A stretch of 64,000 nt of DNA from Sphingosinicella microcystinivorans (lineage in GTDB: Bacteria; Pseudomonadota; Alphaproteobacteria; Sphingomonadales; Sphingomonadaceae), in NCBI RefSeq assembly GCF_027941835.1, contig NZ_CP116005.1, forward strand, positions 2,929,501 through 2,993,500, in the 5' to 3' direction. This document shows positions 1 to 64,000 of the stretch, in pieces. The first letter of the stretch is position 1; each line of letters opens with the position of its first letter. The notes beneath the pieces are model-generated. The model was not told the DNA's origin and ran no database searches. It saw only the letters and a program-made list of their open reading frames with translations. The translations under genes were made by a program, and so were the position numbers.

Positions 1-1158
1 ATTGGCGTAGGTGTGGCCGGGGAGCGAGCCGAGCCATGCTTCTATGGCGTTCATCCCTTCGGGGATCACGGTGAAGTCGCTGCCCTGGATGATCTTCTCG
101 GCCAGCCGCAGCTTTTCCGCCGCTATGGCCGGATCGCGGTCCCATACCGTGACGGTCGCCGTCACATAGGTCATGCCCGCATAGTCGGCGCCGAGTTCCT
201 GCAAGGCCGCATCGGCGTCCGCAGCTTTATTGGAGGCGTCGCTGTCGAGCAGCGTGCTCGCCTCGTTGGTCATCACTTCCTTGAGGATCGCTGCGACCGA
301 CTTTCGCTTGGCGAACCATTGGCGCCGGATTTTGGTGAGCAGCCTGGTGGCGTCCGTCTTGTCCAGCATGATCGCACGCGTGGACCAGCGATAAGCGAAC
401 GCGAGGCGGTTCAACTCGTCGAGCAGGCCGGGAAAGGTGACGCTGGGGAAGCCGACAATGGTGAGCGTGCGGAGGTGATGGTCGCCGAGTTTCGGCTCCA
501 GCCCGCCCGTCAGCGGCTCGTCGGCCAGCAGCGCGTCGAGGTGCATCGGCGTCTCGGGGACACGCACATGCTGGCGACGGGTCGAGATCGTCGAATGGAG
601 GTAGGTCAGCGTCTCGCCGTCATCGAGCCAGCGGACCTCGGGGACGAAACCTTCGACCAGATTGAGAACCCGGTCGCTGCGATCCCTGAACCCGGCCAGC
701 AATTCCCACGGATCGACGCCCGCGCCGGAACGGCCTTCATAGAGCCAGGTTTCGGCGCGGGCGGCGTCCTCGGCCGGGGGCATCCAGAGCAGCGTCAGAT
801 AATAGCCGCTCTCAAAATGCGCGCCCTCCTCGCGGAACTGTTCGCGGCGCTCCAGATCGACCAGCGCCGAGACGGGATCGGGAAACGCGGATTCCGGGTA
901 GTCGAGCGCGGGCGTGCGCTGCGCCTCGACGAAGATCGCCCAGCCCGACCCCAAACGGCGCAGCGCGTTGTTCAGCCGCGCCGTGGTGGCGACCAGTTCG
1001 GCGGGCGTGGCGCTGTCGAGATCGGGACCGCGAAAGCGCGCCGTGCGCTGGAACGAGCCGTCCTTGTTGAGCACGACCCCTGCGCCGACCAGCGCGGCCC
1101 AGGGGAGGAAGTCGGCCAGATGCGCGGCCTTGCCGCGATATTCGCGCAAGGACATCAT
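1..1158 (-). CDS. trbE: TrbE, conjugal transfer ATPase (C-terminus outside window)
   Basis: TrbE is the VirB4-type ATPase that powers the mating-pair formation channel. The minus-strand frame opens with two consecutive ATGs (1158 and 1155) overlapping the trbD stop as ATGA. It gives about 386 residues starting MMSLREYRGK, followed by the family's N-terminal region (HLADFLPWAALV, then VVLNKDGSFQRTARFRG) with no stop to the window edge. The Walker motifs of VirB4 proteins come later and are not in view. Position after trbB-C-D fits the canonical trb order. Identification rests on recall of the family N-terminus plus synteny. It is truncated only by the window edge. Confidence 0.93.
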   Translation of the reverse strand, partial: MMSLREYRGKAAHLADFLPWAALVGAGVVLNKDGSFQRTARFRGPDLDSATPAELVATTARLNNALRRLGSGWAIFVEAQRTPALDYPESAFPDPVSALVDLERREQFREEGAHFESGYYLTLLWMPPAEDAARAETWLYEGRSGAGVDPWELLAGFRDRSDRVLNLVEGFVPEVRWLDDGETLTYLHSTISTRRQHVRVPETPMHLDALLADEPLTGGLEPKLGDHHLRTLTIVGFPSVTFPGLLDELNRLAFAYRWSTRAIMLDKTDATRLLTKIRRQWFAKRKSVAAILKEVMTNEASTLLDSDASNKAADADAALQELGADYAGMTYVTATVTVWDRDPAIAAEKLRLAEKIIQGSDFTVIPEGMNAIEAWLGSLPGHTYAN

Positions 1159-1424
1159 GGCCGCATCCACGTCGGAAAGCGCATGTGCCGCCGGGATACG
1201 TCGACGAACTGCGGATCGCGGCGCGCGGCCCATACCGACAGGGCGTGACCGATGGCCCAGATGGCGAGACCGGCGAGCCAGAGACGCAGGCCGAGACCGA
1301 TCGCGCCCGCGAGCGTCCCGTTGACGATCGCAAGCGAGCGCGGGGCGCCGCCGAGCAATATCGGCTCGGTCAGCGCCCGATGGACCGGGGCATAGAAGCC
1401 GGGGATGGCGTCATGGTCGGCCAT
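1155..1424 (-). CDS. trbD: TrbD, conjugal transfer membrane protein
   Basis: This 89-residue inner-membrane protein of the trb mating-pair apparatus is equivalent to VirB3. It starts MADHDAIPGFYAPVHRAL and carries the PILLGGAPR motif typical of TrbD near residues 21-29, followed by two hydrophobic stretches (roughly residues 31-44 and 48-64). The ATG overlaps the trbC stop (ATGA), and its own stop overlaps the trbE start in the same way, so translation is probably coupled through trbC-D-E. VirB3/TrbD proteins work with the VirB4/TrbE ATPase, which fits the tight spacing. The start is fixed by the overlap. Confidence 0.93.
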   Translation of the reverse strand: MADHDAIPGFYAPVHRALTEPILLGGAPRSLAIVNGTLAGAIGLGLRLWLAGLAIWAIGHALSVWAARRDPQFVDVSRRHMRFPTWMRP

Positions 1425-1756
1425 CAAACCAGCGCTCCGCCGCCAAACGAAAAGAACGACAGGAAGAAGCTGGAGGCCGCGAACGCGATCGACAGACCGA
1501 ACACGATCTGGATCATGCGCCGCGCGCCGCCCGACGTGTCGCCGAACGCCAGCGTCAGGCCCGTCACGATGATGATCATCACCGCGATGATCTTGGCGAC
1601 CGGCCCCTCGATGCTTTCGAGGATGGACTGAAGCGGGGCTTCCCAGGGCATCGACGATCCGCCCGCATGGGCGGGAGCCGAGATGCTGAGCGCGATCAGG
1701 CTGGCGGTGGCGGCAAGCATGGCGCGGTGAGCGCCATGCCGGATGGCATGGATCAT
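1424..1756 (-). CDS. trbC: TrbC, conjugative pilin precursor
   Basis: This 110-residue protein has a long signal sequence (hydrophobic about residues 14-31, ending near SAPAHAGG) and two hydrophobic segments at about 53-70 and 85-105. That is the VirB2/TrbC pilin-precursor layout. In IncP systems TrbC is processed, and the peptidase TraF makes it cyclic; a TraF-type S26 peptidase is present at 8657-9235. The start overlaps the trbB stop by four bases and the stop overlaps the trbD start. Identification is secure from topology plus position between trbB and trbD. Confidence 0.93.
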   Translation of the reverse strand: MIHAIRHGAHRAMLAATASLIALSISAPAHAGGSSMPWEAPLQSILESIEGPVAKIIAVMIIIVTGLTLAFGDTSGGARRMIQIVFGLSIAFAASSFFLSFFSFGGGALV

Positions 1757-2739
1757 GTGATGTCTCCCGATTGGGCGGTGGAATGCGGAGTGAGACGGTA
1801 GTCGCCGCTGGCAGGATCGAGTCCGTCGACGCGGGCCAGTTCGGCGAGACGTCGGCCGTGTCCGTCGCGGACCAGCACGACCACGAGGTCGATGGTCTCG
1901 GCCAGCAGCGCGCGCGGGACCGTGACGACGGCTTCCTGTATAAGCTGCTCCATGCGTCGCAGTGCCCCGAGCGCGGTCCCGGCATGGATGGTGCCGATGC
2001 CGCCGGGGTGACCGGTGCCCCAGGCTTTGAGGAGGTCGAGCGCCTCGGCGCCACGCACTTCACCGATGGGGATGCGGTCGGGACGCAAGCGCAAGGACGA
2101 GCGCACCAGGTCGGACAGCGAGACGACGCCATCCTTCGTCCGCATCGCGACCAGATTGGGCGCGGCGCACTGAAGTTCGCGCGTATCTTCGATCAGGACG
2201 ATGCGGTCGGTGGTCTTGGCGACCTCGGCCAGCAGCGCATTGACCAGCGTGGTCTTGCCGCTGCCGGTCCCGCCCGCGACGAGGATGTTGGCGCGCGTCG
2301 CGACGCCCTGGCGGAGCATGTCCGCTTCGGCGGCCGACATGATTCCGGCTGCCACATAATCGCCCAGCGTGAACACCGCGACGGCGGGCTTGCGGATTGC
2401 GAAAGCCGGGGCCGCGACCACGGGTGGTAGCAGCCCCTCGAACCGCTCGCCGCCCTCGGGCAGTTCGGCCGAGACGCGCGGGGACCGGGCGTGAACCTCG
2501 ACGCCGACATGGTGCGCGACCAGGCGGACGATGCGCTCGCCGTCTGCGGCGGCCAGCGTCATGCCGGTGTCGCTGATACCTTCGCGGAGCCGATCGACCC
2601 AGAGCCGGCCGTCCGGGTTCAGCATCACCTCGATCACGGCGGTATCGTCGAGCCAGGCCGTGATCGATGGCCCCAGCGCCGTGCGGAGCATGCGCGCGCC
2701 GCGCGTGAAACCTTCGGATCGGATCGGCTGGATGGACAA
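1753..2739 (-). CDS. trbB: TrbB, conjugal transfer ATPase (VirB11 family)
   Basis: This is a cytoplasmic hexameric secretion ATPase of 328 residues, the usual family size. The Walker A motif GGTGSGKT is at residues 156-163. A Walker B/Asp-box region ([10 protein letters not shown]) follows about 35 residues later, then the VirB11 signature [12 protein letters not shown] and a HPGG/TIHAG His box. It is the first gene of the visible trb block. About 230 bp of apparently noncoding sequence separate it from the CopG-type gene upstream, so the trb promoter may lie there. The N-terminus [10 protein letters not shown] is taken at the first ATG; no competing start fits better. Confidence 0.95.
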
Positions 2740-2968
2740 GAAACGGCCCCTGAATTGGGCCGGGCGAACCGCCGCCCGGCGTCAGGGACACATCAAGAGA
2801 GACAGGAAATCACGCGAGGCAACAACTATGTCAGGGCGTAGTAGTGACGGCGGCAGATAAGTGCGCGTTGCGGTCGGACACTTTCATCGCCGCTCTCCGT
2901 CCGCGCTATTCTCGCGAATATAGCTGGTCGAGTCGCGCATGGCCGCCCCCGGTTGGTTCGCTACACTG

Positions 2969-3397
2969 TCATGCGTCGGCGGAGCCGCCGTCACGACCTG
3001 CAATATCCTCCGATATTTCGTCGAGCAGGCTCTTGCCGCTGGCGTAGCGCCGGCCGAGCGTCTCGACAAAACCCTCATAGCGCTTGCGACCCTTGACCTG
3101 GGCCGCCGCCTGATCCTCGTCGGGCAGCGGCGGCGTGACCGCCAGCCAGAAGCGGACGAACAGCGCCAGCGCCTCGGTGGTAAGGCCGGTGTTGCGTTCG
3201 AGCCGCTGGACCTGGCGCGAGAGCCGGTCGAGCCGCCGCACGAAGGCCCCCTCCATCCGGTCGGCGCCGTCCGGCGACATCCAGGAGGTCACCGCGGCTT
3301 CCACGATCGCCGAGCGCGAGATGCGGCGGCGGATCGCCAGTTCGCTGACCTGGCGGGCCAGCTCGGGCGGAAAATAGACGTTGAGACGCACGCGCAT
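2969..3397 (-). CDS. CopG/RHH-type protein of the trb-traG region
   Basis: This 142-residue protein starts MRVRLNVYFPPEL and has a ribbon-helix-helix-like N-terminus (residues 1-35), where LARQVSELAIRRRISRSAIVEAAV forms the two helices. The rest is charged and helical. Proteins of this kind sit between traG and trbB in alphaproteobacterial ICEs and are usually annotated as CopG-family regulators. A strong AGGAGG site lies six bases before the ATG. It lies nine bases beyond the traG start and so is probably expressed independently of trbB. Whether it regulates transfer genes or helps the relaxosome at oriT cannot be told from sequence. Confidence 0.82.
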   Translation of the reverse strand: MRVRLNVYFPPELARQVSELAIRRRISRSAIVEAAVTSWMSPDGADRMEGAFVRRLDRLSRQVQRLERNTGLTTEALALFVRFWLAVTPPLPDEDQAAAQVKGRKRYEGFVETLGRRYASGKSLLDEISEDIAGRDGGSADA

Positions 3398-3406
3398 GGG
3401 AACCTC

Positions 3407-5386
3407 CTACATTTCGATGCCGTCGTCGGGATCGAGCGACGCCTGCCGCGCAATGCCCTGCATCCGCCGCCGTGCTGCCGCCTGGCGCGCAGCATCCTCG
3501 GGTTCGTCCTCGACGATGGAAAATTCCTGCGCGGGCGGCGGGGGCGCCGTCTCCTTCACGATGGCGACATGATCGGGAAGCTCGGGCTCGCGGCGCAGCC
3601 CGCTGTTGGCGGCATCCTCCTGGCGCCGGATGATCGCCGCGATCTCGGCGGGATCGGCCGAAGCGGCGAGCCCCGTCCAGTCGTCGGGACGGACTTCCCG
3701 AGGTGGCGATGCGGCCGGATCGGGCGGCGGCATGATCCGCGCGGCGAGACGGGGATCGGCGTAGTAGGCTGCCTTCTTCGCGCGGATCGGCTGGACACCC
3801 GACACCATGACGATTTCCTCGTCGGGCGGCAGCTGCATGACCTCGCCCTGCGTCAGCAGCTGCCGGGCGGTCTCGGAACGCGACACCATCAGATGCCCCA
3901 GCCAGGGCGCGAGGCGGTGCCCGGCGTAGTTCTTCATCGCCTTCATTTCGGTCTTGGTGCCGAGCGCCTTCGACACGCGCTCCCCCGTCTTCTCGTTATT
4001 GGTCGCGAAGCTCACCCGGACATGGCAGTTGTCGAGTATCGCATTGTCCTGCCCATAGGCTTTTTCAATCTGATTGAGGCTCTGCGCGATGAGGAAACTC
4101 TTGATCCCATAGCCGGCCATGAACGCCAGCGCGGATTCGAAGAAATCGAGCCGGCCCAGCGCCGGAAACTCGTCGAGCATCAGCAGCAGGCGATGGCGCT
4201 GGCCGGCTGGGTTCAGTTCCTCGGTCAGCCGCCGCCCGATCTGGTTGAGCATCAGGCGAATGAGCGGCTTGGTCCGGCTGATATCGCTGGGCGGGATGAC
4301 GAGGTAGAGCGTCGTCGGCCCCGCGACTAGGTCCATGATACGCCAGTGGCAGGCGCGCGTAACGGCGGCCACCACCGGATCGCGGTAAAGCCCAAGGAAG
4401 GACATGGCAGTGGACAGCACGCCCGAGCGCTCGTTGTCCGACTTGTTCAACAACTCCCGCGCGGCGCTGGCGACGACCGGATGTACGCCGGCCTCTCCCA
4501 AGTGCGGCGTCGCCATCATCGCGGCCAGCGTCTGTTCGATCGTCCGCGCCGGATCGGAGAGGAACGCGGCGACCCCGGCCAGCGTCTTGTCGGATTCGGC
4601 GTAGAGGACGTGCAGGATCGCGCCGACCAGCAGCGCATGGCTGGTCTTTTCCCAATGGTTGCGCTTTTCGAGGCTGCCTTCGGGATCGACCAGCACGTCG
4701 GCCACATTCTGCACGTCGCGGACCTCCCACTGGCCGCGGCGAACCTCCAGCAGCGGGTTGTAGGCGGCCGACGCCGCGTTGGTTGGGTCGAACAGCAGGA
4801 CGCGGCCATGTTGCGCGCGAAAGCCCGCGGTCAGCGTCCAGTTCTCGCCCTTGATGTCGTGGACGATTGCCGATGCCGGCCAGGTCAGGAGCGAGGGCAC
4901 AACGAGACCGACACCCTTGCCGCTGCGGGTCGGCGCATAGCAGAGCACATGCTCGGGGCCGTCGTGGCGCAGATAGGCGCGACCCAGCTTGCCGAGCACC
5001 ACGCCATTGTCGCCGAGCAGTCCGGCCGCGCGCACCTCGTCTCCGGTCGCCCAGCGCGCCGAGCCATATGTCTCTGCGTTTTTCGCCTCGCGCGCGCGCC
5101 AGACCGACATCGCGATGGCGACGACAATCGACACGAACCCGCCCGACACGGCGATATATGCGCCGGTCTGGAAGATATCGGGCGCATAGGCGTCGAACGA
5201 AAACCACCACCAGAAAAAGGCGTAGGGCGGATAGACCGGCCAGCCGAGCGCCGTGAACCAGGGTTCGCCAAGCTCGGGCTGATACGCCAGCGCCGATGCC
5301 GTCCATTGCGTCGCGCTCCAGATCGCGGCGAGCACGATCAGGAAAACGACGCCAATCTGGCCCCACAGGATTTTAGTCGCAGGCAT
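3407..5386 (-). CDS. traG: TraG, type IV coupling protein
   Basis: TraG/VirD4 proteins are inner-membrane ATPases that hand the relaxase-DNA complex to the mating channel. This one has 659 residues. Two N-terminal membrane segments (about 7-27 and 76-94) are followed by Walker A APTRSGKGV at residues 151-159 and Walker B LLMLDEFPALG in the second half, which is the family arrangement. The C-terminal 100 residues are acidic and proline-rich. An AAGGAG site precedes the ATG by eight bases. The relaxase gene ends 16 bases upstream, so the pair is probably co-transcribed. Confidence 0.96.
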   Translation of the reverse strand: MPATKILWGQIGVVFLIVLAAIWSATQWTASALAYQPELGEPWFTALGWPVYPPYAFFWWWFSFDAYAPDIFQTGAYIAVSGGFVSIVVAIAMSVWRAREAKNAETYGSARWATGDEVRAAGLLGDNGVVLGKLGRAYLRHDGPEHVLCYAPTRSGKGVGLVVPSLLTWPASAIVHDIKGENWTLTAGFRAQHGRVLLFDPTNAASAAYNPLLEVRRGQWEVRDVQNVADVLVDPEGSLEKRNHWEKTSHALLVGAILHVLYAESDKTLAGVAAFLSDPARTIEQTLAAMMATPHLGEAGVHPVVASAARELLNKSDNERSGVLSTAMSFLGLYRDPVVAAVTRACHWRIMDLVAGPTTLYLVIPPSDISRTKPLIRLMLNQIGRRLTEELNPAGQRHRLLLMLDEFPALGRLDFFESALAFMAGYGIKSFLIAQSLNQIEKAYGQDNAILDNCHVRVSFATNNEKTGERVSKALGTKTEMKAMKNYAGHRLAPWLGHLMVSRSETARQLLTQGEVMQLPPDEEIVMVSGVQPIRAKKAAYYADPRLAARIMPPPDPAASPPREVRPDDWTGLAASADPAEIAAIIRRQEDAANSGLRREPELPDHVAIVKETAPPPPAQEFSIVEDEPEDAARQAAARRRMQGIARQASLDPDDGIEM

Positions 5387-5402
5387 GGATCAGTCTCCTT
5401 CT

Positions 5403-7172
5403 TCAAATGCCGAGGCCGCGCTTGCGGCCCAATGACCAGCCGATGCCGCCGCCGTCGCGGGCGATGCCCGCGATCTGCCGGCCGAGCTGGCGTTCGAGGT
5501 CGTTCGACCAGGGGACGAGCCGGAACCCGAGGCCGTCGTCGATCATGGCGAAGCGGCCCGAGGAGAGCGCGAGGCGCTGGCGGCAGGTGCCGGCGATCCT
5601 GTCGCCGGGGTTGGTGGGCCGGTAGGCAAGCCCCGTCCGGCCCGCGATGTCGGCGCCCGTCTCGTCGAGTTCGCGGCGGCGCAGGGTATCGAGGAGACCC
5701 CGCTGGAAGACGACGCGCTCGCCGTAGCGCCGCGCCAGCCCCTCGCGCACGAGATGATCGGTGCGCTCGTCCATCGCCCGCTTCACCTCTGCGCCGAAGC
5801 CTCCGTCCGCGACGCCGGTCCCGCGCTCGATCAGCCGATGGTCGAGCCAGGTGGCGCCCGGAGCCTTCACCTGTGCGGCGAGGTCGAGATCGGAGCGTGT
5901 GACGAGGAACAGGGTGGGCTTGCACTCACCCGCCCGGCCGATCGCGCGCAGCTCGACGATGCCGCCGATGTCGGGGCTGCGCTCCAGCGCCTCGATCCCC
6001 GGCAGCCGGACATGATGGGTGCGCCCGTCCGTCCCGTCGATCACCGCATAGGCCGAGCCGTGGAGTTCGTCGTGCAGCCCCTTGTCGATCAACCGGCCGA
6101 CGATGGGCTTTTCGGGCAGCTCGCTCACGATCGCATAGCTGTCCAGCGGGCGGTCCTGGCCGTGATCCTTCAACGCCTGACCGATGGTGCGGATGATGTC
6201 GCCGCGCGTTCCCAGCTCACGCAGCTTCGCCTGCGTCCCCTCGGCCATCACCCACTGGCCGGGTTCGGCCTGGGCGGCGAGCCCCATCGTCTCCAGATGC
6301 TGCAACCGGCCGATCATCAGGCGGCGCACGCGCGGATCGTCCGGGCCGCGCTGCTCGGGCCGCAGGTCGATGACGCCCAACTCGTCGGCCGAGCGGCTGA
6401 TCTCAGCGTCCAGCTTCGTCCAGCGTTCGGCCATCACCTCGCGATCGAGTGCGCGCTGGATTTCATGTTCGGGCTTCGGCCCAAGCTCGGCGTAAGCCAG
6501 TTCCTCGGCGCGCGAGCGCAGGCCGTGGCTGATATAATCGCGATTGATGACAAGGTCGGCGCCCTGGTCGTCAACGCCGCGCACCAGCAGATGGACATGC
6601 GGGTTGTCCGTGTTCCAGTGATCGACCGCGATCCATTCAAGGCGCGTGTCGAGATCGGCTTCCATCTGGCGGACGAGATCGCGCGTATAGTCGCGCAGGT
6701 CCGTGAGGTCCGCCGCATCCTCGGGCGAGACGATGATCCTGAAATGATGCCGGTCGTCCTTGCACAGATCGGCAAAGGCCCGGTCGTCGGCGCCATCGCC
6801 GGTCGCATCGAACATCTGCGCGGACGAACCGTCGCGGGTGACGCCATCGCGTTTGAGATAGGCCATGTGCGCGGAGAGCGGCGCCCTCGACTGCCCGCCC
6901 CGGGTGAGCCGGGTGACGGGCACCATCTTGACCAGCACGCGCCGCCCCGATCCGAACAGGCGGCTGCGCGCGAAGGATGTGCGGCCCCGGCCGAAGTTCG
7001 ATTGCCCGCGCCCGCGTGATCCGCTCCAGCCGCCCGGTCGCCGCCCGCCGCCGCCGCTGCGCGCGGCAACACGCAGAACCTGGGCGACGAGTCCTTGCGC
7101 CTTGCGCCCCTGGCCGGCGCCCCTGTTCCTGACCTTGCCCGGCCGGACGCGAAAATCCTCGTCCTCGCTCAC
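5403..7172 (-). CDS. Relaxase/mobilization nuclease, DUF3363 (VirD2-like)
   Basis: This is the DNA-nicking relaxase that starts conjugative transfer. The open frame extends to 7217, but the GTG at 7172 begins the family-like sequence VSEDEDFRVRPGKVR and has an AAAG-rich site about ten bases upstream, so I use it (589 residues). A basic, glycine-rich stretch (about 15-75) precedes the nuclease domain. The metal-binding HVHLLVRG lies at about 192-199 and a candidate catalytic tyrosine in HMAYLKRDG at about 105. The C-terminal half is the DUF3363 region. It sits directly downstream of a candidate oriT and just upstream of traG. Domain assignment is by recalled family features. Confidence 0.9.
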   Translation of the reverse strand: MSEDEDFRVRPGKVRNRGAGQGRKAQGLVAQVLRVAARSGGGGRRPGGWSGSRGRGQSNFGRGRTSFARSRLFGSGRRVLVKMVPVTRLTRGGQSRAPLSAHMAYLKRDGVTRDGSSAQMFDATGDGADDRAFADLCKDDRHHFRIIVSPEDAADLTDLRDYTRDLVRQMEADLDTRLEWIAVDHWNTDNPHVHLLVRGVDDQGADLVINRDYISHGLRSRAEELAYAELGPKPEHEIQRALDREVMAERWTKLDAEISRSADELGVIDLRPEQRGPDDPRVRRLMIGRLQHLETMGLAAQAEPGQWVMAEGTQAKLRELGTRGDIIRTIGQALKDHGQDRPLDSYAIVSELPEKPIVGRLIDKGLHDELHGSAYAVIDGTDGRTHHVRLPGIEALERSPDIGGIVELRAIGRAGECKPTLFLVTRSDLDLAAQVKAPGATWLDHRLIERGTGVADGGFGAEVKRAMDERTDHLVREGLARRYGERVVFQRGLLDTLRRRELDETGADIAGRTGLAYRPTNPGDRIAGTCRQRLALSSGRFAMIDDGLGFRLVPWSNDLERQLGRQIAGIARDGGGIGWSLGRKRGLGI

Positions 7173-7277
7173 GGCCGGGCCGCTTTCCGCCGAAAATGGC
7201 CTGTGGTGCCATTGCACGCTTTGAATTTGCTTGCTTTTTTCTTCCGAGCGGCACGCTTGCCGACCGACGCACCCGCG

Positions 7278-7340
7278 CCAAATTGTTGAAAGACATAGGC
7301 TTTCGGCGAATTTGGGGTGCGCTTTCTATCTTGCCGTCCC
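7278..7340. other. Candidate origin of transfer (oriT)
   Basis: The gap between the relaxase gene and the transglycosylase gene holds a nested inverted repeat. The outer arms are CCAAATT (7278-7284) and AATTTGG (7309-7315); the inner arms are GAAAG and CTTTC. Twelve bases further is CTATCTTGCC, with ATCTTGC at 7328-7334, one mismatch from the ATCCTGC core of IncP-type nic sites. An inverted repeat followed closely by a nic core, next to the relaxase gene, is the usual oriT layout. Function is inferred; the nic preference of DUF3363 relaxases is not known to me. Confidence 0.4.
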
Positions 7341-7410
7341 TTCCTTCGGCTTTTTCCTGCCCTCCCAGGCACTTGTTTCCTGACTCCAGGCAATCTGAAA
7401 ACACGGCCGG

Positions 7411-8340
7411 TCATGGTGCGCGCCCCTCCCGCCGACCGGAGGACGACAGCGCGACGAACAGGCTGTTCGCGGCCGGTTCTACTGCGGCGCGCATGTCGAC
7501 CGCGCGCTCGCCGGGTGGCGTTTCCGATGCGGCCGGATCGTCATTCGGTCGCGCCGCGAACAATGCGGCCCGGCGCCATGCGAAGGGATCGGATGGCGGC
7601 GCGGTGGCAAGCTGGCTGTCGCCCGCGCTGCCGGTGATCGACGCCATCTTCGCCAGATAGGCGCGCGTTTCGGCAGGCAGCGGGCGGCCGCGCGACAGAT
7701 ACTCGTCGGTGCGGCCCGGTCCCGCATTATAGGCGGCCAGCATCGCCGCCGTGTTGCCATAGCGATCGTGCATCGCGCGCAGATAGGCCGCGCCCGCCAT
7801 GATGTTGTCGCGCACGTCATAGGGATCGCTTCCCAGCCCATGACGCGCGCGCAGGCTCGCCCAGGTCGCGGGCATGATCTGCATCAGGCCCATCGCCCCG
7901 GCGGGCGACATGGCGCGCGAGTTGCCCCGGCTCTCAACGTGCATGACCGCCCATATCCAGCGTTCAGGAATGCCGAAGTGACGCGCGGCGTCGGCGACAT
8001 GACCGGCATAGGGATGGCTTGTGGCCGCCTGTTCGGCCGGCGCGGCCTGCGCCAATACGCCGACCGGCGCGAACGCCATCAGGATCGCGACCATGGCGGC
8101 CAACCCGCCCCCGCTCCGCCGCCAGCCTGCCAGCGTGCTTGCTGCGGTAAAGGGTGCGCGCGATGCGCCGGCCTTCGGCCGCCCTTGACCTTCGCTGCGC
8201 GCGCCGGCCGGCCTGCGACCGAGCGGGACGGATGGGGTGAGCGGTGACGGCGGCGAAGCTGCCGGCAAAATGCTCCGGGGGAGCATTTTGAACCGCGAAC
8301 GCTTTTCCGCGAACAGAGGGATGATGATCGGGACAGGCAC
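7411..8340 (-). CDS. Lytic transglycosylase (SLT/GH23) of the conjugation module
   Basis: The protein cuts peptidoglycan to let the transfer channel through the wall (VirB1-like role). It has 309 residues. The catalytic glutamate is E136 in HVESRGNS, followed by the family motifs GAMGLMQIMP and AYNAGPGRT. A hydrophobic export segment lies at about residues 79-98 (LAAMVAILMAFAPVGVLAQA), unusually far from the GTG start at 8340. The first 75 residues are Pro/Arg-rich and look like the translation of an inserted repeat, so translation may really begin near residue 79-83. The gene follows the DUF736 stop by three bases. Confidence 0.9.
   Translation of the reverse strand: MPVPIIIPLFAEKRSRFKMLPRSILPAASPPSPLTPSVPLGRRPAGARSEGQGRPKAGASRAPFTAASTLAGWRRSGGGLAAMVAILMAFAPVGVLAQAAPAEQAATSHPYAGHVADAARHFGIPERWIWAVMHVESRGNSRAMSPAGAMGLMQIMPATWASLRARHGLGSDPYDVRDNIMAGAAYLRAMHDRYGNTAAMLAAYNAGPGRTDEYLSRGRPLPAETRAYLAKMASITGSAGDSQLATAPPSDPFAWRRAALFAARPNDDPAASETPPGERAVDMRAAVEPAANSLFVALSSSGRREGRAP
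8266..8290. repeat. Perfect 10-bp inverted repeat inside the transglycosylase 5' end
   Basis: CAAAATGCTC (8266-8275) and GAGCATTTTG (8281-8290) are exact reverse complements separated by five bases. They lie in the 5' part of the transglycosylase reading frame, in a stretch (about 8130-8290) that also contains further GC-rich palindromes such as CGGCCTTCGGCCG. The peptide it encodes is Pro/Arg-rich and unlike the enzyme. It could be part of a small interspersed repeat that landed in frame, or an RNA hairpin limiting translation. Confidence 0.6.
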
Positions 8341-8343
8341 CGA

Positions 8344-8676
8344 TCAGTTCCGATCGTCGCGCGGCTTGGGGCGTTTCCACGTCAGGCGGAACGTCCGCCC
8401 ATCGTCGTCGGCACGGAACAGCACCGGCCGGAACGGCGCCGCAAAGAGCGGGCTGTCGATCTCCAATGCGATGTAGTTGCCCGCGCGTTCGCCGACCCGT
8501 TTCCACGCCCCGCCGACCTCCGGGCCGTCCTCGTCGTCGAGATGGACGCGGTAGTCCGGCGCATTCTCGGCGTCGCCCGGATCGATCGCGACCAGCACGA
8601 TCTGCTCGTCGATACCGAAATAGCGAGCGCGGCCCGCATAGCCGTTGGCGGTGGATTCAAAGATATTGGTCGGCAT
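8344..8676 (-). CDS. DUF736 family protein
   Basis: This small acidic protein of 110 residues starts MPTNIFESTANGYAGRARYFG, which is characteristic of DUF736 proteins found almost only in alphaproteobacterial conjugative elements and plasmids. No enzymatic motif is visible, and the family's role is unknown. A clear AAGGAGAT site lies upstream of the ATG. The start lies inside the end of the traF-type peptidase gene (20-base overlap), so the two are probably translationally coupled. Confidence 0.9.
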   Translation of the reverse strand: MPTNIFESTANGYAGRARYFGIDEQIVLVAIDPGDAENAPDYRVHLDDEDGPEVGGAWKRVGERAGNYIALEIDSPLFAAPFRPVLFRADDDGRTFRLTWKRPKPRDDRN

Positions 8677-9235
8677 GGCCGATCTCCTTGGCTTCGGGGG
8701 TTGAAGAGGGTGAGGACGTCGCGCGCAGATGCAGCGGCGTTGCGCGGCCGATCACGGCGGAGGCCGGAAGCGGGCCGAAATAGCGCCCGTCCAGACTGTC
8801 GGAATGGGCGGGATTGAGTAGCAGCAGTTCGCCCGCTCGCAGCGTGCGGCAACCCTGCCAGTCCGGCAGCGGACGGCCTTGGCCGTCACGCGCGCGGGCG
8901 CTGGCGACGGGCCGCGCATCGACGCTCACCACGGCGCCGATGCGGCACACACGCTGCCCGGCCTTGGCCGCGACCTGCTTCAGCAGCGGCACACTTTCGG
9001 GCAGATAGCCGCGCCCGGCCATCCAGCGCGACCACCGCGCGGGCGGTGCAACGGCGACCAGGGCGCCGTTGGCCGGATCGCGGTCGGGATGGATGCGATA
9101 AAGCCCGATCGGCGCGCTGGCGCTGGCGTTCCAGATGACGCGCGGGAGCGGATCGACGATGGCGACGGCGACGAACGAGGTCGCGAAGGCGGACGCGGCA
9201 ATCGCCGTTGCGAGGACATAACGGCGGCGCGTCAT
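8657..9235 (-). CDS. traF: TraF-type conjugation signal peptidase (S26)
   Basis: This membrane peptidase of 192 residues is likely to process and cyclise the TrbC pilin. One N-terminal membrane segment (about residues 6-27, VLATAIAASAFATSFVAVAI) is followed by the S26 serine region SASAPIGLYRI and the general-base lysine region ESVPLLKQVAAKAG. A C-terminal PAHSDSLDGRYFGPLPASAVIGRA box follows. That layout matches the TraF/S26C family. The ATG at 9235 overlaps the DUF2840 stop (ATGA), which fixes the start; the longer open frame extending upstream is out-of-frame read-through. Confidence 0.9.
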   Translation of the reverse strand: MTRRRYVLATAIAASAFATSFVAVAIVDPLPRVIWNASASAPIGLYRIHPDRDPANGALVAVAPPARWSRWMAGRGYLPESVPLLKQVAAKAGQRVCRIGAVVSVDARPVASARARDGQGRPLPDWQGCRTLRAGELLLLNPAHSDSLDGRYFGPLPASAVIGRATPLHLRATSSPSSTPEAKEIGHADQYL

Positions 9236-9819
9236 CCCTCGATCTCCCGGCGCTTGAGCCAGGCGCGATGCCGCTCCATCGTGTAGGGGCGCGGCGAGTG
9301 TCCCGCGGCGATGCGGTTGTGAACGTGACGCCAATGGTCGGCCGCCGCGTCGCAGGGATCGACGCCCGCCGCCTCCACCGCGTCGATCGCGGCGAGCACT
9401 TGCTGGACTTTGGGCCAGCTTTCGGCGTGCAGGAGGATGTCGCCGCCCGGCCGCACGAACGGCAGCGTCGTATAGGGTTCGCCCGGCGCGACCGCGCGCA
9501 CGATGTCGATGCGCGATGTGATCGTGCCATAGTCGTTGGCCGCCCATCGGACGAAGGCGAAGATCGCGGCGGGCCGAAAGCCGACCACGCGCGTCTTGCG
9601 CGTGAGGATGCGGTCCTGTGCGATCCGGCCGAAACGTATCCAGTGCTCCAGCCGCTGCTCGATCCAGGTCAGTTCCACCTCGGTCAACCGGGATCGGGAG
9701 GCGACGGCGGTCGGGACAGGCGGATCACGGCGGACCGCTTCCCGTTCCGCCGCCTGGCGGCGTAGCGCGGCTTCAAACCCGCTGAAGTCGATGCGCGCCG
9801 GGCGCGCGGGGTCGTTCAT
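9232..9819 (-). CDS. DUF2840 family protein
   Basis: This protein of 195 residues contains the motif RLTEVELTWIEQRLEHWIRFG and the WP..V..VL.AID..EAAG pattern near residues 130-150, which I recognise as DUF2840. It is a family of unknown function restricted to the RepA-ParA-TraF region of alphaproteobacterial elements. No membrane segment or catalytic motif is seen. It overlaps the methyltransferase gene upstream and traF downstream by four bases on each side, so it belongs to one translationally coupled chain from the PP-loop gene to traF. Confidence 0.88.
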   Translation of the reverse strand: MNDPARPARIDFSGFEAALRRQAAEREAVRRDPPVPTAVASRSRLTEVELTWIEQRLEHWIRFGRIAQDRILTRKTRVVGFRPAAIFAFVRWAANDYGTITSRIDIVRAVAPGEPYTTLPFVRPGGDILLHAESWPKVQQVLAAIDAVEAAGVDPCDAAADHWRHVHNRIAAGHSPRPYTMERHRAWLKRREIEG

Positions 9820-11261
9820 CGTTCGTCTCCTGGGATGTCGATGGGGGTTCGCCCGAGCGCGAGGTCGAGCGCGGCTTCGACGCGCAGGATCGCGCGGCCG
9901 ATGGCTTCGGGGATTTGCGGAAGAACGGCGTCGCCGAACGCCTCGACGATCAGGCTGGCCGCAGCCGTCCCTTTGCGAGTGCCGAGCGCAATGCGCGTGT
10001 CAGCCACCCAGGCGGATAGCCCATCATCCAGCCGTAGGTGATGGGCAAGGCCGCCGTTCCAGTCAGCCCATGGCTCCGCAGCATCGCCGCCAGCGCGCGG
10101 GCCCCCGCCCATTTGTCCGGCGCCCGGTCGGTCATCGCCCCATCCAGAACCGCGTCCATCGTCGGCGATTTCCGGCGATCGTAGGCCGGACTCCATCCGT
10201 CCATGCGGCTGTCCCGTTTGGTCGGGGTGGGGAGGATTTCCGTCGTGGTCACGCGGATCATGTGCCGCGTCGAATGCGTCCGAAGCCCCGATCCGCTCTT
10301 GTTGCTGCCGTAGTCGCACGCCACCGGGGTCGGCAGCATCGTCTCCGCGTGACGGAGCAGGTTCGGCGTGTCGATCTGCGCCTTTGCGCCGTTTGCTCGC
10401 TTGCCCGTCTCGATCTCCTGTCGGCTCAATCTGCGGCCGCCGTTCGGTTTGACCGGCGTCGGCATCATCCCGGCATGACGGCTGGCATGGCCCTGCAACT
10501 GGCTGAGAACATCGCCCCGGCCGCCGCGATCCGCGTCCGACTTGCGCGGTGTCGCGAGGATCATGCGAAGCGGATATGTCGATCCCGCCCCGCCGCCCGC
10601 GCCATCCATCATCCCGTCCGATGCCATCGGCGTCGGCAGCGGGCGATTGCGGAACAGGTTGTAGAGGCCCGATTCCTTCATCGCCCGGCGCCCCCCCGAA
10701 CCACCCTCCAGACGGATGCCGCCCTGCTGGGATTGCGATACCGGCGTAGGCAAGCTGGCGGGGGTCGTAGCCGATAAGCCAGGATCGCTTGCGAACATGG
10801 TTGGCGCCGACATTGTCAGCACCCACCACGCACGGTTCGCAGGCGTAGCCGATCGCTTCCAGTTCGCCGAGCAGCCGGTCAGCGCCGCGAGTTCGGAGAT
10901 TAGCGCTGTTCTCAAAAGCGAACCAGCGAGGGCGGCAATCTGCGACCAGGCGGACGGCTTCGAGGTAGAGGCCCGACCGCTCGCCTTCGATGCCCCGGCC
11001 TTTGGTGTTGGCGCTGGAGATGTCCTGGCACGGCGGCGATCCGACGATGATGTCGGGGAGCATCCCAAGGTCTGAAAGAAGTCGAGCTGCCGTGAGGTCG
11101 CGCACGTCGGCGTAGAGGCGGACATGGGGATTATTCTCCGCATAGAGGATGCGCCGCCATTCGATGATCTCGCAGGCCGCGATGGTGACGAAACCGGCAC
11201 GGTGGAGGCCGAGCGACCAGCCGCCCGCCGCCGCGCTGAACAGGTCGAGCGCGCGCATCAT
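9816..11261 (-). CDS. DNA (cytosine-5) methyltransferase with displaced central frame
   Basis: The frame starting MMRALDLFSAAAGGWSLG has C5-methyltransferase motif I (DLFSAAAGG), motif IV with the catalytic cysteine (GSPPCQDIS), a motif VI variant (ENS) and a motif VIII-like HVRKRSW. At its C-terminus is motif X (FGDAVLPQIPEAIGRAI). From about 10770 down to about 9990, however, coding-type sequence lies in another frame. That frame shows repeated LPTP/ATP elements (LPTPMASDG, ATPRKSDADRGGRGD, LPTPTKRDS) and YGWMMGYPPGW, typical of the recognition part of this family. The annotated frame has no stop, so a 481-residue protein is possible, but its centre is R/D/P-rich and probably non-functional. 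Start chosen by ATGA overlap with the PP-loop gene. Confidence 0.8.
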   Translation of the reverse strand: MMRALDLFSAAAGGWSLGLHRAGFVTIAACEIIEWRRILYAENNPHVRLYADVRDLTAARLLSDLGMLPDIIVGSPPCQDISSANTKGRGIEGERSGLYLEAVRLVADCRPRWFAFENSANLRTRGADRLLGELEAIGYACEPCVVGADNVGANHVRKRSWLIGYDPRQLAYAGIAIPAGRHPSGGWFGGAPGDEGIGPLQPVPQSPAADADGIGRDDGWRGRRGGIDISASHDPRDTAQVGRGSRRPGRCSQPVAGPCQPSCRDDADAGQTERRPQIEPTGDRDGQASKRRKGADRHAEPAPSRGDDAADPGGVRLRQQQERIGASDAFDAAHDPRDHDGNPPHPDQTGQPHGRMESGLRSPEIADDGRGSGWGDDRPGAGQMGGGPRAGGDAAEPWADWNGGLAHHLRLDDGLSAWVADTRIALGTRKGTAAASLIVEAFGDAVLPQIPEAIGRAILRVEAALDLALGRTPIDIPGDER

Positions 11262-12406
11262 TCGCACAGCCCATATTCGCTGTCGCAGCGCAGGCCGTGC
11301 TCGTCGGCCTCGCGCTGCTCCAGATCGAGGAACAGGTCGTAATTGTGGCCGCCCCGGCCGGTGCGCGACCATGCGATCGCGCGGTCGATGGTCGCCCGGC
11401 CGTGGTCGGCGGGATCGCCGGGGACGGTCGGCGCGGGCAGCAGCGATGCCGGGGTGCCGGTGACGGCGGTGCGTCGGGACACGAGTCCGACCAGCCGCTC
11501 CCATTCGCGGACCCGGTCCACCTCGGCGGGGAAGCGCATGGCCCAGGCGCGCAGTTCGCGCTTCCTGACCATGATGCAGGTTGAGCAGCCGACGCGGCTC
11601 ATCCCCATCGTGTAGAGCGGGTTATGGCGGAGGCCGTGGCGCTCGGAGATGGCGAAGGCGTCGGCGGCCGACCAGCGGAAGATGGGGCGATAGAGCACCT
11701 CGCGCGCTCCGGTCGGATGCCGTTTCGACTGGATGGGCGGCTTTTTCGCCCGCGCCGGACTTTCGTCGGCGCGCTCGCCGATCCAGTCGATGATCGACAG
11801 CCCCGCGTCGAGCAGCGGGCGCTTGCGGTGCATCATCGGGATCAGCTTCGTCTCGTCGGTGCAGAAGCGCGTTTTGGTCCCCGGAAACCGGCCGTGGAGC
11901 ATGACCATGTCGAGGAACGGGATCCCGGTAGGATGCAGCAGCCCCAGCGCCTGCTCGATCAGAGGATCGGGGACCGGGGGCGAGACCAGCACCGAGCAAT
12001 TGCATCCGGCGATCCACTCGACCCTGGTGATCGTGCCTGCCTGCCAGGCCGCGCGGCGCTGGTTGCAGGCGCCCTTGTGACGGGTCCGGCGCTTTTCCTT
12101 CGACCATTCCTCCCGCAGCATCGCGCGCTTGCGGGCGAAGGCCGACGCATCGGTGAGACCAGGCACGTCGTTCGCCGAGACGATTTCGATGCGGAGGCCG
12201 ATGCGGCGGCAGAGCCAGTCGTCGAGATAGGCGATGTGATCGAGCGTGATCGGGTTTTCGTGGCCGTTGTCGGCCGAGAGGAAGCGCGGCGCGCGGTTGC
12301 CGAACGCGGCCAGCCCCTTGCGCTCGATCCGCTCGACCATCTTGCAGAGGACGGCCTGGCTGTCCTTGCCGCCCGAGATGCTGCCGAAGTGCTGGACGGC
12401 GATCAT
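11258..12406 (-). CDS. PP-loop ATP pyrophosphatase (PAPS-reductase-like)
   Basis: This 382-residue protein opens with a PP-loop, SISGGKDSQAVL, at about residues 9-20, the ATP-pyrophosphatase signature shared by PAPS reductases, DndC and tRNA-thiolation enzymes. A cysteine pair occurs late (RVGCSTCIMV, about residue 290), and additional cysteines near residues 120-140 (GACNQ, GCNCS) could hold a metal or Fe-S centre. It lacks the standard cysteine arrangement of assimilatory PAPS reductases as far as I can recall. It overlaps the C5 methyltransferase gene by four bases, suggesting joint action on nucleic acid. Function not established; DNA sulfur modification is one possibility. Confidence 0.75.
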   Translation of the reverse strand: MIAVQHFGSISGGKDSQAVLCKMVERIERKGLAAFGNRAPRFLSADNGHENPITLDHIAYLDDWLCRRIGLRIEIVSANDVPGLTDASAFARKRAMLREEWSKEKRRTRHKGACNQRRAAWQAGTITRVEWIAGCNCSVLVSPPVPDPLIEQALGLLHPTGIPFLDMVMLHGRFPGTKTRFCTDETKLIPMMHRKRPLLDAGLSIIDWIGERADESPARAKKPPIQSKRHPTGAREVLYRPIFRWSAADAFAISERHGLRHNPLYTMGMSRVGCSTCIMVRKRELRAWAMRFPAEVDRVREWERLVGLVSRRTAVTGTPASLLPAPTVPGDPADHGRATIDRAIAWSRTGRGGHNYDLFLDLEQREADEHGLRCDSEYGLCE

Positions 12407-12440
12407 GGCCGCCCGTCCACAACGCGAATCCGCGTTAGCA

Positions 12441-12457
12441 AGAATCCGAAGGATTCT
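12441..12457. promoter_or_regulatory. Perfect palindrome upstream of the PP-loop gene
   Basis: AGAATCC-GAA-GGATTCT is a 7-bp perfect inverted repeat with a three-base centre, 35 bp before the ATG of the PP-loop gene and next to an AT-rich stretch. The size and position fit an operator for a dimeric repressor; no T-run follows, so it is unlikely to be a terminator. The regulator is unknown; RepA and the AlpA-like protein are both encoded nearby. Confidence 0.4.
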
Positions 12458-12523
12458 ATTCTATTAGCATAGTTAGAGGGGAGCCGATTCCGCGAGGATT
12501 TCTGCGGGTTTGCGGGCCTGTCG

Positions 12524-12590
12524 GGTTTTTTATAGGCCGAGTCAGCGGTTTTTAATCGGCCGAGTCCGGCGGTTTTCAATAGGCCGAGTC
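12524..12590. repeat. Three iteron-like direct repeats next to repA
   Basis: Three 20-base copies of a GGTTTT..AT.GGCCGAGTC unit start at 12524, 12547 and 12571, spaced 23 and 24 bp. All end in the identical GGCCGAGTC, and the third touches the repA stop codon. About two helical turns between copies places them on one DNA face, as in plasmid iterons bound by a replication initiator. The adjacent DNA toward the PP-loop gene is AT-rich. They may form an origin that lets the excised element replicate, or serve repA autoregulation. Confidence 0.65.
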
Positions 12591-13475
12591 TCATGGCTGG
12601 TTATCCACAACCTTGAGACCGACGCGGCGCATGGCGGCATCGAGAGGATCGACGGGCATCGGCACGAAGTTCAGCCGCTCGCGACCGAAGGCGTGCTCGA
12701 TCGTGAGCGTGTATCCCGGCAGCGGCTGGCGGCGGACGATACCGCGCAGCTCGAACGCGAATTGCTTGAGCGGCGACAGCACGCCGGACTTGAGATGGAG
12801 ATGGGCGAAGTCGAACGACCAGCCGCCCTTCTGGCGGCCGCCATGCTTGCGCACGATCCGGTAGAGCCAGCGTTCCAGCCCCCCGGTCAAACCGAAATAG
12901 GCGCGGTCGATCGTGAGGACGAACGTGCGATCGACCACCCCCGCATAGAACCAGTCGGGCAGAATCAACTCGATCCCGAGCGGCCGTCCCGCGCCGTCGA
13001 GCCGCTCCTGCCATTCGTTGATCCACGAAAAGCGATGACGGCGGCGCTGGTGCTGCTGGCGGATCGAAGTCGCGACCGTAGTCGATTGCAGGCGGTCGAG
13101 CGCCGCTTTCAGACGATCATAATGATCCTTGCCGGTGCCGCGCCCGGTGAAGGCCAGGATTTCGTGGGGTGTCGCGGCCATCAGGCGCGAGGTCGGCAGC
13201 CCGGCATCGCGCGCGGCGACGATCTGGCTTGCCGCCCATATCAGCACGTCGGCGTCCCATATGGTCGCCATCCCATGTTCGGGGATGGCCTCGACCGAGA
13301 TCCATGTCTGCCCCATGCGGAAGTCGATCGGGGTCACGCGCCTGCGCTTGGCGAGGCTGAAGAACGGCCAGGCCATGAGGTCCTGGGCATCGCGCGGCGC
13401 GATATCGCCGCCGAGCGAGGGAAACAGCGCAAGCTGGGCGCGTTCGCCGGAACGGGATGCTGCGCGCGGTTTCAT
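12591..13475 (-). CDS. repA: Replication initiator protein A (RepA)
   Basis: This 294-residue protein belongs to the RepA family common in alphaproteobacterial plasmids and ICEs. Recognisable stretches are DLMAWPFFSLAKRRR, IEVRAIPEHGMATIWDAD-type sequence (here VEAIPEHGMATIWDAD), ILAFTGRGTGKDHYDRLKAAL and the winged-helix region GGLERWLYRIVRKHGG. In ICEs such proteins can support transient replication after excision. The gene overlaps the AlpA-like regulator by four bases and is followed at once by three iteron-like repeats. No ParA gene follows, unlike related elements. Confidence 0.92.
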   Translation of the reverse strand: MKPRAASRSGERAQLALFPSLGGDIAPRDAQDLMAWPFFSLAKRRRVTPIDFRMGQTWISVEAIPEHGMATIWDADVLIWAASQIVAARDAGLPTSRLMAATPHEILAFTGRGTGKDHYDRLKAALDRLQSTTVATSIRQQHQRRRHRFSWINEWQERLDGAGRPLGIELILPDWFYAGVVDRTFVLTIDRAYFGLTGGLERWLYRIVRKHGGRQKGGWSFDFAHLHLKSGVLSPLKQFAFELRGIVRRQPLPGYTLTIEHAFGRERLNFVPMPVDPLDAAMRRVGLKVVDNQP

Positions 13476-13738
13476 CGGCGGCTATGCGCCAGCGCCGAAT
13501 CCCGCCGCGGCATGAGATCGTCCTGGCCCGGATCGGACGTCGAGTATTTGGTGCCGAGATCGGCCCAGGTGCGCAGGTCGTCCACCGAATAGACTACCCG
13601 CCCGCCAATGCGCCGATAGGCCGGGCCAGTGCCGAAATAGCGGTGCTTCTCCAGCGTGCGGCCGGAAAGGCCCAGGAAGCGCGCCGCCTCCGGCGTCCGC
13701 AAAAAACGCGGCGGCAGATTGACGGGCGAATTGGACAA
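13472..13738 (-). CDS. AlpA-like helix-turn-helix regulator
   Basis: This small DNA-binding protein has 88 residues when started at the TTG at 13738. That codon is preceded by AGGAG at seven bases and yields LSNSPVNLPPRFLRTPEAARFLGLSGRTLEKHRYFGTGPAYRRIGGRVVY. The TPEAARFLGLSGRTLEKHR stretch is the excisionase/MerR-like helix-turn-helix, and RIGGRVVYSVDDL the following wing. Such proteins precede repA in many ICEs and may control replication or excision genes. A longer in-frame extension to 13825 exists but looks noncoding. Overlaps repA by four bases. Confidence 0.85.
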   Translation of the reverse strand: MSNSPVNLPPRFLRTPEAARFLGLSGRTLEKHRYFGTGPAYRRIGGRVVYSVDDLRTWADLGTKYSTSDPGQDDLMPRRDSALAHSRR

Positions 13739-13867
13739 GGTGTGTCTCCTGCGGATCGTGGCGGCAGGAGGCGAAACTGGCGAAGTATGCGCGGCCCGGT
13801 GGAGAACGAAGATCTGCAACCGCACCGATGTGCCACCCCCTTCGGGCGGACGGCCGGGCCGTCGAAA

Positions 13868-14633
13868 TCAGCGGATTCGCAGCAGCTTGCGATAGTCGCC
13901 GTTCATCATCGCGGTGGCATCGCGCACCAGGCGATAGACGAAGGACCGGGCGGCCGAGCTTTTCCATTCGGTCGCCGACAGACGCGCGGCCTCGTCCCTG
14001 CCGAACGCAACAGCGATCTCGCGATAGGTAGCGCCAGCGAGGCGCATGTCGAGCGCGCGCAGCATCGCATCGAGGCGCGCGCGTCGGTAGGCGGTCAGCG
14101 GCCAGCCACGCGGCAACGGTCCGGTTCGTTTGCCGAACATCAGGCGATGGAAGCGGAGCAGGCTGGCGACGCGAGTGCCGAAGTCCCTGTCGAGGGGAAC
14201 GATCGCCGCGAGCGGCCGACCGGGTGTCGGATCGCGCAGCCAAAGCCGATGCTCGCCTGCCGGGTCCGCGACGACGACATGGCGACCGTCGATTCCCGTC
14301 CGGTCGGCGAGCAGCGCGCCGAGCGCCAGCGGGTCGATCGCCTTCGCGCCAGCATATCCCTCCGGCGCGGCGTCGAGGATGACGGTGACGGCGGTCAGTT
14401 CCGGCCGCCAGATCACCGGCTCCGACAGCTCATCCGGCATATAGGCGAAAAGACAACCCCCATCGGCGGGCAAGCGCCATTCGTTCGTTCGCCGCAGTGT
14501 CACGGTTCTGCCGCACCTGGTCGGCGCGATACTGTCGATTGCGTTGCAGGAACGCGGCGGCGAACTCGGGGCGGCCCGGCGTGTCCGGCGCATCACCGGC
14601 ACGCTGCGGGCGCCGTCGTGACGGTGTCGGCAT
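13868..14633 (-). pseudogene. DUF6499-DUF2285 protein gene split by a frameshift
   Basis: Two adjacent frames together make one known architecture. The first, starting at the ATG at 14633 with GGGGAGG six bases upstream, gives the N-terminal part with GRPEFAAAFLQRNRQYRADQ and ARRWGLSF, then stops at 14430. The second continues with AYMPDELSEPVIWRPELTAVTVIL, FGTRVASLLRFHRLMFG and GWPLTAYRRARLDAMLRALD, which is DUF2285. The switch falls at a run of four A/T bases (14448-14451); removing one base would restore a single reading frame of about 250 residues. It could be a sequencing error, real decay or programmed slippage. DUF2285 proteins are regulators or accessory proteins of ICEs with no proven function. 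Confidence 0.75.
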
Positions 14634-14784
14634 GTGCATCCTCCCCAGCCGCTCATTGCGGGTTCTGGACCGCCAAGGATCGGGAAACGCATTCTGTCCT
14701 GACAGCGCGAAGGCCGCGCCCGGACATGCGGACGGCGCATCGAACCGAAGGACCGGAAAAATCCATTCCGGTCCTGAAGTTAAT

Positions 14785-15051
14785 CTATTCCGTCGCGCGC
14801 GGGCCGAGCAGCCATGCGTAGCCGATCTCGGTCATCCAGCGGGCGCGGGCGAGATGGCTTTCGTGCATTGTCCGGGCGCGCTCCGGTTCGGCGGCCGGAT
14901 CGATTCCGAAGATATGCGCGGCGATCTCGGGCCAGTCGACGCCCTCGTCGTCCGCATCGAGCAGCCGAATATAGTCGGCGAGATGATCTTCGTCATAGGC
15001 GGTGAGCCGCGGCGTGTCGGGCGCGCGATCCGCAAAATGCCTGGCGGTCAT
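14785..15051 (-). CDS. Small conserved ICE-associated protein, unknown function
   Basis: This 88-residue acidic protein has aromatic/leucine-rich helices (DEDHLADYIRLLDADDEGVDWPEIAAHIFGIDPAAEPERA). The pattern of a tryptophan-containing core followed by a basic SHLARARWMTEIGYAWLL tail looks like a real protein rather than a chance frame. GC-rich third positions support coding. A G-rich site (GGGGGTGTT) precedes the ATG. It lies upstream of the DUF2285 gene and reads in the same direction, a pairing often seen in these elements. I do not recognise a named family. Confidence 0.7.
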   Translation of the reverse strand: MTARHFADRAPDTPRLTAYDEDHLADYIRLLDADDEGVDWPEIAAHIFGIDPAAEPERARTMHESHLARARWMTEIGYAWLLGPRATE

Positions 15052-15556
15052 AACACCCCCGTTCTTCCAGCCCCCGTTAACCTTACTAGACTGAAACGGA
15101 GACGATTATACGCGCACGGCGGGCATGGTTCCGCGCACCCTCCGCAAGGCCGGTTTCAAGGCAGGAAGCGGTTTGTCTGCGGTGCGCCCCCGCAAACAGC
15201 TCCTGAACCCATGATCGGGGAGTGGTAAACCGCGTTTAGTCGGCCCTACGACCTTTAGCACCGGAGCGCCTGGACATACGTCGCAGGCTCCCCGACCGCA
15301 TGGTCAAGGATTCGCGGTGCCGTCTCGGCCGACACCAAACCGCTAAACGTGGGGCTACCAACCCCAGACCGCCGCGTAGCGACCCGCGCCCTTCTTAGGG
15401 AGCGGCGATGGTTTTGGCTACCGTCTCATCCCGCGAGCCGGGCTGCGCCCGGCGAGCGCGATTTTACGGCCGCGCGGCCCTGTGGGACGCGCGGGCGTTA
15501 ACGGGCATCGGTAAGCCCGGCCGCCCTCGCGAGCCGGGCTTTGCCCCTCGACAGCT
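15052..15556. other. 505-bp noncoding stretch with inverted and direct repeats
   Basis: No convincing gene is visible. A perfect hairpin GCCGGGC-TGC-GCCCGGC lies at 15437-15453. The string GCGAGCCGGGCT occurs twice, near 15433 and near 15530, and CGTTTAG (about 15232) is matched by CTAAACG (about 15343). Both flanking genes read leftward, so the stretch follows the 74-residue gene and precedes the 88-residue gene. It may hold the promoter and a structured leader for the leftward ICE genes, or a second DNA-processing site. No T-rich terminator was seen. Confidence 0.5.
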
Positions 15557-15781
15557 TCATTCAAGCCAGAATTGCGTAGGACTGATTGCGTAAAGACGCC
15601 TGCTATCGTCGCTCGGACGAATCCAGTATTCGTAAGTCGTCCATCCAGGCTCGATCCCATGTTGCTGCGCCCCTTCGGTCGTCTCGCCGATATATCTGGT
15701 GCGGTAGTAGGTCACCCCTTCCGGTGTCGTGATGGTCTTGGGCATACGCTCGAGGCGGAAGGTTCTGATAATATCCGTCAT
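15557..15781 (-). CDS. Small hypothetical protein
   Basis: The 74-residue product (MTDIIRTFRLERMPKTITTPEGVTYY start) is rich in Thr, Tyr and Arg and has a GWTTYEYWIRP segment. A textbook ribosome-binding site, AGGAGG, lies seven bases before the ATG, and amino-acid composition looks natural. It sits between the adenine/N4-cytosine methyltransferase gene and the repeat-rich noncoding stretch, in the same direction as both neighbours. No family recognised. Confidence 0.7.
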   Translation of the reverse strand: MTDIIRTFRLERMPKTITTPEGVTYYRTRYIGETTEGAQQHGIEPGWTTYEYWIRPSDDSRRLYAISPTQFWLE

Positions 15782-15840
15782 GATTTTGCCTCCTGCTTGC
15801 AGGGGAAAGGGGCGGCCTATGCGGCCGCCCGGTGATGCTG

Positions 15841-16488
15841 CTATGCGGCAAGCCGCTTGCTGGCGGTGTGATAGTGGCCGTTATCCAGTTCGATGCCGGT
15901 CCAGTCGCGCCCGAGCTGCTGGGCTGCCGCCAATGTCGAACCGCTGCCGCTGAACGGGTCCAGCACCAGGTCGCCCGGCTGCGTGAAAGCCTCGATCAAC
16001 GGCGCCAGTGCCTCAACCGGCTTTTGCGTGGGGTGCAAACGGTTGCCCGAATAGGGGAAGTCCAGCACATCGGGGATAGGCCGCGCGGGACGGGCCGGAT
16101 TGCCCTTTGCAAGCAAATAAGCCTGTTCGTGCTGATACTGGAGAAAGCGGGCCGACGACGCATAGCGCTTGTGGAAAACGAGATGGCCGACGACGCGGAA
16201 GCCCGCCGCTTTCCATGCGTCCATGAAAAGGTCGATCTTGTTCCAACCATAGAAGGAAACGGCAAAGCCATCATCCTTCAAGACGCGGTGCATCTCGCGG
16301 AACGCCGGACGCAGCCAGCGGCCGTTATCGTCATTCGCCACCTTGCGCCCCTGGCGGTCCCGATAGCGGGTCACATAGGGCGGGTCTGTCAGGATAAAAT
16401 CCACCGTGCCGGTATCGAAAGCCTGCATCACGTCGATGCAATCCCCGTTGAAGATCACATTGCGGGGAGCCTGTGCATTGCTGGTCAT
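15841..16488 (-). CDS. DNA methyltransferase, beta-class order (N6-adenine or N4-cytosine)
   Basis: This 215-residue enzyme transfers methyl from SAM to an exocyclic amine of DNA. The catalytic DPPY motif is at residues 35-38 and the SAM-binding DPFSGSGST lies near the C-terminus (about 175-183), preceded by LHPTQKPVEALAPLI. The order catalytic motif, recognition region, SAM motif is that of beta-class enzymes. It is short and has no restriction endonuclease partner nearby, so it is probably a solitary methyltransferase that protects the element or tunes its expression. AAGGA precedes the ATG by about eight bases. Confidence 0.92.
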   Translation of the reverse strand: MTSNAQAPRNVIFNGDCIDVMQAFDTGTVDFILTDPPYVTRYRDRQGRKVANDDNGRWLRPAFREMHRVLKDDGFAVSFYGWNKIDLFMDAWKAAGFRVVGHLVFHKRYASSARFLQYQHEQAYLLAKGNPARPARPIPDVLDFPYSGNRLHPTQKPVEALAPLIEAFTQPGDLVLDPFSGSGSTLAAAQQLGRDWTGIELDNGHYHTASKRLAA

Positions 16489-16816
16489 GTCTTAAATCCT
16501 TTGGGTCTGAAGTTCAGCGAAGCGGAACGCCGCGCCTGAACTTCTGCCCGTCGGCGAGACTGGGGTAGCAAGGCGCCAGACAAGTCTCGGGCACCGTGGA
16601 ATAAATGGAGGGGACCCGTTTACGGGGAGCGGGCCGTTTATGCCGCGAAAGGGCCGAGAGTTTTCTTGCGGCGCGCGAGGGCTGGTCCTTAGCAACGATC
16701 GGCCCGCTTGCGGGGCGGAAAGAAAGGCAGCGAGCCCGCTCGCTTCGTCGCTATCCGGGTTGCTTCAAAACGCATTTTCGATTAATTTCTAATCATTCTG
16801 ATTTGAGGTGATCTTC
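16489..16816. promoter_or_regulatory. Divergent intergenic region with two hairpins
   Basis: This 328-bp stretch lies between the leftward methyltransferase gene and the rightward toxin-antitoxin genes, so it should hold promoters for both. On the methyltransferase side are two stem-loops: GAAGTTCAG (16509-16517) with CTGAACTTC (16536-16544), and GAGACT (16556-16561) with AGTCTC (16583-16588). They fall 21-100 bp before the methyltransferase ATG and could be in its mRNA leader. The toxin-antitoxin side is AT-rich (about 16770-16803). No gene is supported here. Confidence 0.55.
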
Positions 16817-17086
16817 ATGGCGACTGATACGAAAGTGCTGACCGCGCATGTGCCGCTCGGCCTTGCGGAAAAGGTGGATTCGATGGCCGCACGGCTCGAA
16901 CGCTCGCGTGGCTGGGTGATGAAACAGGCGCTCGCCGCCTGGGTCGATCTGGAGGAAGAGCGCCACCGGATGACGCTTGAAGCCCTGGCCGATGTGGACG
17001 CCGGGCGCGTGATCGACCATCAGGCCATCCAGGCGTGGGCCGACAGCCTTGGAACGGACAAGCCGCTCCCGCCGCCCGTCAAATGA
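16817..17086 (+). CDS. Ribbon-helix-helix antitoxin (CopG/ParD-like)
   Basis: This 89-residue antitoxin has an RHH N-terminus (TKVLTAHVPLGLAEKVDSMAA then RSRGWVMKQALAAW) that binds DNA and autorepresses. The C-terminal tail wraps the toxin. The ATG at 16817 is chosen over the in-frame GTG at 16808 because TGAGGTG lies six bases upstream. It overlaps the toxin gene as ATGA, the usual antitoxin-first arrangement. Likely role: stabilising the integrated element by killing cells that lose it. Confidence 0.9.
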   Translation: MATDTKVLTAHVPLGLAEKVDSMAARLERSRGWVMKQALAAWVDLEEERHRMTLEALADVDAGRVIDHQAIQAWADSLGTDKPLPPPVK

Positions 17087-17376
17087 GAATCCAGTGGACC
17101 ACCAAGGCGTCCTCGGACCTTGTGCGCCTGCACGATCATCTGAGTCCCGTCGCGCCCGACGCGGCGGCGCGCGTGGTCCAGCAGCTCGCCCATGCGCCCG
17201 ACCGGCTGCTCGACTATCCCCGGATCGGTGAGAAGCTGGAAGCCTATGAGCCGCGCGAGGTTCGGCGGATCATCGTGGGCGACTACGAGCTGCGTTATGA
17301 GATCGCGTCCGCGACCATCTTCATCTTGCGCCTCTGGCATTGCCGCGAAAACCGCAGATTCGATTCGGAGGATTGA
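17083..17376 (+). CDS. RelE/ParE-family toxin
   Basis: This 97-residue toxin starts MRIQWTTKASSDLVRLHDHL and has the family pattern of an N-terminal helix hairpin, YPRIGEKLEAYEPREVRRIIVGDYELRYEI strands and a C-terminal ILRLWHCRENRR with the conserved Trp-His-Arg. ParE-type members inhibit gyrase and RelE-type members cut mRNA; the sequence alone favours ParE because RelE catalytic residues are not evident. The start is fixed by the four-base overlap with the antitoxin gene. Confidence 0.9.
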   Translation: MRIQWTTKASSDLVRLHDHLSPVAPDAAARVVQQLAHAPDRLLDYPRIGEKLEAYEPREVRRIIVGDYELRYEIASATIFILRLWHCRENRRFDSED

Positions 17377-17501
17377 GGGGCGATGGCGCAGGCGGGCATG
17401 GTCGGCAATGATAGGCTGCACGGCACCGCCGTGAGCACTTATCTCTGCTACGCCACAATACGCTATTTGCGCCTCGCGCCGCCGCGAGCCACCGTTGGCG
17501 C

Positions 17502-17750
17502 ATGGCTCTACCTCGCAAACGTCGCCGCCGTGCGCCCCGCCGATGGTCGGAAGGTCTCGAAGATCTGCACGACTATATGCAGCCCCAGCCGCAACGGCGC
17601 GCGGCGGCCCGATCCCGGACGTCCGACGATGGCCCGATCGTCGTCACCGATGACTGGCCCGAGCAGGTTCCCATCGGCGATGCCGAGCTTCGCGTCATCG
17701 AAGGCCATTTACGCAAGGAATTGGACGCGCTGTTCGGTCCCTTGCCATGA
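17502..17750 (+). CDS. Small hypothetical protein upstream of the recombinase
   Basis: The 82-residue product has a very basic N-terminus (MALPRKRRRRAPRRW) and an acidic C-terminal half (DDGPIVVTDDWPEQVPIGDAELRVIEGHLRKELDALFG). It ends 18 bases before the recombinase ATG, and similar small proteins sit at that place in related elements. It might assist or control the recombinase, but nothing in the sequence proves it. No clear Shine-Dalgarno site precedes the ATG, so the start is uncertain. Confidence 0.6.
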   Translation: MALPRKRRRRAPRRWSEGLEDLHDYMQPQPQRRAAARSRTSDDGPIVVTDDWPEQVPIGDAELRVIEGHLRKELDALFGPLP

Positions 17751-17768
17751 AGTAAGGAGCAAAACGTC

Positions 17769-19967
17769 ATGACCAGCGCCGTCCGGCAACGACAAGAGGA
17801 TGCAGCGCCCGTCGTGGCGACGGCCCGCGCCGCGCTCTACCTGCGCGTTTCCACGCCGCGCCAAGCGGACCATGATCTGTCGATCCCCGATCAACGCCGC
17901 CAGCTCGAGAGCTATTGCCTCTCGAATGGCTGGGAGGTCGCGGCCGAGTTCGTCGAACCGGGCGTCTCGGGAACGGACGATCGTCGGCCCGCTTTCCAGG
18001 ACATGATCGATGCCGCGATGGAGAAGCCGCCTGCTTTCGACGTGGTGGTCGTCCATAGCTTCTCGCGCTTCTTCCGTGACCAGTTCCAGTTCGAGTTCTA
18101 CGTCCGCAAGCTGGCGAAGAATGGCGTGCAGCTCGTCTCCATCACGCAGGTTCTCGGCGACGATCCGGCGAGCGAGATGATGCGGAGGATCATGACGCTG
18201 TTCGACGAATATCAGTCGAAGGAAACCGCCAAGCATACGCTTCGGGCGATGAACGAGAATGCGCGCCAGGGCTTCTGGAACGGCGCCCGCCCGCCGATCG
18301 GCTATCGCGTGGTCGACGCCGAGCAGCGCGGCACGAAGGTCAAGAAGAAGCTGGAGATCGACCCGATCCATGCAGAGACGGTGCGCCGGATGTTCCGTCT
18401 GGCACTGGAGGGTGCCGGTGGTTCCGGGCCGATGGGCGTCATGGCGATCACATGCTGGCTCAACGACAATAATATCCGCACGCGCTACGGCGGGCGCTGG
18501 GGCAAGGGCACGGTGCATCAGGTGCTCACGCGGACGACCTATATCGGTCAACATCGCTTCAACACCTATGACGTGAAGAAGAAGCGCCGGAAGCCCGAGG
18601 CCGAACACGCCATCATGGACGTGCCGCCCATCGTCTCGGTGGCGGAGTTCGAGGCCGTGCAGCGATCCCTGAAAGCACGCAGCCCGAAGATGATGCCGCC
18701 GCGTGCGGTCGGCGGATCGACACTGCTGACCGGCATCTGCTTCTGCGCCTGCTGCGGCGGGGCGATGACGCTGCGCACCGGCACCAGCCGGAGCGGCCGG
18801 GAATATCGCTATTACACCTGCGCGACCAAGGCCACGAAGGGGAAAACAGGCTGTTCCGGCATCTCGCTCCCGATGGATCGGCTGAACGAGGCGGTGATCG
18901 ACCATCTGGAGAAGCGGCTGCTCGATCCCGCGCGGCTGGAGGTACTGATGGACCAGCTTATCGCGCGGCGGGAGGATTGGGTGACGGAACGCCGCCAGCA
19001 CGTCGCCGAAATGGAACGACGGGCGACGGAGGCGGATACCAAACTCTCCCGGCTCTATGAGGCGATCGAGAACGGACTGGTCGATATGGGCGATTCATCG
19101 CTCAAGGCACGGATCGCGGAGCTGACCGCTCTCCGCGACCAGGCCAGAGGCGATGCCGAGCGCGCGGTCGCGCATATCGAGAAGATCAGCCCGGAAATCA
19201 CGGTCGAGAGCCTCCACGCCTTTGCGTTGGCCGCCCAGCGCAAGCTCCGCCAGAACGACGGCTCCTATGCGCGCAACCATATTCGGGCCGTGGCGCAGCG
19301 AGTCGAGGTGTTCAGCAAGACCGATGTGCAGATCCGCGGCACCCGCACCGAACTGCTGCGAACCCTCACCGCCGCTTCCGGCGTAGAGGCGGCGGTGCTA
19401 GGGACTCGGGGTTTTGGACCGAAATGGTGCCGGGTGTCGGACTCGAACCGACGACCTACCGCTTACAAGGCGGTTGCTCTACCAGCTGAGCTAACCCGGC
19501 ATGCTGCGTCCTATTGCGGCGGGTGGCGGTGCAAATCAAGGGTTTCAGCGTTCGGGGAGGGGTTCGCCGGGGGCGGCGGCGGCGATGGCGAGCGCGTGGA
19601 TGCGGTCCATGAGGTCACCGAGCGCGGCGTAGACGGCGCGTTGCCGCTGCACGCGGTTCTTGCCTGCAAACGCTTCGGAGACGATGCGGACCGTGAAGTG
19701 GCTTTCGCCCGTGCCGTCGTGCCCGGCGTGACCGCGGTGGCGGTCGCTGTCATTGCGGACTTCGAGGTGGACGGGCTGAAGTGCCGCGAGGCGGCGTTCG
19801 ATTTCGGCGCTGACGGTGGACATGCGGCCTCTATACAGCAAAGCGCCCGCGTGTCAGCGGCGTTTCGGGGGCCTTTTCAGGCGACTTCGGCGCGGCGTTT
19901 CCAGAACCAGACCGCGAAGATCAGGATCGCGAGGGGGACCGTGATGCCGAACTCCTCGATCACGTAA
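17769..19967 (+). CDS. Large serine recombinase of the ICE, frame runs through the tRNA gene
   Basis: This is a site-specific serine recombinase, the likely integrase/excisionase of the element. The catalytic domain has S28 in LYLRVSTPRQ and the DVVVVHSFSRFFRD region. The recombinase domain follows (GFWNGARPPIGYRVVDAEQRG, then GTVHQVLTRTTYIG), then a zinc ribbon (CFCACCGGAMT and CATKATKGKTGC) and a coiled coil (about 400-450). AAGGAG precedes the ATG. The frame meets the tRNA-Thr gene after about 552 codons and stays open to 19967, across tRNA and bolA antisense, giving a 732-residue chimera. The functional protein probably ends near the junction; in the excised circle it would end in sequence from the other end of the element. 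Confidence 0.85.
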   Translation: MTSAVRQRQEDAAPVVATARAALYLRVSTPRQADHDLSIPDQRRQLESYCLSNGWEVAAEFVEPGVSGTDDRRPAFQDMIDAAMEKPPAFDVVVVHSFSRFFRDQFQFEFYVRKLAKNGVQLVSITQVLGDDPASEMMRRIMTLFDEYQSKETAKHTLRAMNENARQGFWNGARPPIGYRVVDAEQRGTKVKKKLEIDPIHAETVRRMFRLALEGAGGSGPMGVMAITCWLNDNNIRTRYGGRWGKGTVHQVLTRTTYIGQHRFNTYDVKKKRRKPEAEHAIMDVPPIVSVAEFEAVQRSLKARSPKMMPPRAVGGSTLLTGICFCACCGGAMTLRTGTSRSGREYRYYTCATKATKGKTGCSGISLPMDRLNEAVIDHLEKRLLDPARLEVLMDQLIARREDWVTERRQHVAEMERRATEADTKLSRLYEAIENGLVDMGDSSLKARIAELTALRDQARGDAERAVAHIEKISPEITVESLHAFALAAQRKLRQNDGSYARNHIRAVAQRVEVFSKTDVQIRGTRTELLRTLTAASGVEAAVLGTRGFGPKWCRVSDSNRRPTAYKAVALPAELTRHAASYCGGWRCKSRVSAFGEGFAGGGGGDGERVDAVHEVTERGVDGALPLHAVLACKRFGDDADREVAFARAVVPGVTAVAVAVIADFEVDGLKCREAAFDFGADGGHAASIQQSARVSAAFRGPFQATSARRFQNQTAKIRIARGTVMPNSSIT
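19425..19500 (-). tRNA. tRNA-Thr (anticodon UGU)
   Basis: The reverse strand reads GCCGGGTTAGCTCAGCTGG at the 5' end. The anticodon stem ACCGC/GCGGT encloses a loop with TGT, the T arm has GGTTCGAACCC, and the acceptor 3' strand is followed by A-CCA. All four stems pair. The CCA is encoded (complement of 19425-19427). Its 3' end faces the mobile element, so this gene is the probable integration target and its 3' part the attachment core. Confidence 0.97.
19545..19823 (-). CDS. bolA: BolA family protein
   Basis: The 92-residue product starts MSTVSAEIERRLAALQPVHLEVRNDSDRH. It has the BolA core (GESHFTVRIVSEAFAGKNRVQRQRAVYAALGDLMD), including the FAGK.RV.RHR-like class II KH motif with Gln in place of His, and ALAIAAAAPGE at the end. 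BolA proteins partner monothiol glutaredoxins in Fe-S handling or act as regulators. In sphingomonads the gene lies next to a J-domain gene and cobST, as here apart from an inserted CPBP gene. The ATG at 19823 is used; a longer start at 19841 is possible. Confidence 0.93.
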   Translation of the reverse strand: MSTVSAEIERRLAALQPVHLEVRNDSDRHRGHAGHDGTGESHFTVRIVSEAFAGKNRVQRQRAVYAALGDLMDRIHALAIAAAAPGEPLPER

Positions 19968-20728
19968 GGCGTCACCTCGCCGCGCGGTCCGGTGAGTGGG
20001 GTGAACACGCGCTGGATGAAGAGGTTGTGGCTGGCGTGCAGGATCGCGGCCGGCCACAGGCTGCCCGACTTCAGCCGCAGCCATGCCGCGATCAACGAGA
20101 CGCCGAGCACGAGCACCATGAAGCAGGGGATGGCGACCCACCATTCGGTCTCGGCGTTGTAGCTGCCGAGCAGGATGAGCGGCATGTGCCATGCGCCCCA
20201 GATGAGGCCCACGATGAACACGCTCGGCATGAACCCGGCGAGCTGCGCCATCCGGGGCGCGAGGAAGCCGCGCCAGCCGATCTCCTCGCCGAGCGCGGTG
20301 GCGAGCGAGATCGCCATGCCCGCGGTCGCCATCAGGAGGGCGTAGCCGACGACGACGAGCGCCGGGCTCGCGTCCGTCCAGCCGAGGAACGTGCGCAGCC
20401 TGGCGACGTTCTCCGCGTCCGCGAAACCGCCGAGGCCGAAGAGCCACACCGCGAGATAGGCGAGCCCCGCGTAGCCGAGCGGCACGAGATAGGCGGTGAG
20501 GTTCCAGCGGTGTCCGCCCCAGCCCCAGCCGAGCGAGGCGAGATCGAGCCGCCGGATTCGCACGGTCAGGAGCGCGGCGATCGCGGGCGCCCACATCAGT
20601 CCGGTCACATAGGGCATGAACGCAGGGGAAGGCTTCAGTGTCACCAGTGGCACGTAGAAGATACAGCTGAGACCCAGTGTCAGCGCCAGGAACAGCGCGA
20701 CGTCGCCGAAAAGCCTTCGTTTGTCCAT
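19877..20728 (-). CDS. CPBP family intramembrane metalloprotease
   Basis: This 283-residue membrane protein has about eight hydrophobic segments. The CPBP/Abi motifs are EEIGWRGFLAPR (glutamate pair and arginine, about residue 150), IWGAWHMPLIL (histidine) and ILHASHNLF. These are the metal and catalytic positions of the family, related to CAAX prenyl proteases. Substrate unknown. GGGGAG precedes the ATG at 20728; the much longer open frame upstream is antisense to the J-domain gene. It lies between bolA and the J-domain gene, reading opposite to the latter. Confidence 0.92.
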   Translation of the reverse strand: MDKRRLFGDVALFLALTLGLSCIFYVPLVTLKPSPAFMPYVTGLMWAPAIAALLTVRIRRLDLASLGWGWGGHRWNLTAYLVPLGYAGLAYLAVWLFGLGGFADAENVARLRTFLGWTDASPALVVVGYALLMATAGMAISLATALGEEIGWRGFLAPRMAQLAGFMPSVFIVGLIWGAWHMPLILLGSYNAETEWWVAIPCFMVLVLGVSLIAAWLRLKSGSLWPAAILHASHNLFIQRVFTPLTGPRGEVTPYVIEEFGITVPLAILIFAVWFWKRRAEVA

Positions 20729-20860
20729 TGGCTGCTCCCCAAGCCGATGTTCAAGCTTATGACGATCAAGTATTTTCTCAAGAGAAAATTTTCTCTGATT
20801 CAACACGTGCGTTCGGGGACTGCCAATACCGCCGCGCATTCTTATATAGGCGCAAAACCC

Positions 20861-21448
20861 ATGTTCAGGACCGTTCCGATCACGACTGCCCGTAACCCCC
20901 GCGAACGCTTCCACGGCCGCGTTGCCGCGTCGGAGCCGCGCCTGTGCGCGGAGCCCGGTTGCGACCAGCCGGGAGAGTTCCGCGCGCCCGTTTCCAACCG
21001 CGCGAGGGCGGGTTGGAAGTACCTGTGCCTCGATCACGTGCGCGCGTTCAACGCCGCCTATTCCTATGAGGACGATGGCGTGCAGAATGCCGCGCCGGGC
21101 TGGGAGCGGCGCACGCAGGCCTTCGCCTCCAATGCCTATGCCGACGGCTTCGACGACCCGATCGGTGTGATGAAGGCGCGCATGGGTGGTTTCGCGCCGC
21201 CGAAGGTGCGCGACGGGCGCGTGCTGGACAAGGCCGACGTCGCGGCGCTCCGCACACTCGGCCTTGACGAAAAGGCGAGCTTCACGGACATCCGCGCCCG
21301 CTACAAGGAGAAGGTGCGGATGCTGCACCCGGACGCGAACGGCGGGGACCGTACCCATGAAGCCGAGTTGCGCCGCGTGATTGATGCCTATACGCACCTC
21401 AAGGCAAGCCCGGCCTTCGGGGCCGAACGGAAAAGCAGGAAGAGTTAA
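20861..21448 (+). CDS. J-domain (DnaJ-like) protein
   Basis: The 195-residue protein starts MFRTVPITTARNPRERFHG. The N-terminal part has a cysteine pair (LCAEPGCDQPGEF) and ends in a C-terminal J domain: ADVAALRTLGLDEKASFTDIRARYKEKVRMLHPDANGGDR. The HPD tripeptide that stimulates Hsp70 ATPase is present. It ends directly at the cobS start, so it is probably co-expressed with the cobaltochelatase chaperone-like subunits, a linkage seen widely in alphaproteobacteria. Its client is unknown. Confidence 0.93.
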   Translation: MFRTVPITTARNPRERFHGRVAASEPRLCAEPGCDQPGEFRAPVSNRARAGWKYLCLDHVRAFNAAYSYEDDGVQNAAPGWERRTQAFASNAYADGFDDPIGVMKARMGGFAPPKVRDGRVLDKADVAALRTLGLDEKASFTDIRARYKEKVRMLHPDANGGDRTHEAELRRVIDAYTHLKASPAFGAERKSRKS

Positions 21449-22435
21449 GTGGCGACGCAGCTGAAGGACAACGAGCACCACGGCACGCTGATGGACGCGC
21501 CCGATCTGGAGGTCGACGCGCGGCAGGTGTTCGGCATCGACGTGGACATGAAAATCCCGGCCTTTTCAAAGGCCGACGAGCGCGTGCCCGATCTCGACCC
21601 CGACTATGTGTTCGATCCGGACACCACGCTCGCGATCCTCGCGGGCTTCGCCTTCAACCGCCGCGTGATGATCCAGGGCTATCACGGCACCGGCAAGTCG
21701 ACGCACATCGAGCAGGTGGCGGCGCGGCTCAACTGGCCGTGCATCCGCATCAACCTCGATTCGCACATCAGCCGCATCGACCTCATCGGCAAGGACGCCA
21801 TCGTGCTGCGCGACGGCAAGCAGGTGACGGAGTTCCGCGAAGGCCTGCTGCCGTGGGCGCTGCAGACGCCGACCGCGCTCGTCTTCGACGAGTATGACGC
21901 GGGCCGCCCGGACGTGATGTTCGTGATCCAGCGCGTACTGGAGGTGGAGGGCAAGCTGACGCTGCTCGACCAGAACCGCGTGATCCGCCCGAACAAGTAT
22001 TTCCGCCTGTTCGCCACCGCGAACACCGTGGGCCTCGGCGACACGACCGGTCTCTATCACGGCACGCAGCAGATCAATCAGGGCCAGATGGACCGCTGGA
22101 GCATCGTCACGACGCTCAACTACCTGCCGCCGGAGACGGAAAGCGCCATCGTCGCCGCGAAGGTGAAGGGCTTCGACCAGAAGACCATCGCCAACATGGT
22201 GAAGGTGGCCGACATGACCCGGCAGGGCTTCATCGGCGGCGATATCTCCACCGTGATGAGCCCGCGCACGGTGCTCACATGGGCGCAGAACGCGCAGATC
22301 TTCAACAACATCGGCTTCGGCTTCCGGGTGAGCTTCCTCAACAAGTGCGACGAGGCCGAGCGCGGCATCGTCGCCGAATACTACCAGCGCGTCTTCGGCG
22401 AGGAGCTGCCGGAGAGCATCGCGAAGAAGGCGTGA
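21449..22435 (+). CDS. cobS: Cobaltochelatase subunit CobS
   Basis: CobS is the AAA+ ATPase subunit that, with CobT and CobN, inserts cobalt into hydrogenobyrinate diamide in aerobic cobalamin synthesis. It has 328 residues, the standard length, and a GTG start directly after the J-domain stop. Walker [10 protein letters not shown] lies at about residues 76-84, Walker [11 protein letters not shown] follows, and [14 protein letters not shown] forms sensor 1. CobN and the rest of the pathway are not in this window, so the CobS/CobT pair may serve a chelatase encoded elsewhere. Overlaps cobT by four bases. Confidence 0.96.
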
Positions 22436-24291
22436 GCAAGCCCGAGAACAGGATCGAGGATTTCCGGCACGCGCTGGCGGCGACGCTGCGCGCGATGGCG
22501 CACACGCCGGAGTTCGACCTCACCTACACGGCGGACCGGCCGGGCGCCTCGGGCAATCAGGCGCGCGTGCCGCAGCCGGCGCGCGGACTTCCGGCCGACC
22601 AGGTCGCCGAGTGCCGCGGCTGGGCGGACAGCTTCGCGCTGCGCCGCCGTCACCACGATGCGAAACGCCACGCGGCGCTCCAGCCGCCGGCGGGCCTGCC
22701 GCGCGATGTGTTCAACGCCGTCGAGCAGGCGCGCGTCGAGGCGATCGGGGGACGCGACATGGCGGGCGTCGCGGTCAATCTTTCGCAGATGAACCTCGCC
22801 CGCGTGAAGGCGGACCCGCTGATCCGCGCGCGCAATCCGGATGAGGTGCCGCTGGCGAGCGCCGTCGGCATGATCGCGCGCGAACGGCTGACGGGCGAGC
22901 CGTCGCCCGCCATCGCGGATGCGGGCCTGTCGCATGTGCGCGACTGGATCGAGGAAAAGGCGGGGCGCCACCTCGACGACCTTGCCGCCAATCTCGACGA
23001 CCAGAACGCCTTCGCGGCGCTCACGCGCCGGATTCTCGCTGATCTCGGCCTCGGCGATGACAAGGGCGACGAGCCCGAGCAGGACGATCAGGAAAGCGGC
23101 GAGGACGAGCAGCAGAACGAGGGCGACAGCGACGAGGGCGATGATGAAGGCGCCGCCGGGCAGGATTCGAGCATGGACACCCGTGCCGAGGAAAGCGAGA
23201 GCGGCGATCAGGAGACGAGCCAGACGGCGGAGATGGACAGCGATGCCATGTCCGACGCCGACATGGCGGAGGACGGCGACGAAGGCGTCGTGCCGTGGCG
23301 TCCCAACACGCCGACGACGGACCTGACGCCCGATTTCGACTATCACGCCTACACCGCGAAGTTCGACGAGGTGCTGACCGCCGAGGAGCTTTGCGACGCC
23401 GAGGAACTGACGCGGCTGCGTGGCTATCTCGACCAGCAGCTCGTGCACCTGCAAGGCGCGGTGACGAAACTCGCCAATCGCCTCCAGCGCCGCCTGATGG
23501 CGCAGCAGAACCGTGCGTGGGACTTCGATCAGGACGAAGGCCTGCTCGACCCGGCGCGGCTCACCCGCGTCGTCGTGAACCCCGAGCACGCGCTCAGCTA
23601 CAAGGTGGAGCGCGACACCGATTTCCGCGACACGGTGGTGACGCTGCTCATCGACAATTCCGGCTCGATGCGTGGCCGCCCCATCTCGATCGCGGCGATT
23701 TGCGCGGACATCCTCGCGCGCACGCTCGAACGCTGTGCGGTAAAGGTCGAGATTCTCGGCTTCACGACGCGCGCGTGGAAGGGCGGGCAGAGCCGCGAGC
23801 AATGGCTCGCCGACGGGCGCCCGCCGAAGCCCGGCCGCCTCAACGACCTGCGCCACATCATCTACAAGACCGCCGATGCGCCGTGGCGCCGCGCGCGGAG
23901 GAACCTCGGCCTGATGATGCGCGAGGGGCTCCTCAAGGAGAACATCGACGGCGAAGCGCTGCTCTGGGCGCACAACCGCCTGATCGGGCGTCCCGAGGAG
24001 CGGCGCATCCTGATGATGATCTCGGACGGCGCGCCGGTGGACGATTCCACCCTGTCAGTGAATAGCGGCAACTATCTCGAGCGCCACCTGCGGCAGGTCA
24101 TCAAGTGGATCGAGGCGCGCTCGCCCGTGGAGCTGATCGCCATCGGCATCGGCCACGACGTCACGCGCTACTACAACCGCGCCGTCACCATCCTGGACGC
24201 CGAGCAGCTCGGCGGCACGATCATCGAGCAGCTCGCGCAGCTTTTCGAGGAGGAAGGCGCAGGGAAGGGGCGGGGGCGCCGGGCGGCATAG
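22432..24291 (+). CDS. cobT: Cobaltochelatase subunit CobT
   Basis: This 619-residue protein starts at a GTG overlapping the cobS stop. An N-terminal helical region is followed by a long acidic linker (about 210-300, rich in Asp/Glu/Gln/Ser). The C-terminal von Willebrand A domain has its MIDAS motif DNSGSM at about residue 409 and the conserved [11 protein letters not shown] later. CobT forms a two-ring complex with CobS. Length and domain order match the family. The longer open frame starting at 22279 is read-through inside cobS. Confidence 0.96.
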
Positions 24292-24305
24292 CCCCACCGT
24301 CGAAA

Positions 24306-25202
24306 TCAATCCCGTGCCTGTCGCCGGGCAACCCGTGTGAGTTCGGCGGCGAGGAAATCCATCACCACGCGCACGCGCGGCACGTGCCGGAGCCGTTCGT
24401 GCGTGACGAGCCACACGCCGCGCTCCACGTTGGGCGGCACCGGCATACAGCGCACGAGTTCAGGGTCGGCGTCCGCCACGAAGCAGGGCAGCACGGCGAT
24501 GCCCGCGCCCGAACGGACCGCCGCGAAAACGCCCGTGAGCGAACCGTGCTGGATCATCACCGATGATTCCAGTCCGTGCTGGGCCAGCCAGTTCCTGTAG
24601 ATGCGCCAGATGCCTTCGCCGCCGCCGCCGATCAGCGTATGCCGGCGGAACGCCTCCACGTTTTCCGGGATACCGTTCGCCGCCGCATAGCTTCGGCTGC
24701 AATAGGCGGTCCACGGCTCGTCGGCGACGCGGCGGCAGACGAGACCGCCGCCCGACGGCCTGCGGACCGAACGGAGCGCGATGTCCGCTTCGCCCGCGGC
24801 GAGGTCGCGCATCGCTTCCGATGTGTCGAGTTCGATGCGGATGGCCGGATGCGCCTGATGCAGATCGCGCAGGATCGGGGCAAGCACGGTGATCGCGTGG
24901 ATCTCCTGCGCGGAAAGCCGAACCGTACCGCTCGCTTCCCGGTCCTGCTTCGCGGCCGCGTCGGCAAAGCCGCTCGCAGCGGCCTCGACCGCTTCCGCGT
25001 GCGCGCGCAAGGCCTCGCCGGCTGGTGTCAGCGCATAGCCGCTCTGCCGCCGCTCGAAGAGCGCGACGCCGAGCGCCTGTTCCAGCGCCGCGATGCGTCG
25101 CGCCGCCGTCGTCTGGCTGACCCGCAGCGCGTGTCCCGCTGCGAGCGTGCTGCCGGTGCGCGCGACAGCGAGGAAATGCCGGAGGTCGTTCCAGTCGAAC
25201 AT
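24306..25202 (-). CDS. LysR family transcriptional regulator
   Basis: This 298-residue regulator has an N-terminal winged HTH (MFDWNDLRHFLAVARTGSTLAAGHALRVSQTTAARRIAALEQALG) and a periplasmic-binding-like effector domain from about residue 90. The ATG at 25202 fits the family length; the upstream extension to 25304 does not look like protein. LysR proteins usually control a divergent neighbour, here the UrcA-family gene 121 bp away, but no inverted T-N11-A site was confirmed. It converges on cobT with only 14 bp between the two stops. Confidence 0.93.
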   Translation of the reverse strand: MFDWNDLRHFLAVARTGSTLAAGHALRVSQTTAARRIAALEQALGVALFERRQSGYALTPAGEALRAHAEAVEAAASGFADAAAKQDREASGTVRLSAQEIHAITVLAPILRDLHQAHPAIRIELDTSEAMRDLAAGEADIALRSVRRPSGGGLVCRRVADEPWTAYCSRSYAAANGIPENVEAFRRHTLIGGGGEGIWRIYRNWLAQHGLESSVMIQHGSLTGVFAAVRSGAGIAVLPCFVADADPELVRCMPVPPNVERGVWLVTHERLRHVPRVRVVMDFLAAELTRVARRQARD

Positions 25203-25323
25203 GGCGTATTCTGCACATTTGCAGAACGGGCTGGCAATATCGTTGTTCGGCGAGGGCGCCGAAAAGGCGTATTCAAGGGCCTGCGGCGCCGTGACCCCTC
25301 CCACACCGCATGGAGCTGAAACG

Positions 25324-25647
25324 ATGAAAACCCTGCTTGCGCTCTCCGCGCTTGCCGGCGGCCTGTGGGCGCTGCCCGCAACCGCCGAGCCCGTCTCTCC
25401 CGAAGCAACGCGCGTCGTGTCCTACGGCGATCTCGACCTCGCCACCGCGGACGGGCGGCGCGCGCTCGACAGCCGCATCCGCATTGCCGTCCGCAGCGCG
25501 TGCGGCACGGCATCGGCCGCGGACCTCGTCGGCAAGCGCGAGGTGCGCCGCTGTCGGGAAACGGCGCGGGCCGACATCGCGCCGGTCAGCGAACGCATCC
25601 TGACCGCTGCCCTCGAAGGTGGCCCGACGCGTCCTCCCACGCGCTGA
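25324..25647 (+). CDS. UrcA family secreted protein
   Basis: The 107-residue precursor has a signal peptide (MKTLLALSALAGGLWALPATA, cut before EPVSP). The UrcA pattern follows: VSYGDLDLATADGRRALDSRIRIAVRSACG and a second cysteine in RRCRETA, presumably forming a disulfide. The family is widespread in sphingomonads with no known function. It is divergent from the LysR gene and followed by a GC-rich hairpin. Confidence 0.9.
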   Translation: MKTLLALSALAGGLWALPATAEPVSPEATRVVSYGDLDLATADGRRALDSRIRIAVRSACGTASAADLVGKREVRRCRETARADIAPVSERILTAALEGGPTRPPTR

Positions 25648-25654
25648 GCCGCTG

Positions 25655-25686
25655 CGGCCCGCCGCGGCATCACCTGCGGCGGGCCG
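25655..25686 (+). terminator. Hairpin after the UrcA gene
   Basis: CGGCCCGCCGC (25655-25665) pairs perfectly with GCGGCGGGCCG (25676-25686), eight bases after the stop codon. Only a weak T-run follows (TTCGT), so termination efficiency is uncertain. Confidence 0.6.
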
Positions 25687-25824
25687 TTCGTCGCACCTGT
25701 CCGAACCCTGACAGGAACATTCAGAAGCCGTTCAAGGGCCGAGTCGCAGTCTCTCCCACGTGGTCATCGGCGGCTTTCGTTCCCCTCCCGCCGATGACCG
25801 CGAACGACGAGTGGAGAGACGGAT

Positions 25825-26349
25825 ATGTTCAGGAAGATTCTGATGGCCGCTGCGGCGATGACCATGCTGACCGCCGCGCCGGCGATGGCCGACAACGACC
25901 GTTGGGATCGTGGCGGCAAGCATTGGCAGAAGGATCGCCATGATAACCGCAACGCCTATCGCAAGGGCTACCAGGACGGCCGCAAGTACGACCGCCGGGA
26001 CGATCGCCGCGACAACCGCTACGCCTATCGTCAGGGCTATCGCGACGGACGCTTCTACGACGGCCGCCGCTATTACGACAATTACCGGCCGGTCTATTAC
26101 CGGGGCGCCAGCGACTATCGCGGCGGCTGGTACGGCCGGGGCGGGCGCTACTATTCGAGCTATGACAGCTGCCGCAAGGACAGCAACATCGAAGGCACGC
26201 TGATCGGCGGCGTTCTCGGCGGCGTCATCGGCAACGAAGTGGCGCGCTACGGCGACAAGACGATCGGCACCGTGATCGGCGCGGGTCTCGGCGCCCTCAT
26301 CGGCCACGAGATCGACGACAAGGGCGGCAAGCGCCGCTACTGCTACTAG
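25825..26349 (+). CDS. Glycine-zipper outer-envelope protein
   Basis: This 174-residue precursor has a signal peptide (MFRKILMAAAAMTMLTAAPAMA). The middle is rich in Arg, Asp, Tyr and Gly with repeated NAYRKGYQDGR / YAYRQGYRDGR units (about 43-80). The C-terminal glycine zipper is GTLIGGVLGGVIGNE and GTVIGAGLGALIGHE, the 17 kDa/Gly-zipper_2TM type that embeds in the outer membrane. Such proteins are common in sphingomonads and are often stress-induced. Not a lipoprotein: no lipobox cysteine. Confidence 0.88.
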   Translation: MFRKILMAAAAMTMLTAAPAMADNDRWDRGGKHWQKDRHDNRNAYRKGYQDGRKYDRRDDRRDNRYAYRQGYRDGRFYDGRRYYDNYRPVYYRGASDYRGGWYGRGGRYYSSYDSCRKDSNIEGTLIGGVLGGVIGNEVARYGDKTIGTVIGAGLGALIGHEIDDKGGKRRYCY

Positions 26350-26398
26350 AAGCCGCGCCGCCGGTTCGTATCGAACCCCATCGCGGCCGGCGGAACGG

Positions 26399-26433
26399 GC
26401 CGCCCAAACACGTGCCGGGCGGCTCTTTTCTTT
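26399..26433 (+). terminator. Rho-independent terminator
   Basis: GCCGCCC (26399-26405) pairs with GGGCGGC (26417-26423) and is followed by TCTTTTCTTT. It ends the glycine-zipper transcript about 50 bp after its stop codon. Confidence 0.85.
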
Positions 26434-26482
26434 CGCGGGAAAGCCGCTAACAAGCGGGCGAAAGAAACCGCAGGACACGAGC

Positions 26483-26725
26483 ATGACCGAGACCGACAGC
26501 CCGCCCGACCGCCTGTGCGCGGACCCGGACAGCCCCTTCTTCAGCGAAGCCGTGATGGAACGCGGCGTCGGCATCCGCTTCAAGGGCCGCGAGCGGAACG
26601 ACGTTGAGGAATACTGCATCAGCGAGGGCTGGATCCGCGCGGCGCTCGGCAAGAAGGTGGACCGGCGCGGCAAGCCCCTCACCATCACGCTGAAGGGCGA
26701 TGTCGAGGCCTACTGGCGGAGCTGA
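26483..26725 (+). CDS. DUF3297 family protein
   Basis: The 80-residue protein contains HFN-like family features: SPFFSEAVMERGVGIRFKGRERNDVEEYCISEGWIRAALGKKVDRRGKPLTITLKGDVEAYWRS. This is the DUF3297 pattern known from many alphaproteobacteria and gammaproteobacteria, with no assigned function. It is five bases before the oxygenase gene, so the two are probably co-transcribed. Confidence 0.92.
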   Translation: MTETDSPPDRLCADPDSPFFSEAVMERGVGIRFKGRERNDVEEYCISEGWIRAALGKKVDRRGKPLTITLKGDVEAYWRS

Positions 26726-26729
26726 GCCT

Positions 26730-27323
26730 GTGCTCGAAGGCGCGCAGAAGGTCCCGAGCCCGAAGCTCGACCTTTACATCCGCAAGCAATTTCTCTCGCC
26801 GGAGGAATGTGCGGAGATCGTGACGCGCATCGACGCGAGGCGACGACCCTCGGAGATCGCCGACGATCTCGGCTACGCCGCTTACCGCACCAGCGAGACC
26901 TGCGATCTCGACGGCAGCGATCCGGTGGTCGCTGCGCTCAACGACCGAATTTGCGCATACATGGGGATCGAACCGGCGTTCGGTGAGCCGATACAGGGCC
27001 AGCGCTATGCGGTGGGGCAGGAGTTCAAGCAGCACACCGACTATTTCGAGCCGGACGGGCCCGACTACGCGCGCTACTGCACCGTCTCGGGCCAGCGCAC
27101 GTGGACGGCGATGATCTACCTGAACACGCCCGCCGCAGGCGGCGCGACGCGCTTCAAGGTGATCGACAAGATCGTGCAGCCGGAAAGCGGAAAGCTCGTC
27201 GCGTGGAACAACCGCCGCGCCGACGGCACGCCCAATCCCGCGACGCTGCACGCGGCAATGAAGGTGCGGGGCGGCGTCAAGTACGTCATTACCAAGTGGT
27301 TCCGTGAGCGGCCGTGGGGATGA
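26730..27323 (+). CDS. 2-oxoglutarate/Fe(II) oxygenase, prolyl 4-hydroxylase type
   Basis: This 197-residue oxygenase uses Fe(II) and 2-oxoglutarate. The iron ligands are H102 and D104 (QHTDYFEP) and H174 (ATLHAAMKV), with K184 as the likely 2-oxoglutarate-binding base. GQRTWTAMIYLN and GGATRFKVIDKIVQPESGKLVAWNN form the double-stranded beta-helix. A GTG start at 26730 is used because GGAG lies eight bases upstream; an earlier ATG would overlap the DUF3297 gene. Substrate is unknown; bacterial relatives hydroxylate proline in peptides or proteins. Confidence 0.92.
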   Translation: MLEGAQKVPSPKLDLYIRKQFLSPEECAEIVTRIDARRRPSEIADDLGYAAYRTSETCDLDGSDPVVAALNDRICAYMGIEPAFGEPIQGQRYAVGQEFKQHTDYFEPDGPDYARYCTVSGQRTWTAMIYLNTPAAGGATRFKVIDKIVQPESGKLVAWNNRRADGTPNPATLHAAMKVRGGVKYVITKWFRERPWG

Positions 27324-27327
27324 CGTG

Positions 27328-27369
27328 AAACGGAAAAGGGCCCCGCACGCGGCGAGGCCCTTTCCGTTT
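27328..27369. terminator. Bidirectional terminator
   Basis: AAACGGAAAAGGGCC (from 27328) pairs with GGCCCTTTCCGTTT (27356-27369), with one base bulged, between the convergent oxygenase and TonB-receptor genes. A- and T-rich stem ends serve both directions. Confidence 0.88.
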
Positions 27370-27380
27370 GACCCGGGTTT

Positions 27381-30056
27381 TCAGAACTTCGCGCTGAGGC
27401 CCAGCGAGAACGAGCGGCCGATGTCGTAGGTGTTCCGGTCGACGCGCGTGCCGTTGTAGGCTTGGTATTCTTCATAGTTCTCGCCCGTCAGGTTGCGCGC
27501 CTCGAACTTCACCTCGAGTTCGCGTCCGGCGACCGTGAAGCCCTGCCGCGCGACGAAATCCAGCCGCAGGCCGGGCTCCTCGATGAAGTCGATCGGCGTG
27601 CCCTGATAGGAGAAGCGGTTCGAGATGCGCTTGCTGGCGTAGGTCAGCATCAGCGTCTGCTGCGAGAGGCGTTCGCTGTCCTCGAAGCCGATCTGCAGGT
27701 TCACGATGTGGTCCGACTGGCCGGTGAGCTTCGCGCCGTCGTTGAAGACGAGCGACGCCGCGATCGGCACGCCTGCCGTGTCGGTGGGGATCGTCGTGTC
27801 CCCGGCGCCGACCTTGATCTTCGATTTCGTGTAGGTGTAGTTCGTTGCGATCAGCAGGTCCCGTGTCTCGAAGAATTTTCCGGGCAGCCAGTCCGACAGC
27901 GCGAAATACTTCTGCACTTCGAGTTCCGCGCCGTAAAGCTGCGCTTCCGGTGCGTTCGCGAAGGTCGTGAAGAAGGTCTGGCCCTGCTGCGTGGCGATCG
28001 CCTCGATGGGCTTGTCGATCTTCTTGTAGAAGCCCGCGAGCGAGAACCGCTCGTTGCGGCCCAGATACCATTCGTAGCGCGCCTCGAAGTTCAGAAGCTT
28101 GCTGTCGGTGAGGTAGTTGTTGCCGATGAACGTGCGGTCCGATTCCGTGTCGAAATACTGCTGCGGCGCCAGCTCGCGGAACTGCGGGCGGGCGATGGTC
28201 TTGGACGCGGCGAGCCGGAGCTGCATGTCCTCCGCGAAGTTCCACGTGATCGTCGCGGCGGGCAGGAAATAATCGTTGGCGAGGTGCGTCGAGAGCGCTG
28301 CGCTTCCGCCCGTACCGAACAGGTCGACGGCGTTCACGAACTGCTTAGCGTCCTCGTAGCGCACGCCGATCGTGGCGCGCAGGTAGTCCATCAGCTCGAC
28401 CTCGGCCTGGAGATAGCCCGCGTGGACCTCGAGGCCCGCGTCGTACTTGGCGACGCCCGCCGCGCCGGAGCGGTCGGTAAGCACGATGTCGTATGTGTAG
28501 ATGTTGTAGTCGGAGAGCAGGTAGTCGGGGCGCTCCTGCGCGACGGCGAGGCCGAGGCTCGCTTCCGGAAGGAAGGCGAAATCGCGCCGCGTCGAGGTCC
28601 GCGTCGTGTCCGTGTAGGCATAGCCCGCGGTGAGCGTGATGCTGCGCGCGGTCGGTAGCTTCCAGCTGACGTTCGCGGAGCCTGCCCACACGTCCTCCGA
28701 AAGGTCGGAGAACGAGATCGTCGCGCTCTGACCGCCCGTCCTGAGGTCGTTGAGGAAATCGCCCACGGTCTCGTCGTAGCGGTAGCTGAACGCCCGCTCG
28801 TAGGGCGCCTCGCGCTGCGTGTTCGCATAGGTGCCGCGCACGTCGAGCGCCACGTCGTCGAACTTGAACTCGCCGACGAACTGTGTGTCGATGAGCTGGC
28901 GCTCGAACCAGTTGGTGTAGCTCTTGTTCAGGCGGTCGGAGCCGACGTTGATCTCGTCGACGCCGTCCTGGATGCGCGCCTCCTTGGAGGTGTCGCGGAT
29001 GTAGAGGTTGGTCCAGCGCAGCTTGTGCTCGCCGAACTCGTAGCCGAAGCCGAGCAGGCCGTGCACGACGACGCGGTTCTCGGTCGACAGGAAGCGGAAG
29101 TTGCTGTCCGGCCGGATGATGTCCTCGCCCGCGCTGTTCGCCGAAAGGCCGAGCGTCTGCTGCTGGAGCCCGCCGCGCGTTTCCCAGCTGTTGTCCCAGC
29201 CGAACGCGGCGATGATGCCGAAGCGGTCGCTACCGATGTCGAAGCTGAGCCCGCCGGTGATGTCGACGGAGCCGTTCAGCGGAATGTCGTCGTTGCGCTG
29301 GATCAGCGTCGTCGGCGCGTTGAGCAGGCTCGCGGTCAGGCCCTTCATCGTGTCGAGGCTGAAGTTCGGGCCGACGACCAGAAGATGCCCGCTGTTCATG
29401 GCGGCCTTGAGGTTCGCGGGGATATCGCGCGAGCCGTCGTCGAATCCGGTCCAGTCGCTGTCGCTGCCGAAATAGGTGTAGCCGCGCTGGAAGGTGGTCT
29501 CGCTGTCGCCGCTGAGGCTGCCGCCCACCTTGAGGAAGCTCTCCTCCGGGATTGCCGCTGTCGTCAGGTTGATGACGCCGCCGCCGAATTCGCCGGGGTA
29601 GTTCACCGAATAGCTCTTCTGCACCACCGAGCTTGCGATCACGTCGGTCGGGAAGATGTCGAGCGGCACGACGCGGCGCAGCGGCTCGGGCGAGGGGAGA
29701 GGCAGGCCGTTCAGCAGCGCCAGCGAATAGCGCTCGCCGAGGCCGCGCACATAGACGAAACGCCCGCCGACGAGGCTGAGGCCGGTGACGCGCTGGAGCG
29801 CGCCGGCGATGTCGCCTTCGCCGGTTCGCGCGATCTCCGCGGCGGAAAGGACGCTGATGACCTCCGGCGTCGCGCGGATCGCCTCGGGGATGTAGCGGCC
29901 CTGCACGACGACGACCTCGTCGCTGATGCTGACGCCCGGCGCGGAGATGTCGATCGACTCCTCGGGCTCGACGGGGCGCTCCTGCGCCCATGCGGACGGG
30001 GCCGCGAGCGCGCTTGAAAGCAGAAGCAGGGTTCCAAATGACGAGGTCCTGATCAT
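27381..30056 (-). CDS. TonB-dependent receptor
   Basis: This 891-residue outer-membrane receptor has a signal peptide (MIRTSSFGTLLLLSSALAAPSAWAQ). A plug domain follows (TPEVISVLSAAEIARTGEGDIAGALQRVTGLSLVGGRFVYVRGLGERYS, then GVINLTT), then a long beta-barrel ending in aromatic F (SLGLSAKF), the outer-membrane insertion signal. VRGLGERYSLALLNG marks the OAR-like group seen in Caulobacter and sphingomonads. It lies downstream of a (Thr-Pro)-repeat lipoprotein gene in the same direction, with 82 bp between them; such pairs are common. The substrate cannot be read from sequence; phosphate-related uptake is a guess from context. Confidence 0.95.
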   Translation of the reverse strand: MIRTSSFGTLLLLSSALAAPSAWAQERPVEPEESIDISAPGVSISDEVVVVQGRYIPEAIRATPEVISVLSAAEIARTGEGDIAGALQRVTGLSLVGGRFVYVRGLGERYSLALLNGLPLPSPEPLRRVVPLDIFPTDVIASSVVQKSYSVNYPGEFGGGVINLTTAAIPEESFLKVGGSLSGDSETTFQRGYTYFGSDSDWTGFDDGSRDIPANLKAAMNSGHLLVVGPNFSLDTMKGLTASLLNAPTTLIQRNDDIPLNGSVDITGGLSFDIGSDRFGIIAAFGWDNSWETRGGLQQQTLGLSANSAGEDIIRPDSNFRFLSTENRVVVHGLLGFGYEFGEHKLRWTNLYIRDTSKEARIQDGVDEINVGSDRLNKSYTNWFERQLIDTQFVGEFKFDDVALDVRGTYANTQREAPYERAFSYRYDETVGDFLNDLRTGGQSATISFSDLSEDVWAGSANVSWKLPTARSITLTAGYAYTDTTRTSTRRDFAFLPEASLGLAVAQERPDYLLSDYNIYTYDIVLTDRSGAAGVAKYDAGLEVHAGYLQAEVELMDYLRATIGVRYEDAKQFVNAVDLFGTGGSAALSTHLANDYFLPAATITWNFAEDMQLRLAASKTIARPQFRELAPQQYFDTESDRTFIGNNYLTDSKLLNFEARYEWYLGRNERFSLAGFYKKIDKPIEAIATQQGQTFFTTFANAPEAQLYGAELEVQKYFALSDWLPGKFFETRDLLIATNYTYTKSKIKVGAGDTTIPTDTAGVPIAASLVFNDGAKLTGQSDHIVNLQIGFEDSERLSQQTLMLTYASKRISNRFSYQGTPIDFIEEPGLRLDFVARQGFTVAGRELEVKFEARNLTGENYEEYQAYNGTRVDRNTYDIGRSFSLGLSAKF

Positions 30057-30138
30057 GGCAGGCTTTCCGATCTTCCTGAACTGAAAGGGGACGGCGGCCG
30101 CCGACGCGTGCCGCCGCCCCGGACGTTTCATGGCCGGA

Positions 30139-31665
30139 CTAGTTCGCCGGGTTGACGGTGCACGCCGGTCCGCTGCCGAGGCCGCAGGTCCAGCCCTGCC
30201 ACCACGTGTCGGCGTCGTTCTTCACGGCGCCGATGTAGTCGACGTTGTGGAAGTAGCTGTTGAGCGTGGCGAGGTTGGTGACGGCCGGGACGGCATTTTC
30301 GTTGGGGCCGTTCACGAACACGCTGGTCAGCGTCGATGTGCCGGCGGGGGTGTTGTTGTTGCCGGCCACCTCGAACAGCGCCTGGATCTGCGCCGCCGTG
30401 ACGTTGGTGTCGTCAACGTAGGGCGCGCCGCAGGCGAAGAACACCGACTTGAACACGGGCGGGCCGTTCTCGTCCGTGCCCGCGCCTGCCGCCTGGATGG
30501 TGGCGGCGCCGTCGATGTCGAGGCACTGCGAGGAGGCCGGGCCGGACACGACCCAGTTGGAGAGCTGGTAGTCGCCGCCGCCGCGCAGCAGGATCGCCGG
30601 TCCGGCGTTGGCGACGACCGTGACGTTGGCGAAGTGTGTGTCCTGGCGCACAGTTTCGTTGACGGAGCCGTCACCCGTGCCGGCTTCCCACACGTAGTCG
30701 CCGCCCGCCGCGCCTACGGCGGTGCGCTGCGTGACGATCACGAACTGGTTGACGCCGGTGTAGCCGTTGTCGGTGTCGATCGAGTCGTCGTCGTTGCCGG
30801 TGAGCACGAGGTAGCGGCCGTTCACGGTGCCGCCGAACCACTCGATGCCGTCGTCCGAGCTGTTGTTGACCTGCACGTACTCGATGGTGGTGCCGTTGCC
30901 GACGCCGGCGAGCGTGATGCCGTTCAGCTCGTTGCCGGGCGAGAGCGCGAAGCCGGAGTAGCGGATCTGGAAGTATTTGAGGCTGCCGCTGCTGTCGTTC
31001 GCGACGCCGCCGCCGTAATAGGCGTTGGTGACGCCTTCCACGGCCGCCTGGCAGCCCGGCGTGCCGGGCGTCGTGCCGCCTGCTGAGCAGGTGCCGATCG
31101 GCGCGCGGCCGAGGATGACGAGACCGCCCCACTGGCCGATGCTCTCGGAGGTCGCCGTGCCGACGATGTTGGCGCGGCTGGTGAAGATCACCGGATTGGT
31201 CGGCGTGCCTTCCGCGACGATGCGCGAGCCGCGATTGACGACGAGCGCGTCGGCGCCCGAGGAGCCGAACACGACGACGCCCGGATCGACCGTCAGGGTC
31301 GCGCTCGTGCCGCCCGGCGCGGTGCCGTCGGAGCCGACGTCGACGCCGACCTGAACGACGCCGGAGAGCGAATAGACGAGGCCGGCGATCTTCGGCAGCG
31401 CGAGGTTGCTCGTGATCGTGCCGGAGATCTGACAGTTCCGAAGATCGGCAACGGTGCCGACGTTGGTCGTGCCCGTGGGGCAATCGTCCGGGGTCGGCGT
31501 CGGCGTGGGTGTCGGCGTTGGGGTCGGTGTGGGAGTCGGCGTCGGTGTGGGGGTCGGAGTCGGCGTCACGATGACGCCCTCGCCCGGGGAGGCAACGTCG
31601 TCGGCGCCGCAGGCGACGAGCGCGAGCGCGGAACCGAGCATCAGGAAACTGCGAAGATGTGACAT
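30139..31665 (-). CDS. Lipoprotein with (Thr-Pro)13 stalk and right-handed repeat domain
   Basis: This 508-residue protein has a lipoprotein signal ending LALVAC (C19 lipidated). A 26-residue Thr-Pro stalk (residues 34-59) follows, then a large domain with parallel-beta-helix-like features (VDPGVVVFGSSGADALVVNRGSRIVAEGTPTNPVIFTS, IQYVQ-like and GIEWFGG repeats). Such proteins accompany OAR-type TonB receptors in Caulobacterales and Sphingomonadales. The stalk probably lifts the domain off the membrane. The intergenic DNA upstream is AT-rich with one good Pho-box half-site (TTGTCAT near 31808 on the minus strand), weaker than the other Pho boxes described here. Confidence 0.88.
   Translation of the reverse strand: MSHLRSFLMLGSALALVACGADDVASPGEGVIVTPTPTPTPTPTPTPTPTPTPTPTPTPDDCPTGTTNVGTVADLRNCQISGTITSNLALPKIAGLVYSLSGVVQVGVDVGSDGTAPGGTSATLTVDPGVVVFGSSGADALVVNRGSRIVAEGTPTNPVIFTSRANIVGTATSESIGQWGGLVILGRAPIGTCSAGGTTPGTPGCQAAVEGVTNAYYGGGVANDSSGSLKYFQIRYSGFALSPGNELNGITLAGVGNGTTIEYVQVNNSSDDGIEWFGGTVNGRYLVLTGNDDDSIDTDNGYTGVNQFVIVTQRTAVGAAGGDYVWEAGTGDGSVNETVRQDTHFANVTVVANAGPAILLRGGGDYQLSNWVVSGPASSQCLDIDGAATIQAAGAGTDENGPPVFKSVFFACGAPYVDDTNVTAAQIQALFEVAGNNNTPAGTSTLTSVFVNGPNENAVPAVTNLATLNSYFHNVDYIGAVKNDADTWWQGWTCGLGSGPACTVNPAN
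31489..31566 (-). repeat. Coding tandem repeat, 13 Thr-Pro units
   Basis: Thirteen six-base units (variants of ACNCCN on the minus strand) encode the Thr-Pro stalk of the lipoprotein. The near-identical hexamers are prone to slippage in whole codon pairs, which would change stalk length without breaking the frame. Confidence 0.9.
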
Positions 31666-31873
31666 TGAGACACCCCTTTGTGGTCGTTGGCGGCGAGGGC
31701 AGACGCTGCGAATCTCGTTTCGCGTCTGCGTGTTCCGAGGGGGACGCCTAGGGGTGATTCATGATGGAAATATTACAGATTTCGCAATGTTTTACGAATG
31801 GTTATTATGACAAGTTGAAGTAATACTTTAACATAAATGACGCCGTTTCGTCATCGCTCTGTCACACTCCCGG

Positions 31874-32653
31874 TCAGTCTGTGAAATCGACTTCGGCTTC
31901 ATGGGGCGCGTCCCCCCGCAGGTAGCTGATCGTCACGCGCTTGGATTGTGCAAGCTCGTCCGCCAGCTCGATGATCTTCTCTTCGCTGTGCAGTCCCGCG
32001 CCGTTGATGGCGGTGACGATGTCGCCGTCGCGCAGGCCCGCGCGCCGGAAGAATGCCATGTCGGCGATCTTGCGGACACGGAAGCCGCGCGTCACCTCGC
32101 CCACTGTCTCGCGGACGAGCCCAAGCTGGAAGGCCAGCGTCTGGCGGCGCGCGTTGTCGCCGCCGTAGGCCGCGCGCGAAAGCGTCGGGATTTCGGCGGT
32201 CGCCTTCGTCGGTGCCGGTGCCTCGCCGTCCGCCGCCACGGCGGTCGCGGGGGGCGGAGCGCCGTCGAAGGACAGCAGCGGGATGCGAAGCCGCGTCCCG
32301 CCGCGTGCGACGATGATGTGGTCGGGCGCCGCGCGTTCGAGCGTGATGCCGGGCAGAATCTGGCGGCCGGCTATGATGCGCTGCTGCGCCGCGCTGCCGA
32401 TGGAAACGATAGCTGCGCTCCCGAGCGTGCCGTGGACGCGCACCTCCGCGACGTCTGCCGGGGTCAGCGATAGCGCCGCGGGGAGGGTGGACGGCGGTGC
32501 GGCCACGGGCTGCGGCGGAGGCATGGGCACGGAAACGGGCGTGGGCGCGCTCTCGCCGCCCGGCCACAGGGCAAGCGCGGCCGCGCCGCCCGCCAGAAGC
32601 AGCGCCAGCGAAACCGCCCTGGGGTTGAGCCTCGGGTCAATTGTGATAGCCAC
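31874..32653 (-). CDS. GspC-like inner-membrane protein with PDZ domain
   Basis: The 259-residue protein starts at a GTG (VAITIDPRLNPRAVSLALLLAGG), has one membrane anchor (about 12-30), a Pro-rich linker, and a homology-region-like domain (VRVHGTLGSAAIVSIGSAAQQRIIAGRQILPGITLERAAPDHIIVARGG). A C-terminal PDZ-like domain follows (GFRVRKIADMAFFRRAGLRDGDIVTAINGAGLHSEEKIIELADEL). This is the layout of GspC/PulC, the linker between secretin and inner platform. It is separate from the main operon, whose own gspC is at 33627, so it may be a second or diverged C component. No Shine-Dalgarno is evident at the GTG; the longer frame upstream is antisense to the peptidase gene. Confidence 0.85.
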   Translation of the reverse strand: MAITIDPRLNPRAVSLALLLAGGAAALALWPGGESAPTPVSVPMPPPQPVAAPPSTLPAALSLTPADVAEVRVHGTLGSAAIVSIGSAAQQRIIAGRQILPGITLERAAPDHIIVARGGTRLRIPLLSFDGAPPPATAVAADGEAPAPTKATAEIPTLSRAAYGGDNARRQTLAFQLGLVRETVGEVTRGFRVRKIADMAFFRRAGLRDGDIVTAINGAGLHSEEKIIELADELAQSKRVTISYLRGDAPHEAEVDFTD

Positions 32654-32677
32654 GAGGGAGCCGGTTAGGCCGGCTGC

Positions 32678-32695
32678 GTGACAGATTTGCGACAC
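32678..32695 (-). promoter_or_regulatory. Pho-box-like site before the GspC-like gene
   Basis: On the minus strand the sequence reads GTGTCGC-AAAT-CTGTCAC, two heptamers 11 bp apart. CTGTCAC matches the CTGTCAT PhoB half-site at six of seven positions; the other half is weak. It lies 24 bp before the GspC-like start, or 34 bp before the divergent peptidase gene. Confidence 0.4.
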
Positions 32696-32729
32696 GGGAC
32701 GTCGCGGAAAGGGCAGGAGCGGTGCTGTA

Positions 32730-33524
32730 TTGCCGGTGAGCGGAACGGCCGGGGGGCTCATGCCGGGGCTGATGCTTGCGTGCGGGTTTCTGGCGGGAAC
32801 CATCGCCGGCAGCTTCCTCGCGCTCGTCGCCGCGCGTCTGCCGCTCGGGCGGCCGGTCGTCGGCGGGCGCTCGCAGTGCGACGCGTGCGGGCGTGTGCTC
32901 GGACCACTGGAACTTGTGCCGCTGTTCTCGTTCATCGTGCTGCGCGGCCGCTGCAAGGGCTGCGGCGCGGTGATTCCGGGGTCCACGTGGATCATGGAAC
33001 TGCTCGCGGGGCTTGTCGGGCTGCTCGCCGTCATGCTGGCACGGACACCGGCCGACCTTGTCTGGGCGGTGTTCGGGTGGCTGCTGTTGCTGCTCGCCGC
33101 GCTTGATCTCAGGCACCACTGGCTGCCGCTGCAGCTCACAGCATTGCTCGCGCTTTCGGGTGTCGCGGCATTGTTCGTCACGCGCGGCGACATGCTGGCA
33201 TCGCTGGCGGGCGGAGCCGCCGGGTTCCTCGGCCTTGAAGCCGTGCGCGTCGGCTACCGCGTCCTGCGCGGGCGCGAGGGGATCGGCGGCGGCGACCCGT
33301 TGCTGCTCGGCGGAATCGGGCTCTGGATGGGCTGGCAGGCGCTGCCGTTCGTGGTGATCGTCGCCTCGCTGGTCGGATTCGGGCTGATCGCGCTCTGGAA
33401 GCTGCGCGGCGCCGAGGTCGGCCCCGCCACGCGGGTCCCGCTCGGCGCCTGCCTTGCAATTGCGGCCATCGGTGTCTGGATGGCGGCGGCGCGTGCTCCC
33501 ATCGTTCCGCTTGCGTTGCTATAG
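32730..33524 (+). CDS. gspO: Type IV prepilin peptidase / N-methyltransferase (GspO, A24)
   Basis: This membrane aspartic protease cleaves and N-methylates the pseudopilins GspG-K encoded downstream. It has 264 residues and about seven hydrophobic segments. The zinc-binding cysteines are CDAC and CKGC (about residues 50-75). The catalytic aspartates are in LLAALDLRHHWLP and in GGGDPLLLGGIGLWMGW (GxGD motif). The open frame begins at TTG 32730 with AGGAG eleven bases upstream; GTG 32736 and ATG 32760 are alternatives and the exact start is uncertain. It is about 100 bp upstream of the main gsp operon. Confidence 0.94.
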   Translation: MPVSGTAGGLMPGLMLACGFLAGTIAGSFLALVAARLPLGRPVVGGRSQCDACGRVLGPLELVPLFSFIVLRGRCKGCGAVIPGSTWIMELLAGLVGLLAVMLARTPADLVWAVFGWLLLLLAALDLRHHWLPLQLTALLALSGVAALFVTRGDMLASLAGGAAGFLGLEAVRVGYRVLRGREGIGGGDPLLLGGIGLWMGWQALPFVVIVASLVGFGLIALWKLRGAEVGPATRVPLGACLAIAAIGVWMAAARAPIVPLALL

Positions 33525-33563
33525 GCTTGCCCAATGTCCCGATATGACACGTGATGACGCTCG

Positions 33564-33581
33564 CCGTCATCAAACTGACAT
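33564..33581 (+). promoter_or_regulatory. Pho-box-like site before the gsp operon
   Basis: CCGTCAT-CAAA-CTGACAT: two heptamers, each one mismatch from CTGTCAT, 11 bp apart with an A-rich four-base spacer, 46 bp before the gspC ATG. This is the arrangement bound by a PhoB dimer. Confidence 0.5.
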
Positions 33582-33626
33582 GCTAACTCCCTAGCGGGGC
33601 GATTTCGTGAAGGCGGGCCGGACGGA

Positions 33627-34418
33627 ATGGGGTTCACTGACAGGCAATGGCTGCAGCGCGTGAATGCGCGCAGCCTCGCGGCGGCGGCGCAGGTCTTGCT
33701 GGCGCTGCTGCTCGCGTTTGCCGCCGCGCGCCTCGTGTGGGCGCTGCTGGCGCCGGTCGGGCCGGTCGGCACGCCGCCGACGCTGACTCTTGCCGCAAGG
33801 TCCGACACCGCCGTGTTCGGCCGATTCGACCCGTTCTTCCAGATGCCCGGCGACGGCGGACCTGCCGTCGTCTCCGACCTCGCCATCGACCTCTACGGCA
33901 CGCGCGTCGACAACGTCAGCGGCAGGGGCTCCGCGATCATCGGCGTCGACGGTACGCAGCGCAGCTTCCTCGTCGGCGAGGAGATCATGCCCGGCGTCAC
34001 GCTGCACGGCGTGGCGTTCGACAGCGTGACGGTGAGCCGGGGCGGTTCGCTCGAGCAGCTGTTCCTCGATCAGTCCGTGCCGGCGCGCGCCGTGTCGCCC
34101 ATGCCTGCTGCTGCCGCCGCCGACGCGACGACGGTGCAGGTCCCGCTGGAGCGCGTCGAACGCGAGATCACGGGCGAGCTGGTGCGCCGCGGCGGCGAGG
34201 TCGAGGGACTTGCGCTGAAGCCCGTGGGAAGTGGCGGATTGTTTAACGAAATCGGCTTAAAGGCAGGCGACGTGCTGCTTTCGGCGAACGGCGTCCGAAT
34301 CGATTCAGAGACGCTGCCCGGAAGCATCGCGAACCTCATCGGCGACAACGATGTCGCGGTGCTGGAGATCAGGCGTGGGGCCGAGGTGCAGACTGTGACG
34401 TTCGAGATCGTTCGGTGA
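33627..34418 (+). CDS. gspC: Type II secretion protein GspC
   Basis: This 263-residue inner-membrane protein links the secretin GspD to the L/M platform. It has a short cytoplasmic N-terminus, one membrane segment (about 18-40) and an HR domain (DLAIDLYGTRVDNVSGRGSAIIGVDGTQRSFLVGEEIMPGVTLHGVAFDSVTVSRGG). A C-terminal PDZ-like part follows (VGSGGLFNEIGLKAGDVLLSANGVRIDSETLPGSIANLIG). It is the first gene of the gspCDEFGHIJKLMN operon and overlaps gspD by four bases. It shares architecture with the separate GspC-like protein at 31874-32653. Confidence 0.93.
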   Translation: MGFTDRQWLQRVNARSLAAAAQVLLALLLAFAAARLVWALLAPVGPVGTPPTLTLAARSDTAVFGRFDPFFQMPGDGGPAVVSDLAIDLYGTRVDNVSGRGSAIIGVDGTQRSFLVGEEIMPGVTLHGVAFDSVTVSRGGSLEQLFLDQSVPARAVSPMPAAAAADATTVQVPLERVEREITGELVRRGGEVEGLALKPVGSGGLFNEIGLKAGDVLLSANGVRIDSETLPGSIANLIGDNDVAVLEIRRGAEVQTVTFEIVR

Positions 34419-36487
34419 GGGCAGGCCGCTTCCTGATCGGCGCGGCGCTGGCGCTCGCCTTCGCGATGCCCGCGCCTGCGCAGCAAGTCATCAACCTGCG
34501 CGACGCCGATATTCGCGCCTATATAGAGGATGTCGCCCGCACCACGGGCCGCACCTTCATCATCGACCCCGCCGTGCAGGGCAAGGTGTCGGTCGTCGCC
34601 GACCGGCCGCTGTCGCGCACGCAGTATTTCGAGGTGTTCCTCTCGACGCTCCGCGCGAACGGCTTCATCGCGATCCCCACGGACGGCGGCGCCTTCCGCA
34701 TCGCGCCCGCCGCGAATGCCGCGCAGCAGCCCTCGCGCGGCGGCAGCAGCAGCTTCGTCACGCAGGTCATCGACCTCAAGTCGATCGACACGCAATCCGC
34801 GATCGAGGCGGTGCGCCCGCTCGTCAGCGCGCAGGGCCAGATCACAGCGAGCAAGACCGGCAGCGCCGTCGTCATCGCCGACTATGCCGACAACCTCGCC
34901 CGCGTGCGCTCGGTGCTGAAGGATATCGACCGCGACCGCACCACCATGCGCCTCATCACGCTCGACAACGCCGGCGCGCGCGAAATCGCCGCGGCGATCG
35001 AATCGGTGTCGCGTGCGGCAGGCGCGGGCGGCGCCGGCGCGATCTCGGTGATCGCCGTCGACAGCTCCAACAGCGTTATCCTGCGCGGCGATCCCGATGC
35101 GGTGGCGCGCATGGCGGCGATCGTCTCCGATCTCGACAAGCGCGCCTCGGCAGGCACGGACATACAGGTCGTGTTCCTCCAGAACGCCGATGCGGGTGCG
35201 CTGCTTCCGGTGCTCCAGCAGCTCGCCGGGCAGCAGGTGCAGGTCACGGTGGTGAACAGCGCCCCGCAATCCGGCGAGGGCGGGCAGGCATCGGGTGCGG
35301 GCGCGACGGTGTCCACAACGCCCGCGGGCAGCGCGCCGCCGGGTCCGGGCCGCGCCGTCATTGCACGTTACGAAGGCGCGAACGCGCTCGTCATCTCGGC
35401 GCCGCCCGACGTGCAGCGCTCGCTCAGCGAGGTGATTCGCAAGCTCGACGTGCGGCAGGAGCAGGTGCTCGTCGAGGCGATCATCGTCGAGATTTCTGAC
35501 AATGCGGCGAAGCAGCTCGGCGTCCAGTTCCTGCTTGCGGGCACGGGAAGCAACAGCGTGCCGTTCGCTGTCACGAATTATTCAAACAGCGCGCCCAATC
35601 TGCTCGCGATTGCAGGGGCCATCGGTGCGCGCGAACTCGACAGGACAACGACGACCACGAACGACGGCGGCACCACGACGGGCCGCACGGCCTCGGCGGC
35701 AGCGGACGCGCTCGAACAGGCGGCGGTCCAGTCGCTGCTCGGCGTGTCCGGCTCGCTGTTCGGCTTCGGCGGCGAGATCGGCAACGATGCGCTGTTCGGC
35801 GCCGTGATCAACGCCGTGAAGTCCGATACCGCCTCCAACGTGCTGTCGACGCCGTCGATCATGACGCTCGACAACCAGGAGGCGAAGATCCTCGTCGGCC
35901 AGGAAGTGCCGATCACCACGGGCGAGGCGCTGTCGCCCAATTTCGACAACGCCTTCCGCACCGTGCAGCGCCAGAACGTCGGCGTGCAGCTTGAGGTGAA
36001 ACCGCAGATCAACGCGGGCGGCGCGATCAAGCTGTTCCTGCGGCAGGAGGTGTCGTCGATCGCTGGGCCGGTGGCGACGGGCTCGGCCGATCTTATCATC
36101 AACAAGCGCGAGATCGAGACGACGGTGACGGTGGACGACGGCGACATCATCGCGCTCGGCGGCCTCATCGACGAGAACGAGCGCCGCACCATCGAGAAGG
36201 TGCCGCTGCTCGGCGACATCCCGCTCGTCGGCGAGATCTTCAAGAGCCGGTCGCGCAGCCGCTCGAAGACCAACCTCATGATCTTCATCCGCCCCACCAT
36301 CGTGCGCAGCCGGCAGGACGCGCAGGCGATCAGCGCGCGGCGCTACAATTACGCGCGCGAGATGCAGCGGGAGCGCTATCCGAAGCAGGAACCCTCGCTC
36401 GACGCGCTGGTGCGCGACTATATGGGCGCCGCACCGCCGGTTGCGCCTCCAGCCGCGCCGCCGCCCGCGCCGCCCCCCTCGGAGTAG
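34415..36487 (+). CDS. gspD: Type II secretion secretin GspD
   Basis: The 690-residue outer-membrane channel protein begins at a GTG overlapping gspC. It has a signal peptide (MRAGRFLIGAALALAFAMPAPAQQ), an N0 domain (VINLRDADIRAYIEDVARTTGRTFIIDP) and N1-N3 repeats with a Gly/Ser-rich N3 loop (about 285-305). The C-terminal secretin domain has SNVLSTPSIMTLDNQEAKILVGQEVPITTG and ETTVTVDDGDIIALGGLI motifs. The C-terminus is Pro/Ala-rich. No S-domain is obvious; a pilotin might be one of the nearby small lipoproteins (44337 or 44798), which is inference. Confidence 0.97.
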   Translation: MRAGRFLIGAALALAFAMPAPAQQVINLRDADIRAYIEDVARTTGRTFIIDPAVQGKVSVVADRPLSRTQYFEVFLSTLRANGFIAIPTDGGAFRIAPAANAAQQPSRGGSSSFVTQVIDLKSIDTQSAIEAVRPLVSAQGQITASKTGSAVVIADYADNLARVRSVLKDIDRDRTTMRLITLDNAGAREIAAAIESVSRAAGAGGAGAISVIAVDSSNSVILRGDPDAVARMAAIVSDLDKRASAGTDIQVVFLQNADAGALLPVLQQLAGQQVQVTVVNSAPQSGEGGQASGAGATVSTTPAGSAPPGPGRAVIARYEGANALVISAPPDVQRSLSEVIRKLDVRQEQVLVEAIIVEISDNAAKQLGVQFLLAGTGSNSVPFAVTNYSNSAPNLLAIAGAIGARELDRTTTTTNDGGTTTGRTASAAADALEQAAVQSLLGVSGSLFGFGGEIGNDALFGAVINAVKSDTASNVLSTPSIMTLDNQEAKILVGQEVPITTGEALSPNFDNAFRTVQRQNVGVQLEVKPQINAGGAIKLFLRQEVSSIAGPVATGSADLIINKREIETTVTVDDGDIIALGGLIDENERRTIEKVPLLGDIPLVGEIFKSRSRSRSKTNLMIFIRPTIVRSRQDAQAISARRYNYAREMQRERYPKQEPSLDALVRDYMGAAPPVAPPAAPPPAPPPSE

Positions 36488-36492
36488 GACCC

Positions 36493-38013
36493 ATGACGGC
36501 CGGCGACGCCGCACCGCTGCCTTCCGAACGCTCGATCCAGATTCCCTATGCCTTCGCCAAGCGCTTCGGCGTCATCGTGCTTGACGACGAGGGCGCGGAG
36601 ATCGGGGTCGGCCTTCGCGAAGGCGACGATCCGCGCGCGCTCACCGAGGTGCGGCGCATCCTCGGACGGCCCATCGTCGTGCGCTTCGTGCCGCGCCGCG
36701 AGTTCGAGCGGCTGCTTCAGGAGCGCTACGCGACAGACGGCCTCAGCGCCGAGCAGGTGTCGGACCGGCTCGGCGAGGTCGGCGATCTCGGCGCGCTTGC
36801 CGAGGACATTCCGGCGGCCGAAGACCTTCTCGACACGCAGGACGATGCCCCCGTCATCCGCCTCATCAACGGCGTCATCGCCGAAGCGGTGCGGCAGGGC
36901 GCGTCCGACATCCATGTCGAGCCCTACGAGAGTTCGCTGATCGTCCGCCTGCGCGTCGACGGCGTGCTGCGCGAGGCGCTGCGCCTGCCCGCGAAGGTGG
37001 CGCCGCTCGTCGTCAGCCGCATCAAGGTGATGGCGCGTCTCGACATCGCCGAGCGCCGCCTGCCGCAGGACGGCCGCATCGGGCTTTCTCTGGGCGGCCG
37101 CGCACTCGACGTGCGCGTCTCGACGCTGCCCTCGCGCCACGGCGAGCGAGTCGTGCTGCGTATCCTCGACAAGGAGCAGGCCGAACTGGGTCTCGAAGAC
37201 CTCGGAATGCCCGCCGACCTGCTCCGCATCGTCACCGATGCGCTGAAGGAGCCGCACGGCATCATCCTCGTCACCGGCCCCACCGGTTCGGGCAAGACGA
37301 CGACGCTCTATTCGGGCCTCCGCCTTTTGAACGACGGCACGCGCAACATCCTCACCGTCGAGGACCCGATCGAGTACGCCATCGAGGGCGTCGGGCAGAC
37401 GCAGGTGAACACCAAGGTCGGCATGACCTTCGCGGGCGGCCTCCGCGCCATCCTGCGGCAGGACCCGGACGTGGTGATGGTCGGCGAAATCCGCGATTCC
37501 GAGACGGCGGACATCGCCGTGCAGGCCTCGCTCACCGGCCACCTCGTGCTCTCCACGGTCCACACCAACGATGCCGTCGGCGCGATCACGCGCCTCAAGG
37601 ACCTCGGCGTCGAGACGTTCCTGCTCGCCTCGTCGCTGCGTCTCGTCGTCGCGCAGCGACTGGTGCGGCGGCTCTGCAACGTGTGCTCGCAGCCGGTGCA
37701 GGCGAGCGCCGCCGACGCCGCGCCATTGGGCCTCGATGCGGGCGTCGTCATCCGCCACGCGGCGGGCTGTCCGTCCTGCGCCAACACCGGCTTCCGGGGC
37801 CGCATCGGCGTCTACGAGGCGGTCCGCATCGACGAGGATATCCGCCAGCTTATCCTGTCCGGTGCGGACGAGGCCGTGATCGCGCGGCAGGCGTTCGGGC
37901 GCGCACCGAACCTCGCGGCGGCGGTGCGGCGTCTCGTCGTCGACGGCAAGACCACGGTTGAAGAGGCGGTGCGGATCATGCGCCGGGATTCGGCGGTCGA
38001 TGCCGACCTTTGA
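36493..38013 (+). CDS. gspE: Type II secretion ATPase GspE
   Basis: This cytoplasmic ATPase of 506 residues drives pseudopilus assembly. Walker A GPTGSGKTTTL is at about residue 262, followed by the Asp box and ILTVEDPIEY. Walker B is DVVMVGEIRDSETADIA and the His box STVHTNDA. The zinc site is a tetracysteine motif CNVC...CPSC near residues 395-430, as in GspE of other systems. An N-terminal domain for GspL binding precedes. It follows gspD by five bases and overlaps gspF by 14. Confidence 0.97.
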   Translation: MTAGDAAPLPSERSIQIPYAFAKRFGVIVLDDEGAEIGVGLREGDDPRALTEVRRILGRPIVVRFVPRREFERLLQERYATDGLSAEQVSDRLGEVGDLGALAEDIPAAEDLLDTQDDAPVIRLINGVIAEAVRQGASDIHVEPYESSLIVRLRVDGVLREALRLPAKVAPLVVSRIKVMARLDIAERRLPQDGRIGLSLGGRALDVRVSTLPSRHGERVVLRILDKEQAELGLEDLGMPADLLRIVTDALKEPHGIILVTGPTGSGKTTTLYSGLRLLNDGTRNILTVEDPIEYAIEGVGQTQVNTKVGMTFAGGLRAILRQDPDVVMVGEIRDSETADIAVQASLTGHLVLSTVHTNDAVGAITRLKDLGVETFLLASSLRLVVAQRLVRRLCNVCSQPVQASAADAAPLGLDAGVVIRHAAGCPSCANTGFRGRIGVYEAVRIDEDIRQLILSGADEAVIARQAFGRAPNLAAAVRRLVVDGKTTVEEAVRIMRRDSAVDADL

Positions 38014-39223
38014 TTATCTCGCGCTCGACACGGCGGGCCGCGAGCGCACGGGAACGCTGACCGCCGCGAGCGAAAGCGACGCACGCGCGTTGCTCGAACG
38101 CCGCAAGCTGCTTCCGGTGCGACTCGGTGCGGCGGCGGAAACCCGCACGGCACCGGCTCCAGCGCTCAGCGCCGGTTTCGGCCGCCGCAAGCTGTCGTCC
38201 AAGGCGCTCACCCTGTTCACGCGCCAGCTCGCGACTCTGATTTCCGTCTCGCCGCTGGAAGAATCGCTGCGCTCGATCGCCATGCAGGCGGAGCAGAAGA
38301 AGGTCGCCGATGTCGTCTGGCGCGTGCATGGCGGCGTCGTCGAAGGCCGCCGCCTTGCCGACGCGATGGCGCTCGAAGCCGCGAGCTTTCCGCCGCTCTA
38401 CCGCGCGATGGTCGCTGCCGGAGAAGGCTCGGGCGGCATGACCGAAATCCTCGAACGCCTCGCCGATCTCCACGAGCGGCAGGCGGAGGTGCGCGGCAAG
38501 ATCCTCACCACGCTCGCTTACCCCGCGATGCTGGCGCTCGTCGCACTGCTCATCGTCATCGGTATGATGACCTACGTGATTCCGAAGGTCGTCGAGCAGT
38601 TCAACGACATGGGGCAGGAGCTGCCGCTGCTCACCCGCATCGTCATCGGCATCTCGGATTTCATGACGAGCTACGGCCTCATCGTGCTCGCACTCATCGG
38701 CGTCGGCGTGCTCGTCTTCACGCGCATGATGCAGCGCGAGGATTTCCACCTGAGGGTGGACCGCGCCTTGCTCCGCATCCCGCTCACCGGGCGGCTGCTG
38801 CGCGATCTCCACGCCGCGCGCCTCGCGCGCACGCTTTCCACGATGGTCGAGAACGGGATGCCGCTTCTCGACGGCCTCGCCGCCACCTCGCGCACCATCC
38901 GCAACCGCGTGCTGCGCGGCGCGACCGAGGATATGGTGGAATCGATCCGCGAGGGCGGCAGCCTGTCGGGCTCGATGCGCCGCACCGGCATCTTCCCGCC
39001 GCTTCTCGTCCACATGACGGCGTCGGGCGAATCGAGCGGCAAGCTCGCGCCGATGCTTGGCCGCGCCGCCGACTACATGGAGCGCGAATTCGACGCTTTC
39101 ACGAAAAGCGCGCTCAGCCTGCTCGAACCGCTCATCATCGTCATCATGGGCGGTGTCATTGCGACAATCGTGCTATCCATCCTGCTGCCGATCCTGCAGC
39201 TCGACACCATTGCCATCCAGTGA
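38000..39223 (+). CDS. gspF: Type II secretion inner-membrane protein GspF
   Basis: This 407-residue polytopic platform protein starts MPTFDYLALDTAGRERTGTL, the classic GspF N-terminus, at the ATG at 38000 inside the end of gspE. Two repeated T2SSF domains follow (LFTRQLATLISVSPLEESL and LARTLSTMVENGMPLLDGL). Three membrane segments lie at about 170-190, 220-240 and 375-400 (IVIMGGVIATIVLSILLPILQL). GspF contacts GspE and GspL. Overlaps gspG by four bases. Confidence 0.97.
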   Translation: MPTFDYLALDTAGRERTGTLTAASESDARALLERRKLLPVRLGAAAETRTAPAPALSAGFGRRKLSSKALTLFTRQLATLISVSPLEESLRSIAMQAEQKKVADVVWRVHGGVVEGRRLADAMALEAASFPPLYRAMVAAGEGSGGMTEILERLADLHERQAEVRGKILTTLAYPAMLALVALLIVIGMMTYVIPKVVEQFNDMGQELPLLTRIVIGISDFMTSYGLIVLALIGVGVLVFTRMMQREDFHLRVDRALLRIPLTGRLLRDLHAARLARTLSTMVENGMPLLDGLAATSRTIRNRVLRGATEDMVESIREGGSLSGSMRRTGIFPPLLVHMTASGESSGKLAPMLGRAADYMEREFDAFTKSALSLLEPLIIVIMGGVIATIVLSILLPILQLDTIAIQ

Positions 39224-39675
39224 GGTTCCAAGTGCCGAAGCCCGTGGAAAAGAAGAAACGCGAAGACGGATTCACGCTGGTGGAGCTGATGGTCGTGCTC
39301 GCCATCATCGGTCTGCTCACCACGTTCGTCGTCATCAACGTGCTGCCGAGCCAGGACCGCGCGATGGTGGAAAAGGCGCGCGCCGACGTCGCGCTCATCG
39401 GGCAGGCGATGGAGATGTACCGCATCGACAACATGACCTATCCGCGCACCGAGGACGGCCTCCAGGCGCTCGTTTCCCCGCCCGCGACGCTGGCCCGGCC
39501 GGACCGCTATCGCAGCGGCGGCTACCTGCAACGCCTGCCCGCCGATCCGTGGGGCAACCCCTATCAGTATGCGTTCCCCGGCACCCACGGCCGCTACGAC
39601 ATCTTTTCGTTCGGCGCCGACGGAAAGCCGGGCGGGGAGGGGGACGATGCCGATATCGGCAACTGGCAGAACTAG
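39220..39675 (+). CDS. gspG: Major pseudopilin GspG
   Basis: The 151-residue precursor has the prepilin cleavage site EDG|FTLVELMVVLAIIGLLTTFV with Glu at +5, then a globular domain. That domain ends in the calcium-binding loop typical of GspG (PADPWGNPYQYAFPGTHGRYDIFSFGADGKPGGEGDDADIGNW). It is the main pseudopilus subunit. The GTG at 39220 overlaps the gspF stop; a second GTG at 39232 is an alternative start that shortens only the leader. Confidence 0.97.
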   Translation: MRFQVPKPVEKKKREDGFTLVELMVVLAIIGLLTTFVVINVLPSQDRAMVEKARADVALIGQAMEMYRIDNMTYPRTEDGLQALVSPPATLARPDRYRSGGYLQRLPADPWGNPYQYAFPGTHGRYDIFSFGADGKPGGEGDDADIGNWQN

Positions 39676-40117
39676 GGCCGAAAGCGGCTTCACCCTCGTC
39701 GAGACGATGGTCGTGCTGGCAATCGTCGGCCTGATGGCGGCGGTCGTCGCTGTGAGCCTGCCCTCGTCGGAAGCCACGCTGGTGCGCGAAAGTGAACGGC
39801 TTGCGGCGCGCTTGCTCGCGGCGCGCGACCACGCCATCCTTGCGAACCGCGAGACATCCGCCATTCTCGACACGCGCGGCTACCGCTTCGTGATGCGCGA
39901 CGGCAAAGCGTGGAAGCCGATGGACGATGCGCCGCTTGCCGACGCCGCGTGGCGCGGCGGCACGGTGCCGGTGCTTCCTGAAAACGGAGAGATCCGCGTC
40001 AGCTTCGACAGCGTCGGCATGAGCGAGGCGCAGACGCTGACGCTCATCAACGACGAGCGCCGCGCCGTCGTGCGCGTGCTCGGCTCGGGCGAGGTGAGGG
40101 TCGATGCGGGGGCGTGA
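39647..40117 (+). CDS. gspH: Minor pseudopilin GspH
   Basis: The 156-residue precursor starts MPISATGRTRAESG|FTLVETMVVLAIVGLMAAVV. That is a prepilin peptide with Glu+5 and the hydrophobic helix, followed by a GspH globular domain (LVRESERLAARLLAARDHAILANRETSAILDTRGYRF). The ATG at 39647 lies 29 bp inside gspG; no other start gives a prepilin leader. It overlaps gspI by 14 bp. Confidence 0.94.
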   Translation: MPISATGRTRAESGFTLVETMVVLAIVGLMAAVVAVSLPSSEATLVRESERLAARLLAARDHAILANRETSAILDTRGYRFVMRDGKAWKPMDDAPLADAAWRGGTVPVLPENGEIRVSFDSVGMSEAQTLTLINDERRAVVRVLGSGEVRVDAGA

Positions 40118-40469
40118 GCAAGGCTTCACGCTGATCGAGGTGATGGTCGCGATGGCCGTGCTCGGCCTCGCCGTGCTCGCGCTGATCCGGCTCGGCGCCG
40201 CCAACGCCGCGACGGCGGGCCGCGTCGAGGACGTGCTGCTCGCCGACATCGTTGCCGAGAACGCCGTCGTCGACGCGCTCACCCAGCCCGCGCCGCCGGC
40301 GCTCGGCGAAACCACGGGCACGGTGGTGAATGCCGGCGTGAACTGGACGGTGACGCGGCAGGTCGCGCGCACGGAGAACCCGCGCCTTGTCCGCATCTCG
40401 GTCGCCGTGCGCGGTCCCGGCGGCGCGGCGGGCGATCTCACCGCCTTCCGGGGCGTCGCTGCGCCGTGA
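40104..40469 (+). CDS. gspI: Minor pseudopilin GspI
   Basis: The 121-residue precursor starts MRGREQG|FTLIEVMVAMAVLGLAVLALIRLG. The conserved VLLADIVAENAVVDAL segment of GspI is present. In other systems it forms the tip complex with GspJ and GspK that starts pseudopilus assembly. Very short leader, overlap of 14 bp with gspH and four with gspJ. Confidence 0.94.
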   Translation: MRGREQGFTLIEVMVAMAVLGLAVLALIRLGAANAATAGRVEDVLLADIVAENAVVDALTQPAPPALGETTGTVVNAGVNWTVTRQVARTENPRLVRISVAVRGPGGAAGDLTAFRGVAAP

Positions 40470-41074
40470 GGAACGGCTTCACCCTCGTCGAGACGCTGGT
40501 CGCGCTGTTCGTCTTCTCGCTGCTCGCGGCGGCGGCGGTCGTCGTGCTCGGCAACTCCGCCGACGCGCAGCTTCGCCTGTCCAACGTGTCTGCCTCGGTG
40601 CAGGATTTCCAGCGCCTGCGCGCCGCGCTCCGTGCCGATCTCGCTCAGGCCGCTGAGCGCCTGCCGCGCGGCGAGGCCGGGGAGGTGCGCCCGGCCTTCG
40701 AGAGCAGCGACGGCAGTGGGCGGCTGTTCGCCTTCGTCCGCCGCGGCTGGGAGAACCCCGGCGCCGCGCCGCGCGCCTCGGTGCAATATGTCGAGTACCG
40801 GCTTGAGAACGGTGCCATCGTGCGCCGCGCCCGCCCAATGGTGGACGGTGCGGCGTTCGGCGAGCCTGCCGTGCTGGCGAAGGGTGTCGCGTCCGTCGAG
40901 GTCGCATACCGCGCCGCGCCGGACCCGGCGTCAGATGCTGTTTCCACTGCCGACTGGCGCCCGGCGTGGGACCCCTTGCAGCCAACGATCCTCCCCGCCG
41001 CCGTCCGCATCGACGCCACGACCGCGCGCTTCGGCATCGTCCGCCAGCTCTTCCTCACGCAGGTGCCGCTGTGA
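40466..41074 (+). CDS. gspJ: Minor pseudopilin GspJ
   Basis: The 202-residue precursor starts at a GTG (MRNG|FTLVETLVALFVFSLLAAAAVVVLG) with Glu+5. The GspJ domain includes VQDFQRLRAALRADLAQAAERLPRG and FAFVRRGWENPG. It is a tip component with GspI and GspK. Overlaps both neighbours by four bases, so the order I-J-K is translationally coupled. Confidence 0.95.
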   Translation: MRNGFTLVETLVALFVFSLLAAAAVVVLGNSADAQLRLSNVSASVQDFQRLRAALRADLAQAAERLPRGEAGEVRPAFESSDGSGRLFAFVRRGWENPGAAPRASVQYVEYRLENGAIVRRARPMVDGAAFGEPAVLAKGVASVEVAYRAAPDPASDAVSTADWRPAWDPLQPTILPAAVRIDATTARFGIVRQLFLTQVPL

Positions 41075-42072
41075 AGCGCGCTCTGAAGCACCGGGGGCGC
41101 GAACGCGGCATGGCGCTGCTCACCGTGCTGATGCTCGTCGCGGTGATGGGGGCGCTGACGGCGACGGCGCTCGAAACCATCAACCGCTCGGTGCGCATGG
41201 CGGGCAACAGCCGCGTCGCCGCGCAGGCGCGCTACTACGTGCTCGGTGCCGAGGTGATGGCGCTCGAACGCATCGCGACACTCGTCGGCAGGGCCGGCGA
41301 CACGCTGACATCGGCGGGCGGCTGGAACGGCCGCGAGTTCGTGTTCCCCACGCCGGACAACGCGGGAACCATCCGCGCCCGCGTGTCCGACGGCGGCAAC
41401 TGCTTCAATCTCAACAGCGTCACGGACGGCGGCAGCCCCACCACGCTGCGCGCCCGCCCGCGCGGTATCGCGCAGTTCACCGCGCTGATGACGACACTCG
41501 GCATTTCCGATGCCGAGGCGCGCCGCGCCGCCTTCACCCTCGCGGACTGGATCGACGCGGATTCGTTGCCGCTCCCCCTCGGCGGGGAGGACGAGGCCTA
41601 CACGCGGCTGTCGCCCGCCTATCGCACGGGAAACACGCTGCTGGCGGAGGTGAGCGAACTGCGCGCGGTTGCGGGGATCACGCCGGAAATCTATGACGTT
41701 GTCAGACCTTGGGTATGCGCCTTGCCGACAACTGAACTTTCGCCGATCAACGTCAACACGCTCGAAGCCGCGCAGGCGCCGCTGCTGACGATGATCATGC
41801 CGGGGCGGCTCACGCCCGAGGCGGCCCGCCAGGTGATGGCGAGCCGCCCTGCGGGCGGCTGGACCAATGCCCTCGACTTCTGGGAGGCGCCCGCGATCGC
41901 AGCGCTGACGCCGTCGAGCGAGGAACTCGATCAGGTGAAGCTCACGTCGCGCTGGTTCGCGCTCGAGATCGACGTGGACGTCTCGGGCTACACGCTCACC
42001 GAGACCGCGCTGCTCGATGTGTCGCGCGACCGCGCGCGCGTCGTGGAACGCCGCTGGACGGTCGAGGAATGA
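41071..42072 (+). CDS. gspK: Minor pseudopilin GspK
   Basis: The 333-residue protein starts at a GTG overlapping the gspJ stop. The leader RERG|MALLTVLMLVAVMGALTATAL lacks Glu at +5, which is normal for GspK and fits its place at the pseudopilus tip. A large insert domain carries NCFNLNSV, a cysteine pair (GNC and VCAL) and INVNTLEAAQ. The longer open frame starting at 40966 is read-through in gspJ. Confidence 0.95.
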   Translation: MKRALKHRGRERGMALLTVLMLVAVMGALTATALETINRSVRMAGNSRVAAQARYYVLGAEVMALERIATLVGRAGDTLTSAGGWNGREFVFPTPDNAGTIRARVSDGGNCFNLNSVTDGGSPTTLRARPRGIAQFTALMTTLGISDAEARRAAFTLADWIDADSLPLPLGGEDEAYTRLSPAYRTGNTLLAEVSELRAVAGITPEIYDVVRPWVCALPTTELSPINVNTLEAAQAPLLTMIMPGRLTPEAARQVMASRPAGGWTNALDFWEAPAIAALTPSSEELDQVKLTSRWFALEIDVDVSGYTLTETALLDVSRDRARVVERRWTVEE

Positions 42073-43160
42073 GCCGCCGCCTTTTCGTCCTGCTGCCTGC
42101 GTCGGGGACCGCGCTGCGCTGGCGCACACAGGGCGAGGACGGGCGCACGCTGGCGTCCGGGCTTCTCGTCGACGACGCCGAGGCACAGATCGACGAGGAC
42201 ACGCGCGTCACCGCCATCGTGCCGGGAAGTGCCGTGTCGCTGCACTGGGTGGAGCTTGCCGCAGCCTCCGCCGCGCAGGCCGCCGCCGCGGCGCGCCACC
42301 TCGCCGCCGATTTCGTCGCCGCGCCGATCGCCGATCAGCACGTCGCGGCGGCAGCGGTGGCAGACGCCGATGGGCGTCGCCTTATCGGCATCGTCGACAA
42401 GGGCGTGATGGCGGGCTGGCTCGCCACACTCGTGCATCACGGCCTCGATCCGGACGAGATGGTGCCCGCGCCGCTCATGCTGCCTGTGGCCGAGGACGCC
42501 GTCAGCACGCTCCGTTCCGGCGACACACTGCTCGTGCGTGCGTCGGACCTCGCGCTGGAAACCGAACCGGCGCTTGCCGAGATGCTGATCGGCGGCCGCG
42601 CGTTGCGCCCGATCCTGCGCGACATCCTCGATCTCCCGGCCTATCCCGACGCGCCGCTCAACCTCCGGCAGGGCGAATTCCGCAAGGCGCGGCCGCGCGC
42701 TGTCGGCCGCGCCGACATCCGGCGCATGGCCCTGCTCGCGGCGGGCGTCGTCGCAGCGTGGCTCGGCGCCGATCTTGCGCTCGCGCTGCGTCACCACTTC
42801 GCGGCGAACGCGATGGAGGCGGAGATGCAGGCACTCGCGGCGAAGGCGCTGCCGGGCGTGGTGATCACCGATCCGGCGCTTCAACTCCAGCAGCGCTACG
42901 CCGCCTCGGCATCGAGCGGCGGCTTCACCGGCATGGCGGCGTCGCTGTTCGGCGCGCTTCAGGCGAGCGGCACCATCCGGCTCGAATCGCTGCGCTACGA
43001 GCCCACGGGCGCGATGCGCGCCACGCTGATCGCCCCCGTGGGCGCGTCCGCCGAGCCCGTGAAGCAGCGCATGGTGGCGGATGGACTGAACCTCGTCGAG
43101 GGCGCCTCGCGCAGCGGCGACAACGGCCAGCGGATCGACATCGAGGTGACGCGCCTGTGA
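42069..43160 (+). CDS. gspL: Type II secretion protein GspL
   Basis: The 363-residue inner-membrane protein has an N-terminal cytoplasmic actin-like region (MSRRLFVLLPASGTALRWRTQGEDG, VPGSAVSLHWVELA) that binds GspE. One membrane segment at about 219-236 (RMALLAAGVVAAWLGADLAL) follows, then a periplasmic ferredoxin-like domain. Weakly conserved as usual; position between gspK and gspM supports the call. Confidence 0.92.
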   Translation: MSRRLFVLLPASGTALRWRTQGEDGRTLASGLLVDDAEAQIDEDTRVTAIVPGSAVSLHWVELAAASAAQAAAAARHLAADFVAAPIADQHVAAAAVADADGRRLIGIVDKGVMAGWLATLVHHGLDPDEMVPAPLMLPVAEDAVSTLRSGDTLLVRASDLALETEPALAEMLIGGRALRPILRDILDLPAYPDAPLNLRQGEFRKARPRAVGRADIRRMALLAAGVVAAWLGADLALALRHHFAANAMEAEMQALAAKALPGVVITDPALQLQQRYAASASSGGFTGMAASLFGALQASGTIRLESLRYEPTGAMRATLIAPVGASAEPVKQRMVADGLNLVEGASRSGDNGQRIDIEVTRL

Positions 43161-43636
43161 TACAAACAGCGTTAACATGGTGGCAGGGGCGTGATGCGCG
43201 CGAGCAGCGGCTGCTTGCCGTACTCGGCGTGCTGCTCGCGGCGATGCTTGTCTGGCTGGCGATCCTGCGCCCGCTCGCGGCGTTTCGGGAAAGCGCCGCC
43301 GAACGGCACGCGCGCGTCGCCGCGCTGATGCCGTCCGTGCGCGACGCCGCTATCGGGATCGCGGCGGAAGAGGGTACGCCCGCGCGCGGCGACGGCCGCG
43401 CGGTGCGCGACATCGTCGCTGCTTCGGCAAATGCGGCGGGTCTCGAATTCACCTCTTCGCAGCCGGAGGACGGCGGCGTCCTCGTCAGTATCGCGGCGGT
43501 GAAGCCGACCTTCCTGTTCGGCTGGATCGCCGGGCTCGAACGGAACGGAGGCATCGTCGCGGACCGCGTGCTCGTGCAGCGTAACGACGATTCCACGGTC
43601 TCCGCGCAGATCGGCTTTTCGGACGGTCCGGCATGA
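43157..43636 (+). CDS. gspM: Type II secretion protein GspM
   Basis: The 159-residue protein starts at a GTG overlapping gspL (VIQTALTWWQGRDAREQRLLAVLGVLLAAMLVWLAILRPL). It has the WWQGRDAREQRLL cytoplasmic tip typical of GspM and one membrane anchor, then a periplasmic ferredoxin-like domain. It stabilises GspL. The very long frame starting at 42017 is out-of-frame sequence of gspL. Confidence 0.93.
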   Translation: MIQTALTWWQGRDAREQRLLAVLGVLLAAMLVWLAILRPLAAFRESAAERHARVAALMPSVRDAAIGIAAEEGTPARGDGRAVRDIVAASANAAGLEFTSSQPEDGGVLVSIAAVKPTFLFGWIAGLERNGGIVADRVLVQRNDDSTVSAQIGFSDGPA

Positions 43637-44337
43637 CGGCGCTGCCGACGCGTCGGCTGGCGCTGGTGTTCGCCGCGGCTTTCGCGCTGTGCCTGTTGCT
43701 GCTGTTCCCGCTGGCGCTCGCGCTGTCGCTGTCGCCGCTTCCCGCGCAGGGGTTTCACGCGCGCGCCGTTTCGGGGTCGATCTGGGCCGGGCGCGCCGAG
43801 GGCGCGGGCTTTGGCGGGGTACCGCTCGGCGATCTCCGTGTGTCGCTCTCGCCGTTCGCGCTCGCCACCGGCAAGGCGCGCTTCCGCTTCGCGCCGGAAA
43901 CCGGCACGGCGGGGCCTGCGGGCGCTTTGATAGCCGCAAGGGGCGCCTTCGCTGCGGAAGGTGTCACGGCCGTCGTTCCGATGCCGCCGTTCGTGCCGGG
44001 TCTCGGCGCGACGCTTTCGCTTCAGGATTTCGGCGTTTCGTTCGCGGGCAACGCTTGTCGCGCGGCCTCCGGCGCGGTCACGGCCGACGTGCGCATGGAA
44101 ACCGCAAATCTGTCGCTTGCCGGCACCGCGACCTGCGCGGACGGGCTTCTGCTGCTGCCGCTCACCGGGCGCACGCCCGCGGGCGACGCCAGCCTGTTCG
44201 TCCACATCGCGGGCAATGCCGGCTACACCTATGAGATCAGGGTCGCGAGTGCGCCCGAGACCGATGCCGGCTTCCTCGCCGCGGGTTTTGTCCGCGAAGG
44301 CGGCAATCTCGTGCTGCGCGGGGAGGGACGGCTGTAA
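43633..44337 (+). CDS. gspN: Type II secretion protein GspN
   Basis: This 234-residue protein has one N-terminal membrane segment (about 9-33) and a periplasmic beta-rich domain. ARAVSGSIWAGRAEGAGFGGVPLGDLRVSLSPFALATGKARFRF is a GspN signature. GspN is not universal in type II systems, and its role is unclear. Overlaps gspM by four bases; its stop overlaps the next gene start by one. Confidence 0.92.
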   Translation: MTALPTRRLALVFAAAFALCLLLLFPLALALSLSPLPAQGFHARAVSGSIWAGRAEGAGFGGVPLGDLRVSLSPFALATGKARFRFAPETGTAGPAGALIAARGAFAAEGVTAVVPMPPFVPGLGATLSLQDFGVSFAGNACRAASGAVTADVRMETANLSLAGTATCADGLLLLPLTGRTPAGDASLFVHIAGNAGYTYEIRVASAPETDAGFLAAGFVREGGNLVLRGEGRL

Positions 44338-44801
44338 TGAGGCGTTTTGCGATCCTGCTCGGCGCGCTCGCCGCTTCGGCGTGCGGCGGCACGCGCGGCC
44401 CGGCGCCGCGCCCGCTGGCGACCAGCATTTCCGCCGAACGCCCGCTCGCCGAGCTGCCGCAGCAGGAGCTTCAACAGGGCCAGTGCGGCATGGCGCTCTG
44501 GCAGCGTACCGAGCCCGCGCGCCGCATCGCCTATATTCTGGATGAGCCGCCGAGCGCCCGCATCGTCGACGGCGGCAAGGTCATCGTGCTCGCGCGCACC
44601 GCGTCGGAGGGCGACCCCGTCGTCCGCCACGCACCCGTGCAGCGCTTCGCGGGCGCCGGGCACAGCATCGCCATCGACGTCCGCATCGAGCAGCGCGAGG
44701 GCCTGCTTGCGGGCGCGGTCATCCCTGAAGGCACGCTGACCTGGCAGTCGGCGCGCGGCTCGGTGGTGCTTCCGGTGTTCGGCCTGATCGGCTGCCGTTA
44801 G
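44337..44801 (+). CDS. Small lipoprotein at the end of the gsp operon
   Basis: The 154-residue precursor has a lipoprotein signal (MRRFAILLGALAASAC, C16 lipidated). Two further cysteines (GQCGMALW and LIGCR) probably form a disulfide. I do not recognise a family. Coupled to gspN by a one-base overlap, it is part of the secretion operon and could be a pilotin-like or assembly factor, but that is inference. Its stop codon overlaps the stop of the convergent lipoprotein gene. Confidence 0.8.
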   Translation: MRRFAILLGALAASACGGTRGPAPRPLATSISAERPLAELPQQELQQGQCGMALWQRTEPARRIAYILDEPPSARIVDGGKVIVLARTASEGDPVVRHAPVQRFAGAGHSIAIDVRIEQREGLLAGAVIPEGTLTWQSARGSVVLPVFGLIGCR

Positions 44802-45160
44802 TTGCGCGCGGCGGTTGCCGTTGTTTGCAATGCCGACTTCGCAACATCGTGCGCGGAAACGACGCGTCCGTCCGAAAGCACGAGCTGCATGTCGTCTTCC
44901 TCCAGCACCTTCGCGTAGAGGTCCCGCGCCGCGAGGTCGCGGTCGGTTACGCGGTAGATCTGCGCGAGATTGAGCAGGCGCGCGGGATCGTCGGCATCCG
45001 TGCGCATCAGCTGCGATTCCGCCTTCTCCCAATTGCCCTTCATCATCGCGGCATAGCCGAGCGAACCAGGCGCGTAGCCGATCTCGGCCTGCTGGGTGGG
45101 CGACGTGGTGCAGCCCGCGAGGAACGCGGCGGCGGCAACGGCAGCGAACGCAAGTTTCAT
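44798..45160 (-). CDS. TPR-like lipoprotein
   Basis: This 120-residue precursor has a lipobox (FLAGC, C17), then AEIGYAPGSLGYAAMMKGNWEKAESQLMRTDADDPARLLNLAQIYRVTDRDLAARDLYAKVLEEDD. That reads as about two tetratricopeptide-type helical repeats for protein contacts. GGGAG lies eight bases before the ATG at 45160. It reads toward the end of the gsp operon. A phased array of Pho-box half-sites starts 41 bp upstream, so it is probably induced by phosphate limitation, perhaps together with secretion. Confidence 0.85.
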   Translation of the reverse strand: MKLAFAAVAAAAFLAGCTTSPTQQAEIGYAPGSLGYAAMMKGNWEKAESQLMRTDADDPARLLNLAQIYRVTDRDLAARDLYAKVLEEDDMQLVLSDGRVVSAHDVAKSALQTTATAARN

Positions 45161-45201
45161 GGCAGACACTCCCTCGACTCAGGAACCTCATTTGCTCGAA
45201 C

Positions 45202-45252
45202 ATTACAATTTTATGACAGTCCCGTAAATGAAATATTACAGTTTTGTGACAG
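45202..45252 (-). promoter_or_regulatory. Array of Pho-box half-sites (11-bp phased)
   Basis: On the minus strand five heptamers follow at exact 11-bp steps: CTGTCAC, CTGTAAT, CATTTAC, CTGTCAT, TTGTAAT, with four-base spacers ATTT-, AAAA- or GGGA-type. Four of the five match the PhoB half-site CTGTCAT at five to seven positions. The array reads toward the lipoprotein gene whose ATG is 41 bp away, the usual distance for a PhoB-activated promoter. The divergent cysD gene is about 90 bp away on the other side. Confidence 0.7.
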
Positions 45253-45340
45253 TGCCATGTATGTGCGGAAAACCGGGCTATGCAGCGCCCAAGACTTTGT
45301 ACTTTGTTCGGCAAGCGCCGTTCGCGCATAGAGCGCAGCC

Positions 45341-46243
45341 ATGAAGCGCCTCACCCATCTCGACCGCCTTGAATCCGAAAGCCTTCACATCTTCCGCGAG
45401 GTCGTCGCGGAGTGCGAGAAGCCGGTGATGCTGTATTCGATCGGCAAGGATTCCGCCGTGATGCTGCATCTGGCGAAGAAGGCCTTCTATCCGGCGCCGC
45501 CGCCGTTCCCGCTGCTGCACGTCGATACCACGTGGAAGTTCCGCGCCATGTACGACCTGCGCGAGAAGTCCGCGGCGGACGCGGGCATGGAGCTTCTCGT
45601 CTGGCACAATCCGGAGGCGAAGGAGCGGGGCATCAACCCGTTCGAGCACGGCTCGGCGCTCCACACCGACCTCTGGAAGACTGAGGGGCTGAAGCAGGCG
45701 CTCGACCACTACGGCTTCGACGCGGCCTTCGGCGGCGCGCGCCGCGACGAGGAGGCGAGCCGCGCCAAGGAGCGGATCATGAGCTTCCGCACCGCCACGC
45801 ACCGCTGGGACCCGAAGAACCAGCGCCCGGAGCTGTGGAACCTCTACAACGTCCGCAAGAACAAGGGCGAGAGCATCCGCGTGTTCCCGCTGTCGAACTG
45901 GACCGAACTCGACATCTGGCAATACATCCACCGCGAGAGCATCCCGATCGTGCCGCTCTACTTCTCGGAGGAACGACCCACGGTGCGCCGCGGCGACCTG
46001 CTGCTGATGGTGGACGATGACCGCTTCCCGCTCGCCGAGGGCGAGACGCCGGAGATGCGCTCGATCCGCTTCCGCACGCTCGGCTGCTATCCGCTGACGG
46101 GCGCGGTCGAAAGCCGCGCGGCGACGCTGCCCGAGATCATCCAGGAGATGCTGCTCACCACGACGTCGGAACGGCAGGGCAGGGCCATCGACCACGATCA
46201 GGCCGCCTCGATGGAGAAGAAGAAGCAGGAGGGGTATTTCTGA
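45341..46243 (+). CDS. cysD: Sulfate adenylyltransferase subunit 2 (CysD)
   Basis: CysD makes adenosine phosphosulfate from ATP and sulfate with the GTPase subunit CysN. It has 300 residues, the standard length. The PP-loop [14 protein letters not shown] lies at about 32-45, and family stretches are [30 protein letters not shown] and [14 protein letters not shown]. Its stop overlaps the cysNC start by one base. A CysB or other sulfur-responsive site was not evident. Confidence 0.97.
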
Positions 46244-48147
46244 TGGCCCTCGAAGTCTACGGCTCCTCCGCGCTCATCGAGAGCGACATCGAGGCGTACC
46301 TCGAAAGCCACGAGAACAAGTCGCTGCTGCGTTTCATCACCTGCGGCAGCGTCGACGACGGCAAGTCGACGCTGATCGGCCGGCTTCTCTACGATTCCAA
46401 GATGATCTTCGAGGATCAGCTCGCGAAGCTCGCGGCGGATTCGAAGACAGTCGGCACGCAGGGCGGCGCCCTCGATTTCGCGCTGCTCGTCGACGGCCTC
46501 GCCGCCGAGCGCGAGCAGGGCATCACCATCGACGTCGCCTACCGCTTTTTCGCGACCGACAAGCGCAAGTTCATCGTCGCCGACACCCCCGGCCACGAGC
46601 AGTATACGCGCAACATGGTGACGGGCGCCTCCACGGCGGACCTCGCCGTCATCCTCATCGACGCGCGCAAGGGCGTGCTCACGCAGACGCGCCGCCACAC
46701 CTACCTCGCGCACCTGCTCGGCATCCGCAACCTCGTGCTCGCGGTCAACAAGATGGACCTCGTCGGCTACGACCGCGCCGTCTTCGACCGCATCGTGATG
46801 AACTACCGGGCGTTCGCCTCGGAAATCGGGATCGCGCGGTTCACCGCCATCCCGATCTCGGGCCTTGCCGGGGACAACATCGGCAGCCGCAGCGCGAACA
46901 CGCCGTGGTACGAAGGCCCGAGCCTCGTCGAGCACTTGGAGACCGTCGAGGTGGACGGCACCGCCCGGCAGGCGGGCCCCTTGCGGATGCCCGTGCAGTG
47001 GGTGAACCGCCCGGACCTCGATTTCCGCGGTTTCGCGGGGCAGATCGCGGCCGGTAGCGTGAAGCCGGGCGACGCGGTGCGCGTCGTGCCCTCGGGCAAG
47101 ACCTCGAACGTCGCGCGCATCGTCACGGCGGGCGGCGACCTCGACGAGGCGGTGGCGGGCCAGTCGATCACGCTGACGCTCGCCGACGAGATCGACTGCT
47201 CGCGCGGCGACGTGATCGTCTCGGCGGATTCGCCCTTGGAAGTCGCCGACCAGTTCGAGGCGACCGTCGTCTGGATGGCGGACGCAAAGATGCTGCCCGG
47301 CCGCCCCTATTGGCTGAAGCTCGGCACCACCACCGTCTCGGCGACAATCACCGAGCCGAAGTACGAGGTGAACGTCAACACGCTCGAGAAGCTCGCGGCG
47401 AAGACGCTTGACCTCAACGCCATCGGCGTCGTCAACATCGCGCTCGGCAAGCCGATCCCGTTCGCGCCCTATGCGGAAAGCCGTGAGCTCGGCGGCTTCA
47501 TCCTCATCGACCGGATGACGAACGCTACCGTTGGCGCGGGCCTCATCCACTTCGCGCTGCGCCGTTCGCAGAACATCCACTGGCAGGCGGCGGACGTTAC
47601 GCGCGAGGCGCACGCTGCGCAGAAGGGCCAGCAGCCGAAGCTGCTGTGGTTCACCGGCCTCTCCGGCGCTGGCAAGTCCACGATCGCCAACCTCGTCGAG
47701 AAGAAGCTGCACGCCCTCGGCAAGCACACCTTCCTGCTCGACGGCGACAACGTCCGCCACGGGCTCAACAAGGACCTCGGCTTCACCGAGGCCGACCGCG
47801 TGGAGAACATCCGCCGCGTCGGCGAGGTCGCCAAGCTGATGACGGACGCGGGCCTCATCGTGCTCACCGCCTTCATCTCGCCGTTCCGTGCCGAGCGGCA
47901 GATGGTGCGCGCGATGCTGCCCGAGGGCGACTTCATCGAGGTGTTCGTCGACACGCCGCTCGCCGAGGCCGAGAAGCGTGACGTCAAGGGCCTCTACAAG
48001 AAGGCCCGCGCCGGCCAGCTCCGCAACTTCACCGGCATCGACAGCCCCTACGAAGCGCCCGAAGCACCGGAAATCCGCATCGACACCACGCGAATGTCGC
48101 CGGAGGACGCCGCGGACGCCATCGTGGAACGGCTGCTGAAGGCCTGA
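46243..48147 (+). CDS. cysNC: Bifunctional CysN-CysC: ATP sulfurylase GTPase / APS kinase
   Basis: This 634-residue fusion has an N-terminal translation-factor-type GTPase (G1 GSVDDGKST near 38, G3 DTPGHEQY, G4 NKMD) and beta-barrel domains to about residue 440. The C-terminal APS kinase domain has P-loop GLSGAGKST near 472, [16 protein letters not shown] and [20 protein letters not shown]. With CysD it activates sulfate to PAPS. The NodQ/CysNC fusion is usual in alphaproteobacteria. Starts with an ATG overlapping the cysD stop. Confidence 0.97.
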
Positions 48148-48240
48148 TCTTCAGGGCCACCCTCCCGGAATGAAGGGCGGACCCGGCGGCTTCGACCTGC
48201 CATGTCTCGCCGGGTTTCACAGTCGAGGGACGACACACGC

Positions 48241-48672
48241 ATGAAGGACGATCCGCGCCGCCGCCACGTCGCCGCTTATCCGTTTCGGATCGAACTGGTG
48301 CCGCGCTTCGGCGACATGGACCTCAACCGCCATCTCAACAACGTTGCGGTCGCGCGCTTCTACGAGGAGGCGCGCGTCCGCTTCCATTTCAGCCTGCATG
48401 AGCGGCCGGGTCTTGAACGCTTCCGCGTGTTCATCGCGCATATCGCCATCGACTATCTCGCCGAGGGCAACTGGCCCGATCCGTTGGAGGTCGGCGTCGG
48501 CGTCGTCCATGTCGGCGGGTCCTCCTACCGGCTCGGCCTCGGCATGTTCCAGCGCGGCGGCTGCATCGGGCTTTGCGATTCGGTGCTCGTGCACCTCGGC
48601 GAGGGCGGCAGCGCGTCTTTGCCGCCGCTGCTACGCTCAGCCCTTGAAGGTTTGCGCCTCCGCGCGGAGTGA
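48241..48672 (+). CDS. Acyl-CoA thioesterase (hotdog fold)
   Basis: This 143-residue hotdog protein has ELVPRFGDMDLNRHLNNVAVARFYEEARVRF, the 4HBT motif with the catalytic-type aspartate and the HxNN stretch, then IAIDYLAEGNWPDPLEVGVGVVHVGGSSYRLG. It likely hydrolyses an acyl-CoA; substrate not deducible. The ATG at 48241 has GAGGGA upstream at about 11 bases; an in-frame ATG at 48202 is an alternative. Its 3' end overlaps the convergent MATE gene by 36 bp. Confidence 0.88.
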   Translation: MKDDPRRRHVAAYPFRIELVPRFGDMDLNRHLNNVAVARFYEEARVRFHFSLHERPGLERFRVFIAHIAIDYLAEGNWPDPLEVGVGVVHVGGSSYRLGLGMFQRGGCIGLCDSVLVHLGEGGSASLPPLLRSALEGLRLRAE

Positions 48673-50010
48673 GCGGCGCGACAGCCACCAGAAGCGGGTG
48701 AGCAGGAAGCCCGCCGAGACCACGCTGGCGATCACCACGGCCCAGACGAGGCCGATCAGGCCCATGCCGAGCGGCAATGCCAGCGCGTAGCCGAGTGGCA
48801 GCATCACGGCCGCGTAGCTGATCGTGTGCGTGAGTGTCGGCAGCCACACGTCGTCGCGGGCCCGGAGCGCGTTCGCGGCGACGACCTGCAATCCGTCCAC
48901 GACGAAGAACAGTGTCGAAAGCGTCATGGCGGGCACGGCCAGCACGGCGAGCGCCGGATCGGCCGTGTAGGCGCTCACGATCGTCTCCGGCAGCAGCGCC
49001 ACGATCGCCGCGATCACGACGAGCACGGACCCGGTCGCCGCGAGCCCCGTCATGCCCGACCGGCGCACGGCGCGGGCCGAGCGTTCGCCGTAGCCGCGCC
49101 CGACGAGCACCGCCGTTGCCGAGGCGAAGCCGAGCGGCACCATGAAGACGACCGCGGCGACGTTGAACACCACGGCCCATGCCGCCGCCTCGAGCCCGCC
49201 GATCAGGCCCGCGACGGCGTTCATGCCCGCAAAGGCGCTGGTTTCGACGAACAGCGACGCGGCCGAGGCGCCGCCGATCCAGATCAGCGGCTTCCAGCCC
49301 GGCGCACCGGGCGCCGCGGCGGAAAGACCGTATTCGCGCCGTACCGCGGGCCACATGGCGATGTAGGCGGCAAACGCCGCGACGAGCGCGGCGCGCGCGA
49401 TCAAGGTGGCGGCTGCCGAAGCCACCGCGCCTTCCACCGGGAACGGCGAGGTGCCGGGCACCAGCCAGAGGTTCGCGGCGAGGTTGACGATGTTCGCGGC
49501 CCACATCAGCGCCGCCGCCGGGCCGGGTTTTCCGAGCGCCTCCAGCCAGAACGTGACGGCGATGGCAATGAGGTAGAACGGCATGGAAAGCGCGAAGGTC
49601 CGCGCGACCGCCGCCGCGCCGTCCGCGAGCGCGGGTTCGAGGCCGATGGCGTGCATCACGGGCGCGGCCCCGAGCCACAGCACCACACCGAAGACCACGC
49701 CGACGGCCGCGGCAAAGACAAGGCCGCGCCGCAGCACCGCGCCCGCATCCTCGGGGCGGCCCTCGCCGATGCGCTGCGCCGTCAGCACCTGCACGCCGGT
49801 GAGCAGGCCGACGCCCGTCGTCAGCGCGACCATCGTCGGCGCCCAGCCGAGCGCATGGTAGCCGAGCTCGGCCGAGCTGTGGTGCCCGACGACGATGGCG
49901 TCCGTCAGCCCCATCATCATGATGCCGAGGCGCGACAGGATCACCGGCGAGGCGAGCGCCAGCAGTTCGGAGAGGCTTCCGCGCGCGGCGGCGGGGGATG
50001 TCGTGTGCAT
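48637..50010 (-). CDS. MATE family efflux transporter
   Basis: The 457-residue membrane protein has about twelve hydrophobic segments. The MATE pattern is ELLALASPVILSRLGIMMMGLTDAIVVGHHSSAELGYHALGWAPT at the N-terminus and a second repeat near VETSAFAGMNAVAGLIGGLEAAAWAVVFNVAAVVFMVPLGFASATAVLVGRGYGE. It probably exports organic cations or drugs with Na+ or H+. The ATG at 50010 fits; the longer open frame upstream runs antisense to the hydrolase gene. Confidence 0.94.
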   Translation of the reverse strand: MHTTSPAAARGSLSELLALASPVILSRLGIMMMGLTDAIVVGHHSSAELGYHALGWAPTMVALTTGVGLLTGVQVLTAQRIGEGRPEDAGAVLRRGLVFAAAVGVVFGVVLWLGAAPVMHAIGLEPALADGAAAVARTFALSMPFYLIAIAVTFWLEALGKPGPAAALMWAANIVNLAANLWLVPGTSPFPVEGAVASAAATLIARAALVAAFAAYIAMWPAVRREYGLSAAAPGAPGWKPLIWIGGASAASLFVETSAFAGMNAVAGLIGGLEAAAWAVVFNVAAVVFMVPLGFASATAVLVGRGYGERSARAVRRSGMTGLAATGSVLVVIAAIVALLPETIVSAYTADPALAVLAVPAMTLSTLFFVVDGLQVVAANALRARDDVWLPTLTHTISYAAVMLPLGYALALPLGMGLIGLVWAVVIASVVSAGFLLTRFWWLSRRSLRAEAQTFKG

Positions 50011-50109
50011 TCTCTGGAACCGGAACCAAAACAGCCGGCCCGGATACGCGAAACCGATGACATTGGCGAGTGCATCCGTGTACGATGCCGTCGTACAAGG
50101 CGCTGAGGC

Positions 50110-51354
50110 GTGAAGGAGGCCCCGTTGGTGCTGAAGGTGGGTCAGGGACATGGCATGTCGCCCGCGCGTCTCGCGCGGATCGACGACTTCCTGGAGCAGA
50201 AGTACGTGGCTTCGGGCAAGCTGCCGGGCACGCTCACGCTCGTCGCGCGCCGGGGCGAGATCGCCCACGTCGGCGTGCGCGGCCTTGCCGATCGCGAACG
50301 CGGCGTGCCGGTCGCCGAAGATACCATCTTCCGCATCTATTCGATGACGAAGCCGATCACGTCGGTGGCGTTCATGATGCTGGTGGAGGAGGGGCGCGTC
50401 GCGCTCGACGATCCCGTCCACCTTTATATCCCCGGATGGAAGGGCCTGCGCGTCTACGCGGGCGGCATCGACAAGCTGGGGTTCCAGATGACGGCACCCG
50501 CCCGACCGATGCTGGTGATCGACCTGCTGCGCCACACCGCGGGCCTCACCTACGGTTTCCAGAACCGCACCAATGTCGACGCCGCCTACCGCGCGCGCGG
50601 CATCGGCGAGATCGAGAAGGGCACGATCACGCTGGATCAGATGATCGCGGGCCTTGCCGAGCTGCCGCTCGAGTTCTCGCCCGGCGAGAAGTGGAACTAT
50701 TCGGTGGCGACCGACGTGCTCGGCTATCTGATCGAGCGCATCACCGGGCAGCGTTTCGAGGACTTCCTGCGCGAACGCCTGCTGACGCCGCTCGGGATGG
50801 TCGACACCGACTTTCAGGTCCGTGCGGGTGAGGAGGCGCGTCTTGCAGCCTGCTACGCGCTCACTCCGAACGGCCGTACCATCCTTCAGGACGATCCCGC
50901 GCTTTCCGGCTTCCGGGGGCCGCCCGCGTTCGTCTCGGGCGGCGGCGGCCTCGTCGGCACCGCGCACGATTACCTGAGGTTCGCGCAGATGCTACTGAAC
51001 GGCGGCGAGGCGGACGGCCATCGCCACATCAGCCGCAAGACGCTGGAACTGATGACCGCGAACCACCTGCCGGGCGGCGTCGACCTGCCGGCGCTGTCGG
51101 TCTCGCTGTTCTCGGAGGCGAACTACAACGGCATCGGCTTCGGCCTCGGCTTCGCGACGACGATGGACCCGGCGAAGACAATGATCGCAGGCTCGGCGGG
51201 CGACTATTTCTGGGGCGGCGCCGCCTCCACCGCCTTCTGGATCGACCCGGCCGAAGACCTGATCTGCATCTTCATGACGCAGCTCATCCCCTCGTCGTCC
51301 TACCCGGTCCGCCGCGAACTCAAGACGATGGTTTACGCCGCGATCGAGGATTGA
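50110..51354 (+). CDS. Serine hydrolase of the beta-lactamase (class C/esterase) fold
   Basis: This 414-residue protein has no signal peptide and so is likely cytoplasmic. It has SxxK motif YSMTK (S78, K81), the YxN-like WNYSVA (Y197) and a late GSAGDYFWGGAAST segment. This pattern is shared by class C beta-lactamases, EstB esterases and lovastatin-esterase-like enzymes. Absence of a signal and many loop insertions (IPGWKGLRVYAGG) argue for an esterase-type role rather than antibiotic resistance. GTG start at 50110. Confidence 0.9.
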   Translation: MKEAPLVLKVGQGHGMSPARLARIDDFLEQKYVASGKLPGTLTLVARRGEIAHVGVRGLADRERGVPVAEDTIFRIYSMTKPITSVAFMMLVEEGRVALDDPVHLYIPGWKGLRVYAGGIDKLGFQMTAPARPMLVIDLLRHTAGLTYGFQNRTNVDAAYRARGIGEIEKGTITLDQMIAGLAELPLEFSPGEKWNYSVATDVLGYLIERITGQRFEDFLRERLLTPLGMVDTDFQVRAGEEARLAACYALTPNGRTILQDDPALSGFRGPPAFVSGGGGLVGTAHDYLRFAQMLLNGGEADGHRHISRKTLELMTANHLPGGVDLPALSVSLFSEANYNGIGFGLGFATTMDPAKTMIAGSAGDYFWGGAASTAFWIDPAEDLICIFMTQLIPSSSYPVRRELKTMVYAAIED

Positions 51355-51359
51355 GCCGC

Positions 51360-51382
51360 AAAAAGCCCCTCCTCTTCAGGGG
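51360..51382 (-). terminator. Terminator of the metallopeptidase gene
   Basis: On the minus strand CCCCT pairs with AGGGG around a seven-base loop and is followed by CTTTTT. It lies about 10 bp after the stop of the leftward metallopeptidase gene. Confidence 0.75.
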
Positions 51383-51390
51383 AGAAGCGG

Positions 51391-52292
51391 TCAGAGTTCG
51401 CGCGCGGCGAACGTGTCGCACTGGTTCGGATCGCCGGTTTCGTAGCCACGCTTGAACCAGTTCATGCGCTGCGCGGACGTGCCGTGCGTGAAGCTGTCGG
51501 GCACTACGTAGCCCTGCGACTGGCGTTGCAGCCGGTCGTCGCCGATGGCGTTGGCGGCGGTGAGCGCTTCCTCGATGTCGCCGGCTTCGAGGTGCTGCTG
51601 GTTGGAGCGCGCCCAGAGGCCCGCGTAGCAATCGGCCTGAAGCTCCATGCGGACCTGGAGCGCGTTCGCCTGTGTCTTGCCGACGCGTGCCTGCTCGCGG
51701 CGGAGCTGCTCGGAAAGGCCGGTGACGGTCTGCACGTGGTGGCCGACCTCGTGCGCGATGACGTAGGCCTGCGCGAAGTCGCCGCCCGCGCCGAGCTGCT
51801 GTTCGAGCTGGTCGAAGAAGCTGGTGTCGATGTAGATTTTCCGGTCCGCCGGGCAATAGAAGGGGCCGGTCGCGGACTGCGCCGCGCCGCAGCCGGACTG
51901 GCCGAGGCCCGCGTAGAAGACGAGCGTGGGCTCCGGGTAATTTTGTCCGGACTGCTGGAAGATGGTGTTCCACGTGTCCTCGGTATCGGCGAGGACGGTG
52001 CAGGAGAAACGATGGAGGTCGCTGCGCTCGCAGCCCGCGCCTTCGCCGGGTACGGCGGAGGGCGCCTGCTGCTGCGGCACGGCGACGCCGCCCTGCTGCG
52101 ACAGGCCGCCGAGAAGCTGCATCGGATCGACGCCGAACACCAGCGCCAGCACGACGACGATAACGAGACCGCCCACCCCAAGCCGCCCTTGCCGCCGACG
52201 GGTAGCCGGCCGCCGCCCATCGGGAAGCCCATGCCGCCGCGCCCGGTCTGGTCCTCGACGTTGTCGCTCATTCTGCGGCCGCGCCAGCGCAT
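51391..52292 (-). pseudogene. ypfJ: Neutral zinc metallopeptidase (YpfJ-like), frameshifted
   Basis: The N-terminal frame from the ATG at 52292 reads MRWRGRRMSDNVEDQTG...GGKGGLG, the family start. The continuing frame reads VGGLVIVVVLALVFG (membrane anchor), then the peptidase domain with IAHEVGHHVQ (zinc HExxH) and ELQADCYAGLWA (third ligand region) to the end. The two frames meet at a run of four G/C (52176-52179); one extra G would join them. The downstream frame could start by itself at the GTG near 52176 and still give an anchored enzyme. It could be a sequencing error, decay, or a genuinely short form. Confidence 0.82.
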
Positions 52293-52350
52293 GGATGGTC
52301 TCCCCTGATTGTCCGCAGGCAAGGTTACCGGCTTGGCCGGCGGGCGTAAA

Positions 52351-53595
52351 CTACTCCGCGATCGCCTCTTCGATGACGTCGTAGATGCGGGAGAGGTCGG
52401 CGTCGTCGGTGCAGTAGGGCGGCATCAGGTAGACGGTGTTGCCGAGCGGGCGGAGCAGCACGTCGCGTTCGCGGAACGCGGCGAGCAGGCGCGGGCCGAG
52501 CGCGGAGAGGTAGTTGCCGGTCGTGTCCTCGACCTCCACGGCGGTGATAGTGCCGATCCGGCGGGCGTTGCGGATGCGGGGGTTCGTCGCAAGCTTCCCA
52601 AGCTTCTGCTCCTGCCGCCGCGCAAGGTCGGCGATGCGGTCCAGCACCGGCTCCTCGCGCCAGATCGCGACGTTGGCGACGGCGGCGGCGCAGGAGAGCG
52701 GGTTCGCCGTGAAGCTGGACGAATGATAGAACAGCTTTGCGCGGTCCTTCGACAGGTGCGCCTCGAAGATCGGCGGCGTCGCGAGCGTGACGGCGAGCGG
52801 TACAGCGCCGCCGGTGAGGCCCTTGGCGAGGCAGAGGATGTCCGGCACGATCCCGGCCTGCCCGCAGGCGAGCAGCGTGCCGGTGCGGCCCCAGCCGGTC
52901 ATCACCTCGTCGGCGATGAAGAGCACGCCGTGGCGGCGGCAGATCGCGTGCATCTCGCGGAGCGTGTCCACGCCGTACATCATCATGCCGCCCGCGCCGA
53001 GGACCAGCGGCTCGACGATGAAGGCGGCGGGGCTTTCGGTGCGGCAGAGATGTTCGAGGGCGTCCAGCGTCTCCTGCTCGCGCCAGGCGGCGGGGAAGGG
53101 GACGGTGCCGACATCGAACAACAGTGGTTCGTAGGCGGCATTGTAGACGCCGCGTTCGCCCACCGACATCGTGCCGATGGTGTCGCCGTGATAGCTGTGC
53201 TCCATCACGAGGATGCGGTGGCGTGCGCCGCGATCCCGCCAGTAGCCGAGCGCCATCTTGAGCGCGACCTCGACGGCGGTCGAACCGCTGTCCGAAAAGA
53301 AGACGTGCGCGAGCGGGGCGGGCAGCATCTCCACGAGCGCGGCGGCGAGCGTTTCGGCGGGCTCGTGCGTCCAGCCCGCGAAGATCATCTGGTCGAGGCG
53401 CGTCGCCTGATCGGCGATGGCGGCCATGATGCGCGGGTGGCAGTGACCGTGCGTCGTCACCCACCACGAGGAGATGGCGTCGATGACGCGGCGGCCGTCG
53501 TCCGTGTAGAGCGCGCAGCCTTCGGCGCGGACGACGCGCGGGATCGGCTCGCCGAGGCCGTGCTGCGTGAACGGGTGCCAGACGGGCGAGATCAT
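52351..53595 (-). CDS. bioA: Adenosylmethionine-8-amino-7-oxononanoate aminotransferase (BioA)
   Basis: BioA is the PLP enzyme that converts KAPA to DAPA in biotin synthesis using SAM as amino donor. It has 414 residues. It starts [14 protein letters not shown], which is BioA-specific. D229 in FIADEV binds the pyridine nitrogen and K258 (LAKGLTGG) is the Schiff-base lysine. [12 protein letters not shown] near residue 43 is the BioA substrate loop. Overlaps bioD by four bases; last gene of the bioFDA operon. Confidence 0.97.
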
Positions 53596-54209
53596 CGGAA
53601 ATCCTCCAGCCGGAAGGCGGATGCGAAGGCGGACGACAGAGACGGCGCGGCGAGCGGGACGCGGGGGAGGCGACCGAGACGCCTTACTTTGCCGATCGCC
53701 GCGATTGTGGCTTCGCTGTCTTCGTTGGTGTCGCCGGAGAAGGCGATGCCGAGCACGGGGACGCCGCGCGCGCGCAGCGCCTCGATGGTGAGCAGGCTGT
53801 GGTTGATCGTGCCGAGCCCGGTGCGGGCGACGACGACGACGGGAAGGCCCCAGCGGGCGAACAGGTCGGCATGGAGCAGCTCCCGCGTCACGGGGACGAG
53901 CGCGCCGCCCGCGCCCTCGACGACGAGCGGGTCGTGCGCGGGAAGCGCGAGGCGGGCGGGGTCGATCTCGATGCCGTCGAGTTCGGCGGCGCGGTGCGGC
54001 GAGCAGGGCGTCGTCAGCCGGTAGGCCTCGGGGAGGATGCGATCCGCGGGGAGGCCGGAGAGTGCGGCAACGCTTTCGGCGTCGCTGCCGTCCTCGAGGC
54101 CCGCCTGCACCGGCTTCCAGTAGTGCGCGCGGAGCGCGCCGGCGAGCGCGGCGGCGAAGACGGTCTTGCCGACGCCGGTATCAGTGCCGGTGACGACGAT
54201 GCGGCTCAT
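53592..54209 (-). CDS. bioD: Dethiobiotin synthetase (BioD)
   Basis: BioD closes the ureido ring of dethiobiotin using ATP and CO2. It has 205 residues. P-loop GTDTGVGKT lies at residues 8-16, followed by YWKPVQAG and [16 protein letters not shown], the family motifs. It overlaps bioF upstream and bioA downstream by four bases each. The long frame that extends to 54875 is antisense/out-of-frame bioF sequence. Confidence 0.97.
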
Positions 54210-55330
54210 GAAAGCGCGTCTTCGAGGACGGCGGCGAGCGCCGACACGTCGTCTTGGGTGGCGTTCAGCGTCAGCGAGATGCGCAGGCGCGAGGTGCCCG
54301 CGGGGACCGTCGGCGGGCGGATGCCGCGCACGTCGAACCCGGCGGCCTGGACGGTGGCGGCGGCGCGCATGGTGCGCGCGTCGTCGCCGAGGATCACGGG
54401 CATGACCTGCGAGCCGGAACAGAGCGCGCCGTGCGGTCCCAATACGCGCTCCGCATGGGCGATGAGCGCGGCGAGCCTCGCGCGGCGGTCGTCGGCGCCC
54501 TCGATGATGCGAAGCGCCGCGCGCACCGCCGCCGCCATCAGCGGTGAGGGCGCGGTCGAGAAGATGAAGCCGCGGCCGCGGTTGACGAGGAAATCGGTGA
54601 CGACGGCGGGCCCGCAGACGAGCGCGCCCTCGCAGCCGAGCGCCTTGCCGCAGGTGTGCAGCGTGATGATGTTCTCGCGGCCTTCGAGCGCCGCTGCGAG
54701 GCCACGTCCGCCCGCACCGAACACGCCGGTCGCGTGCGCCTCGTCGATGACGAGCACGGCGTCGTTCGCCTCGGCGAGCGCCGCGAGGTCGGCGAGCGGG
54801 GCGTGGTCGCCGTCCATGCTGTAGAGGCTTTCGACCGCGATCCAGACGCGGCCCGCGCCGCCGCGCCCGCGCCATGCGGCGATCGCGTCCGCGAAGGCGT
54901 CCACGTCGTTATGGGGCGCGGCGGCGGTTTCGGTGCGCGTGAGGCGTAGCCCCTCGTGGACGCTCGCATGGATGAGGTCGTCGTAGACGACGAGGTCGCC
55001 GCGCTGCGGCAGCGTCGAGACGATCGCTGAATTCGCGGCATAGCCCGTGCTGAACCAGAGCGCGCTTTCGGCGCCGAAGAAGCGTGCGGCCTCCGCTTCC
55101 AGCGCTTCGTGCTCGGGATGGTTGCCGCGCAGCAGGCGCGAGCCGCCCGATCCGGCGGGGACGCCGCGCGCGATCGCCTCCGCGACCGCCGCCGCGAGCG
55201 CGGGATCGCCCGCCAGCGCCAGATAGTCGTTCGACGAGAAGTCCGTGCCCGCGCGCGGCATCAGCCGCCTGCGGCGCGACGCGGCGTCGAGCCGCTGGAG
55301 ATCGCTGGCGAGGGCCTCGAAAACCGGCAT
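54206..55330 (-). CDS. bioF: 8-Amino-7-oxononanoate synthase (BioF)
   Basis: BioF condenses pimeloyl-ACP/CoA with alanine, the first ring-forming step of biotin synthesis. It has 374 residues and starts [22 protein letters not shown]-binding features are [14 protein letters not shown] and K229 in [30 protein letters not shown] is the oxoamine-synthase signature. First gene of the operon; no bioC or bioB is adjacent, so other biotin genes lie elsewhere. The ATG at 55330 is chosen over an earlier ATG at 55360 because it gives the family N-terminus. Confidence 0.96.
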
Positions 55331-55446
55331 GGCCCGCTGCCTAGACCAAGACGCCGCCAAGGAACATGTCTTTTTGATGCTTGCAGGATTGCGATTTTGA
55401 CCCCATCTTTCTGCCTGAGTTCAATGAGCGAGAAAGGAGGTGACCG

Positions 55447-55503
55447 ATGTCTCATGGTTCAGCGATGGGGTCGGTTCAGCTCGTTCGGGGGTATCGCGCC
55501 TGA
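55447..55503 (+). CDS. Possible 18-residue small protein or leader peptide
   Basis: A short frame (MSHGSAMGSVQLVRGYRA) is preceded by AGGAGGTG with six bases to the ATG, about the strongest ribosome-binding site in the window. It lies in the gap between divergent bioF and the fasciclin gene. A small hairpin (CTGAGGCTTCGGCCTGAGG-like) follows the stop and a terminator ends the unit at 55599. It could be a leader peptide, a free small protein, or an sRNA whose sequence merely contains the site. No family known to me. Confidence 0.45.
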   Translation: MSHGSAMGSVQLVRGYRA

Positions 55504-55564
55504 GGCTTCGGCCTGAGGAATAGACGGGTTCCCGGGCCGGACTGCCGGCCGCTGACCCATGTTG

Positions 55565-55599
55565 AAAGGCCGCTGCCGGAGCCATCCGGGGCGGCCTTT
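55565..55599 (+). terminator. Rho-independent terminator after the small frame
   Basis: AAAGGCCGC (55565-55573) pairs exactly with GCGGCCTTT (55591-55599), with an inner CCGG/CCGG stem, followed by CTCCTT. It closes a transcript of roughly 150-200 nt containing the 18-codon frame. Confidence 0.8.
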
Positions 55600-55756
55600 C
55601 TCCTTGTATGGCGCTGCAATGCAGCATTTTCGGACGAATCGAGCTTGCGCCGGGACGGGGCGTGCTCCGCGGCCGTTTCCTGCGGAACCTTCGGGCTATG
55701 CTGCGGTTGCCAAACCGTGGGGCGTACCCGCGTCAGGTGTTTCGAGAGGGAGAAGG

Positions 55757-56365
55757 ATGAACAACCCGAAGATGTTTCTGAAGATTGCAGCCGTTGCCGT
55801 GATGTTCGCAGCGCCCGTGAGCGCGCAGGTCGCCGAGCCCGCCCCGTCGGATTCCGCCGCCGTAGCCCCGGCGGACGCTGCGCCGCCGGCGGAAACGGCC
55901 GTCGCCGTCGATCCGAATTCCGTGGTGGGCAACGTGCTCGCCACGCCGGAACTCAGCACGCTCGCTGAGGCGGTGAAGGCGGCCGAGCTCGTCGACGATC
56001 TTTCGCAGCCGGGGCCGTTCACGGTCTTCGCGCCCAACAACGATGCCTTCGCGCGGCTCGGCGCGGGCACGATGGAGCAGCTGCTGCAACCGGCCGCGAA
56101 AGAGCAACTTTCGGGACTGATCAGCTATTTCGTGGTGCCCGGCAAGCTGACGCAGGCCGACGTCGTTGCCGCCATCGAGGCGGGCGGCGGCAAGGCCGAG
56201 GTGAAGACCGTGCAGGGCGACACGCTGACGGCGACGCTGGACGAAGGCCTCGTGAAGCTGACCGACGGCCAGGGCAATGCGTCGTACATCACCAAGTCCG
56301 ACGTTCAGGCCTCGAACGGCGTCGTGCACGTCGTCAACGGCATCATGGTTCCGGCGCAGGGCTGA
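55757..56365 (+). CDS. Fasciclin (FAS1) domain secreted protein
   Basis: The 202-residue precursor has a signal peptide (MNNPKMFLKIAAVAVMFAAPVSAQ), an Ala/Pro-rich linker, and one FAS1 domain. The H1 box is FTVFAPNNDAFARL, then LISYFVVPGKLTQADVV, and the C-terminal box is NGVVHVVNGIMVP. FAS1 proteins mediate adhesion or matrix contacts. GGGAGAAGG precedes the ATG at 55757. The longer frame from 55559 crosses the terminator and is not real. Confidence 0.94.
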   Translation: MNNPKMFLKIAAVAVMFAAPVSAQVAEPAPSDSAAVAPADAAPPAETAVAVDPNSVVGNVLATPELSTLAEAVKAAELVDDLSQPGPFTVFAPNNDAFARLGAGTMEQLLQPAAKEQLSGLISYFVVPGKLTQADVVAAIEAGGGKAEVKTVQGDTLTATLDEGLVKLTDGQGNASYITKSDVQASNGVVHVVNGIMVPAQG

Positions 56366-57180
56366 GCATACCGCGCCCGACAATCGCGTTGCGTTCAAGG
56401 CTTTACAGGAACGCCCCGCGCCCCTATGCGGCGTGGGACGTTTCCATTCTGGGTGAATCCGCCCCTTTTATCCCCGATATCCCCGTTATCCACAGACGGC
56501 CGAGGCTATTTTTCGCTTTGGCGACTCACTGATTCGTGAGACCTTCGGATCGTGGTCGGAAGGCGGTTGAAGCCCGGAAACGGACGGAAATCCCTGGAAA
56601 ACCACCAGGGTCACGGTTCCATTCTGTATGCGGCGCGAGAGCGAAGCCCACAGGAAACGCCGATGGTCCTCGATACCGGAAACCCCGGCCCGCAACGCCC
56701 GCAGGTGCGAAGCACAGGCGACGCAAGCGGACCCCGGCGAACGGCATCGAAATGCGAAACCGGTCGATCCCCCCGGGACCGCCGGAGACGCAAGCCCCGA
56801 CGCCTGAACGTCAGCCGCATGGCTGAACGGCACAGGACCAACGGAGCGAGTGGGGGCTGGCCGAAAGGTCAGCCCCCGTTTGCTTTGAACCGGGTCGAAA
56901 ATCCGCCCATGCCGGGCTGCAAAGCGCGGCTTTCTGCGCGCGCCTTGGCTCACGTACCTTTAGTACGCTCCGCTCCGGTTCCATAAAGCACCATCATTAT
57001 AATTTGCGAATCGAACTTTAGATTGGCGCTTGGTCGAGTGGGCAAATCGACACGTTGATCGGAATTCCCTCTCAAGGGACGGTTCAGTTCCCTATCCGGC
57101 AGGCGCTCTAAAGCAGCCGTCCGGAGGAAAAGTCCTCTTCAATCAAGCGGTTTGTTTCGAGTGGCAGCTTCGTCCTTCCT
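56366..57180. other. 815-bp stretch without a recognised gene
   Basis: Open frames exist on both strands (for example 56486-56953 minus), but composition is Arg/Pro/Ser-rich and no family is recognisable. A strong terminator lies at 56852-56877, implying a rightward transcript, perhaps a noncoding RNA of about 300 nt. Near 57018-57112 a structured segment has outer arms CTTTAGA and TCTAAAG, and an internal hairpin CCCT-CTCAA-GGG that recalls a tRNA anticodon arm, but acceptor and T arms do not pair. The IS21 element begins at 57181. Confidence 0.5.
56852..56877 (+). terminator. Strong hairpin terminator in the noncoding stretch
   Basis: GGGGGCTGGCC (56852-56862) pairs with GGTCAGCCCCC (56867-56877) through a GAAA tetraloop with one wobble pair, followed by GTTTGCTTT. 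The transcript it ends has no identified gene. Confidence 0.7.
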
Positions 57181-57358
57181 TGTCAAACGGCGTTCAAAAG
57201 GGACCCCCGATCGGCGTCGAAGAGGGACCCCCTTTTCGGATAATATGATGCTGGTTTGTTGAAGATGGCCTTGCGCTGCGTGCGGCGGAGGGCGGGCGTA
57301 GCCCGACCGGAGGCGCGCGCAGCGCAAGATAGATTTTTGAAGGCGCCGAAGGTGGCTG

Positions 57359-58090
57359 TCAGCTGCGGTTTTTGAAGCGCCAGCTGTCGTTGCCCGTCTC
57401 GACGATATCGCAGTGGTGGGTGACGCGGTCGAGCAGCGCCGTGGTCATCTTGGGATCGCCGAACACGGTCGGCCATTCGCCGAAGGCGAGGTTCGTGGTG
57501 ATGATGACGCTGGTCCGCTCATAAAGCTTGCTGATGAGGTGGAACAGCAACTGCCCTCCCGAGCGGGCGAACGGCAGATAACCGAGCTCGTCGAGCACGA
57601 TCAGGTCGAGCCGCGACAGCTGCGCCGCCAGGGTCCCGCCTTTGCCGATCCGGGTCTCCTCTTCGAGGCGTGTCACCAGATCGACGGTGTTGAAGTAGCG
57701 GGCGCGAGCGCCCCTTCGCACGACATTGGCGGTGATCGCGATGGCGAGGTGGGTCTTGCCTGTCCCCGTGCCGCCGACCAGCACGATATTGCGGCGAGGC
57801 GGGAGGAAGGAGCCATCGTGAAGGGAGCGGATCATCTCCTCATTGATCGGTGTGCCCTCGAAGCTGAACCGCTCCAGGTCCTTCACCACGGGCAGCCTCG
57901 CAGCCGTCATCCGATAGCGGATGGAGGCTGCATCCCGGTGGGTCGCCTCAGCACGGAGCAGGTCGGTCAGTATCTCCATGGTGGTGCGCTTGCGCTGGAG
58001 GCCGGTGGTGACCGCCTCGTCGAACGCCGCCGCCATGCCCTTGAGTCCGAGGCCGCGCATCGTGTCGATCATATCATGCCGCTGCATCAT
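57359..58090 (-). CDS. istB: IstB, IS21 helper ATPase
   Basis: This 243-residue AAA+ ATPase is related to DnaC and assists the IS21 transposase. Walker [13 protein letters not shown] lies at about residue 102, Walker [13 protein letters not shown] follows, and the C-terminal family sequence is [31 protein letters not shown]. Length is complete. Starts at one of two adjacent ATGs (58090 or 58087) within the end of istA, the normal overlapping arrangement. Confidence 0.96.
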
Positions 58091-59588
58091 AGCCTCGCAG
58101 CAGATCATAGCGGGCACAGTCGGCGAGCGGAGGATGCTGCAGCATCCGGTCTTCCGAAGTGACGATGCTGTGGGGTGTCGCCGGCTCGCGGCGCCGGGAG
58201 AGGATGTTGAGGATCAGCTCGTCGCTGGCCGTTCCGTTCGCCAACGCTTCGCGCACGGCAGCCTCTACCGGCTCCAGGCCATCGGTGAGCACCGCCGAGA
58301 GGACCCGCACGAACCTGCGATCGGCCTCGTCCCCGGTGCCGAGCCTTCGCCGTAATCGGTGCAGGGCGGGCGGCAGATCCCAGTCCTGGAACGGTGCGCC
58401 GTTACGCAGCGCGCCGGGCTTGTGCGCGAGGACCGGCAGATAATGCCAGGGATCGTATATCGTGCGGTTCCGACCGAAGTGGCGCTCATGCTCCCCGACG
58501 ATCGCATCGCCGCAGCGTATGACGATGCGATCGGCATAGGAGCGCACCTGAACGGTCCGGCGTGCGGCCGTCGACATGACCGAGTAGCGGTTGCGATCGA
58601 AGCTGATGAGGCAGGTGCCGGTGACGGCATGCTCGCTCTCATGGAAGCCGTCGAACGGTGCCAGGATCGGCTGCAGGGCCGGTCGCTCCATATCCAGCGC
58701 CTCGGCGACGGTAATATCCCCGCGTTCGGGATGGGCATGATGCTCGGCCCAGCGCCGGCACTCGGCCTCCAGCCACCCGTTGAGCTCGGCCAGGCTGGCG
58801 AACCGGAGTCGCGGCTGGAAGAAGCGGCCTCGGATCGTCTGGACCTGCTGCTCGACCTGGCCCTTCTCCCATCCCGCCGCCGGCGAGCAGGCGGTCGGCT
58901 CGACCATGTAATGATCGGTCATGATCAGGAAGCGGCGGTTGAACACACGCTCCTTGCCGGTGAACACGGCCGTCACCGCCGTCTTCATATTATCGTAGAT
59001 ACCGCGTCGCGGCACACCGCCGAAGAACGCGAACGCCCGGGCATGGGCATCGAACAGCATCTCCTGGCCCTCGCGCGGATAGGCTCGGACATAGGGTGCG
59101 CGCGAGTCGCAGAGACGCATATGCGCCACCTTCACCCGCATCGGCTTGCCGGCGATCTCCACATCCTCGTGGCTCCAGTCGAACTGGTAGGCCTCACCCG
59201 GCTGGAAGGTCATCGGGATGAACGCCGGTGCGCCTTCGCCAGCATCCTTCCGCCGCGCAGCACGCCAGCGCGCCGCATAGCGGCGCACCGCATCATAGGA
59301 TCCATCGAACCCCTCGCGCACCAGCAGGTCATGGATACGCGTCATCCGTAGCCGATCGCGGCGGCCGCGACCTTCGTTCTCCTCAAGCAGCGCATCGAGA
59401 CGATCCTGATAAGGACCGATCCGCGGCAGCGGCTGGACTTTGCGCTGATAGTTGAACGCCGCCTCCGGCGACCGGATCGCTTTGCGGACGACCTTCCGCG
59501 ACAAACGAAGGTCACGAGCGATCGCCTTGATCGCCTTACCCGCTGCATGCTCACGCCGAATCCGAACCACTGTCTCCACGATCAACAT
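58074..59588 (-). CDS. istA: IstA, IS21 transposase
   Basis: This 504-residue transposase has an N-terminal HTH ([30 protein letters not shown]). The DDE-type integrase core is recognisable by [14 protein letters not shown], the NMKTAV segment and [21 protein letters not shown]-terminal beta-barrel domain follows ([30 protein letters not shown]). Frame intact, so the element may still be active. ATG at 59588. Confidence 0.97.
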
Positions 59589-59706
59589 CCCGTTCTCGCC
59601 AACTGATCAAAACCAGTCGGCCGACTAAATCCCCGGGATGAAGGGGTCCTTTTTGCACGCCGATCACCCCACGAAGGGGGTGCCTATTGCACGCTGATCC
59701 TCATCA

Positions 59707-60858
59707 TTGGCACACATTCCGGCGCCAGAGCTCATCGGTAAGCGAACATTGCAGTGGGCCGACTTCCCGCAGTCTCTTCAGGACGAAATCGTTGTCTACG
59801 GCAAGCGCGCTTTGGAACAGGGGCAGTTCAATGACGATCATCGCCCGATCAAACCCGTCACACTGGGCAATTATTTGACCCGGCTGCGGGTGCTGCTTTC
59901 AGCATTGGTAGAGGACGGGGTGTCCGCCAGCCATTTCACGTCGCTTCAGAAGGTCATCGACCCCGATATGCTCAGGCGCGGGCTCGAAGCGCGGCTGGGA
60001 AAAAGAATGCTCGATGACCGGGCGCGCAAGGACATGCACGGCATGGTGGTCGCCGCGCTCAGCATTGCCCGCTACCTGAAGGCCGACGATGACCAGCGCA
60101 ACCGCCTCCGCAAGCTGGAAAAGAAGGTCCGGTTCACAGCCGCCGGCATGTGCGAGAAGAACAAGAAACGGCTGGTGCCATTGCTCGATCCGAGGATCCG
60201 GAGACGGCTGCTCAATCTGCCCTATGTGGTGGCCGGCGAGTTGGGTGGAATCCGGGAGCCCACTGTCAGGCAAGCGCAGCGGATGCAGATGGCGGCCGGG
60301 CTGGGAGTTCTCCTTCAGGTTCCGATGCGCGTCCGCAATCTCGCGGAGCTCGATTTCGGCAAGGACATCCAGCCACCCATCGCCGGAAAGATCGGCAAAT
60401 GGCGCATCGCGGTCGCCGCCGATGACGTGAAGAACAACGTCGCCATCGATGCCGAGCTTGATGACGGTCTTGGCAGGCTGCTCGATCGCTATGTAAATGT
60501 CTTCCGTCCGGTGCTCCTGAACGGCAATGCCACCACCAGACTATTCGTTGGCCAGTCGGGCACGCCCAAGGGGTCATCCGCCCTGTCGAAGCAACTGGCA
60601 AGATTTGTCCGGCGCGAGGTCGGCGTCACCATCCATGCGCACCTGCTTCGGCATCTCGCCGCGCATCTCTGGCTCATGGCGCATCCGGGCGACTACGAGA
60701 CCGCGCGCCGCCTGCTGGGCCACAAGAATATCCAGACGACCATCAACTTCTACCACGGCCTCGAGAACGACAACGCGTTCGCCCGCTATGATGCTCTCCT
60801 CGATCGCATGCGGAAGGACGATGGTGTCGAGCCCCCCCATCGGGAGGACAGGCTGTGA
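59707..60858 (+). CDS. Tyrosine recombinase, N-terminus probably removed by IS21
   Basis: The frame from a TTG four bases after the IS21 end gives 383 residues (LAHIPAPELIGKRTLQWADFPQ). The catalytic half shows VPMRVRNLAELDF (first Arg), HAHLLRHLAAHLWL (His-x-x-Arg) and LLGHKNIQTTINFYHGLE (His and nucleophilic Tyr). The frame closes at a stop inside the IS end, and no Shine-Dalgarno site precedes the TTG, so the true N-terminal DNA-binding region seems lost. Catalytic residues are intact, so residual activity is possible if translated. Overlaps the next recombinase by four bases. Confidence 0.85.
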   Translation: MAHIPAPELIGKRTLQWADFPQSLQDEIVVYGKRALEQGQFNDDHRPIKPVTLGNYLTRLRVLLSALVEDGVSASHFTSLQKVIDPDMLRRGLEARLGKRMLDDRARKDMHGMVVAALSIARYLKADDDQRNRLRKLEKKVRFTAAGMCEKNKKRLVPLLDPRIRRRLLNLPYVVAGELGGIREPTVRQAQRMQMAAGLGVLLQVPMRVRNLAELDFGKDIQPPIAGKIGKWRIAVAADDVKNNVAIDAELDDGLGRLLDRYVNVFRPVLLNGNATTRLFVGQSGTPKGSSALSKQLARFVRREVGVTIHAHLLRHLAAHLWLMAHPGDYETARRLLGHKNIQTTINFYHGLENDNAFARYDALLDRMRKDDGVEPPHREDRL

Positions 60859-61910
60859 CCAGGCAGGCATTTCCTTCGCTCAAGGTCGAACAATGGCCCG
60901 AGTGCGACCGCAGGCTTTGGCAGAAAGCTCATCAGGCGAGTGGTCCGTTCGATGACGATGGACTGGCCGCAGGCTGGCGCCCGACCACGCTCAGGGGCTG
61001 TGAGCGGGCCTATGGCGTCTGGCTTCGCTGGCTTGAGGACGACGGGAAGCTCGACCTACCGCTGCACCCTTGCGACCGTATCTCCCGGGAGCGGATCAAG
61101 GCATTCCTTGACGCGTACGAGGTTGGCCGGGCCGAACTGACGGTTGCCGGAACGCTGCGCGATATCGCCTATGTGCTGCGGGCCTGCGCGCCGCCGGATG
61201 GTGTCGCCTGGCTCACGAAACTCGCCCACAGGATGGTGAACAGGGCAAGGCCGAGCCGCCCCAAGCTGCCCCGCATAGCCAGGGCGAGAGACATTATCGC
61301 CCTTTCCGGCAGTCTGATGGAGGAAGGGCTGGAGAAACTCCGCAAGGGACAACGCGGCGGCGCACAGCTTTACCGCGACGGCCTGATCATCGGCCTGCTG
61401 ATCAGCCGTCCCTTGCGACGGTGCAATCTCGCCGGTCTCCGGCTCGGCCGCAACATGTTCATCGACGATCTCGGGGTGCGAGTCGCCATCCCCAAGGAGG
61501 AGACGAAGAAAGGCATTCCGGTCGACGGCTATATGCCGAAATGGCTTGAACCGGCGCTGTTCACCTACCTGGATCGGGTTCGTCCCGTCCTCCTGAAAGG
61601 CGCCGCAGACGATGACGGCTGGCTGTGGATCAGCCGTAGAGGCGGGCGTCTGTCGGCCGACGATATCTCTGTCCGCGTAACCCGTACCACGCGCAAGCAC
61701 CTCGGCCGGGATCTCTCGCTGCACCTGTTCCGCGACTGCGCTGCCACCGAAGTCGCGCTTGAAGACCCGGCGCATATCGGCATCAACAAGGCCATACTCG
61801 GACATGCGACGCTCGCCTCCAGCCAGAGATACTACAATCAGGCGACCAGCTTCACTGCCTTCTCCCGTTACCAGGACGTCGTTCGGAGGCTTAGGGATGA
61901 GGATGCATGA
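60855..61910 (+). CDS. Tyrosine recombinase (second of a pair)
   Basis: The 351-residue protein has an N-terminal core-binding domain (RPTTLRGCERAYGVWLRWLEDDG) and catalytic motifs SRPLRRCNLAGLRLG, LHLFRDCAATEVA and LGHATLASSQRYYNQA (Tyr nucleophile). Complete by length. It overlaps the preceding recombinase gene as ATGA, a tandem arrangement seen in paired or trio recombinase elements where the proteins act together. Here its partner is damaged. Confidence 0.92.
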   Translation: MTRQAFPSLKVEQWPECDRRLWQKAHQASGPFDDDGLAAGWRPTTLRGCERAYGVWLRWLEDDGKLDLPLHPCDRISRERIKAFLDAYEVGRAELTVAGTLRDIAYVLRACAPPDGVAWLTKLAHRMVNRARPSRPKLPRIARARDIIALSGSLMEEGLEKLRKGQRGGAQLYRDGLIIGLLISRPLRRCNLAGLRLGRNMFIDDLGVRVAIPKEETKKGIPVDGYMPKWLEPALFTYLDRVRPVLLKGAADDDGWLWISRRGGRLSADDISVRVTRTTRKHLGRDLSLHLFRDCAATEVALEDPAHIGINKAILGHATLASSQRYYNQATSFTAFSRYQDVVRRLRDEDA

Positions 61911-62078
61911 TTTGCAATTAATTGCACAAGATAGGGCTCGCAGCCCGATAGGTCCGTTCCGGCCCGGTCTATCGGACGTACCGGGTCCACACGACCCCGC
62001 TGGTTGCGGATTTCCAGCGCGCATAGACACTTGGGGATGGACGCCAGGCGCACATCCCGCACCAGCCCCCACGGCAGC

Positions 62079-62252
62079 ATGGCGCTGCGGCGGGATGGTG
62101 TGTGTCGCATTCATGAGGCGTGCCCTACGAATGATGACGCCCAGCTTGTCATCGAAGCCCATGAGGGCGACGCTGCTCTTCTCCGTATCGCCGAGGTGGT
62201 CGGACGCCAGATCGCCCGCGAGCATATCCGTGCACGACGCGCGCAGGAATAG
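62079..62252 (+). CDS. Possible small protein upstream of the second serine recombinase
   Basis: A 57-residue frame (MALRRDGVCRIHEACPTNDDAQLVIEAHEGDAALLRIAEVVGRQIAREHIRARRAQE) has natural helical composition. The final AEVVGRQIAREHIRARR resembles tails of small proteins that precede recombinases in related elements. No good ribosome-binding site is visible, and the frame can also start earlier at 62004. The remaining intergenic DNA (61911-62351) shows no other support for genes and may contain promoters or attachment sites. Confidence 0.4.
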   Translation: MALRRDGVCRIHEACPTNDDAQLVIEAHEGDAALLRIAEVVGRQIAREHIRARRAQE

Positions 62253-62351
62253 CACAAACGCCGGTCATCGTCGCGTCCGTGTCGCCTGGACAGGTTCTGC
62301 GCCCACAGCATTGCCGGCCGGTGCCCGGGACGGCGTGGGGAGATCGTTATC

Positions 62352-64000
62352 GTGATTCGTGTCGCCCTCTATGCCCGCTACTCGTCGGACCAGCAGAGCG
62401 CCGCTTCCATCGAGGACCAGCTTCGCATCTGCCGAGAGCGCGCAGAGCGCGAAGGCTGGGCCTCGGTGCAGACCTATGAGGATGCCGCGATCTCGGGCTC
62501 CAGCATCACGCTGCGCCCGGGCATCCGTGCGCTGCTGCGGGATGCCGAGCGTGGGGCGTTCGATGTCGTGCTCGCAGAAGCGCTCGACCGCGTGTCGCGC
62601 GACCAGGCCGATGTCGCAACGCTCTACAAGCACCTCCAGTTCGCAGGCGTGACGCTGGTTACCCTCTCTGAGGGCGAGATCAGCGAGCTTCATGTCGGGC
62701 TCAAGGGCACGATGAACGCGCTGTTCCTGAAAGACCTCGCGAAGAAGACGCATCGCGGCCTGCGCGGGCGCATTGAGAAGGGGCTAGCGGCAAGCCGCGC
62801 CGCCTACGGCTACAAGATCTTACGGCGTCTGACGGCGGACGGCGAGCTCGTGCGCGGCGAGCGTGCCGTCGATCCGGTCGAGGCCGAGGTCGTACGCCGC
62901 ATCTTCCGGGCATTTGCCTGCGGCACCAGCCCACGCGCGATTGCCCGCGACCTCAATGCGGAGGGCATCCCCGGTCCGGGTGGCCGAACATGGCGGGACA
63001 CGACGATCCGCGGCCATGCCGCGTGCGGGACCGGCATCCTTAACAACGCGCTGTATGCGGGCGTGCTCTCGTGGAACCACAAGCGCTACCTCAAGGACCC
63101 GGTCACGGGTCGGAAGGTCTCACGGCCCAATCCCGAATCGGAGTGGGTGCAGGTCGAGGTGCCGCACCTTCGCATCGTCGACGATGCGCTCTGGCAGGCG
63201 GTGCAGGCGCAGAAAGCGGTTCTGACCAAGCGGTTCGAGGCGGCCACCGCGGGCATGCGTGCGGCGCGAGCCTACAAGCTGGGTGAACTGCGCCGTCCGG
63301 TTTATCTGCTCTCGGGGCTGCTGGAATGTGGGGTGTGCGGCGGCGTCTACGGGATCGTGGTCAAGGACCGCTACGGCTGCATCAACCGTCACCGCCACGG
63401 CACCTGCGGCAATCCCCGCACGATCCGCCGGGCAGCTCTGGAGGCGCGGGCGCTGGCCGGTATCCGGGACAGGCTCGTCTCGCCTGAGAAGGTCGAGGCG
63501 GCGGTCCGCGCCTATGCCGCGCAGATCAACGACGCGAATCGCGAACGCCGTGCGCAGGTCGAGGCCGACCGGCAGGCGCTCGGCAAGGTCGAGCGGGCCA
63601 TCGCCGGGATCATGGCGGCGATCGAGGACGGCATGTACCAGCCCGCCATGAAGGCGCGCATGGTGGAGCTTGAAAGGCAGAAGGCCGAGATCACGGCGCG
63701 GCTGTCAGAAGCCCCGGCGAGCATCCCCGATATCCACCCCGGCATCGCCGATGCCTATCGGCGCAAGGTCGCAGGCCTGGTCGAAACGCTCGAAGATCCA
63801 GAGACGCGCGCCGAAGCCGCTGCCGACATCCGTGCGCTCGTTGGCAAAATCGTCCTCATGCCGGGCGACAAGCGCGGAGAGGTTCATGCCACTCTCCACG
63901 GCGAACTCATGGGCATCCTCGACTTCGTCGGAAACGATGGCCCCAATGGGACGCCCGCACGCAAAGTTATAACGAAAGCGCCATACAGTTCTCGAAATCC
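62352..64000 (+). CDS. Large serine recombinase (C-terminus outside window)
   Basis: The GTG at 62352, with GGGGAG nine bases upstream, opens a frame of 549 residues running off the edge. The catalytic domain is VIRVALYARYSSDQQSAASIEDQ (catalytic serine about S11) and LAEALDRVSRDQADVATLYKHL. The recombinase domain has GRIEKGLAASRAAYGYKI and NNALYAGVLSWN. A zinc ribbon (LECGVCGG, then NRHRHGTCGNPRTI) is followed by a coiled coil (about 395-445). It differs from the recombinase at 17769, so it belongs to another element whose attachment site was not found. Confidence 0.92.
   Translation, partial: MIRVALYARYSSDQQSAASIEDQLRICRERAEREGWASVQTYEDAAISGSSITLRPGIRALLRDAERGAFDVVLAEALDRVSRDQADVATLYKHLQFAGVTLVTLSEGEISELHVGLKGTMNALFLKDLAKKTHRGLRGRIEKGLAASRAAYGYKILRRLTADGELVRGERAVDPVEAEVVRRIFRAFACGTSPRAIARDLNAEGIPGPGGRTWRDTTIRGHAACGTGILNNALYAGVLSWNHKRYLKDPVTGRKVSRPNPESEWVQVEVPHLRIVDDALWQAVQAQKAVLTKRFEAATAGMRAARAYKLGELRRPVYLLSGLLECGVCGGVYGIVVKDRYGCINRHRHGTCGNPRTIRRAALEARALAGIRDRLVSPEKVEAAVRAYAAQINDANRERRAQVEADRQALGKVERAIAGIMAAIEDGMYQPAMKARMVELERQKAEITARLSEAPASIPDIHPGIADAYRRKVAGLVETLEDPETRAEAAADIRALVGKIVLMPGDKRGEVHATLHGELMGILDFVGNDGPNGTPARKVITKAPYSSRN

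Follow-up and report, generated by a model that had tools for sequence, protein, structure and literature searches.

Gene order at the methyltransferase locus

The window, a stretch of 64,000 nucleotides from Sphingosinicella microcystinivorans (contig NZ_CP116005.1), carries on its reverse strand a compact series of genes comprising RepA (12591..13475; PF10134, E=3e-85), a PAPS-reductase-like PP-loop protein (11258..12406; 382 aa, with an SGGKDS loop; PF01507, E=7.8e-14; phrog_424), a C5-methyltransferase ORF (9816..11261; 481 aa; PF00145, E=8e-30; phrog_363), DUF2840 (9232..9819; PF11000, E=4.7e-76), and the TraF conjugative signal peptidase (8657..9235; PF10502, with TIGR02771 at 85.8 bits, under its cut-off of 100.25). 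A relaxase/DUF3363 gene and TraG also lie near the methyltransferase locus. The PP-loop and methyltransferase ORFs overlap by 4 bases, as the initial annotation had noticed, and the chain continues with 4-base overlaps between the methyltransferase and DUF2840 and between DUF2840 and TraF. The order PP-loop, methyltransferase, DUF2840 is found in 16/16 close-relative loci whose downstream sequence is available (L002-L017; the number of genomes is below 16). The pairing thus exceeds chance, and the earlier view of it as a fixed constituent of the transfer operon holds in this element lineage. No restriction nuclease was found among the scanned neighbors of the element methyltransferase.

The slot between RepA and DUF2840 had been said normally to hold parA. 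Of the 30 DUF2840 loci retrieved, the best-scoring of a longer list with each genome represented once, 7 do carry ParA there, the remainder comprising 2 loci with a DPPY-type methyltransferase, 4 with the PP-loop/methyltransferase pair, 7 in which no gene was found to separate RepA from DUF2840, and 10 without RepA at that place. The statement on parA is only partly borne out, and replacement of parA by the pair does not stand as a rule.

Two reading frames of the methyltransferase gene

The annotated methyltransferase ORF (frame 0, here termed alpha) contains motifs I-VIII within residues 1-170, including PPCQ at residues 76-79 and ENS at 117-119, and its PF00145 match is confined to residues 2-167. 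The middle of the protein is of low complexity, and a conserved tail at the very end carries motif X (FGDAVLPQ; 9915..9938, reverse strand). Frame 0 lacks a recognition domain and motif IX, both of which are present in the +1 frame, within a predicted gene nested in alpha (termed beta; 9950..11125, reverse strand; 391 aa) that was recognized by codon-position wobble and homology.

Substitutions were counted at positions 1/2/3 of frame 0, pooled over 15 element loci, and expressed per 100 codons. Residues 1-170 of alpha give 7.2/4.6/20.9, with the wobble at position 3, while the middle gives 28.2/9.2/7.7; since the wobble shifts there to frame-0 position 1, the middle is read as coding in the +1 frame. 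At motif X (a 20-column window from residue 432) the counts return to 3.4/0.0/20.1, and the C-terminal segment as a whole gives 10.8/7.1/12.0. Both frames are therefore under selection, the +1 frame in the methyltransferase middle, and the approximately 230 intervening residues of alpha are not the reading frame being selected. Simple repeats in the middle, considered at one point as a stand-alone feature, are accounted for by the +1 modules. That frame 0 alone is made, with a disordered insert and a +1 signal that is a by-product of composition or the remnant of a decayed recognition domain, would agree with the standard annotation, which gives frame 0 in most named records, and with the presence in alpha of the C5 motifs save IX and the recognition domain. 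This explanation is nevertheless very improbable in view of the single-change codons of the middle, which read in frame 0 are 4666 nonsynonymous vs 424 synonymous, a pattern that fits +1 coding, of the conservation of motif IX in the +1 frame (0/0/9.5 substitutions in one phage group), and of the separate PHROG family matched by beta (phrog_1008, E=7.2e-12).

Frame 0 is also kept open across the +1 region, which favors two genes. No frame-0 stops occur over the region in 16 element loci, where synonymous shuffling of the +1 codons predicts 0.9-5.7 per locus. In 39 non-identical viral loci there are 0 stops vs 106.6 expected, while a control frame of the same loci has 196 vs 186.2 expected; the shuffle test began with 50 loci, and 39 were left once identical segments had been removed together with any locus whose +1 stretch contains a stop. 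Openness of frame 0 does not extend to all relatives, since L049-L054 are interrupted in this frame by a stop near codon 190.

An HMM built from 42 phage and plasmid +1 segments, with the element copies excluded, finds the +1 frame of the window at E=2.2e-19, and it matches frame 0 of L091 (1.3e-17) and L087 (9.4e-15), two natural homologues with most of the recognition region and motifs IX and X in a single frame. The +1 product can be read as a recognition domain because it is homologous to these in-frame recognition domains. L087 and L091 are not clean single-frame enzymes, however, as their first module still lies in the +1 frame (weaker +1 matches of 6.7e-6 and 5.1e-5). In an AlphaFold model of the joined protein the catalytic domain is predicted confidently and the recognition region mostly at pLDDT <50.

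Parts and probable start of the predicted +1 product

From its N-terminus beta comprises a QLDFF peptide, then the LPTP modules, and then motif IX. Target-recognition modules A, C, D, F, G, and H (10037..10753, reverse strand) were assigned from a module table of element, plasmid, and phage loci, and the motif IX-like YGWMMGYPPGW occupies 10004..10036 on the same strand. Translation of beta as a separate protein would probably begin at the conserved ATG at window position 11125 (11125-11123), upstream of which lies a Shine-Dalgarno (SD)-like GGAG (11136..11139, reverse strand). This +1 ATG, with an upstream SD-like site, is present in 15/15 element loci; the duplex energy of the site is -6.6 in the window and averages -6.1 over the 15 loci, being weak in L011 and L015 (only -2.9), and that of alpha's own start is -2.4 to -2.5. 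The T-ending codon that preserves the +1 ATG is likewise used in 15/15 element loci, vs 27/104 of other His/Tyr codons. Over the wider family the start varies: another +1 ATG, at a GYDAEW site, has persisted in certain clades and disappeared from others (T-ending in 21/39, with 12.3 expected), and was rejected as a universal start since its presence is limited to those clades. A TTG start at LPTP was also discarded as a general one, as many phages have TGG, TTC, or TAC there, and frame 0 of L016 reads CTC GCC.

The QLDFF peptide (11075..11089, reverse strand, +1 frame), noticed after the fact, is a relaxed match to the sliding-clamp-binding-like pattern QLxLF. Such a peptide occurs in the +1 frame of 27/78 loci, 13 of which belong to one lineage, against 0.50 expected and 0 in the other two frames, and is absent from 51/78. 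Among 120 permutations the pattern ranks joint first, tied only with its near-equivalent. A QMSLF peptide occurs once in L152, one of two conventional single-frame methyltransferases examined. In the proteins described in the consulted parts of PMC9690074 and PMC4549789, the clamp-binding motif QL[S/D]LF sits at the C-terminus, whereas the peptide of beta is N-terminal. Judged from its sequence, the QLxLF-like peptide may be a docking site for the replication sliding clamp.

Occurrence in phages and plasmids

The same division of motifs, with IX in the +1 frame and X in frame 0, is found in 50/71 viral-contig loci, in 47/50 of which frame 0 is open up to motif X. It also occurs in two Paracoccus plasmids, one Bosea plasmid, and several named phages. 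Displacement of the frame by assembly or sequencing errors has a negligible probability: L043 alone shows a displaced frame relative to near-identical relatives, while both frame switches recur in the element loci and in the plasmids and phages just named. In Paenibacillus phage Bloom, two nested ORFs are each annotated as "DNA cytosine methyltransferase," the outer matching phrog_363 (7.9e-91) and the inner, preceded by a strong SD-like site (-11.6), matching phrog_1008 (6e-72, over residues 1-231 of 234). Because the nested ORFs of Bloom are annotated separately and fall into both PHROG families, they too argue for two genes. The PHROGs collection treats phrog_363 and phrog_1008, matched by alpha and beta respectively and both named "DNA methyltransferase," as independent families, and the overlap of their genes is not stated in the PHROG search output.

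The two frames could alternatively be joined by programmed frameshifting, either into a single conventional chain, by a +1 shift after motif VIII and a return before motif X, or, by one +1 shift, into a second chain holding the catalytic and recognition parts. That the +1 product is homologous to in-frame domains is compatible with such a mechanism, as is the almost invariant CAG/CAA CTT GCC at which the +1 motifs open in element loci (CTT in 15/16). Phages, however, have no common slippery codon at this junction, with ATT, GTG, GTT, CTG, GCT, and others standing before GCC or TCC; the second junction has no conserved site (AAA GGG, AAG GGG, or CGC GGG), and a programmed -1 site there, A AAG GGA, was dismissed for that reason. 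As the continuous frame 0 is itself conserved, and one relative has a separately annotated beta behind an SD-like site, frameshifting is considered fairly unlikely.

The PP-loop protein and its association with the methyltransferase

The PP-loop protein does not appear to be an ordinary assimilatory reductase, in keeping with the initial annotation, since it falls far under the CysH family cut-offs. Among the NCBIfam models of PAPS reductases it scores best with PRK02090 (E=3.9e-8, 33.2 bits, cut-off 154) and cysH TIGR00434 (E=1.7e-4, 21.6 bits, cut-off 165.1), whereas the phage family phrog_424 is matched at E=1.8e-43. Partial profile matches were obtained to SspD (2e-12), BrxP (7.5e-10), and DndC (8.9e-5, spanning residues 175-251 only), and the predicted model resembles PAPS/APS reductases and TtuA-type sulfurtransferases (E 0.001-0.005). 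In 13 aligned sequences C182 and C274 are invariant, C277 is present in all except L005, and C374 and C381 are present in every row reaching them. Viral contigs scanned with the PP-loop alignment yielded a single relative.

Linkage of the two genes is tight within this element group. In 396 genomes of the order 9 PP-loop places were found, 8 of them adjoining a DUF2840 and the ninth being the remaining half of a gene already counted, which a contig end divides. In L011 and L015 RepA and DUF2840 are more diverged at fourfold sites than the pair, which suggests that PP-loop and methyltransferase genes moved there as a unit. The proposal that the pair constitutes one DNA-modification module with sulfur or thiol chemistry can draw on this lower divergence, on linkage in 16/16 element loci, on the 4-base overlap, on the conserved cysteines, and on the partial SspD, BrxP, and DndC matches. 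Pairing is not obligate, however: a methyltransferase of 65-67% identity occurs without a PP-loop match in the same region of three loci on two Paracoccus plasmids. The Rhizobium phages with an alpha/beta gene (L021, L022) are absent from the 35 phage records matching the PP-loop protein. A DNA methyltransferase is annotated within the 2.5-3 kb flanks of PP-loop relatives in 7/10 hand-picked records, but these enzymes belong to different classes and some relatives have none. In L007 and L013, moreover, fourfold-site divergence of the PP-loop gene is similar to that of its neighbors. A joint sulfur or thiol module is thus unlikely, and co-occurrence of the pair stands for the element group but not for the Paracoccus plasmid relatives.

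A proposed two-chain methyltransferase

On the evidence of sequence, the locus most likely contains two overlapping genes on the same strand whose products, alpha and beta, would together form one C5-cytosine methyltransferase with an anti-restriction function, a reading held with good though not full confidence. Alpha would supply the catalytic domain (motifs I-VIII) and motif X, its low-complexity, non-conserved linker being merely the out-of-frame reading of the beta gene, and beta would supply the modular target-recognition region and motif IX. The chains would assemble into a single enzyme in the manner of M.EcoHK31I, and the enzyme, possibly brought to the sliding clamp by the QLxLF-like peptide, would modify element DNA around replication in a new host, such that the element escapes restriction; the role in the element is probably anti-restriction. 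Gain or loss of whole recognition modules would alter sequence specificity. The wider proposition, that a very large family of phage and conjugative-element C5 methyltransferases is overprinted, with a constant alpha and a swappable, clamp-docking beta marking DNA during copying, is tentative, and the balance tilts somewhat against it.

If overprinting is real, DNA would receive its mark while being copied, at entry or during replication, and databases would be keeping the two frames apart, each under the name "DNA methyltransferase," as if the families were unrelated. In many cytosine methyltransferases of phages and ICEs the recognition domain would have been read in the wrong frame, and cloning of the annotated ORF with altered codons would deprive the enzyme of its specificity part, a possible reason for inactive or "silent" methyltransferases. 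The family would also represent a widespread, long same-strand gene overlap that has persisted across large distances and can be compared with natural near-single-frame relatives, and would provide a natural model of split-methyltransferase assembly. Module shuffling would offer a route to predicting and swapping specificities, and the clamp-type motif a direct, testable tie between replication and element protection.

Comparison with known systems

The gene for the small chain of EcoHK31I overlaps the large-chain gene out of frame. As described in the portions of PMC3404938 consulted, M.EcoHK31I is a two-polypeptide C5 methyltransferase with motif IX on the small chain and motifs I-VIII and X on the large, the division seen here by reading frames only; the large chain is also where its recognition domain is predicted, whereas here that domain lies with motif IX on the small +1 chain. 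M.AquI, treated in the same source, is likewise a split C5 enzyme broken in the variable region, but its small chain holds both IX and X, while here X is on the large frame-0 chain. In the methylase of mycobacteriophage ShiLan, an open out-of-frame coding region is similarly hidden inside a gene; according to the available text of PMC11855218, that region is an HNH homing endonuclease inserted in some phages, whereas the hidden region of the present gene is the recognition domain of the methyltransferase itself; that text has 0 occurrences of "target recognition" and of "motif IX." No description of an out-of-frame recognition domain was found in the openly licensed literature searched, chiefly at title level. 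M.EcoGIX, a single-strand methyltransferase of a conjugative plasmid, makes m6A, and the consulted sections of PMC7736820 describe no overlapping-frame subunit for it; the likeness to the present system lies in a methyltransferase that is carried by a conjugative element, protects entering DNA, and is tied to replication (PMC7736820).

A probable second coding frame within the methyltransferase

The C5-methyltransferase gene of the conjugative element (alpha, 9816-11261, minus strand, 481 aa, with motifs I-VIII and X) appears to enclose a second gene in the +1 frame (beta, 9950-11125, minus strand, 391 aa). PF00145 matches methyltransferase residues 2-167 only, and the match to phrog_363 spans residues 1-464 with just 266 profile positions, so that about 200 intervening residues are extra. 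Among 15 aligned copies of the element the catalytic part shows hardly any variation; the middle differs from copy to copy in both length and sequence. Counted per 100 codons, substitutions at the three codon positions are 7.2/4.6/20.9 over residues 1-170 and 28.2/9.2/7.7 in the middle, where 4666 single changes are nonsynonymous in frame 0 and 424 are synonymous. A sliding view shows the +1 pattern clearly from about residue 204 onward; residues 178-203 change fast at every codon position, in columns that mix different modules. The whole C-terminal segment gives 10.8/7.1/12.0, with a frame-0 pattern again in the motif X window (3.4/0.0/20.1), and the last ~40 codons ahead of motif X are slow at all positions (12-13/8-9/3-7), as would follow if both frames matter in this stretch. 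Translation of the +1 frame yields LPTP-type recognition modules followed by YGWMMGYPPGW. The modules, A to H, always follow one order, and four of them (A, B, E and G) are either present or missing as whole units among copies; only F and H are seen in the Sphingomonas sanguinis SB4 copy (L016).

Frame 0 is also kept open. Synonymous +1 codons were shuffled and the expected frame-0 stops counted. The 16 element copies have 0 frame-0 stops against 0.9-5.7 expected per copy (single-locus P 0.0005 to 0.32). The 39 non-identical viral-contig loci, retained once identical segments and any locus whose +1 stretch contains a stop were left out, have 0 against 106.6 expected, with 196 against 186.2 in the remaining (control) frame, and a variant with stricter entry gives 0 against 114.1 for 43 loci including some named phages and a plasmid; the loci are related rather than independent, and these figures are not formal probabilities. 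Locus L150 carries about seven LPTP-type modules in +1 with frame 0 open over some 480 codons, where 0 stops are seen and about 10 expected. Six loci (L049-L054) have a frame-0 stop near codon 190, and some of these have later recognition modules in other frames; they may represent an intermediate form, a differently split form, or assembly trouble.

Proposed initiation and annotated relatives of beta

A +1 ATG lies at codon 45 in 15 of 15 element loci, with a mean duplex energy of -6.1 against -2.4 to -2.5 at the start of alpha; the energy is weak (-2.9) in L011 and L015. This ATG depends on a T-ending codon, which is kept in 15/15 copies versus 27/104 for other His/Tyr codons. Twelve residues past the ATG, 13 of the 15 copies encode QLDFF, QLDLF or QLALF. 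A QLxLF-like pentapeptide occurs in +1 in 27 of 78 distinct loci, 13 of them from one lineage, where 0.50 would be expected, and is absent from the other frames. The motif was spotted post hoc; among 120 permutations of the pattern it shares first place with a near-equivalent, and the next pattern reaches 19. QMSLF is present in +1 of L152, a conventional methyltransferase. Sliding-clamp motifs of the form QL(S/D)LF or QLxLF are described at C-termini (PMC9690074, PMC4549789).

In Paenibacillus phage Bloom an outer gene, BLOOM_56, and a wholly nested +1 gene, BLOOM_57, are each annotated as DNA cytosine methyltransferase. By profile search the outer product falls in phrog_363 (7.9e-91); the inner one matches phrog_1008 over residues 1-231 (6e-72), and its ORF is preceded by a strong Shine-Dalgarno-like site (-11.6). 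The CDS annotated in an Acidovorax phage is the +1 frame instead. These phage records independently support the beta product as a real family. Separate initiation of beta is preferred over frameshifting, because the compared loci share no slippery site, frame 0 runs without interruption and its openness is itself conserved, and some relatives have strong internal start sites.

Distribution in phages and plasmids

Recognition motifs in +1 with motif X in frame 0 are found in Rhizobium phages, Paracoccus and Bosea plasmids, mycobacteriophage Nitzel, Sulfitobacter phage phiGT1, and a Synechococcus phage. Four methyltransferase queries of IMG/VR gave 71 viral-contig loci, some of them isolate phages and some near-identical. 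Of these, 50 have motif IX in +1 and X in frame 0 (L051, L053 and L054 among them, with the earlier frame-0 stop), and another 3 have both motifs displaced, IX still being +1 relative to X. The other 18 show no motif pair under the pattern used, several of them being dual-frame by eye (L056, L057, L066, L088, L095-L097, L147). In L087 and L091 (the latter from the same contig as L146) the first module is in +1 and the remaining recognition region, IX and X are in frame 0; in L148 the recognition region, IX and X are all in +1. An HMM built from 42 +1 segments, with element copies left out, matches the window in +1 (2.2e-19) and, in frame 0, the proteins of L091 (1.3e-17) and L087 (9.4e-15); frame 0 of the window gives no match, nor does that of other element copies tested. 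In three sets of phage loci (10, 3 and 5 members) the motif-IX stretch shows the substitution pattern of +1 codons (0/0/9.5, 8.9/8.9/26.7 and 9.3/8.0/30.0) and the stretch past it that of frame-0 codons, in a test confined to these parts, longer recognition stretches being too diverged.

The PP-loop gene and its backbone

The positions proposed in the initial annotation for the PP-loop gene (11258-12406, minus strand) and the methyltransferase are borne out, with four-base overlaps at 11258-11261 and 9816-9819. One pattern-based scan of a species-genome collection retrieved 19 loci. Downstream sequence is available for 16 close relatives (L002-L017), and in each of them the PP-loop gene leads into the methyltransferase and then DUF2840. 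The hosts are mainly Sphingomonadaceae, with Acidomonas, Nitratireductor and a Paraburkholderia plant symbiont, and some loci share one genome; the symbiont copy (L017) is a decayed operon segment in which several genes have broken frames. The PP-loop gene alone was found in the two distant relatives, L019 and L020. Within the order, DUF2840 is present in 76 and the PP-loop gene in 5 of 396 genomes, and 8 of 9 PP-loop places adjoin DUF2840, the ninth being the other half of a gene split by contig ends. In S. sanguinis SB4 (L016/L018) contig ends cut the PP-loop gene at residue 152, possibly because of an insertion or because the assembly broke at a repeat. The PP-loop protein falls in phrog_424 (1.8e-43), a phage group of PAPS-reductase-like proteins, and scores far under the cut-offs of PAPS reductase models. 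A PDB sequence search gives a CysH (E=0.0091) as sole match up to E=0.01, and the structural model (mean pLDDT 69.8) matches PAPS/APS reductases and TtuA-type sulfurtransferases (E 0.001-0.005).

The view that parA normally fills the slot between RepA and DUF2840 stands in part: among 30 fetched DUF2840 loci ParA is present in 7, the pair in 4 and a DPPY-type methyltransferase in 2, with no gene found there in 7 and no RepA in 10. Occupancy of the slot therefore varies, with the pair as one of several alternatives. The DPPY-motif, DNA methyltransferase-like ORFs lie beside DUF2840 in other elements (L124, 480-1223; L127, 2004-2777), with RepA seen upstream in L127 only, and the slot thus seems to take up methyltransferases of different classes. 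A hairpin-like palindrome, AAGAATCCGAAGGATTCT, between RepA and the PP-loop gene (12440-12457) also lies between RepA and DUF2840 in three loci lacking the pair (L109, L114, L122); it is therefore a backbone feature, perhaps a terminator or regulatory site. Fourfold-site differences from the window in L011 and L015, respectively, are 37% and 27% for the PP-loop gene and 22% and 25% for the methyltransferase core, against 52% and 49% for RepA and 52% and 45% for DUF2840. The contrast for the PP-loop gene is small or absent in L007 and L013; in L003 it is present against RepA (39 to 17%) and absent against TraF (17%). These contrasts suggest, without proving, that distant backbones exchanged the pair. 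Three loci on two Paracoccus plasmids have the methyltransferase without a PP-loop match, two of them between DUF2840 and TraF.

Possible role and comparison with two-chain enzymes

From its place in the transfer operon, the lack of any restriction nuclease in the neighbouring genes scanned, and the example of M.EcoGIX, which protects an entering conjugative plasmid (PMC7736820), we infer that the methyltransferase may act in establishment of the element. The proposed split into alpha and beta has precedents in M.EcoHK31I and M.AquI, which show that C5 enzymes function as two chains (PMC3404938).
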